From contig VGGW01000003.1 of NCBI GenBank assembly GCA_016868395.1, positions 1-38,368 on the forward strand: a stretch of 38,368 nucleotides of DNA. Direction: 5' to 3'. The stretch comes from Bacteroidota bacterium (GTDB lineage: Bacteria; Bacteroidota; Bacteroidia; Sphingobacteriales; Sphingobacteriaceae). Both the position numbers and the translations under genes were made by a program. Of this stretch, positions 1 through 38,368 are shown piece after piece (position 1 is the first letter of the stretch; the number at the start of each line of letters is the position of its first letter). Under the pieces are notes generated by a model that searched no databases, was not told the DNA's origin, and saw nothing but the letters and a program-made list of their open reading frames with translations.

Positions 1-289
1 TTATTTTCAATGGTTCCATTTTCACCAGGATGATTTTCAATGGCTCTGTTTCCAGCTTGCCTGGCCTCTGCGGTCGGCCGATCCTGCTCTTTTTTATTTC
101 CCGCCTTTCTTAAGGGTATCGAATCTATGAAAATTACAGGAATATACTCAAGAGCCATTAAATATACCGGTTTACCACCCATTTCATTATCACAAGCAAA
201 TAGCCTTGCAGGTAAAATGCCGGAAACAGCAGATAATATGATTATCAAACAGGTAGTTTTAAATTTCATTTCCTGTAAAAATACAGAAA

Positions 290-312
290 GTTTGCCTCAA
301 AGCGAGGCAAAC
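290..312. repeat. Inverted repeat / hairpin GTTTGCCTC-aaagc-GAGGCAAAC
   Basis: 9-bp perfect stem with a 5-nt loop read directly; a smaller CTGTA-aaaa-TACAG stem lies just upstream. Confidence 0.6.
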
Positions 313-686
313 AATCCCTCAAAATAAAGGTAAAATATATGATGGAAGCCTTAAAAGCTCCGAACTGTTCAATTTGTTCGGATATTTGGCCGGCTGGTGT
401 TCGTTCCTGATCCAGTTCTTGGTCCAATACCGGTTCTTGGTCTAAGCCCTGTTGTACCACCGGCACCAATACCCCTGCCCCTGTCTGCGGGCTTACAATC
501 ACCATCCTGTCGACGCCCATTACCTCTGGATCCCTCTGTGGGCCTTTGCCCTGTTCTCTAGCCCTCAGTCCCTACGGTATGAGTTCCCCTTCCTCTTTCC
601 CCGCTTCTGCGCATACCCGCCCCTGTTTGCGAGTAGGTATAAAAGGATAAGAGAAATACAATAAAAAATAAACTGTAAGTTTTCAT

Positions 687-736
687 GTCTTCCAATTTTA
701 AGCATTATTGTAAATAATACTTAAAGATTGGAAGAC
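687..736. terminator. Long imperfect palindrome, probable terminator of the minus-strand operon ending at 777
   Basis: gtcttccaat...attggaagac outer 10-bp stem, with ttaag/cttaa and attatt/aataat inner pairing; lies ~40 nt past the stop of the 777-2729 minus CDS. Confidence 0.55.
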
Positions 737-776
737 AAGATGAAGACCAGATGAATTTTCCGGTTTATTTTAAATT

Positions 777-2729
777 CTATCTCAGTGAATTGATATAGGC
801 TGCTATTTTCAAGCCATCTTCTTTCTTAACCTGCGGCATTGGAGGCATTGGTGTTGGGTACTGTGGCCAATTCTCGGGCTGTGGATTATAGATGAGCTGA
901 AGAATTTTTTCAGGACTATATTGGCGTTTAGCAATATCTTTAAATGAAGGTCCAACGAGTTTTCGATCCGGATTATGGCAGGATAAACAAGTATAGGAAG
1001 CCATCATAGCTTTAACATCATTAAAAGTAGGTACCTTTTCGCCTTGCAGCGGTTTTGAACCGGGATGTTCAGGGCTAACTATTGATTTTTGATTTACATT
1101 TGTGGTTTGTTGCATCTTTTCAGGGATTAAGGCCGAGTTTTTAGTGCTCAATTCTGAAAGAGATAACTTTTGTCCATCAGGAAGATTATTCAGCGTATAA
1201 TAAGCAATCGGATGGACGAGTGAATAGTAATTATCTCTTTCACGAATACCATCAAGTTTTAACGTATGGATATAATACCTACGCAAATTGTCAACCACAA
1301 TTCTTGCTTTTAATCCGTCTGCAGAAAGTTTAACTCCCTTAATATTCAAGGTTTGAGTATTTACCGGCGGACTCCCATATACGGGCTGATATTTATAGAT
1401 ATAACTTTCTACAGAATAGGAAGCTAAATCTTCCGCTGATTTTGGATCTACGGGCTGGGTAAATTCAATCTCAAATCCATCTGGCATTGCCCTAACGGCT
1501 TTCATTTCAAATGGCGTTTTATTGCTCCAAACCAGGCGCTCCAAGCCTTCATTCGCTTCACCGGCAGAACCCCAACCCCTATTCGTTTCACCAATAAATA
1601 AGGATCGGTCTTTTGCCCAGGACATACGCATAACTCCCGATCTAAAGCCGGTTTTAAAAACAAAGGATGCACCCTGATATTCGCCGTTAACCTTTTCCAT
1701 AAACACCCTCGAAAGCATACTCATTCCCTGATCACCAACAAGTATTTGGCCTTCAAAAGGTCCAAAATGATTTTTTGGAATAGTTATAGGTTCCGACGTT
1801 GAGATTCCAAGAATTCCGTATGGAAGCCAAACAGCGGGTAAACGTAGTTCAGGAAACTCTTTTTTCATGTCAAAAAGAGTTTTAAAATTTTCGTTGACAA
1901 TATTTTCGGGTTTGATGTATCGACCTTGGGCATTCTTTGTCTTTCGGGGATCAATTTTGGAATTGAATTGAGACTCAGTCAATTTAACCGACGACTCCGG
2001 TTTGCCCGTCCAGACCAAACCTGCCGGGTGTCCCATAAAATCACCTTTTCCCATTTTCCATAAAGCTCCGGATCCCATCCAATCTCCCTGATTATCGGTA
2101 TAAAATAATTCATTGTTTAGGAATCCAAGACCTGCCGGTGATCTCATGCCGGTAGCCCAGGGCTGCATTTTCCCATCCTCAGTAATGCGCATAGCCCAAC
2201 CTCTCCAAGGCACACGACTTTCACCCCGCCACCATTCTTCGCTACCAAATGCTACGTTTCCGGTCACAAAAAATGAACCATCAAGAGCAATTTTTGGTCC
2301 GAAACTATATTCATGATAATGGCCTGAAAGTGGCCAGGAATAGACCGTTTCATATACATCGGCCTTACCATCCATATTGGTGTCCAACAATTTGGTGAGT
2401 TCTCCCCTTTGAGCACAGTATAAAGCCCCATCTTTAAATGCCAAGCCTAAAACCTCATGCATTCCTGAAGCAAATTTTCTGAAATAGGGTCTGTTGCTGG
2501 TAGGATTCTCAACAATAAAAATGTCTCCTCTACGTGTTGATATTCCTAAATCACCATTTGGCAGGCTAACAAGTCCACCAACCTCCAATATAATTCCCTC
2601 CGGAGTTGCAACCTTCATAATCTTGAAGAAATCTTCCTCCTTCGGCGTTTCCTGAGCTTTTGAAGAAATGCTGTAACTAAAAAATGAAATTGAGAGAAGA
2701 ATAGGATATAGCTTTTCTAGATGTCTCAT
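777..2729 (-). CDS. Secreted beta-propeller (sorbosone/glucose dehydrogenase-like) protein with C-terminal c-type cytochrome domain
   Basis: 650 aa; N-terminal signal peptide; C-terminal CLSCH haem motif followed by VGPSFKDIAKRY-like and MPPMPQV cytochrome c region; NHL/PQQ-dehydrogenase-like body. Confidence 0.8.
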   Translation of the reverse strand: MRHLEKLYPILLSISFFSYSISSKAQETPKEEDFFKIMKVATPEGIILEVGGLVSLPNGDLGISTRRGDIFIVENPTSNRPYFRKFASGMHEVLGLAFKDGALYCAQRGELTKLLDTNMDGKADVYETVYSWPLSGHYHEYSFGPKIALDGSFFVTGNVAFGSEEWWRGESRVPWRGWAMRITEDGKMQPWATGMRSPAGLGFLNNELFYTDNQGDWMGSGALWKMGKGDFMGHPAGLVWTGKPESSVKLTESQFNSKIDPRKTKNAQGRYIKPENIVNENFKTLFDMKKEFPELRLPAVWLPYGILGISTSEPITIPKNHFGPFEGQILVGDQGMSMLSRVFMEKVNGEYQGASFVFKTGFRSGVMRMSWAKDRSLFIGETNRGWGSAGEANEGLERLVWSNKTPFEMKAVRAMPDGFEIEFTQPVDPKSAEDLASYSVESYIYKYQPVYGSPPVNTQTLNIKGVKLSADGLKARIVVDNLRRYYIHTLKLDGIRERDNYYSLVHPIAYYTLNNLPDGQKLSLSELSTKNSALIPEKMQQTTNVNQKSIVSPEHPGSKPLQGEKVPTFNDVKAMMASYTCLSCHNPDRKLVGPSFKDIAKRQYSPEKILQLIYNPQPENWPQYPTPMPPMPQVKKEDGLKIAAYINSLR

Positions 2730-2736
2730 ATTTGGA

Positions 2737-4191
2737 TCAGAATAAAATTGAATAACTTAAACTTTTAACTGCTGGAATTATTAATTCCTTTCGGCCATTT
2801 TGATCCCGAATCAATGGTTTTGTACCAGCATAATCTTCCAAACGCAGAAAGTAAGATTGATTATCCACGAGATAGAGGCCTTGTGAAACTTCAGTAATAG
2901 TTGCTGCTTCTGCCAGTCGGAAATAAAGTCCGGAAGAAACATCCGAAAGAATTATTCGGCGATTTATACCCCGACCCTTTTCCAATACTTGGCTGGCATC
3001 ACTGACGGAAATACCAAAACTAATGTACTTAAAACTTGGCCTGCCTTCAGCATCAAGAACATAGCCTTTAGGGCGATATCCTGTTCCGGTGGTATCACTG
3101 GGCCAAGGAGATTGAGGAGTTTCGAGGCTCGCTAATGTTTGGACCGGTTTCCCAAATCGTTGAACCATTCCCAAGGGGCGTGAAGATCCGTCGCCACGAT
3201 CATGCCACATTGGAGTTGCGTTTAGAAATCCACCCCTCCAAACCTGGATGATGGCTCCATTATCCATATCATAGGTATAATGTATTTTTTCAGGGCTGCC
3301 GACTGATACTGCATGAACCACTCTTGGTAATCCGGGCAAATCCATAAAACTTCTTAAGATATAATTTTCTGAAGGTTCAATGTGGATGGGGTCAACGGTA
3401 TTTACATTAGCTTGAACGGCCTCGGGTGCTCTACCCTTATCGAACCTGGTAATCTTTAGATTTCGGAATGCCACGGCGCCATGATCGCCCTGAATGCGCA
3501 ATGGTCCGAATGCGGTTTCTCCTTCAGCCATTGCACCGCGGGTGGGCCCTGTTAATTCAACCTGATCATGGATGAGTACCTCATTCAATTCTACTTTCAG
3601 CATGACGGCATTAGCTGTTTTATTTCCATTGGCATCAAAGCGCGGAGCCTGAAATGAAATTTTTAGCTTTTGCCAAAGACCCGGGGCACGACTTGCGTTT
3701 TGTCTTGGGGCATAACCCATGTAACCTTTCTGCCCATCTGGTTTGGAGTTATCCCAACGTTCATATATACCTCCATTACTTCCGGATCTGATGGCAGTCG
3801 CGCCCCAGGTGTCAATGAGCTGGATTTCATAACGACCCTGCAGGTAGATTCCTGAATTTGATTCCAGGGCCATTAAATACTCCAATTCTAAATCAATATC
3901 TCCGTAGTCTGCCAGGCTATATAAATCTTCACCCTTTTGTTTCTTATCGGGAAGGTTAAGTAAAATACCATTACCCTTGCTGAAAATTAGTGAATTTACT
4001 CGATTAAGATCTGCCTGAACACTGCCAACAATTTGCCATGTTTTAGAAGATTTTTTAAAAAAGCTGAGATCATTCAGATTCTGCTCAATTACTGTTTGGC
4101 CATAAAGCAAGTCCGAAAATCCAACAAGGAAGATTATTCCAAGAGCTTTATAAAATGCGGATGAATACTTAATTGTAAAAATCATTTTCAA
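2737..4191 (-). CDS. Secreted DUF1080 (3-keto-disaccharide hydrolase-like) protein with additional C-terminal domain
   Basis: 484 aa; signal peptide; GIYLQGRYEIQLIDTWG and GPLRIQGDHGAVAFRNLKI typical of DUF1080; 7-bp gap to the downstream cytochrome gene. Confidence 0.8.
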   Translation of the reverse strand: MKMIFTIKYSSAFYKALGIIFLVGFSDLLYGQTVIEQNLNDLSFFKKSSKTWQIVGSVQADLNRVNSLIFSKGNGILLNLPDKKQKGEDLYSLADYGDIDLELEYLMALESNSGIYLQGRYEIQLIDTWGATAIRSGSNGGIYERWDNSKPDGQKGYMGYAPRQNASRAPGLWQKLKISFQAPRFDANGNKTANAVMLKVELNEVLIHDQVELTGPTRGAMAEGETAFGPLRIQGDHGAVAFRNLKITRFDKGRAPEAVQANVNTVDPIHIEPSENYILRSFMDLPGLPRVVHAVSVGSPEKIHYTYDMDNGAIIQVWRGGFLNATPMWHDRGDGSSRPLGMVQRFGKPVQTLASLETPQSPWPSDTTGTGYRPKGYVLDAEGRPSFKYISFGISVSDASQVLEKGRGINRRIILSDVSSGLYFRLAEAATITEVSQGLYLVDNQSYFLRLEDYAGTKPLIRDQNGRKELIIPAVKSLSYSILF

Positions 4192-4376
4192 ATTCTAATT
4201 AACTTCGAAAGATAATAATGAATTATGGAATTCAGGTCTTTGACTGTTAAATTTTATTCATAATTGTATCAGGTATTTTCTTCCAAAAGATAAAAACGCA
4301 AACTTTGAAAAGGAGTGCCTTCTATTTTTAGCAAGCTTGAAAATAACGCCATCCTATGTGGTTAGATTTTAATGTT

Positions 4377-4806
4377 TAACCTCAGTTCGATATTAGAAAC
4401 TACCCTTTTGATGCATCTCCTATTGCTCCGGACGCCTATGATTGATTTTTGGAAAGCAATACCTGCGTGTTATCGCTTCCGGCAGTCCTTTCCTCCGGAG
4501 TATTTCCGGCAAAAAATTCTACTTGATTTCAAATGCTCCATCGCCGGAAGATACCTCCTCCGGCAAGGTTTAGTTTACCCGCTGCTGTTTTTCATCGGTA
4601 CGGGCAGTCCGGAAAAAGAAGCACAAACCCGGGTGGCAGCCCTATCTTTCTTGCACTACTGAATATTCGGATAAGGATTCCATTTCCTGCAAAAAATAGG
4701 GCAGAACACAGGACCGGGAGCAACAGACTGAGAAAAATAATCAGGACCCGGCAAGATCTTTTATCAATCTCACCTAAATTAGATTGTTTATATCGAATTC
4801 AGGTTA
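4377..4806. mobile_element. Repeat element copy A (MITE-like / structured intergenic repeat), 430 bp
   Basis: TIRs TAACCTCAGTTCGATAT (4377-4393) and ATATCGAATTCAGGTTA (4790-4806), 15/17 complementary; interior clearly homologous to 20969-21421. Confidence 0.75.
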
Positions 4807-4827
4807 TTTAGGTTATTTATGTCGACC

Positions 4828-5223
4828 TCATTTTTTTACATGGTTTCGAACTTTAGCATTGACTTTTTCAAAATTTTCTTTTGCTCTAAATTTTACAATT
4901 TGCCCAATCAAATCAAAAGGGATTTCATCGTCAAAGGGGAATTTTATTGAACCTTTCCCGCTTTCATAGATGGATAGTTCCTCTTTAAAAACTTTGATAC
5001 CCGAGGGGGCAGGGTATAAACCAATATAATTTTTAAATGCTCCCAAATGAACCAGATTTCCATGGAGAACAAAAGTAGGAAGCTGATACTTCATCGCCTC
5101 TATTGCATCAGGTGCAGCATTTTTGATTATATTTCTAATTTTATGTAAAAGTATTTGAACCTTTTCCGGATGCATAGCGATGTATTCATCAATCGTTTCG
5201 GGTTTTTTTGATGCTGAAATCAT
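4828..5223 (-). CDS. DUF1801 / YdhG-like domain protein
   Basis: 131 aa; KPETIDEYIAMHPEKVQILLHKIRNIIKNAAPDAIEAMKYQLPTF and YPAPSGIKVFKEELSIYESGKGSIKFPFDDEIP signature. Confidence 0.85.
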   Translation of the reverse strand: MISASKKPETIDEYIAMHPEKVQILLHKIRNIIKNAAPDAIEAMKYQLPTFVLHGNLVHLGAFKNYIGLYPAPSGIKVFKEELSIYESGKGSIKFPFDDEIPFDLIGQIVKFRAKENFEKVNAKVRNHVKK

Positions 5224-5335
5224 AATAGGAAGGATTAGAAGGGTTTAAACTCTAAAGATACCTGATAACAACTATGTTCTAAAAGTTTTTAATACTTCCA
5301 GGAATCATAAAACTAGAGAGAATGGCTCGATTTAG

Positions 5336-6268
5336 CTAGTTTTTTACCTCAAGAAGTTCAATGGAAAAGGCTTCTTTAACAGGTTTTATAGGTTTACCCT
5401 GTGCATCACTCAGAATCTTAACAAAGCATCCACCATAATATAAAATAATGGAGGAATAGAATACAAACAGGAGGATAAGAACCATAGATCCGGATGCACC
5501 ATAGATGACACCGATATTACTTTGGATGAGCAAATATCCCAATAGCCATTTCCCCAAATTGAAGAGAATGGCCGTGAAAAGCGCAGCGCCAAAGGCTATT
5601 TTCCAGCTTGGTCTGCCAATGGTAAGAAATCGAAATAAAACTGTGAACCAGATACTCACGGCCAGTACAAAAACCAGGTCATTGATGAGGTAATAATAAA
5701 ACTTATTACCGCCACCCAAAACTGCGCCCAGATAATTTCCCAGAAGTACCTGATTTCCTTCTAAAAATGAGGTGGCTAAAAATAAAAGCCCGGCAAGAAA
5801 TAAAATAATGAGTGAACGTAATCGATAACGCAAACTAAAGATAAAGCCTGTTTTAGGTCTCTTTCGAATATCCCAAATTTGCTCCAGAGAATTTTTTATT
5901 ACGTCGAATAGGGTGGTGGCTACAAACATCAAAAAAATAAACCCCAAAACGGTGATATACCAACTTTGATTTAAACCAATCACTGCTTCCAATACTCCTT
6001 CTACCTGCAGGGCACTCCCACGTCCCAAAATATGACCTAATCTGCTGATCAGTTCTGAAGTTAGCAGGCCGGGATCAACCCAGAACCTGAAAAATTGAGT
6101 AAATATGATGAGAATAGGTGGCAAAGCGAAAGTAGTAAAGAATGCCGTCGCTGCTGCCATCCGAAGGGGATCGTTTAGCCTGAAAAGATTAACTGAGCTT
6201 CTCATCTGAGAGAATAGTGCTGCTGTCTTTTGTGCTAAACTTTGATCTTTTTGAATTTTCTTTGCCAA
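5336..6268 (-). CDS. YihY/BrkB family inner-membrane protein
   Basis: 310 aa; multiple TM segments; AAATAFFTTFALPPILIIF and YGASGSMVLILLFVFYSSIILYYGGCFVKI typical of the family. Confidence 0.88.
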   Translation of the reverse strand: MAKKIQKDQSLAQKTAALFSQMRSSVNLFRLNDPLRMAAATAFFTTFALPPILIIFTQFFRFWVDPGLLTSELISRLGHILGRGSALQVEGVLEAVIGLNQSWYITVLGFIFLMFVATTLFDVIKNSLEQIWDIRKRPKTGFIFSLRYRLRSLIILFLAGLLFLATSFLEGNQVLLGNYLGAVLGGGNKFYYYLINDLVFVLAVSIWFTVLFRFLTIGRPSWKIAFGAALFTAILFNLGKWLLGYLLIQSNIGVIYGASGSMVLILLFVFYSSIILYYGGCFVKILSDAQGKPIKPVKEAFSIELLEVKN

Positions 6269-6407
6269 GACGTAAAGTTAGGGAAAAGACTTTCGAAATC
6301 AGCTAAGGGTATTCAATTGGATTTTGAAAAGGCAAACTATTTAGCAAATGTGGCTTACGAATTAATTTTTGAGGCCTGTTTTACAGTTAAATTCCAAATT
6401 CAAAATA

Positions 6408-7439
6408 CTACTTCCCAAGCATTTTCAAAAGCAATTCAGGTTCATTAGTGGTAATAAAATCAAGTTTCTGATCCAGAAACCACTGCAATAGTTTTGGATC
6501 ATTGACAGTCCAGGCGTTAATAGTCAACCCTTTAGCCTTGGCTTCCTGAATCCATCCCGGATTTTTTTGAAAAACACTCTGGTTATAATCCAGTCCCCAT
6601 AATTTATCAGCAGCCAATAATCCGGGAGCTTTATCTCCATTGAGATAGGCCACTCTGGCATAAGGATCCAAACGCAGCAGTTCCAGGCAGATATTATAAT
6701 CAAAACTGATATAATCTACCCATGCCTGAGCCTTCATTTTTTTTACCAGTTCATAAACTTTCTGAGCACTTTGAATGGCTCGCTCCTTAGAAATAGTTGG
6801 CTTTATTTCGAGTACAAGTTTGGTTGAATTTTGTTTCATACCTTCTCCCAGATATTCCTCAAAACCGGGCATATGTTCCCCATTGGAAAGCTTCAGCTGC
6901 TTCAAATCGGAAAAGGTGGAAGTGTGAATAAATTCCCCCTTAAACGATGGATCATGATTAACAATCAGATTTGAATCTAGCGTCATGTGCACATCAAACT
7001 CCGATCCCTGACAACCCAAATGAATCGCATGTTTCAGGGCAGAGATTGAGTTTTCAGATGCTCCCGTATTTTTCCATGCCCCGCGGTGGGCAATTACCCG
7101 ATTTTTATGGAAATCATCCCTGACTATCCTGAAACTTTGTTCAACGCGAACAGATCCCGATTCGGCCACCAGATCAAGATCATACCATTTGCTATCCCTC
7201 TGAACGTATTTTTTACGAATACTAAGCTGGCTATTTTTCAAGTTAAATAGTTTGGCATTCTCACCAATAAGCTTAAAATTCCCTGCATAACCTAGTAAAC
7301 TAAGGTTTCCAATGATAGGGTTACCGCTAGAAAAGGTATGATTACTTAATAGAATAGCTGGTTTAATTTGAGCGGATGCGATTGTGGTCATGATACTCAT
7401 CAATAGGATCAATGTGCCGGGAGTCAAATTTCGTGACAT
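6408..7439 (-). CDS. Secreted glycerophosphodiester phosphodiesterase family protein
   Basis: 343 aa; signal peptide; VIAHRGAWKNTGASENSISALKHAIHLGCQGSEFDVHMTLDSNLIVNHD GDPD motif. Confidence 0.88.
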   Translation of the reverse strand: MSRNLTPGTLILLMSIMTTIASAQIKPAILLSNHTFSSGNPIIGNLSLLGYAGNFKLIGENAKLFNLKNSQLSIRKKYVQRDSKWYDLDLVAESGSVRVEQSFRIVRDDFHKNRVIAHRGAWKNTGASENSISALKHAIHLGCQGSEFDVHMTLDSNLIVNHDPSFKGEFIHTSTFSDLKQLKLSNGEHMPGFEEYLGEGMKQNSTKLVLEIKPTISKERAIQSAQKVYELVKKMKAQAWVDYISFDYNICLELLRLDPYARVAYLNGDKAPGLLAADKLWGLDYNQSVFQKNPGWIQEAKAKGLTINAWTVNDPKLLQWFLDQKLDFITTNEPELLLKMLGK

Positions 7440-7702
7440 AGGTTTTTCTGGAAATGAGTTACAGGGTTTACATAAACATTAAAAACCAAGGGGGCAATGA
7501 ATGTTAATTATGCCGAATTACTAACTCTTCAATGTCCTTATACGGGATAATTGTGAAGACTTGATTCAAAAATACAGAAATAACAAAAGGTATTTGTTAA
7601 ACAAAGGATAAGAAATGATTTAAATAATTCTTTTATAATTCCTTTTTCAAATCAATAATTTTGAAGCCGCATACTTTTTAATTAACTATGCATTTAGTGG
7701 AA

Positions 7703-8296
7703 ATGAAAAAAATTCTGGTCGTCAGTTTAATCGCTCTGATTCTTTCGGGATGCGGTGTCTCCAGGAAAATCAGTCTGCTGGAACAATGCCGCTACGATAT
7801 AAAATCTGCCGATAGTATTTATTTCTTTGGCAGGGACTTGAGCCAACAGATCAAGACAGGCGGTTTCGATCTGGGCAGTTTACCTGAACTTGCTATTGGT
7901 GTTTTACGCAAAGATATCCCACTTAGGGCAAGGATTAACCTTGGTATAGATAACCCCGGATCAAAAGCCATTGAGATTAATCAATTTGATTATGTTATCT
8001 CGTTTAAAGGCATAGAATTAGTCAATGGAACCACAGACAGGCGGATTACCATCCAATCTGAAGGAAGCACATTGGTGCCAATTAAGATTGAGACTAATAT
8101 CTATTCCATCCTATCTGAAAGAAACACAAGAGAAGAAATCTTATCTTATTTAAGGGGAGCAAATGGCAGAGAACCGGTTCAAAAAAGTCAGATAAGCATA
8201 AAAATCAGGCCGAGCATCCGAATCGGGAAAAAGCTGATAAAATATCCGGCTTACATCACTATGGATAAGGAATTGAACAGTAATATGTTCAGATAA
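7703..8296 (+). CDS. Putative lipoprotein, LEA2/WHy-like domain
   Basis: ATG at 7703 gives MKKILVVSLIALILSGC lipobox; IPLRARINLGIDNPGSKAIEINQFDY LEA2-like; the ORF track starts upstream at 7688. Confidence 0.65.
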   Translation: MKKILVVSLIALILSGCGVSRKISLLEQCRYDIKSADSIYFFGRDLSQQIKTGGFDLGSLPELAIGVLRKDIPLRARINLGIDNPGSKAIEINQFDYVISFKGIELVNGTTDRRITIQSEGSTLVPIKIETNIYSILSERNTREEILSYLRGANGREPVQKSQISIKIRPSIRIGKKLIKYPAYITMDKELNSNMFR

Positions 8297-8308
8297 TGAG
8301 GAAAAAAG

Positions 8309-8338
8309 ATTTCCGGATTTTACATAAAATCCGGAAAT
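8309..8338. terminator. Hairpin downstream of the lipoprotein gene
   Basis: ATTTCCGGATTTTA-ca-TAAAATCCGGAAAT 14-bp perfect inverted repeat, 13 nt after the stop. Confidence 0.65.
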
Positions 8339-8564
8339 TCAATAGCAGCTTTTTATTGACAAATGGCACCTTATTATACCTTCTAAGAACAAAAAAATTT
8401 GAATTTAAGTATGTTGATTGGCCGGCTACCGGAAAAGCATTTTTGCTCTGATTTTAAAAAAATAAAATCCTCTTTAGCATTTAATTTATTCTCACTCAGG
8501 TTTATTATTTAGCCGATAAACCTTTATTTTATTATCTTTCTAGCCTGAAACAGAAATTTATTTA

Positions 8565-9881
8565 ATGATGAAATCAATAAGAATCTTGTTAGTACTGTTG
8601 CTGATAAGTCAGTTCAGCTTTTCACAAAGTATAGTCAATCTGATTAATCGTGCTGATTTGTTTTTTGACACGATGGACAAGGGGAATTTTGAAGAGGCTC
8701 ACGGCTTTTTTGATGAAAGTGTAAAAGGTCAAATCACTTCTGATGAATTGAAGCTTTTCTGGCTTAGACTAGAGAATAGTCTTGGCAATTATGAATCGGT
8801 AAATGGTGCCAGAAACTCGGCCAGAGGAGAATATTTTGAGGTAATATTAACATGCGGATTCACCAAAGGTTCTCAAACCTTCACTTTCGTTTTTAATAAA
8901 TCAGAGAAGCTTCTGGGATTCTTTGTTACCCCTGTTGCTGCAGAAGCAGAATATTCGGCTCCGGCTTATTCAGACACTACGCTTTTTTCTGAGAAAGAGA
9001 TTATTATAAAGTTTGAGGGCGGGCAAATGGCCGGCTTATTTACGGCTCCAAAAAAGTTAAGCAATTTTCCGGTTGTTGTGATGGTTCATGGTTCAGGCCC
9101 TTCCGATATGGATGAAACTGTGGGTCCAAATAAACCTTTTAAAGATATTGCTGCCGGACTTGCAGCTAACGGTATAGGAAGTATTCGCTACGTCAAACGC
9201 AGTATGGTTTATCCAAGGTCTTTTACAAAAGCATTTACAGTTAAGGATGAAGTTATTGATGATGCATTGAGTGCAATTAGCCTGGCTGCTACTTTGCCGG
9301 GGGTGAACCCAAGTCAGATATATTTATTAGGACACAGTCTTGGAGGCATGATTGCGCCAAGAATTGCCACCATGGCTCCAACTTTAAATGGTATAATCCT
9401 GGCTGCAGCTCCTGCGAGAAAATTATCAGATTTAATTGCTAAACAAAATGCCTTTGTTTATAAAGCTTCAGGAGATACCACAGCCGCAGGAAAACAACAG
9501 TTCATTAAATCATCCAATGAAATAGATAAGTCAAGGTTGCTTAAACTGGGTGACCTGGCTCCTGATTCGATTATACTCGGAGCGCCGGCTTCCTATTGGG
9601 TAGATTTGAATAATTATGACCAGCTTGGCACTGCAAAAAGAATTAAAAATCGCATCTTCATTCTTCAGGGGGCTTATGATTTTCAGGTTTCGGTTCAAGA
9701 TTTTAATATCTGGCGAACCACGCTGGCAGCCAATAAAAATGCTTCTTTTAAACTTTATCCTAACCTGAACCACCTGCTTTCTGTTCAAAAGGAAAAAGGA
9801 ACAGGAGTTCAATACCGTACACCGGCCAATGTCAGTCCGGACCTGATCAATGATATTTCTATTTGGATCAAAGGGAAATAA
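8565..9881 (+). CDS. Secreted alpha/beta hydrolase with N-terminal DUF3887-like domain
   Basis: 438 aa; signal peptide; VVVMVHGSGPSDMDE and LLGHSLGGMIAPRIA nucleophile elbow. Confidence 0.85.
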   Translation: MMKSIRILLVLLLISQFSFSQSIVNLINRADLFFDTMDKGNFEEAHGFFDESVKGQITSDELKLFWLRLENSLGNYESVNGARNSARGEYFEVILTCGFTKGSQTFTFVFNKSEKLLGFFVTPVAAEAEYSAPAYSDTTLFSEKEIIIKFEGGQMAGLFTAPKKLSNFPVVVMVHGSGPSDMDETVGPNKPFKDIAAGLAANGIGSIRYVKRSMVYPRSFTKAFTVKDEVIDDALSAISLAATLPGVNPSQIYLLGHSLGGMIAPRIATMAPTLNGIILAAAPARKLSDLIAKQNAFVYKASGDTTAAGKQQFIKSSNEIDKSRLLKLGDLAPDSIILGAPASYWVDLNNYDQLGTAKRIKNRIFILQGAYDFQVSVQDFNIWRTTLAANKNASFKLYPNLNHLLSVQKEKGTGVQYRTPANVSPDLINDISIWIKGK

Positions 9882-9907
9882 TATTCAACTATTTTATCAA
9901 CACAAAA

Positions 9908-9935
9908 CTCCGGCAAAATTTGCCGGAGCTTTTTA
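9908..9935 (+). terminator. Intrinsic terminator
   Basis: CTCCGGCAAAATTTGCCGGAG followed by CTTTTTAT, 27 nt downstream of the hydrolase stop. Confidence 0.85.
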
Positions 9936-9952
9936 TGTCAAAGAATATTCAA

Positions 9953-11356
9953 CTAGCTATTCCATGGCCCGGTGATCGCTAATGTTAGTCCCGGTGACTG
10001 AATATTAACAAACAAAGTTCTACCGGAGGGTGAGAAAACCGGCCCTGCAAATTCAGATTTAGGATATCCCACATTTTTGGCGATCACATAGGTTTGTCCC
10101 TTTGGATTAATTCCAATGATTCTTGCATCCGATTTATCCTCGCAAATGATCACATCACCCCAAGGCGCAATGGTCAGGTTATCACAGCTCTGAAAAGTAT
10201 CTACATCGTTAGATTCGAGGAATAACTCCAGTTTTGCCGGAGCTTCACGTTCCCTATCCTGGCCTTCGTACTTACTTGGAATATATTTGAAGATTTGACC
10301 ATAACTTTTGTGCCCCCCGTTGGTACAGGCAAAAAATAATTCATTTTTTCCATACCAAATTCCTTCCCCTCTCGCAAAGCAGGCTGCACCCTTTTGATTT
10401 CCTCTCAAGCGCAAATCATCATCCGGCGCCTCCACATCGTCCAGATCAATCCAATGTACATCAAAGCTTTTACTCTGCGGAAATTTATCTGTTTTCAATT
10501 TCTTCCAATTTCGGGTATCAGCACTTTTCCATTCGGAGATGGCTAAACATTGTAATTTACCTCCCTTGTGCAAATCGCCATATGTGTTAGGTAAGTAGCG
10601 GTAAAAAAGGCTATCACCACTGTCTTCAGTCTGATAAACAATGCCTTTAGATGGATGCACTGCAACTGCCTCATGCACAAAACGACCCATCGGTTTGATT
10701 GGAACAGGTGCTGTCAAACCGATTTTATCAGAAGCAAAAATCTCAAAATTATAACCATGATCCTGTTCAAGATTACCTTTTTCAGCACCTTTAGTCAGGG
10801 TACTTTCCTCACAAGTAATCCATGAATTCCATGGGGTGATGCCTCCGGCACAGTTCCTTACTGTTCCGATCAGACTTAAATATTGGAGTTCTACTTGCTG
10901 TGATTTTTCATCATATATCAGGGTACTTGTTCCACCAAAACAAAAACTTTCTTTTTTGCCAAAATCATAAATATCAGACTTAGTGATCTTGTTGAGTAAC
11001 TCATTATTTGCTCCAAAAGGCCCATTAACCATTGCCCCCGGAGATAATTCATGATTTCGAATCAGAATAGTTTTGTTATTTTTCCATTTAAAAACTCCCA
11101 TGCCGTCAAATGCACCGGGTACAGAAAAACCGTCATTCATTACCTCTCCTCTTCGGGATATCACCTTTGCCGTAAACCCATCAGGAAGGCTTAAAATATC
11201 GCCTTGACGATGGGACAATGCTCCATAATTTCGTACAAAATTATTTTCTTCAATAAATCCCAAGGCAGCGGCATTTGCTGCAAACCGACTCAAGCCAAGA
11301 AAGCCAAGACTTACTAAACCCGAATTTCTGATGAATTCTCTTCTGTTATTCCTCAT
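9953..11356 (-). CDS. PhoX-like DUF839 protein with Tat-type signal
   Basis: 467 aa; NNRREFIRNSGLVSLGFLGL twin-arginine motif; GMGVFKWKNNKTILIRNHE and ACFARGEGIWYGKNELFFACTNGG typical of DUF839. Confidence 0.82.
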   Translation of the reverse strand: MRNNRREFIRNSGLVSLGFLGLSRFAANAAALGFIEENNFVRNYGALSHRQGDILSLPDGFTAKVISRRGEVMNDGFSVPGAFDGMGVFKWKNNKTILIRNHELSPGAMVNGPFGANNELLNKITKSDIYDFGKKESFCFGGTSTLIYDEKSQQVELQYLSLIGTVRNCAGGITPWNSWITCEESTLTKGAEKGNLEQDHGYNFEIFASDKIGLTAPVPIKPMGRFVHEAVAVHPSKGIVYQTEDSGDSLFYRYLPNTYGDLHKGGKLQCLAISEWKSADTRNWKKLKTDKFPQSKSFDVHWIDLDDVEAPDDDLRLRGNQKGAACFARGEGIWYGKNELFFACTNGGHKSYGQIFKYIPSKYEGQDREREAPAKLELFLESNDVDTFQSCDNLTIAPWGDVIICEDKSDARIIGINPKGQTYVIAKNVGYPKSEFAGPVFSPSGRTLFVNIQSPGLTLAITGPWNS

Positions 11357-11791
11357 TGTAATAATTTTAAACTTAATTTTTAAAGTAAACTTGACCTAAT
11401 TTATTAAAAAAATAGTATATCAGAAGGCAGTGAAACATCGCATTTTAAAGCTTCTGAGCTAGCTATTGGACACAGACAGCCTTAAAGCGGCCCTTCAATG
11501 CACAATCTTTGTTTCCATTAAAGTATTATGTAAGCCCATTTATATGGTTAAAACTTAATTATAAGGTATTTGATACCGTGCTCGAGTTAATTTCATAATA
11601 AAAATAGGTATATAGAAACGAATTTAATTTGGGAATAATAATGTTATGTTAGCATGTTGTTATTTTATTTACATTAACAGGTGACAATATTCAATGTTTA
11701 TTCGCCAATTTAAATAAGCTCAAGCCCAGGTCTCAACAGATCGAAGTGTTTCAATAAAAATGAAAAATTTTATTCACAGGAAATCAGTAAT

Positions 11792-13138
11792 TTGTATAGA
11801 ATTGTCAAAAAAATGCGTTTACCAAAAAAGCTCATTTTGAGATCTGAAAGAATAAACCGATACCTGAATAACATAACAGGAAATGCAAAAGATTTTGGTC
11901 TTGAGGCAAGAATTTTCCATTTCATATGTATTTTTTCATTTGTTATTCTTTCTGTAAGCCAACAAATTAATCTCTATTACGGCCTGTATGAACTTGCTGT
12001 TTTGATGGGAGTCTTGCAAATAATAGGATTTATTTTTTTCATTCTTTCACGCGTATACCAAAAGATAAAGCTCAGTATAATCTTTTTTGCGCTTGGAGCT
12101 AATGCACTATTCGTCATAAATTTTTACTTCAATTCGGGGATTAATGGACCCGGACTGATTATGTTTTTATCGGGTATATTTTTAATTATTCTCATTGTAC
12201 CTAAGAATCAATTTGCATTTTGGCTAACCATAAACATCATCGAAGTACTGGTTCTTTTGTTTTTGTCCTACCATGATCCTTCAATTTTCACCTATCGTTA
12301 TTCTGACTCATTCTTGCAGTATGCAGATATTGCCTCAACCTATGTGTTGACGGCTATACTTATTTTCCATGCCACCAATTTTATTCGAAAAAGCTATGAT
12401 CGGGAGAAAATTATCGCAGAACAAAAGGCCGAGGAGCTTAGGATTTCAGATCAAACCAAAAATAAACTTCTTTCTATTTTGGCACACGATCTGAGTTCGC
12501 CACTCGGTTCAATTCAAAATTATCTGGAAATTCTTGCAGAGCTCAAAACGGAAGAAATTGACAGGCAATCTATAGAAGCCAGTTTACTCAACGAAACCAA
12601 GAACGCACAGCATATGTTAAGCAATTTGCTTCTTTGGAGTAAAACACAAATGGAGGGAGTAAAAATTAATCTTATACCCCTCAACTTAAAAGAATCCATA
12701 GAAACAGCAATTAGGATTCAGCAGTCCCTTGCTATTGAAAAGAACATAAGCATTGAAGCAAATATCGATCAATCCATTATGGTTTTAGCCGATCGGGAAA
12801 TGCTTCAGTTAGTTATCAGAAATTTGATTAATAATTCCCTGAAATTTACTCATGCAGGCGGGAAGATTCGAATTGATTCAAAAGTTGAAGAGAACGTATG
12901 TTTAATTACCATTAGTGATACCGGAAGAGGAATAAATTATGAAATGCAAAAAGACCTCTTTTCTATGGGAATTAAATCAACCTATGGAACTCAAAACGAA
13001 AAAGGGGTAGGTTTAGGCTTATCAATTTGTAAAGAATTTACAGAACTACAGAATGGTACCATTAGTTTTGAAAGCGATCCCGGAAAAGGTACGCGATTTT
13101 TCATCGGGCTTAAACTTGCCTCGGCGCTTAAAACATAG
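11792..13138 (+). CDS. Membrane sensor histidine kinase (orphan)
   Basis: 448 aa; ~6 TM segments; LLSILAHDLSSPLGSIQNYL H-box, NLINNSLKFTH N-box, DTGRGI, GVGLGLSIC; ORF begins at TTG, ATG at 11813 is an alternative start. Confidence 0.88.
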   Translation: MYRIVKKMRLPKKLILRSERINRYLNNITGNAKDFGLEARIFHFICIFSFVILSVSQQINLYYGLYELAVLMGVLQIIGFIFFILSRVYQKIKLSIIFFALGANALFVINFYFNSGINGPGLIMFLSGIFLIILIVPKNQFAFWLTINIIEVLVLLFLSYHDPSIFTYRYSDSFLQYADIASTYVLTAILIFHATNFIRKSYDREKIIAEQKAEELRISDQTKNKLLSILAHDLSSPLGSIQNYLEILAELKTEEIDRQSIEASLLNETKNAQHMLSNLLLWSKTQMEGVKINLIPLNLKESIETAIRIQQSLAIEKNISIEANIDQSIMVLADREMLQLVIRNLINNSLKFTHAGGKIRIDSKVEENVCLITISDTGRGINYEMQKDLFSMGIKSTYGTQNEKGVGLGLSICKEFTELQNGTISFESDPGKGTRFFIGLKLASALKT

Positions 13139-13139
13139 C

Positions 13140-14372
13140 TTAGGCTTTGGTTTTAATGTTTGGCAAAAAGGCGGTAATTAGTCCGATTAATGGCATAAAC
13201 GCACAAATCCTGTAAACGTATTCTATGCTGGTTCGGTCGGCAATTCCACCTAAAACTGCCGATGCGATACCGGCCATTCCGAAGGCAAAACCAAAAAATA
13301 AGCCCGAGACCATGCCGACCTTACCCGGAAACAATTCATGAGCATAAACAAGAATAGCCGAGAATGCGGAAGCAAGGATGACTCCAATCGGAATAGTTAG
13401 GATCACCGTCCAGAATAGATTGGCATGAGGCAGCAGAAGGGAAAAAGGTGCTACACCCAGAATTGAGCCCCATATCACATATTTTCTGCCAAATCTATCT
13501 CCTAAAGGACCTCCAATGATGGTGCCCGCGGCGATTGAAAAAAGAAAAATAAACAAATAGACCTGAGAATCCTGAACGGAGACCCCAAATTTATGAATCA
13601 CATAGAAAGTATAGTAAGTGGTCATGCTGGTGAGGTAGATATATTTCGAGAAGATCAGGAGCAGCAAAATAAAAACGGAAAGCACAATTGTCTTTCTTGG
13701 TAACATTTGAAATTGATGTCCATCATCTCCCGGACGACTGGCTTTAATGCGGATTTTACGTTTATACCAACCTCCGATATTAATTAACAAGATGATTGCC
13801 AAAAGGGCAAGTACCGAAAACCAGATAATATTCGACTGGCCGTAGGGTACAATAATTAAGGCGGCCAACAGGGGTCCAATTGAACTGCCAAAATTACCGC
13901 CAAGCTGAAAGATCGACTGCGCCATTCCCCGGCGCCCTCCTGAAGCCATATGGGCCATTCTTGATGCCTCCGGATGAAAAATTGAGGAACCGATACCGAC
14001 CAGAGCAACCGAAAAAATCAGGATTTCAAAATTGGGCGCGCGTGACAATAGAATCAACCCTACCAGGGTAAATCCCATTCCGATTGCGAGTGAGTAAGAT
14101 TTAGGTTTTCGATCGGTATACAGACCTACAAAGGGTTGAAGAATGGAGGCTGAAAGCTGAAAAGTAAGGGTAATTAAACCAATCTGCGCGAAACTCAAAC
14201 TGAAGGTATCTTTTATTACCGGATAGATTGCCGGAATAATGGATTGTAACGCATCATTTAATAAATGAGAAATACTGATGGCAATAAGAATCGGATAAAC
14301 AGTCTTCCCGGATATGGTATTTTTAACTTTTAGAACTGAGCCTGGAGACTGCTCGCTGATATGCCTGTTCAT
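13140..14372 (-). CDS. MFS transporter, fosmidomycin-resistance (Fsr)-like
   Basis: 410 aa; SHLLNDALQSIIPAIYPVIKDTFSLSFAQIGLITLTFQLSASILQPFVGLYTDRKP and FHPEASRMAHMASGGRRGMAQSIFQLGGNFGSSIGPLLAA. Confidence 0.85.
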   Translation of the reverse strand: MNRHISEQSPGSVLKVKNTISGKTVYPILIAISISHLLNDALQSIIPAIYPVIKDTFSLSFAQIGLITLTFQLSASILQPFVGLYTDRKPKSYSLAIGMGFTLVGLILLSRAPNFEILIFSVALVGIGSSIFHPEASRMAHMASGGRRGMAQSIFQLGGNFGSSIGPLLAALIIVPYGQSNIIWFSVLALLAIILLINIGGWYKRKIRIKASRPGDDGHQFQMLPRKTIVLSVFILLLLIFSKYIYLTSMTTYYTFYVIHKFGVSVQDSQVYLFIFLFSIAAGTIIGGPLGDRFGRKYVIWGSILGVAPFSLLLPHANLFWTVILTIPIGVILASAFSAILVYAHELFPGKVGMVSGLFFGFAFGMAGIASAVLGGIADRTSIEYVYRICAFMPLIGLITAFLPNIKTKA

Positions 14373-14576
14373 CTATACAAATGCTTGCAGCAAATATCCA
14401 TTCTTAAATTTAAAAAAGCGATAAAGTCAAAAGAAATTAGCAATAATTTAAGACCTATTTTTAGATTAAAACCGTGGTTGCTAAGCCCTTTTATTTCTAT
14501 CCGCTGTTACAGATGAGTCCGATTCGCCGCCTCTGAATAAGGGCTTGACCAATTGTCAGCGCGGGCTTGACCTGCG

Positions 14577-14942
14577 CTAAAAAGGTGCCCCAACTTGAAT
14601 ATCACATCGATGACCGGGCTGCCCATGCGGCGGATTAACCTTTAAACCTGCTGGTACAGGCGCCGGTAAAGCAGGTGCAGACTGAATATTTTGTGGGTTT
14701 GCTGCCGGTACCGGAGTACCGTCTGCATTAACCAGTGGAGCTCCCACAGCAAGATCACAACGATGTCCGGGCTGACCATGTGCAGGATTTACCCTTGGAT
14801 TTTCAGCAGCCTGATTCGGCAAAGCCGGAATACCCTGGGTTGAAACAGGAGGGTTTGCTGCTTCATTTCGTTGATCCATCAAGACCGCAATAACGGTTGC
14901 ACCGGTAAGTATTATTCCTCCAATTATAACAATTGTCTTCAT
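14577..14942 (-). CDS. Small secreted/anchored protein with two HGQPGHRCD repeats
   Basis: 121 aa; N-terminal hydrophobic segment; VNPAHGQPGHRCDLAVGAPL and VNPPHGQPGHRCDIQVGAPF. Confidence 0.75.
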   Translation of the reverse strand: MKTIVIIGGIILTGATVIAVLMDQRNEAANPPVSTQGIPALPNQAAENPRVNPAHGQPGHRCDLAVGAPLVNADGTPVPAANPQNIQSAPALPAPVPAGLKVNPPHGQPGHRCDIQVGAPF

Positions 14943-15036
14943 TTACTTCTTATTTATCCCAAAATCAATTGAACGCTAAGATTAGGGAACATTAACTCGT
15001 CAAAAAATTACTAATAATTTAAACAATACGGGTTTA

Positions 15037-15066
15037 TTGACCATTAAATTCGATTTATTAGCTTAG
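15037..15066 (+). promoter_or_regulatory. Candidate Bacteroidota-type promoter upstream of truA
   Basis: TTG(15037-15039)-N19-TAGCTTAG(15059-15066), one mismatch to TAnnTTTG. Confidence 0.4.
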
Positions 15067-15085
15067 CGGAATAAAGGCATTTGGA

Positions 15086-15895
15086 TTGAGATATTTTGTT
15101 CATATCGGCTACAAGGGTACCCATTATTTCGGCTGGCAGAGACAGCCTGATAAACTGAGTGTACAGGAAATTCTCGAGAATTGCCTCAGCCGGATTTTCA
15201 AGCAAAGTATAACCATTTTTGGTTGTGGTCGCACCGATGCCGGAGTGCATGCCAGCCAGTATTTCTTCCATATGGATATTGAAAAAAGCTGGAGCTTCGA
15301 TTTGTTTTTCAGACTCAACCGAATCCTGCCGGATGATATTGCACTTTTTGATATTATTCCCATGGAAGGTCAGCCTCATGCCCGTTTTGATGCTATTCAG
15401 CGGGTATATGATTTCTTTATCCACACCTATAAAGATCCATTTCTTAGCGATAGCAGTTCATTATACCTCAGAAAAAGTTTCGACCTTGAACAGATGCAGC
15501 GAGCGGTAAATCTTCTTCCCAAATACGAAGATTACAGGGCATTTTGCAAGTCACCCGATAAAAATGAACATACTATCTGCCATGTTTCTGCTGCAAGTCT
15601 GTACACGAACAAAAGTGGCGACCGAATTCGTTTTCGGATTTCGTCCAACCGCTTTCTGGGCCGTATGATTCGTATTTTGGCGCGCAAACTTATCGAAATC
15701 GGTGATGGAGACCTGAGCGTAGATGAATTTGAAAGCCATCTCATCTCCAAAAATATTCCATCTAAACTATTGCCTGCACACCCGCAAGGACTTTTCCTTT
15801 CCAAGGTTACTTATCCTTATCTCGATTTGCAGCCCAAGTCTAAGTTTTGGGCTTCAATAGAGGATTCACATTGGGAGGAAGTGAGATTAAGCTAA
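15086..15895 (+). CDS. truA: tRNA pseudouridine(38-40) synthase TruA
   Basis: 269 aa; GTHYFGWQRQP and GCGRTDAGVHASQ catalytic motif; TTG start in the ORF track. Confidence 0.92.
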   Translation: MRYFVHIGYKGTHYFGWQRQPDKLSVQEILENCLSRIFKQSITIFGCGRTDAGVHASQYFFHMDIEKSWSFDLFFRLNRILPDDIALFDIIPMEGQPHARFDAIQRVYDFFIHTYKDPFLSDSSSLYLRKSFDLEQMQRAVNLLPKYEDYRAFCKSPDKNEHTICHVSAASLYTNKSGDRIRFRISSNRFLGRMIRILARKLIEIGDGDLSVDEFESHLISKNIPSKLLPAHPQGLFLSKVTYPYLDLQPKSKFWASIEDSHWEEVRLS

Positions 15896-15923
15896 AAGTA
15901 GAAAGCTAAAAGCAGAAAGCTAA
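15889..15923 (+). repeat. Tandem 14-mer repeat (aagctaaaagYaga x ~2.5)
   Basis: aagctaaaagtaga aagctaaaagcaga aagctaa, overlapping the truA stop codon. Confidence 0.75.
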
Positions 15924-16045
15924 TTCGGATAAACATTGGTCTACAGAGAAATTGATAGATGCATAGTTACTGCGAAAGACAATTGTTTGCAGTATCTGAT
16001 TAACTCAAAGATGTCCGTATAAATTATTACGTTTAAGCATTATAA

Positions 16046-17230
16046 ATGAGTATTTTAGAAAAAAAGAATCCGATGCACAGAAGAGATTTTGTAAAACTAG
16101 GCAGTATTATTGCCGCAACTGCCGTACATTCTGAGGTATATGGCGGAGGAATTCCACAAAAAAGAGCAATGACTGTGAGCAAAACAGTCGATTTTATAAA
16201 TGACGGCGTACCCTTGAGTCCGAAGGAATATGGCGAACTACTGATGAAGCTCGCCGATGAAGGCAAGATCAAAACCGACTTCTATTCGAACGGTGGGGTA
16301 GTAGAAGAACTCGAAAACCGCTTCGCCAAGCTAATGGGTAAGGAATCTTCGGTTTTCATGCCAACCGGAACCCTGGCAAACCACATGGCCCTGCGCCGCC
16401 TAGCCGGAAACAACCGAAGGGTAATTCTTCAGGAGCAAAGTCATATTTATCAGGATACCGGAGATGGATGCCAAACGCTGAGTGCGCTGAACCTAATTCC
16501 CCTCGGTCTGAATACTACCGAGATGACCCTGGCAGAGATTGAAGAAGTGGTTGATAAAACAGGAAAAGGCAGAGTAGCCTTAAAATTGGGGGTTATTTCC
16601 ATAGAAAGTCCGGTGCGAAGGCAGCAGGATACACTCTTTGCTTTCCAAAACATGAAAGCCATTACCGCTTATGCTAAAGCCAATGGAATTAAAACCCACT
16701 TAGACGGAGCACGCTTGTTTATACAATCGGCACATACCGGCATTGATCCGGCAAGCTACGGAGCGATGTTCGATACTTCCTTCACCTCCATCTGCAAATG
16801 CTTCAATGCCGCCAGCGGAGCTGTTCTGGCAGGTTCAAAAGAGTTTACTCAGGACCTTTTCCATGAGCGAAGAATGTTTGGAGCCGGCATTCCGGCGGTA
16901 TGGCCTTTTGCTGCAGTAGCTTTGCATTATGTCGACTCGTGGATCGAGGAATACAAAAGTGCCTGGCAAAAAGCCGAATACCTTTTTAGCGAAATTCAGA
17001 AAGATGAGCGCTACAAAATTGTGAAATACCAAAACGGCTCACACATTGTACACCTCGACCTTAAAAATATTGATAAAAAACGTCTTTCAGATGCATTGGC
17101 CAAGCGAAATATTCGTCTTTCTGCACCGGACGCTACTGGCTTTAACCTGAAAGTGAACATCTCGATGAACCGAATGACTGCACAGGAAATTACCGGAAGT
17201 TTCAAGGAAGCGATGAAGGAGGTGGGCTGA
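16046..17230 (+). CDS. Threonine aldolase/beta-eliminating lyase family PLP enzyme with Tat-like N-terminus
   Basis: 394 aa; MHRRDFVKLGSIIAATAV leader; FMPTGTLANHMALR, HLDGARLF, SICKCFNAASGAVLAG; internal ATG at 16073 probably the true start. Confidence 0.82.
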   Translation: MSILEKKNPMHRRDFVKLGSIIAATAVHSEVYGGGIPQKRAMTVSKTVDFINDGVPLSPKEYGELLMKLADEGKIKTDFYSNGGVVEELENRFAKLMGKESSVFMPTGTLANHMALRRLAGNNRRVILQEQSHIYQDTGDGCQTLSALNLIPLGLNTTEMTLAEIEEVVDKTGKGRVALKLGVISIESPVRRQQDTLFAFQNMKAITAYAKANGIKTHLDGARLFIQSAHTGIDPASYGAMFDTSFTSICKCFNAASGAVLAGSKEFTQDLFHERRMFGAGIPAVWPFAAVALHYVDSWIEEYKSAWQKAEYLFSEIQKDERYKIVKYQNGSHIVHLDLKNIDKKRLSDALAKRNIRLSAPDATGFNLKVNISMNRMTAQEITGSFKEAMKEVG

Positions 17231-17543
17231 GATTTGGGAAGTTTAATAAATTGTCCTTAGGGTTGAGCGCTACGCTTAACTCTGCGAATTATTAAATGAA
17301 GTAGAGTCTTCAGACTCAATTATAAATTATTCTCTACAAACAGAATGCTTTGAAATTTATCCGGCTTACTGTCCACTGAAAACAATTTTAGGAGAAAATT
17401 TTTGCCATGATATCCTTGTAACATCCCCAAGTCTCTACCATCCAATAACATGAGAAGATCATTACAATAATTGAGTATTTAAGACCTCCGTTTTTTTTAT
17501 TTTGCGAAGATTGTTAAATCATAAATCAATTTAATCAGACAGC

Positions 17544-18260
17544 TTGGACATAATACTGAATATTCAGAATTTAAGTAAAACTTATGAAAGCGGAGGTCGT
17601 ACACTAACGGTTTTAGATGATATAAGTTTTGCCATTGAGGCAGGTTCGACCATGTCGATTGTTGGTCCTTCAGGAAGCGGTAAAACTACCCTCTTAGGAT
17701 TATGTGCAGGGCTTGACCGTTCAAGTTCCGGAATTGTAGAATTAAATCATATCCGACTGGATAATTTGAATGAGGATCAGCGGGCACAAGTAAGAAACCA
17801 GCATGTAGGCTTTATTTTTCAGAACTTTCAACTTCTTCCTACACTTACAGCACTCGAAAACGTAATGGTACCTCTTGAGTTACGAGGTGAAAAAAATATC
17901 CGTCCAAGGGCCTTGGAATTACTTGACAAAGTTGGATTAGCTGATCGGGGGCATCATTACCCAACTCAATTATCCGGCGGAGAACAACAGCGGGTGTCCC
18001 TGGCCAGAGCTTTTTCAAATTCTCCCAAGATCTTATTCGCCGATGAACCTACAGGAAACCTGGATGCGGAAACCAGTGAAAAAGTCGTAAAATTAATTTT
18101 CGACTTAAATCGTGAAGCCGGAACAACCCTGGTTTTGGTAACTCATGATTTAGAATTGGCTTCCAAAACACAGCGTATCATACGAATTAGAGGTGGCTCA
18201 ATCGTTTCAGATGTTAAAACTTTAAGTGAAAACCCCAAAAGGGCAGATCATGGCGGCTGA
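17544..18260 (+). CDS. ABC transporter ATP-binding protein (YbbA/LolD-like)
   Basis: 238 aa; GPSGSGKTTLLGL Walker A, QLSGGEQQRVSLARAF signature, ILFADEPTGNLD Walker B; TTG start. Confidence 0.92.
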   Translation: MDIILNIQNLSKTYESGGRTLTVLDDISFAIEAGSTMSIVGPSGSGKTTLLGLCAGLDRSSSGIVELNHIRLDNLNEDQRAQVRNQHVGFIFQNFQLLPTLTALENVMVPLELRGEKNIRPRALELLDKVGLADRGHHYPTQLSGGEQQRVSLARAFSNSPKILFADEPTGNLDAETSEKVVKLIFDLNREAGTTLVLVTHDLELASKTQRIIRIRGGSIVSDVKTLSENPKRADHGG

Positions 18261-20820
18261 TCATAAAATCCTGACGATGAAAGGGCAAGGATCTTTGAAT
18301 TATAGATGGCTCTTGCTGATGGCATGGCGGGATAGCAGACGTAACCGCTCACGCTTATTTCTGTTCATTTCTTCCATCATCCTTGGAATTGCCGCCCTGG
18401 TGGCAATTTATTCTTTTGAAAATAATCTAAAGAAAGATATAGACTTGCAGGCAAAAAGCTTAATGGGTGCAGACCTGATCATTGAGACGAATAAGGCCGT
18501 TAAAGAGGAAGCGCTGCCGATGCTTAAAACATTGGGTATTGAACGTTCTGAGGAACGGACTTTTGCCTCAATGATCTATTTTCCAAAGAGCGGAGGTACA
18601 CGTCTCGTCAATGTGAGGGCTCTATCCGGAGAATTCCCATATTACGGAGACATCGAAACAAGTCCGAAAAATGCCAGCCGAAGCTTCAGGCTCAGTAAAC
18701 AAGCACTGGTTGATAAAACCCTCATGCTCCAGTATGATGCGAAACCGGGTGATTCCATCAAAGTAGGTGAGCTTGTTTTTCAGATAGCGGGATTATTGAA
18801 TAAAGCGCCGGGGCAAACCGGTTTTAATGCTTCTGTTGCGCCGGTTGTTTATATTCCACTTTCTTATCTGCAAGATACCGGGCTTTCCCAAAAAGGTAGT
18901 CGCATCACCTATAATTTTTATTATAAATTTTCTCCTGAAACTGATGTCGATAAACTAGCGAAAAGTCTGGAGCCCAAGCTGGAAAAGGCCGAACTCGATT
19001 ATGAAACCATTGAATCCAGAAAAGAAAATACAGGTCGTTCCTTTGAGGATATGACGGAATTTCTGGCTCTTGTTGGTTTCATTGCCCTTCTGTTGGGCTG
19101 TATTGGTGTGGCCAGCGCCATTCATATTTATATTCGTGAAAAAATTAATACGATCGCTGTTCTGCGTTGTCTGGGTGCTAGTTCAAGACAGGCATTTTTG
19201 ATCTATCTTATCCAGATTGCCGGGATTGGGTTAATCGGTTCTATGATCGGTGCTTTTTTGGGAACAGGCATTCAGCAATTCTTACCCATTGTTCTGAAAG
19301 ACTTTTTGCCGGTTGAAATCAATGTATCCATTTCATGGATAGCTATCGGACAGGGTCTTTTACTCGGTTTGATCATTTCCATATTATTTGCTCTTTTACC
19401 CTTGGTATCGGTGAGGAATATTTCTCCTTTAAATACACTCAGGCTTTCGCTGGAGGAAACCTCCCTGTTCAAAGATCCTATAAAATGGCTGGTATATCTT
19501 ATCCTAGTGCTCTTCATTTTTTACTTTACTTATGTACAAATTGGCTCGCTCAGTAAGACGATATTCTTCACTATGGGCGTCCTTACCGGATTTATTGCTC
19601 TTGCCGCTTTAGCCTATGCAATCATGTGGCTTGCAAGACGCTATTTCCCTTTATCCTGGTCTTATTTATGGAGACAGGGTTTTGCGAATCTGTTCAGGCC
19701 AAATAATCAGACCTTGATTCTGGTGGTTTCAATTGGTCTGGGGACTACCTTTATTTGTACCTTATTTTTCGTTCAGGATATCTTGATCAACAGAGTTACG
19801 CGTTCATCCGGTAAGAATCAAGCCAATATGGTACTGTTTGATATTCAAACTAATCAGAAACAGGCACTAAGCGATCTGACCAAGCGCATGGATCTGCCTG
19901 TTCTACAAGAAGTTCCGATTGTAAATATGCGCATGACCGAAATTAAGGGCCGTAATGCTGCAAGTTATAAGAAGGATTCTGTAGCCTTGGGTGCCTTGCG
20001 TGGATTAGAACGGGAATACCGTGTTACCTACCGTGACAGCCTGAGTGATTCGGAAGGGATTGTAGATGGAAAATGGATTGGGAAAGCTGAACCCGGCAAG
20101 CCGGTTTACGTTTCTTTGGAGGATGCTTATGCGAAACGTATCGGGGTGAAAATAGGAGATGAACTGACTTTTAACGTTCAGGGGGCTCCATTAAAAGCGC
20201 TGGTTGGCAGCACCCGAAAAGTAGACTGGAACCGGATTCAGACAAACTTTATTCTGATCTTTCCGACCGGTGTTTTAGAGGATGCCCCGCAATTTCATGT
20301 GATGCTTACCCAGGTTTCATCCAACGAGATGTCGGCAAAATATCAGCAGGCTGTGGTGAAAATGTTTCCAAATATTTCAATGATTGACCTCGGACTGGTT
20401 TTAAGTGTGCTTGATGAGATTCTGGATAAGTTGGGCTTTGTGATTCGTTTCATGGCCGCCTTCAGTATCATTACAGGCTTGATAGTTCTAATTGCCTCCG
20501 TGCTTATCAGTAAATACCAGCGGATTAGGGAAAGTGTCTTGTTACGTACGATCGGTGCAAGCCGTAAACAGATTCTGGCCATTACCGCCTTGGAATATTT
20601 TTTCCTGGGAGCCTTGGCCGCTGCTGCAGGTATTATTTTAGCTATGCTGGCAAGCTGGGTGATGGCAAGATTCGTTTTCGAGACTAATTTTTCGCCGGAA
20701 TTATTGCCGGTTTTAATACTTTTCTCGTTAATTACATCATTAACAGTGTTGATAGGATTATTTAATAGCAGAGGGGTTCTGAACAGACCCCCTCTGGAGG
20801 TGTTGAGGAGTGAGGTTTAA
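18250..20820 (+). CDS. ABC transporter permease (YbbP/FtsX family)
   Basis: The ORF track starts at GTG 18226 (864 aa); ATG 18250 overlaps the ATPase stop by 11 nt; multiple TM, two FtsX-like domains. Confidence 0.88.
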   Translation: MAADHKILTMKGQGSLNYRWLLLMAWRDSRRNRSRLFLFISSIILGIAALVAIYSFENNLKKDIDLQAKSLMGADLIIETNKAVKEEALPMLKTLGIERSEERTFASMIYFPKSGGTRLVNVRALSGEFPYYGDIETSPKNASRSFRLSKQALVDKTLMLQYDAKPGDSIKVGELVFQIAGLLNKAPGQTGFNASVAPVVYIPLSYLQDTGLSQKGSRITYNFYYKFSPETDVDKLAKSLEPKLEKAELDYETIESRKENTGRSFEDMTEFLALVGFIALLLGCIGVASAIHIYIREKINTIAVLRCLGASSRQAFLIYLIQIAGIGLIGSMIGAFLGTGIQQFLPIVLKDFLPVEINVSISWIAIGQGLLLGLIISILFALLPLVSVRNISPLNTLRLSLEETSLFKDPIKWLVYLILVLFIFYFTYVQIGSLSKTIFFTMGVLTGFIALAALAYAIMWLARRYFPLSWSYLWRQGFANLFRPNNQTLILVVSIGLGTTFICTLFFVQDILINRVTRSSGKNQANMVLFDIQTNQKQALSDLTKRMDLPVLQEVPIVNMRMTEIKGRNAASYKKDSVALGALRGLEREYRVTYRDSLSDSEGIVDGKWIGKAEPGKPVYVSLEDAYAKRIGVKIGDELTFNVQGAPLKALVGSTRKVDWNRIQTNFILIFPTGVLEDAPQFHVMLTQVSSNEMSAKYQQAVVKMFPNISMIDLGLVLSVLDEILDKLGFVIRFMAAFSIITGLIVLIASVLISKYQRIRESVLLRTIGASRKQILAITALEYFFLGALAAAAGIILAMLASWVMARFVFETNFSPELLPVLILFSLITSLTVLIGLFNSRGVLNRPPLEVLRSEV

Positions 20821-20968
20821 TGAAAATTAATGCTAGAAAATTGAACATTAAAACCTGCAAATTATCACCAAACCGAAGGCGAGCCTGTTAAAAAATTTCA
20901 TCAGCTGCTGTTTTACATCGGTAAACCTACCCAAGAACCAAAGCTAATATCCGATTTTGTACATTCCA

Positions 20969-21421
20969 TAACCGGAGTTCGAAATAAGCAATATTAAAAA
21001 AAATGCCCCTTTAATTGACCTCATGGTGTTCCGAACTCATATTATTTGATTGTTGAAAGCAATACCTGAGTGTTATCGCTTGCTGCAGTCCTTTCCTCCG
21101 GAGTATTTCCGGCAAGAAATGCTACCTGATTTCAGATGATTCGTTGCCGGAAGATACCTCCTTCGGCAAGGTTTAATTTACCTAATGCTGTGCTTCATCG
21201 GTACGGGCGGTCCGCTAATAGAACCCCACGACCTGCGAAGCAAACCCGGGTGGTAGCCCTATCTTTTTTGCACTACTATATCTCAGAATAAGGATTCCAT
21301 TTCCCGGCAAAAAAATAGGGCAGAACACGGGAACGGGAGCTAGGTACCCTACTTTCCAAAAGCTAAGAAAAACAATCAGGCTAAACTTAGCTCGGCAAGA
21401 TGTGTTATCGATATCAGGTTA
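20969..21421. mobile_element. Repeat element copy B (MITE-like / structured intergenic repeat), 453 bp
   Basis: TAACCGGAGTTCGAAAT (20969-20985) and TTATCGATATCAGGTTA (21405-21421) imperfect TIRs; long homology to copy A. Confidence 0.75.
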
Positions 21422-21484
21422 AAATAATGCCTATTCAGGTATTTTCTTAAGCCGGATATTCCAATTTTTTATAGACTTTTGTGC

Positions 21485-21823
21485 ATGAGCCCAGCCGAAA
21501 TAAATGCCAAATGGACTGTATTACAAGAACAGATTGCCAAAGACTTTGATACTGATCTTCCAGATATAAAAATTATGTTATTTCTTATTGGTGTTCAGGA
21601 GCTCGGTAAGGGACCCGGTAAATTCAGTAAACGCCAAAAAGAAGAGTTAATGCATATCGCTAACTGTCGATTATTCAGTGAGCTCGGTTTTTATGAACTG
21701 GAAGGGCTCGATCAGGATGGGTGGCCACACTGGAAATTAATAAAACCCATTCCTGCCTATACCCTTTTGGAACAGGAAATGATTATACGATCATTGATTA
21801 TAAGTTATTTCGATAACATTTAA
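21485..21823 (+). CDS. Conserved hypothetical protein
   Basis: 112-114 aa acidic soluble ORF; ATG 21485 preferred over the TTG at 21479; 10-bp gap to the PPIase gene. Confidence 0.65.
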   Translation: MSPAEINAKWTVLQEQIAKDFDTDLPDIKIMLFLIGVQELGKGPGKFSKRQKEELMHIANCRLFSELGFYELEGLDQDGWPHWKLIKPIPAYTLLEQEMIIRSLIISYFDNI

Positions 21824-21833
21824 TTCCCATAGC

Positions 21834-22535
21834 ATGAGAAAACTTTTTACCTTTTTACTGATTACTATTTCAAGTATAAGTCTCGCCAAGCCCAAACATG
21901 ATTTTATAAGAATTCAAACAAATAAAGGCGCTTGCATCATCATGTTATATAATCAAACTCCAAAACACCGAGATAATTTTTTGAAACTGAGCAAAGAGGG
22001 GTTCTACAATGGAACCCTTTTTCATCGAGTGATCAAGGAATTTATGATTCAGGGTGGTGACCCGGATTCAAAAACAGCCGAATCAGGTCAATTATTGGGT
22101 AAAAGTAGTTTGAAATACCGTATAGATTCCGAATTTAGAGATAGTATATTTCATAAAAAAGGAGTTTTGGCAGCAGCACGCGATAACAACCCTGAAAAAG
22201 CATCAAGTGCCAGTCAATTTTATATTGTACAAGGTAAAAAATGGACAGATTCCACATTGAACGCTGTTCAATTAAAAAGAATGAATGGCCGCATCATTCC
22301 CGAATATCAGCGCAAGACTTATAAAGAATTGGGTGGAACGCCACATCTTGATCAAAATTACACCGTTTATGGTGAAGTTGTCAGCGGTATTGAAATGATT
22401 GATGCAATTGCAAATGTAAAAACAGATTCTGCCGATCGGCCAATCGAGAATATTTCAATGATTGTAGAGGTCCTCAAAAAACGAGAAGCTAGAAAAATTG
22501 AAAAAAAACTGAGTTTAAAGAATAATCTACTTTAA
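21834..22535 (+). CDS. Secreted cyclophilin-type peptidyl-prolyl cis-trans isomerase
   Basis: 233 aa; signal peptide; FYNGTLFHRVIKEFMIQGGDP and SASQFYIVQGK. Confidence 0.92.
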   Translation: MRKLFTFLLITISSISLAKPKHDFIRIQTNKGACIIMLYNQTPKHRDNFLKLSKEGFYNGTLFHRVIKEFMIQGGDPDSKTAESGQLLGKSSLKYRIDSEFRDSIFHKKGVLAAARDNNPEKASSASQFYIVQGKKWTDSTLNAVQLKRMNGRIIPEYQRKTYKELGGTPHLDQNYTVYGEVVSGIEMIDAIANVKTDSADRPIENISMIVEVLKKREARKIEKKLSLKNNLL

Positions 22536-22540
22536 TTCCG

Positions 22541-23308
22541 ATGAAAATTATAACCTATAATGTCAATGGAATCCGATCAGCATTCAGCAAGAACTGGTTG
22601 GAATGGTTGAAAGCCGCCAATCCTGATGTAATTTGCTTACAAGAAATAAAAGCTACTCCGGATCAATTGGATGATTTACCGGTCCTCGAACAAATGGGTT
22701 TCGAGCATTACTGGAATCCTGCCGAGAAAAAAGGTTACAGTGGCACCGCAATTTTTACAAAAATTAGTCCAAAACATGTTGAATATCGTTCAGGAATGGA
22801 CGATTATGATCGGGAAGGACGTATAATAAGGGCGGATTTTGATGGAATTTCTGTGATGAGTACTTATTTCCCATCAGGCTCAAGTGGAGAAGATCGACAA
22901 GATTTTAAATACCGTTTCCTGGAAGATTTTAGAAATTATTCTGATAAACTTAAACTTGAAATCCCTAATCTGGTGATTTCCGGTGATTACAACATTTGCC
23001 ATAAACCCATAGATATTCATAATCCTAAATCCAATGCCAATTCATCAGGCTTTCTTCCTGAGGAGCGCGAGTGGATGGAAGATTTTATCAGTTCAGGTTA
23101 TACCGACTCGTTCAGACATTTCAATAATGAACCACATCACTATACCTGGTGGAGTTTTAGAGCGAATGCAAGAGCAAAAAACCTGGGCTGGCGAATCGAT
23201 TATAACTTGGTTTCAGAGCCATTGCGAAATAAGCTGAAGCGTGCAGCAATACTTCCTGAGGCCAAACATTCAGATCATTGTCCTGTGCTTTTGGAATTAG
23301 ATTTGTAG
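22541..23308 (+). CDS. xth: Exodeoxyribonuclease III
   Basis: 255 aa; ITYNVNGIRSA, DVICLQEIKA, GDYNICHKPIDIHNP, WRIDYNLVS, KHSDHCPV. Confidence 0.92.
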   Translation: MKIITYNVNGIRSAFSKNWLEWLKAANPDVICLQEIKATPDQLDDLPVLEQMGFEHYWNPAEKKGYSGTAIFTKISPKHVEYRSGMDDYDREGRIIRADFDGISVMSTYFPSGSSGEDRQDFKYRFLEDFRNYSDKLKLEIPNLVISGDYNICHKPIDIHNPKSNANSSGFLPEEREWMEDFISSGYTDSFRHFNNEPHHYTWWSFRANARAKNLGWRIDYNLVSEPLRNKLKRAAILPEAKHSDHCPVLLELDL

Positions 23309-23890
23309 TTTTCGGTTGTTAAAAACCCATATCTTGTTCGGACAAATACAGGCGTCCATTTTAATGTCGAATTCATTGATATCATCAATCCGATCCACAG
23401 GATCAAATAAAGATAATCCGATTTTCTTCACATCTGGTCTACAAGTTTTCAGAAAGCGGTCATAGAAACCCTTGCCATACCCGGCTCGGTTACCCATTTT
23501 GTCAAATGCCAGAAGAGGAACAAATACTAATTCGATTTGTTCAGCAGGAACCGTTCGTCCATAGATTGGCTCAGGTATATCATATTTATTTCTACCCAAA
23601 ATAGTATGCTCAGGATCATAAAGTACATTTTCTATTTTCAGGTTCTCAAAATCGGTTTTCGGTATAGCGATCTTTAGATTTGGGAAATTTAGTTTGAAAT
23701 AGCTCAGAATGGAAAAGGTATCCACCTCATTTTTATTTTTGATGGGCATGAAAATATGAACCATCTTGTAACCGTCCCAATGAAAGTGCTTAACTTGTTC
23801 CATCAATGCATCGGTTAACATCCAAAATTCTGAACGTGAAAGTTTTTGACGCTTTTCCAGAAATAATTTTCTTAGTGCTGATTTATTCAC
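23297..23890 (-). CDS. 5-formyltetrahydrofolate cyclo-ligase
   Basis: 197 aa; ELVFVPLLAFDKMGNRAGYGKGFYDRFL; convergent 12-bp overlap with xth. Confidence 0.9.
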   Translation of the reverse strand: MNKSALRKLFLEKRQKLSRSEFWMLTDALMEQVKHFHWDGYKMVHIFMPIKNKNEVDTFSILSYFKLNFPNLKIAIPKTDFENLKIENVLYDPEHTILGRNKYDIPEPIYGRTVPAEQIELVFVPLLAFDKMGNRAGYGKGFYDRFLKTCRPDVKKIGLSLFDPVDRIDDINEFDIKMDACICPNKIWVFNNRKLQI

Positions 23891-23906
23891 AACACTAATC
23901 TAAAAA

Positions 23907-24467
23907 CTATTTTACTCTTTCAATGTATTCACCGTTACGGGTATCTACCCTAACTTTATCGCCCTGATTGACAAATAATGGCACGCGAATTTCAACTCCG
24001 GTTTCAACGGTTGCACTTTTTAAGGCATTGGTCGAGGTATCCCCTTTAACAGCAGGTTCAGTATAGGTTATTTCAAGCTCAACACTCGTAGGAGCTTGTG
24101 CCATAATAGGCTCTTCGCTTTCAAAAGAAATAATTACATTCATTCCTTCCTTCAAGAACTTAGCTGCATTTCCAAATAAGGTTTTTTCGATACTGAATTG
24201 CTCAAAAGAAGTATTATCCATTACAACAAAATAATCACCCTCTTCGTAAAGGTATTGATAGTCACTTGTTTCAACTCGACAAATTTCTACCTGCTCATCT
24301 GTTCCCATTCTGGCTTCTACAATTTTACCGGTTTTGATGTTCCGTAACTTTCCAATATAAAAAGCACCACCTTTCCCAGGCGTACGGTGAATAATTTCAT
24401 CGACAGTTACTAATTCGCCATTGTAACGCAAGATATTTCCGGATTTAATTTCTGAAGCTTTTGCCAA
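23907..24467 (-). CDS. efp: Elongation factor P
   Basis: 186 aa; HRTPGKGGAFYIGKLRN, DNTSFEQ, VDTRNGEYIERVK. Confidence 0.95.
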   Translation of the reverse strand: MAKASEIKSGNILRYNGELVTVDEIIHRTPGKGGAFYIGKLRNIKTGKIVEARMGTDEQVEICRVETSDYQYLYEEGDYFVVMDNTSFEQFSIEKTLFGNAAKFLKEGMNVIISFESEEPIMAQAPTSVELEITYTEPAVKGDTSTNALKSATVETGVEIRVPLFVNQGDKVRVDTRNGEYIERVK

Positions 24468-24489
24468 AAAATTTATTGATTTTGAGCGC

Positions 24490-24520
24490 CAAAGATAGGC
24501 TCATTTTATTAAAATTCCAA
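24490..24520 (-). promoter_or_regulatory. Bacteroidota-type promoter for efp
   Basis: Minus strand TTG-N20-TATCTTTG, full match to the TTG / TAnnTTTG pattern. Confidence 0.65.
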
Positions 24521-24567
24521 TATAGCTTGAACTCAACACTTAGGGTAAATGAAAAATATACAATCGA

Positions 24568-25188
24568 CTATTTATAATCTGATATATTTAACTGATTGGT
24601 ACAAAAGCTATACTCCTGTAATTGATTTGAGCAAATAATAAGTATTCGGTCAGAGCAATATTTTTCAACCAGAGTGAGGTACCACTCAATCCCTTGTTTA
24701 TCCAGGTTAGAGGCCGGTTCATCAAGGAGAATCATTTCAGTATCAGAACAAAAAGCTAATGCGAGTTTGACGCGCTGCTTCATTCCGGATGAAAAATTTT
24801 TGATTGCCTTACTTTCAGAGCGTTTTAGACCCATCAGCTCAATCAAATAATCTCTGTTTAGTCCCTTTTTGTAATTCTTAAAACTAAAATGAAAATCAAT
24901 GAGCTCCATCAAAGTAAATTCTTCAATTAAGTCAAGATATGGAGCAACCAGCGATAAATACTTAAAAACAGAATCCGCATCGAGTAGTATATCATTCTTG
25001 AAATAAGAAATTGACCCTGTTGTACTGCTCAAGCTTCCTGAAATCACTTGCAAAATCGTAGATTTTCCGGCTCCATTTGAACCCAAAATCGCATAGGACT
25101 TACCACTTTCAAAAACATAATTTACATCCTTGAAAATCCATTCCTGATTAAAACGGCGACCAATGTGGTCAAGGTTTATTTTCATCAT
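24568..25188 (-). CDS. ABC transporter ATP-binding protein (no adjacent permease)
   Basis: 206 aa; LGSNGAGKSTILQ, FSSGMKQRVKLALAF, MILLDEPASNLD. Confidence 0.9.
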   Translation of the reverse strand: MMKINLDHIGRRFNQEWIFKDVNYVFESGKSYAILGSNGAGKSTILQVISGSLSSTTGSISYFKNDILLDADSVFKYLSLVAPYLDLIEEFTLMELIDFHFSFKNYKKGLNRDYLIELMGLKRSESKAIKNFSSGMKQRVKLALAFCSDTEMILLDEPASNLDKQGIEWYLTLVEKYCSDRILIICSNQLQEYSFCTNQLNISDYK

Positions 25189-25216
25189 AGGGTTAAGATC
25201 AGAAAGATCTCAGATT

Positions 25217-26002
25217 TCAGGAATTACCAAAACCTTTCATAACGCCTCGGTTTGAGTTTCTGATAAAATCGATAATCTCATCCCTAACCTCAGTTGGTTC
25301 ACGATCAGTTTCAATAATGTCCAGAGCTTTGGAAATATTAAATTTTTTCAAAAAGATAGTTCTGTAAATATCTTGTATCTCATTGATTTGTTCGGATGAA
25401 AAACCTCTCCGACGCAAACCTACTGAGTTAATTCCAACATACGCAAGTGGCTCTCGGCCGGCTTTGGTATACGGAGGAACATCTTTTCGAACAAGCGAAC
25501 CGCCGGAAATAATTGAATGTGCACCAATGGAAACAAACTGATGCACAGCAGAGGCACCACCAATAAAAGCATAATCCTGAACCTCTATATGACCTGCCAG
25601 TTGTACCGAGTTTGCAATAATAACGTTGTTTCCAATTACACAGTCATGGGCAATATGAACATAGGCCATCAGCAGGCAGTTTGATCCGATGGTCGTGGTG
25701 TTTTTATCAAGAGCGGTACCCCGATTGAGAGTGACACATTCTCTAATAATTGTATTATCTCCAATTGTAACCGTAGAAGGCTCTCCCTTATATTTTAAAT
25801 CCTGTGGTGGTGCTGAAACAACTGCACCCGGAAAAATACGGCAGTTTTTACCAATACGTGCACCATCCATTATGGTGACATTTGATCCAATCCATGTGCC
25901 TTCACCAATAACTACATCCTTGTAGATGGTAACAAAAGGTTCTATAACAACCGTTTCGGCAATTTTAGCCTGTGGGTGAATATATGCTAAGGGCTGGATC
26001 AT
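25217..26002 (-). CDS. lpxA: UDP-N-acetylglucosamine acyltransferase LpxA
   Basis: 261 aa; hexapeptide repeats; AYVHIAHDCVIGNNVIIANSVQLAGHIEV; 4-bp overlap with lpxC/fabZ. Confidence 0.94.
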   Translation of the reverse strand: MIQPLAYIHPQAKIAETVVIEPFVTIYKDVVIGEGTWIGSNVTIMDGARIGKNCRIFPGAVVSAPPQDLKYKGEPSTVTIGDNTIIRECVTLNRGTALDKNTTTIGSNCLLMAYVHIAHDCVIGNNVIIANSVQLAGHIEVQDYAFIGGASAVHQFVSIGAHSIISGGSLVRKDVPPYTKAGREPLAYVGINSVGLRRRGFSSEQINEIQDIYRTIFLKKFNISKALDIIETDREPTEVRDEIIDFIRNSNRGVMKGFGNS

Positions 26003-27438
26003 ACGTTGGATTCGCTATCTTTGACTCTAGTTATTTGTGCCATCATTTCTGCCTCAACGACCACTTTTTCACCAACCATTCCTACTCCCTTCATCTGGCA
26101 TATCCCTCTTCTGATTGGCTCCATTAAATCGCAGCGAAATACGATGGTATCTCCCGGCAAGACTTGTGCGCGGAACCTGACCCGATCGATCTTTAAGAAA
26201 TAAGTGAGGTAATTTCGGGGATCCGGTACAGTGCTCAAAACTAAAATTCCACCGGTTTGCGCCATAGCCTCAATCTGAATTACCCCGGGCAGAACGGGTG
26301 CACCGGGAAAATGTCCCTTGAAGAATTCTTCGTTCATGGTTACATTCTTGACCCCAACCACATGTGTTTTGGAAAGCTCTAGAATTTTGTCAACAAATAA
26401 AAATGGCTGCCTGTGTGGTAAAATGTTCATGATCTGAACAACATCATACAAGGGTTCTACGCCGGGATCATAAACCTGTACACATTTCTTCGATCTATCT
26501 TTTTTAACTTGAGATTTAATTTTCTTGGCAAAGGCAATATTTGCGGCATGTCCTGGTCTGGCGGCCATAATATGCCCCTTTAAGGGTACCCCAACCAATG
26601 CCAGATCGCCAATCATGTCTAAAAGCTTATGACGAGCAGGTTCGTTTTGATACCGCAGTTCAATATTATTCAGTATCCCTTCTCTTGCAACATCAATACC
26701 ATCCCTATTAAAAAGTTTCGCCAAATTTTTCAATTCCCCCTTACCTATTTGTTTATCCACCACTACAATGGCATTATTCAAATCTCCACCCTTGATCAGG
26801 TTGTGCTTTAATAACATCTCGAGCTCATGAAGAAAACAAAATGTACGACAAGAAGCAATTTCCCTTTTAAATTCAGTAAGATTCGAAATTGCTGCATGCT
26901 GACTTCCCAAAACCGGGGAGTTATAATCAATCATGCAGGTGAATCGGTAATCATCAAGTGGCATAGCAACCATTTCCACTTTTCTATCGGGCTCAGTATA
27001 ATGAATATTATGTGGAATACTATAATACTCACGATCTGCATCCTGATTGATAAATCCAATACTCTCTAAGGCATCCACAAATTGGATGGAACTTCCATCC
27101 ATGATTGGAATCTCCGGTCCATCGAGCTCCATCAATATATTATCTACCTCAGTACCCACAAGGGCAGCCAAGACATGTTCAACGGTATTTACACTTGCGC
27201 CATGTTGTGTTAGGGTGGTTCCTCTTGAGGTATCGCTTACATAATCAACATCCGCATCAATAATCGGGGTTCCCGGCAGATCAATTCTCTTGAATTTATA
27301 ACCATGATTTTCAGGTGCAGGTTTAAATGTCAGCCTTGCAGTCTTTCCAGTATGTAAGCCCACTCCGGTTACAGAAACTTCTGTTTTGATAGTTCTTTGT
27401 TTTACATTCATCTTATTGATATTCATAAGGCAGAACAC
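25999..27438 (-). CDS. lpxC/fabZ: Bifunctional UDP-3-O-acyl-N-acetylglucosamine deacetylase / 3-hydroxyacyl-ACP dehydratase
   Basis: 479 aa; N-terminal LpxC (GVGLHTGKTARLTFKPA, NTVEHVLAAL) fused to FabZ (LPHRQPFLFVDKI, GHFPGAPVLPGVIQIEAMAQTGG). Confidence 0.95.
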   Translation of the reverse strand: MFCLMNINKMNVKQRTIKTEVSVTGVGLHTGKTARLTFKPAPENHGYKFKRIDLPGTPIIDADVDYVSDTSRGTTLTQHGASVNTVEHVLAALVGTEVDNILMELDGPEIPIMDGSSIQFVDALESIGFINQDADREYYSIPHNIHYTEPDRKVEMVAMPLDDYRFTCMIDYNSPVLGSQHAAISNLTEFKREIASCRTFCFLHELEMLLKHNLIKGGDLNNAIVVVDKQIGKGELKNLAKLFNRDGIDVAREGILNNIELRYQNEPARHKLLDMIGDLALVGVPLKGHIMAARPGHAANIAFAKKIKSQVKKDRSKKCVQVYDPGVEPLYDVVQIMNILPHRQPFLFVDKILELSKTHVVGVKNVTMNEEFFKGHFPGAPVLPGVIQIEAMAQTGGILVLSTVPDPRNYLTYFLKIDRVRFRAQVLPGDTIVFRCDLMEPIRRGICQMKGVGMVGEKVVVEAEMMAQITRVKDSESNV

Positions 27439-27441
27439 GCA

Positions 27442-28479
27442 TCACTTTAAACGGTCTTTGATCTTACTTTCAAGTTCTAAAATTCGTTTTTCGAGCTCTG
27501 GGAGTCGTTTTATGATGACCTGCGATTTCAAGGAGTCACGGTAACTCATCAATGGAGATCCATTCCAGCTCAAATTCTCTTCCCTGATTGAATTATTAAC
27601 GCCAGTTTTTGCGCCAATATTACTTCCATTGGCAATACTAATATGACCAACAATTCCTACCTGTCCCCCAATAACGCAGTTCTCACCAATTTTAGTACTA
27701 CCTGATATTCCGGTTTGTGCTGCAATCACTGTGTTGGAACCAATTTCAACATTATGGGCAATTTGAATAAGATTGTCGAGTTTCACACCCTTGCGAATGA
27801 TGGTAGATCCCATGGTGGCCCGGTCAATTGTTGTATTCGAGCCAATTTCAACATTTTCCTCAATAATTACGTTTCCAATCTGACTAACCTTTCGGTATTT
27901 TCCCTCACCACCATTTGCAAAGCCAAAACCATCGCTGCCAATAATCGCACCGGAATGAATAATCGTATGATCACCAATTATACAATTGAAATAAACTTTG
28001 ACGCCAGAATATAAAGTTACATTCTTACCCACTGTAACATTGTCTGCCAAATATACATCAGGATAAATTTTACTTCCGTCCCCAATCTTGACATTTGGAC
28101 TAATATATGCGAATGCAGCAATGTATACATCTTTTCCAATCTCCGAACTCGGATGGATAAAACAGGGTTCCTCAATGCCGGTTTTGTTTGATTTTAAAAG
28201 CTCATCATACTTCTCCAATAAGACCGAGAATGCGCTGTAAGCATTTTTCACCCTGATCAAGGTTGCAGCGATAGGCTGCACAGGTACAAAATCTTCGTTA
28301 ACTATGATGATTGAAGCTCCGGAATTGTAAACAAATTGTTCATATTTTGAATTCGCAAGAAATGACAAAGAACCTGACTTCGCTTCCTCTATCTTAGCAA
28401 GCTGGTTTACTGTCACCTCAGGATTACCTTCTACAGTTCCTTCAAGTAAAATTCCAATCTGATGTGCAGTGAGTTGCAT
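27442..28479 (-). CDS. lpxD: UDP-3-O-(3-hydroxymyristoyl)glucosamine N-acyltransferase LpxD
   Basis: 345 aa; LpxD N-terminal domain and hexapeptide repeats; [34 protein letters not shown]. Confidence 0.95.
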
Positions 28480-28483
28480 CTGG

Positions 28484-28513
28484 CAAATTTATAGCTTATA
28501 TATTAACGAACAA
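28484..28513 (-). promoter_or_regulatory. Consensus Bacteroidota promoter for lpxD operon
   Basis: Minus strand TTG (28513-28511)-N19-TAAATTTG (28491-28484), ending 4 nt before the lpxD ATG. Confidence 0.7.
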
Positions 28514-28536
28514 ATTTTGAGCTTATTCGCATGATT

Positions 28537-29772
28537 TTATTTATTATACTTTATTTCCTTAACATAGCAAAGAATATACTTTTCTACAGTTTTTGCCAAA
28601 GCCTCCAGATTAGAATTGTCTGAGGCTTTGGTTATATCCAATATAGACCCGTCTTTCATCAAAATGTTAATGCTTCCATCCCCTACATGGTAAGCATTAT
28701 TTTTAATGGTATCAGTAAATACGAAATATGAGGTCTCATCATCAGGAACATCAAATTCATTGTTTACTCTTTCTGCCAGCTCATTAACCCATTCAATGGT
28801 CGGGGGCTCATTACTAATCTCAACCTTGTATAAATTTCTGCTGATAAGATGCTTACAAAGAGTTGATAATATAAAATCCTCATCATCGGCCCATACTTTA
28901 ATCGATGAAAATATATCATTATCATCTAGTTTGGTAAACCACTCCAAATTTTGAGGATCTCTTCTAAATTCTTCTTTACTTATTGAATGATTTAAGAAAT
29001 ACGAAAAACAAGGGCTGGCAAACAGATTTCGGCCCTCAATTGAAAGTTCTTTTGCCCTCTCAAGAATTTTTACAAGCATTTGCTCCGCTGCAATCACTGT
29101 TTTGTGAAGATAAACCTGCCAATACATCAGCCTCCTGGCAATCAAAAACTTCTCAATAGAATAAATCCCCTTTTCCTCAACCACCAGCTGATCATCCACA
29201 ACATCCAGCATTTTTATAATTCGGTCAAAGCTGATTACTCCCTCCGAAACTCCGGTAAAAAAACTATCCCTGTTCAAATAATCCAGGCGATCAATATCAA
29301 GCTGACCGGAAACCAATTGATGTAAAAATGTTTTGGAATAACGATTGTTAAAAATTTCTAGGGCCAAGTTAAGCTTACCATCAAACTCTCGATTTAGATT
29401 TTTCATTAATAAAGCCGTAATGTGCTCGTGGGATACGCCATCAACGATTGTATGTTCCAGTGCATGAGAAAATGGGCCATGACCAATGTCGTGTAGCAAA
29501 ATAGCTATCATGACTGCTTCCTCTTCAGCATAGGAGATGGCTTGACCTTTACTTTTGATAGTTTCAATCGCCAAACCCATCAAATGCATGGCGCCTAAAG
29601 CATGATGAAACCGGGTATGTAAAGCACCCGGATAAACCAAATGGGTCATTCCTAATTGCTTGATGTAGCGCAAACGCTGAACATAGGGGTGCTGAATTAA
29701 ATCATACACCAAGTCGGATGGAATGGTCATAAATCCGTAAACGGGATCGTTAATTATTTTTTTCTTATTCAA
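28537..29772 (-). CDS. HD-domain phosphohydrolase (dGTPase/SAMHD1-like)
   Basis: 411 aa; RFHHALGAMHLMG, AILLHDIGHGPFSHALEH, QLDIDRLDYLNRDSFFTGV. Confidence 0.92.
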   Translation of the reverse strand: MNKKKIINDPVYGFMTIPSDLVYDLIQHPYVQRLRYIKQLGMTHLVYPGALHTRFHHALGAMHLMGLAIETIKSKGQAISYAEEEAVMIAILLHDIGHGPFSHALEHTIVDGVSHEHITALLMKNLNREFDGKLNLALEIFNNRYSKTFLHQLVSGQLDIDRLDYLNRDSFFTGVSEGVISFDRIIKMLDVVDDQLVVEEKGIYSIEKFLIARRLMYWQVYLHKTVIAAEQMLVKILERAKELSIEGRNLFASPCFSYFLNHSISKEEFRRDPQNLEWFTKLDDNDIFSSIKVWADDEDFILSTLCKHLISRNLYKVEISNEPPTIEWVNELAERVNNEFDVPDDETSYFVFTDTIKNNAYHVGDGSINILMKDGSILDITKASDNSNLEALAKTVEKYILCYVKEIKYNK

Positions 29773-29868
29773 GATTGAGAATCTTACGGCACAAAAATTG
29801 TTAATTTTAATGACAATTGAACGTATAAATTAATTCGATACGTCATTAATTACTAATTTTACTAATAA

Positions 29869-31422
29869 ATGCAGGAAACTACTATATTATGGGCCGATGA
29901 TGAAATCGACCTTTTAAAACCACATATCCTTTTTCTTAACGAAAAGGGATACCGGATTAAAACCGTAACCAACGGAAATGACGCATTGGATTGCTTCAAA
30001 AATGAAAATTTCGACCTTGTTTTTCTGGATGAAAATATGCCGGGCCTTACCGGGTTGGAAACTCTCGGTAAAATAAAATCAATAGATCCGGATATTCCGA
30101 TTGTTCTGATTACAAAAAACGAAGAGGAGTACATGATGGAGGATGCCATTGGGTTTAAAATTGATGATTATCTGATCAAGCCTGTAAATCCGAAGCAGAT
30201 TTTGCTGACCATAAAGAAGCTGATTGATAATAAACGTTTGGTTAGCGAAAAAACCTCCATGGCCTATCGGCAGGATTTCAGAACGCTGGGCATGACTTTG
30301 AATGATAACCTTAGCTTTTCAGAGTGGGTTGACGTTTATAAAAAATTGGTTTATTGGGAGCTTTCTCTCGAAAAACTTGAAGACGAAGGTATGCATGAGA
30401 TTCTGACTGTCCAAAAATCAGAGGCCAATGTCCAATTCTCTAAATTCATTGAAAAAAATTATTTGAAATGGCTAAAAAATCCTGAAGATGGTCCGATCAC
30501 TTCGAATCAACTTTTTGTAAAAAAAGTATTTCCATCACTGGAAGCTAAAAAACCTACATTCTTCATCCTAATTGATAACTTACGCTATGACCAGTGGAAA
30601 ATGATTAACTCCATTTTAATGGATTATTACCGCGTTGATGAGGAGGATAGCTATTACAGTATCTTACCAACAGCCACCCAGTATGCAAGGAATGCCATAT
30701 TTTCTGGATTAATGCCCATGGAGATGGAACGCCGCTTTCCGAAAATGTGGCAGAATGATGAGGATGAAGGTGGAAAAAACCTGTTCGAAGAAAAATTTCT
30801 GAGTGATCAAATTCAGCGGGTGATGCGGAAAGAATGTAAATACTCTTACAACAAGATTCTTACATTCGAACAAGGTAAAACCATCAGTGAAAATCTGAAT
30901 AATTTAATGCGCAATGATCTAAATGTGATTGTTTACAATTTTGTTGATATGCTTTCACATGCACGAACCGATATGGCAATGATAAGGGAACTTGCTAATG
31001 ACGAAGCAGCATACCGCTCCCTAACTCTTTCCTGGTTTGAACATTCCCCTTTGCTGGATGCATTGAAAAAACTTTCCCAGAAAAAAATAAAACTAATCCT
31101 AACAACGGATCATGGTACGATCAGAGTCAAACATCCAAGTAAAATAATCGGCGACCGAAATACCAATTCAAATTTAAGGTACAAACAGGGAAAGAATCTT
31201 GATTTTGTCCCAAAAGATGTGTTTCATATCAAAAACCCTCATGATGCCATGCTTCCAAGGTTACACATGAGTTCAAGTTTTATTTTTGCGAAGGAGGATA
31301 GCTACTTTGTTTACCCGAATAATTACAATCATTTCGTTAATTATTACAATGAAACCTTTCAACATGGGGGTATTTCTATGGAAGAGATGATTATTCCATA
31401 TGTAACTTACAGTCCGAAATAA
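29869..31422 (+). CDS. porX: PorX-type response regulator with C-terminal PglZ/alkaline phosphatase-superfamily domain
   Basis: 517 aa; N-terminal receiver (WADDEIDLL, LVFLDENMPGLTG, IKPVNP) and C-terminal PglZ-like region (FFILIDNLRYDQW, LPTATQYARNAIFSGLMP, LILTTDHGTI). Confidence 0.9.
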   Translation: MQETTILWADDEIDLLKPHILFLNEKGYRIKTVTNGNDALDCFKNENFDLVFLDENMPGLTGLETLGKIKSIDPDIPIVLITKNEEEYMMEDAIGFKIDDYLIKPVNPKQILLTIKKLIDNKRLVSEKTSMAYRQDFRTLGMTLNDNLSFSEWVDVYKKLVYWELSLEKLEDEGMHEILTVQKSEANVQFSKFIEKNYLKWLKNPEDGPITSNQLFVKKVFPSLEAKKPTFFILIDNLRYDQWKMINSILMDYYRVDEEDSYYSILPTATQYARNAIFSGLMPMEMERRFPKMWQNDEDEGGKNLFEEKFLSDQIQRVMRKECKYSYNKILTFEQGKTISENLNNLMRNDLNVIVYNFVDMLSHARTDMAMIRELANDEAAYRSLTLSWFEHSPLLDALKKLSQKKIKLILTTDHGTIRVKHPSKIIGDRNTNSNLRYKQGKNLDFVPKDVFHIKNPHDAMLPRLHMSSSFIFAKEDSYFVYPNNYNHFVNYYNETFQHGGISMEEMIIPYVTYSPK

Positions 31423-31443
31423 TTCTTATTTTAATTCGACCCA

Positions 31444-31875
31444 ATGAATATCCGCGTCAAAAACGAACCGGAATTGCAAAATGCTGCTTTGGAACTGCTG
31501 AAGTTTGCTGCAGATGAAAAAGTCTTTCTTTTTGAAGGTGAAATGGGTGCAGGAAAAACAACATTGATTAAATTCTTGTGTTTTGAACTAGGTGTAAAAG
31601 AAACGGTAAGCAGTCCCACCTATTCAATAGTAAATGAATATGCATTTCCCGGAGGTAAGATTTTTCATTTTGATTTCTTCCGTATCCAATCACAAATTGA
31701 AGCTTTAGACATCGGTTTTGAAGAGTATTTATCCTCCGGTGATTACTGTTTTATCGAATGGCCACAAAACATTCCAGACCTATGGCCCCTACACCATGTC
31801 CGGGTGAAAATAGCTGAAAATGAGGTGGGAATACGCAATATTGAGATAAAAAAACATGAAACTGATTATTTCTAA
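31444..31875 (+). CDS. tsaE: tRNA threonylcarbamoyladenosine biosynthesis ATPase TsaE
   Basis: 143 aa; FLFEGEMGAGKTTLIKFLC Walker A; SSPTYSIVNEY; FIEWPQNIPD. Confidence 0.92.
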   Translation: MNIRVKNEPELQNAALELLKFAADEKVFLFEGEMGAGKTTLIKFLCFELGVKETVSSPTYSIVNEYAFPGGKIFHFDFFRIQSQIEALDIGFEEYLSSGDYCFIEWPQNIPDLWPLHHVRVKIAENEVGIRNIEIKKHETDYF

Positions 31876-31934
31876 ATTCACGGCTTGCTCTCTTAAAATT
31901 TTTGTACCTTCATTAGCCTAAAAAATACCAGAAG

Positions 31935-33146
31935 ATGAGTGAATTAACTGACATTGCAAAACAAGCCATGATGCAACCGCAGGAGGCAATGTTAGAACTT
32001 AAAAACAAAAAAAATAACCTTTTTATTGGGATCCCCAAAGAGACTTCATTTCAGGAAAACAGAATCGCTCTGACACCTTTATCGGTTGGCTTATTGGTTC
32101 AACATGGCCATGAGGTTGTGATTGAAGCTGGTGCCGGACTTGCAGCTAATTTTAAGGATAATCATTATAGTGAACAGGGAGCTCAGATTGTTTATGATAA
32201 AAAAGAAGTTTATAAAGCTGATTTAATCATAAAAATAGCACCACCCATGGCCGATGAAGTAGAAATTATGAAAATGGGGCAGGTCCTTTTTTCTGCACTT
32301 CAGATGTCGACCATGAAAATTGATTTTTTGAAGGCATTAATGAAAAAAAACATTACTGCCTTGTCATTTGAATACCTGCGAGATGAGGGCAATGTTTTAA
32401 GTGTAGTTAGAGCAATGAGTGAGATTGTCGGGGCAACCTCGGTACTTATAGCTGCTGAATATCTTAGTAATGTGTTTGAAGGCAAAGGCCTTATGTTGGG
32501 TGGAATTACAGGTGTTCCCCCAACAGAAATTGTTATTTTAGGTGCGGGAACAGTTGGTGAATATGCAGCCAGAACCGCTATTGCACTTGGCGCCGAGGTC
32601 AAGGTCTTTGATAGCTCCATTTACAGATTACGTAGGCTGCAAAATAATATCGGAAGCCGTGTTTTTACTTCGGTCATACAGCCGGTAGTTTTACATAAAG
32701 CCATTTGCAGTTGCGATGTCGCAATTGGAGCCATTCGAGCAAATCATGGAAGAAGCCCATGTCTTGTTTCAGAAGAAACGGTCAGCAAAATGAAACCAAA
32801 CTCAGTGATTATTGATGTCAGTATCGATCAAGGTGGTTGCTTCGAGACTTCACAGGTCACAAATCATACTCATCCAACATTCAGAAAATACGATGTGATC
32901 CATTATTGTGTTCCAAACATTGCTTCCAGAATGTCGAGAACTGCAACTTATGCTTTAACCAATATCTTTACTCCAATAATACTCGACATTGGAGAAATGG
33001 GCGGAATTATGAACTTAATCTGGGAAAGACCGGGAATACGAAATGCGATATATCTTTATCAGGGTAAACTTACCAATAAAGACCTTGCAGACCGCTTTAG
33101 TATACCAATGAAAGATTTGGATCTGCTGATTGTTTCAAACCGCTGA
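31935..33146 (+). CDS. ald: Alanine dehydrogenase
   Basis: 403 aa; GIPKETSFQENRIALTP, VVILGAGTVGEYAARTAIALGAEVKVFD, VIIDVSIDQGGCFETS. Confidence 0.92.
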   Translation: MSELTDIAKQAMMQPQEAMLELKNKKNNLFIGIPKETSFQENRIALTPLSVGLLVQHGHEVVIEAGAGLAANFKDNHYSEQGAQIVYDKKEVYKADLIIKIAPPMADEVEIMKMGQVLFSALQMSTMKIDFLKALMKKNITALSFEYLRDEGNVLSVVRAMSEIVGATSVLIAAEYLSNVFEGKGLMLGGITGVPPTEIVILGAGTVGEYAARTAIALGAEVKVFDSSIYRLRRLQNNIGSRVFTSVIQPVVLHKAICSCDVAIGAIRANHGRSPCLVSEETVSKMKPNSVIIDVSIDQGGCFETSQVTNHTHPTFRKYDVIHYCVPNIASRMSRTATYALTNIFTPIILDIGEMGGIMNLIWERPGIRNAIYLYQGKLTNKDLADRFSIPMKDLDLLIVSNR

Positions 33147-33823
33147 TGAAAAAATCTCTTCTTATTCTCTTCCTGTTTTTTTCCTGCGATACCTTTGCAC
33201 AAGGTCATAATCCTTATGGATTAGAAATAATTAATGAGTACTCTGTCTACCAAAAATCGGTTGAACTTGATAAAAACAAGCAACTGGTTGAGATCAAAAA
33301 ATACATTCCAACAATTAATCTGGATATCCGTTATGCCGGCAAAAATAATTTTACCAAACAAGCGGTTTATCAGCAGGCTAGAGCATTTGCCAGACTTCCG
33401 GTTGTTCAAGCCCTCAAAAGGGTTCAAAATGAACTCAAGAAATCGGGCTTCGGACTAAAAATTTTTGATGCTTACCGGCCTTACAGTGTAACCGTCAAAT
33501 TTTTTGCCATTGCCACAGATAAGAGTTTTGTCGCAAATCCAAAGGATGGATCAAGACACAACAGAGGTTGTGCCATTGATCTAAGCCTAATTCATCTAAA
33601 AAACGGTAAAGAAGTAGAGATGCCGACCCCTTATGATAGTTTTGCACCTGAAGCCGCATCCAATTTTCAGGATTTACCGCCAATAATTATAAAAAACCGT
33701 GAACTGTTGCGAACTACAATGGAAAGGTATGGGTTTCGTGTTTTAGATAATGAGTGGTGGCACTTTGATTTCGTCGGTTGGAAAAATTATGAATTGATGG
33801 ATATACCCTTTGAAGATTTGTAA
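33146..33823 (+). CDS. Secreted D-alanyl-D-alanine dipeptidase (VanX/DdpX family)
   Basis: 225 aa; signal peptide; IFDAYRPYSVTVKFF, SRHNRGCAIDLSLI, MERYGFRVLDNEWWHFDF; start codon shares 1 nt with the ald stop (TGATG). Confidence 0.9.
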   Translation: MKKSLLILFLFFSCDTFAQGHNPYGLEIINEYSVYQKSVELDKNKQLVEIKKYIPTINLDIRYAGKNNFTKQAVYQQARAFARLPVVQALKRVQNELKKSGFGLKIFDAYRPYSVTVKFFAIATDKSFVANPKDGSRHNRGCAIDLSLIHLKNGKEVEMPTPYDSFAPEAASNFQDLPPIIIKNRELLRTTMERYGFRVLDNEWWHFDFVGWKNYELMDIPFEDL

Positions 33824-33997
33824 TCTCCGTTTATCGTATTTAGAAGAAACTCAGGCTCTTCAGTATCTTGAATGCTATTCAAAACCATTCGTTGGATAGA
33901 TTCATCTTTCCGATCAGGATAGGGAAAGAAAAAATATAGATCCCTTTTTTAATCAATCGGCTGCGATATCATCTTGAAGAAGAAAAAAAATTGTTAT

Positions 33998-34125
33998 TAA
34001 CCTTGAAATTGATTGTAAATCCTACCAGCCTGATTATTTTCCTCACCTTAATGATATGAGTTCGGAACACCTTGAGGTCCATTAAAAGGATATTTTTTAA
34101 TCTCGCTTATTTCAAACTCAGGTTG
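33998..34125. mobile_element. Repeat element copy C: internally deleted, inverted derivative (128 bp)
   Basis: TAACCTTGAAATTGATT (33998-34014) ... ATTTCAAACTCAGGTTG (34109-34125); contains atatgagttcggaacaccttgaggtccattaaa, reverse complement of copy B 21009-21042. Confidence 0.7.
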
Positions 34126-34237
34126 TTTATTTACAAAGTAACGATTCTGTTTATCCCGATAATTAAACAGAGCGCTAACTATTGTAAAAATACCATTCAT
34201 TTATTGTTAAAAAATTACTCTTATTCAATTCAATTTA

Positions 34238-34245
34238 TAGATTTG
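34238..34245 (+). promoter_or_regulatory. Candidate -7 element TAGATTTG upstream of metalloprotease
   Basis: Full match to TAnnTTTG; only a TTA near-match at the -33 position (34215-34217). Confidence 0.4.
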
Positions 34246-34279
34246 TAAAAACCTACAATCTAACCATTTAAAAAAAATT

Positions 34280-36784
34280 ATGACAATCTACCTTCGCTAT
34301 TTGCAGTTTGCCGCATTCACGGCTTTGCTATTTTTATCCCGATTTGATAATTTGCAGGCCCAAGATCGAAATAAGCCGGCTACTCCGGTTACACAACCTG
34401 CTAAACCTGCTGCTCCGGCTGTAGCCACGCCCCCAAAACCTGGAATAAAGCCTTATAAAGAAGTTATTACCGATAAGGCAAAGACTGATAAGGGCTTGTT
34501 TAAAGTTCATCGCTTAGACGGAAAATATTTTTATGAAATTCCGGATTCTTTGTTCGATCGAGAAATGTTGGTGGTTACACGTTATTCTAAATCCCCAACC
34601 ATTGATGGAACCTATGGTGGTGAAGAATTAAATGAACAAATTTGGAAGTGGCAAAGACGCGATAAACAAGTAATGATCAGGATTCCATCCTACCGCAATA
34701 TCGCAGACAGGAATTCAGACATGTATCAAGCGGTAATGAATTCTAACCTGGATGCAGTTTTGTCGTCATTTGAAATAAAGGCCATAAACAAAGATTCCAG
34801 TTCGGTAGTGATTGATGTTACTGATCTTTATGCAAAGGACGTTCAATCGCTAGGTCTGCCTCAACGGATGCGCACGCAGTACAAAATAACTGCAATGGAT
34901 GAATCCCGGAGTTTTATTGATACCATTAAATCTTTCCCGATTAACATTGAAGTACGGACATTAAAAACATATCGTGCTACCGATCCTCCGGGAGATAAAA
35001 CAATTGGATCGATGTCTGTAGAAATTCACAACTCCATGCTCTTATTGCCAAAAATACCATACAAGCCTCGTTTCATGGATGAAAGAGTTGGATATTTCGG
35101 TCAGAGTCAAACAGATTATGGCTTGGATGAACAAAAAGCAAAGGTTACGCGTTATATTCACCGCTGGAGGTTAGAACCCAAAGATCCCGAAGCTTACAAA
35201 CGCGGTGAATTAGTAGAGCCTAAAAAACAGATTGTTTATTATATTGATCCTGCTACTCCTGTCAAATGGAGACCTTATCTCATTCAGGGTGTAAAAGACT
35301 GGAATGCGGCATTCGAAGCGGCTGGATTTAAAAATGCAATTACTGCAAAAGAACCTCCTCTCGATGATCCCGACTGGTCGCCTGAGGATGCAAGATACTC
35401 AGTGATTCGATATTTTGCCTCGAACATTGCCAATGCTTACGGCCCTCATATTTCAGATCCTCGTTCGGGTGAAATCATGGAATCAGATATTGGCTGGTAT
35501 CATAATGTCATGAACCTGGTTAGAAATTGGTTCTTCGTACAAACTGCTGCTATTAATCCTGATGCGCGTAGCCCAAAATTCAAGGATGAAGTTATGGGTC
35601 AACTCATCCGCTTTGTTTCTGCACATGAGGTTGGTCATACCCTTGGCCTTCCGCATAATTTTGGTTCAAGTGTTGCCTATCCGGTAGATTCTCTACGCTC
35701 AGCTTCTTTTACCAAGAGAAAAGGTGGAACCGCACCATCCATCATGGATTACGCTCGTTTTAATTATATAGCACAGCCCGGAGATGAGGGTGTTGTATTG
35801 TATCCGGGTGTAGGCGATTATGATAAATGGGCTATAAAATGGGGTTATTCTTGGTTTGGTAATCAAACACCAGAGGAGGAAGCTAAAACCTTAAATAAGT
35901 GGACCATTGAAAGAGCGGGAAACCCGATTTATTTTTATGGGCAACAAACCGGAAACCCAATTGATCCGCGAGCACAATCTGAAGATTTAGGTGACGATGC
36001 AATGAAGGCTTCCAAATACGGGATTGCTAATTTGAAACGAATATTACCGAATATTGAGAAATGGACTTACGAAGAAGGTAAACCCTATGATAATTTGAGG
36101 GAGTTATATGGCGAAGTGCTTGGTCAGTGGAATCGCTATATGGGTCATGTGCGATCAAATATTGGCGGCATTTATGAGGATGATAAAACCTATGAACAAA
36201 AAGGACCGGTTTATACCCATGTGATAGAAGCGAAACAAAAGGAAGCTGTTAAATTCATTAATGACCAGGCCTTTGCTACGCCAACCTGGATGCTGGATCA
36301 GAGTGTTTTGAACAAATTTGATAATGCAGGAATAGTCGATCGATTAAGAAGAACTCAGGTAGGGGTATTGAACGGAATTCTTGATTTTGGCCGTTTGAAT
36401 CGAGTTATAGATAACGCTGTTAAAAATGGTTCATCGGCTTACACCATGGATGAATTATTTGAGGATTTACGGAATGGGATTTGGTCTGAATTAAAAACAG
36501 GAGCCAATATAGATACCTATCGCCGAAATTTACAACGTGCGTATATTGAACGAATGTCATATCTTTTAAATGAGAATGAGGCCGCAGTACCTGCACAATT
36601 TGGGGCTTTAGCCGGACCACAAATTGATGTTTCACAATCAGAAATACGACCAATGGCCAGACATGAACTGAAGTCGTTGTCTAATCAGGTTAAAGCGGCT
36701 ATGCCTAAATATGCCAATCCTGTTTTGAAGGCACATCTTGAGGATGTATTGGTTAGAATTGCTGAAGCTTTAGATCCTAAATAA
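34280..36784 (+). CDS. Secreted zinc-dependent metalloprotease (DUF5117/DUF5118 type, metzincin)
   Basis: 834 aa; signal peptide; Pro/Ala-rich linker; HEVGHTLGLPHNF = HExxHxxGxxH. Confidence 0.9.
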   Translation: MTIYLRYLQFAAFTALLFLSRFDNLQAQDRNKPATPVTQPAKPAAPAVATPPKPGIKPYKEVITDKAKTDKGLFKVHRLDGKYFYEIPDSLFDREMLVVTRYSKSPTIDGTYGGEELNEQIWKWQRRDKQVMIRIPSYRNIADRNSDMYQAVMNSNLDAVLSSFEIKAINKDSSSVVIDVTDLYAKDVQSLGLPQRMRTQYKITAMDESRSFIDTIKSFPINIEVRTLKTYRATDPPGDKTIGSMSVEIHNSMLLLPKIPYKPRFMDERVGYFGQSQTDYGLDEQKAKVTRYIHRWRLEPKDPEAYKRGELVEPKKQIVYYIDPATPVKWRPYLIQGVKDWNAAFEAAGFKNAITAKEPPLDDPDWSPEDARYSVIRYFASNIANAYGPHISDPRSGEIMESDIGWYHNVMNLVRNWFFVQTAAINPDARSPKFKDEVMGQLIRFVSAHEVGHTLGLPHNFGSSVAYPVDSLRSASFTKRKGGTAPSIMDYARFNYIAQPGDEGVVLYPGVGDYDKWAIKWGYSWFGNQTPEEEAKTLNKWTIERAGNPIYFYGQQTGNPIDPRAQSEDLGDDAMKASKYGIANLKRILPNIEKWTYEEGKPYDNLRELYGEVLGQWNRYMGHVRSNIGGIYEDDKTYEQKGPVYTHVIEAKQKEAVKFINDQAFATPTWMLDQSVLNKFDNAGIVDRLRRTQVGVLNGILDFGRLNRVIDNAVKNGSSAYTMDELFEDLRNGIWSELKTGANIDTYRRNLQRAYIERMSYLLNENEAAVPAQFGALAGPQIDVSQSEIRPMARHELKSLSNQVKAAMPKYANPVLKAHLEDVLVRIAEALDPK

Positions 36785-36802
36785 TTAAAAGAGAATAAAT
36801 AA

Positions 36803-36836
36803 AAAGCGCCCTTTATGAAAACATAGAGGGCGCTTT
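36803..36836. terminator. Bidirectional terminator between convergent genes
   Basis: AAAGCGCCCTTTATGaaaaCATAGAGGGCGCTTT hairpin between 36784(+) and 36856(-). Confidence 0.85.
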
Positions 36837-36855
36837 AATAAGATATTTTTAAGAA

Positions 36856-37545
36856 TTATTCTTCTCTTCTTCCCATCAGCATGCTCGCGTAATAGACCAA
36901 TGTCGCTAAAGATCCTAATGCAGCAACTACATAGGTCATAGCTGCCCACCATAAAGCATCTTTTGCCTGATCATTCTCGACACTGCTTTGCATAATTCCA
37001 CGGTTACTTTGTAACCAAGCCAAAGCTCTTTTGCTGGCATCAAACTCAACCGGAAGTGTAATAAAAGCAAATAATGTGACAACAGCAAGTGCCGCCACAC
37101 CGATAGCGAGAACGGTAATGTCACCCGAAAAAACAAGTAGCATCACACCAATCATCAATGCCCATTGTGTGATCTTGGAGGCAACATTTACTGCCGGAAC
37201 AACTGATGACCTGAACTTCAACCAATTGTAAGCCATCGCGTGTTGAATTGCATGTCCACATTCATGCGCTGAAACAGCTGCTGCCGCAACACTTCGTCCA
37301 TGATATACCTCGGGGCTCAGATTAACTGTCCGATTAGCTGGATTGTAATGATCGGATAGCTGACCCTCAGCAGAAATAATCTGAACATCATAAATCCCAT
37401 GATCCTTTAACATTTTGTCCGCTATATCTTTTCCGTTCATTCCTGAACCAAGAGGCATTTCGGAATACTTTTTAAATTTGTTCTTGAAGCGCCATTGCAC
37501 AGCAAAACTGACTACTGCAATGACAATCATTAATATTAATCCCAT
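36856..37545 (-). CDS. Zinc metallopeptidase, YugP-like membrane protein
   Basis: 229 aa; SAHECGHAIQHA motif; TM segments; LPVEFDASKRAL. Confidence 0.92.
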   Translation of the reverse strand: MGLILMIVIAVVSFAVQWRFKNKFKKYSEMPLGSGMNGKDIADKMLKDHGIYDVQIISAEGQLSDHYNPANRTVNLSPEVYHGRSVAAAAVSAHECGHAIQHAMAYNWLKFRSSVVPAVNVASKITQWALMIGVMLLVFSGDITVLAIGVAALAVVTLFAFITLPVEFDASKRALAWLQSNRGIMQSSVENDQAKDALWWAAMTYVVAALGSLATLVYYASMLMGRREE

Positions 37546-37560
37546 AATCTGATGTTTTTT

Positions 37561-37589
37561 TAAAGGTATTCAATAACCGTTCCGAACAA
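37561..37589 (-). promoter_or_regulatory. Candidate promoter of YugP-like gene
   Basis: Minus strand TTG-N18-TACCTTTA (one mismatch to TAnnTTTG). Confidence 0.45.
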
Positions 37590-37621
37590 AAATAAACACA
37601 AATAATTTACCTTTAGATTAT

Positions 37622-38368
37622 ATGGCTAATCAATTTTCATATTGGGAACGGAAATCTTTTATGGCCGACTTTGATGTAGTCATTGTTGGAAGCGGTATAG
37701 TCGGATTAAATGCATCCCTAAACCTTAAAATAAAACAGCCCAAATTAAAAATTGGCGTCCTCGAATCAGGTTTTTTACCCTCCGGTGCAAGTACAAAAAA
37801 TGCTGGCTTTGCGTGCTTTGGAAGCGTTTCGGAACTTTTAAAGGACTTGGAATGCCATTCCGTGAATGAGGTTCTTGAAATGATTGAGCTGCGTTGGAAG
37901 GGTTTAGAAAAACTCCGAAAGGAGCTTGGTGATTCTACCATTTGCTACGAACAAATTGGAGGGTTTGAAGTATTTAAATCAAGCGAAAATGATTGGGCCC
38001 TCAAGTGTTTGGATAAAGTTCCATGGTTTAATAATCTCTTAAAGTCAGTAATCGGAGAATCTGACATTTATGCAGTTTCGAATGATAAAATAGCAGAATT
38101 CGGGATGAGGGGCATAAGTCACATCATTAAAAACAAGTATGAAGGACAAATTGATACCGGAAAAATGATGCTGGCCTTACTATCCAGGGTTCAGGGTCTT
38201 GGTGTTATTGTTATTAATAATTGCCGGGTTAAAAAAATTGATCAGGAAAATGGGTTTAAGGATCTTAGCACCAATCGGGGAAATTTTAAAGCAAAATCCG
38301 TCATCTTAGCGACCAATGCATTCATCGGGCAGTGGATTCCTGATATAGACCTGATACCCGGAAGAGGA
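37622..38368 (+). CDS. FAD-dependent oxidoreductase (DAO family), truncated by window edge
   Basis: ATG at 37622 opens 249 codons with no stop: MANQFSYWERKSFMADFDVVIVGSGIVGLNASLNLK (GxGxxG dinucleotide fold), SGASTKNAGFACFGS; absent from the ORF track because it runs off the end. Confidence 0.85.
   Translation, partial: MANQFSYWERKSFMADFDVVIVGSGIVGLNASLNLKIKQPKLKIGVLESGFLPSGASTKNAGFACFGSVSELLKDLECHSVNEVLEMIELRWKGLEKLRKELGDSTICYEQIGGFEVFKSSENDWALKCLDKVPWFNNLLKSVIGESDIYAVSNDKIAEFGMRGISHIIKNKYEGQIDTGKMMLALLSRVQGLGVIVINNCRVKKIDQENGFKDLSTNRGNFKAKSVILATNAFIGQWIPDIDLIPGRG

Follow-up and report, generated by a model that had tools for sequence, protein, structure and literature searches.

The 38,368-nucleotide window analysed here (the whole stretch of DNA under study, from a Daejeonella genome) carries two copies, A and B, of a hairpin-rich repeat, and the question it raises is whether these hairpins belong to an expressed structured RNA or are simply palindromes in the DNA. 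The initial annotation described four inverted repeats in each copy (stems 1 to 4) and favoured an RNA from the minus strand because of the positions of G-U pairs. All four inverted repeats can be read in the sequence of both copies, but two copies cannot separate chance from selection, and we therefore compared between 113 and 245 copies. With this larger sample the observation was confirmed in part, and its interpretation was supported in part.

The host genome, a 3.0-Mb fragmented metagenome assembly of the genus Daejeonella, was searched for the repeat, and 40 places out of 176 candidates were scored. Alignment of oriented copies together with their flanks gave the borders and shows that the hairpins are held within an interspersed element of about 450 bp, with a consensus running from AACCTGAGTTCGATAT to ATATCGATCTCAGGTT. 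Full-length copies read in this genome number at least 65, and the end motif has 142 matches in the 3.0 Mb compared to 2 for a reversed control. The two copies reported previously are both real, and the window also contains a third, internally deleted copy that had not been noted. The limits of the elements in the window are as follows.

20970..21420, plus strand: full element copy B, terminal inverted repeat (TIR) to TIR (full-length nhmmer match 20969-21422)
20970..20985, plus strand: left TIR of copy B, AACCGGAGTTCGAAAT (consensus AACCTGAGTTCGATAT)
21405..21420, plus strand: right TIR of copy B, TTATCGATATCAGGTT, read from the sequence
4378..4805, plus strand: full element copy A, a member of a subfamily with an extended right end (nhmmer match 4376-4777)
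4378-4393 and 4790-4805: TIRs of copy A
about 34003..34125, minus strand: internally deleted remnant of about 125 bp, with both outer ends and no modules

The element has the hallmarks of a MITE: 16-bp TIRs (AACCTGAGTTCGATAT and ATATCGATCTCAGGTT), target-site duplications (TSDs) of 6–7 bp with the consensus TAAWTTA, and a short length and high copy number (at least 65) without a transposase. Exact TSDs of at least 6 bp flank 29% of 82 copies, compared to 4.3% after random re-pairing of left and right flanks from different copies (2000 shuffles, maximum 12%). With 16-bp inverted ends, TSDs and no encoded protein, the element evidently spread as a MITE, and the ends, target duplications, copy number and patchy distribution together demonstrate its mobile origin.

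Among 19 other genomes of the genus, the element was found in 11 by DNA searches, one of which has only an end-like fragment, and in 10 by a stricter structure model; about half of the genus carries it, and copy number is uneven among Daejeonella genomes. Outside the genus, the sampled genomes lack it except for a single weaker match in G225, a genome of another genus, and no match was found in the plasmids, phages and viral contigs searched. A match in a genome outside the family (G052) proved to be a chance match within a response-regulator gene. Several relatives have the gene pair flanking copy A side by side with no element in between; the intergenic DNA at the orthologous site is too diverged to align, and there is no clean empty site at the DNA level. 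A coding origin of the repeat was rejected: substitutions show no codon periodicity (0.13, 0.145 and 0.133 by position), the element has no Pfam match, and its ORFs are broken in other copies. We note that copy A contains ORFs of 96 aa (4372-4662) and 92 aa (4533-4811) that could be annotated as genes; both are interrupted in other copies and lack a coding signal. A search for paired TIRs, which covered the genomes in part, revealed no autonomous partner with a transposase, and the only longer forms with both ends in the portion searched are 593 bp and 1099 bp long and non-coding.

The body of the element consists of two inverted copies of one module, and the reverse complement of the right half can be aligned to the left half. 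R1, a covariance model of the left module built from alignment A2, finds right modules on the opposite strand with E-values, which are rough for this model and for R2 below, from 8e-7 in copy A to 6e-10 in other copies. The right module of copy B itself did not reach E≤1 with R1, and its limits rest on self-alignment and on the homologous modules of copy A and other copies found by R1. The modules, which resemble the Rfam motif Flavo-1, are placed as follows, with strands giving the RNA sense predicted by homology.

21085..21177, minus strand: left Flavo-1-like module of copy B (R1 108 bits, plus orientation)
21090..21096: 5' arm of the left basal helix P1/P2, CCTTTCC, with a 1x1 mismatch inside
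21165..21171: 3' arm of the left basal helix P1/P2, GGCAAGG
21100..21113: 5' arm of the left long stem, GGAGTATTTCCGGC, which includes stem 2
21146..21161: 3' arm of the left long stem, GCCGGAAGATACCTCC, which includes an arm of stem 3
21240..21336 (approximate), plus strand: right Flavo-1-like module of copy B, inverted relative to the left, from self-alignment; contains stem 4
21256..21271: 5' arm of the right stem, GCCCTATCTTTTTTGC
21307..21321: 3' arm of the right stem, GCAAAAAAATAGGGC
4482..4574, minus strand: left module of copy A (R1 108.1 bits)
4622..4717, plus strand: right module of copy A (R1 match on the opposite strand, 4717-4622, E 8e-7)

Both modules are built from a basal helix, internal loops and a long stem. 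Left and right modules have arms of different sequence that nonetheless stay paired, and RNAalifold predicts both the left stem (GGAGTATTTCCGGC/GCCGGAAGATACCTCC) and the right stem (GCCCTATCTTTTTTGC/GCAAAAAAATAGGGC) on either strand. In alignment A2, 97.3% of cells are paired compared to 94.2% in shuffles, five pairs are changed on both sides compared to 1.5 in shuffles, and structures slid along the alignment are only 36–56% paired. Folding energies of single copies are mildly unusual (z -1.6 to -4.6), with the left module lower on the minus strand. The four previously described stems fit this architecture to different degrees. Stem 4 (21256-21271/21307-21321) is 89% Watson-Crick over copies and contains the right-module pair with the strongest covariation. 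Although stems 2 and 3 can be read in the letters, they are local alternatives of a single 14-bp stem (21100-21113/21146-21161) with which they compete; the long stem is paired in 96% of cells compared to 74% for stem 3, which is especially less well kept, and the perfect 9-bp stem 3 of copy A is an exception among copies. The left-module pair that covaries best lies inside the long stem; with stem 2 formed, it would be in the loop. Pairing in stem 1 is kept only to a moderate degree (86%).

An Rfam scan of the window, a check suggested by the initial annotation, gave no match at the gathering score (42 bits for Flavo-1, RF01705). Between 20960 and 21430 there is no credible Rfam match, Flavo-1 is not listed even at E≤5, and 20 Daejeonella loci have no match to it at E≤10. 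Homology to Flavo-1 is instead revealed by the R1 and R2 models. Outside the genus R1 has one strong match, in genome G225, of which 400 kb was read; it contains many modules with the frame AGYCC...GGTTTA, and their basal helices covary (CCCG/CGGG, CCTG/CAGG and CCTT/AAGG). Several of these modules are Flavo-1 according to Rfam, on the strand opposite to the R1 and R2 matches. R2, built from the left and right Daejeonella modules only, recovers five G225 Flavo-1 loci end to end, again on the opposite strand, and has no match in 369 kb sampled from other genera. The Flavo-1 units of G225 also occur as inverted pairs, 67–75 nt apart, and one such pair is flanked by TTTTGAAAA/TTTTCAAAA arms, similar to element columns 81-92/390-401.

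L409 11230-11326: R2 match in G225, E 4e-6
L409 14133-14229: R2 match in G225, E 9e-6
L411 5229-5366: R2 match in G225, E 8e-5
L420 19058-19146: R2 match in G225, E 3e-4
L409 2988-3093: R2 match in G225, E 0.026
L409 2986-3094/3169-3347: inverted Flavo-1 pair in G225
L409 14131-14230/14297-14393: inverted Flavo-1 pair in G225

The left module read on the minus strand (CCUU-G-CC-GAA-GG.../...CC-GGA-GG-A-AAGG) follows the order of helices and loops of Flavo-1, namely P1, a 1x1 mismatch, a 2-bp P2, a 3x3 GAA/GGA loop, P3 and a variable terminal stem; the right module has a similar order, but with a 4x3 loop. Flanking UAAACC...GGACU, a high copy number and a home in the Bacteroidota are also shared, whereas the terminal stem differs in sequence and the Daejeonella modules form an inverted pair within an element with TIRs and TSDs. 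Judged by homology, the modules of the element are relatives of Flavo-1, although the window copies lie below the Rfam cut-off and are not filed as members for that reason. The same homology predicts an RNA from the minus strand for the left module, which holds stems 1 to 3, and from the plus strand for the right, which holds stem 4, and these opposite senses argue against the single minus-strand RNA proposed originally. Rfam gives the type of RF01705 as 'Gene; sRNA', and Weinberg et al. 2010 (PMC2864571) list Flavo-1 in Bacteroidetes as a probable RNA ('y') that is not cis-regulatory ('n'). In Flavobacterium psychrophilum, Flavo-1 matches lie sense and antisense to transcripts and many are outside transcripts (PMC9723704). 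The accessible portions of the Flavo-1 literature contain no link to transposons, TIR/TSD elements or inverted pairs. At five G225 loci (L409, L411, L418, L420 and L421) other dispersed repeats (e.g. CTTCGACTACGCTCAGGATGAC) sit within the hairpin loops of Flavo-1 units, as would be seen if the loops were hot spots for insertion.

Orthologous insertions, i.e. copies that share their flanking sequence between species, are informative about selection because the differences between them arose after insertion. In 26 ortholog groups, 4.5% of sites are changed in the left stem and 8.1% in the right stem, compared to 19.0% in the rest of the element (p 7e-38 and 6e-7, respectively). Pairwise counts give 15.1% for the flanks, 17.7% for the TIRs and 21.7% for the outer arms, compared to 3.6% and 5.2% for the left and right stems. 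The low divergence of the stems has the same direction in 25 of 25 informative groups and holds for G/C and A/T bases taken separately; compensatory T-A/G-C changes are seen in several groups, and the unpaired stretch AAGGTTTAG (columns 199-207) is also kept, with 1% changed. The TIRs and outer arms thus decay neutrally after insertion, like flanking DNA, while the paired arms are kept.

Covariation points to the same stems. Of the roughly 14,000 column pairs compared over 201 left-module sequences, 137-185 covaries best; it sits in the central part of the left stem and is T-A in 144 sequences and G-C in 45, with an E-value of about 0.05 under a tree-based null. Among 137 right-module sequences the best pair is 290-348 (C-G/G-C) in the right stem, with an E-value of 1.4. 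A phylogeny-aware test across the genome on 113 copies found nothing above the null, as subfamily structure dominates. Covariation above background in a multi-copy alignment, which the initial annotation had put forward as a test, is therefore borderline genome-wide (E about 0.05 for one pair), the copies being strongly structured by subfamily. Since the stems diverge less than both the rest of the element and the flanks, and contain the top covarying pairs, we infer that selection acts on the pairing in situ, and that purifying selection holds the modules in place while the transposition ends are no longer needed. The earlier suggestion that this is more than palindromic DNA is supported by this retention of paired bases after insertion, by covariation in the stems and by the homology to Flavo-1. 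Columns 108 and 207 of the left module, which are outside the stems, show a correlated A-T/C-G difference (E about 4); this is probably a lineage difference and possibly a tertiary pair.

The use of G-U pairs to argue for the minus strand did not survive comparison of many copies. Changes that would give G-U pairs on the plus and minus strands are equal in the left stem (31 versus 35), and the difference in the right stem (31 versus 20) is not significant. Stem 1 does lean towards the minus strand (19 versus 43), although its two arms are under unequal sequence constraint, which confounds the comparison. Counted relative to the Flavo-1 sense, core-stem G-U/A-C changes are symmetric (66 sense and 51 antisense) and give no reason to prefer an RNA structure to one in DNA.

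Based on simple ORF calls, the elements are intergenic; 43% of them lie between convergent genes, compared to 13% of element-free gaps, and they are near stop codons (median 50–67 nt) rather than starts (132–200 nt). The convergent enrichment was not seen in the small G225 sample, and may reflect promoter avoidance only. Neither of the two loci examined has an intrinsic terminator (a GC-rich hairpin followed by a T run), and promoter-like signals there are not above chance. The reading that we favour, with a probability of about 0.6, is that this is a non-autonomous MITE-like element with TIRs and TSDs whose inverted Flavo-1-homologous modules serve as an orientation-independent structured RNA element in 3' regions. 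Read-through transcripts entering intergenic regions from either side, especially convergent 3' regions, would each carry one sense module, and because the sense modules point outward, one per entering transcript, function would be independent of the orientation of insertion. The sense module might then shape 3' ends or transcript stability in a manner similar to BIME or BOX elements, rather than acting as an intrinsic terminator. More tentatively, Flavo-1 could be the working unit of inverted-pair elements spread by transposons, forming a domesticated MITE network in the Sphingobacteriaceae and perhaps other Bacteroidota, with dozens of copies in each genome individually selected as orientation-independent 3'-region structures.

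The main rival to this RNA model is a role at the DNA level, with the modules acting as extruded cruciforms, single-strand hairpins or paired protein sites in chromosome organisation or recombination. The inverted-pair architecture in two genera would suit such a role, and the symmetry of the G-U/A-C changes, together with Flavo-1 matches that are not tied to the transcript strand in F. psychrophilum (PMC9723704), makes it possible, if less likely than the RNA model: the left and right arms differ yet stay paired, leaving no shared half-site for a DNA-binding protein, and the alignment indicates a basal 3x3 GAA/GGA loop of the Flavo-1 type and a 1x1 purine mismatch that are more typical of RNA. 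If the structure served transposition only, binding a transposase or the replication machinery, inserted copies would be inert, as expected of a purely selfish MITE. The TIRs, TSDs, patchy distribution and lack of an ORF all agree with that, but it is already disfavoured and improbable, given that in 25 of 25 groups the TIRs and outer arms have diverged as fast as the flanks and the stems only a quarter as fast, so that the parts needed by a transposase are those not kept.

It is similarly unlikely that the module is a trans-acting small RNA that happens to be multicopy. The Rfam type of RF01705 and the non-cis-regulatory listing of Flavo-1 RNA in Weinberg et al. 2010 (PMC2864571) speak for it, but a cis element is a better fit to genomes with dozens of diverged copies, every one retained where it lies, and to opposed modules inside one element, and the promoter-like signal is not above chance. 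Least probable of all is that gene conversion between copies, rather than selection, yields the conservation of the stems; the T-A/G-C double transversion of the left stem does recur in several ortholog groups, yet loops a few bases away are 19–35% diverged in the same groups and conversion tracts would need to be confined to the arms.

The favoured reading, of a mobile element with RNA modules maintained in 3' regions, has parallels among other dispersed repeats. REP, BIME and REPIN sequences form inverted hairpin pairs in 3' intergenic regions in more than 100 copies; REPs themselves are short sequences associated with RAYT transposases and are not bounded by TIRs and TSDs. The Daejeonella element shares the inverted hairpin pairs and the 3' intergenic location but has TIR/TSD ends. 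The nearest in behaviour are BOX repeats (PMC3049150) and bacterial MITEs (PMC9769881). Pneumococcal BOX elements are modular dispersed repeats with a conserved secondary structure and are co-transcribed with neighbouring genes at some loci (PMC3049150); they differ in sequence and phylum, whereas the Daejeonella element has two inverted homologous modules and demonstrated constraint after insertion. Bacterial MITEs such as MITECca01 of Cardinium (PMC9769881), Correia elements and Nezha are likewise short, non-coding, intergenic and of high copy number with TIRs and TSDs; the Daejeonella element differs in the post-insertion conservation of its internal modules, in the lack of a parental IS in the portion of the genomes searched, and in that its modules have an ancestry of their own beyond it.

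Flavo-1 is a widespread Rfam motif of the Bacteroidota, and here it forms the inverted core of a TIR/TSD element in which the fold is kept copy by copy, which would explain both its high copy number and its lack of strand preference. Orthologous filled sites and many natural variants provide a testable system for its role, and there is a more general caution that some Rfam 'sRNA' families may be modules of mobile elements.

Several variants of the element were also observed. In one subfamily, which includes window copy A, L012, L015, L027, L061 and others, the right end is longer and a second TIR (TAGATTGTTTATATCGAACTCAGGTT) lies outside the first. Long variants with a different centre number about 14 copies; in these (L068/L120, L106/L127, L115 and L121-L133) the right module is common and the centre unrelated, with lengths of up to 593 and 1099 bp. 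At locus L108 (G000:C7:27200-28400, about 590-720), a truncated left half of the element runs straight into a short tandem array (CCCCTGTGGTCGGTGTTGTCACCGTA).
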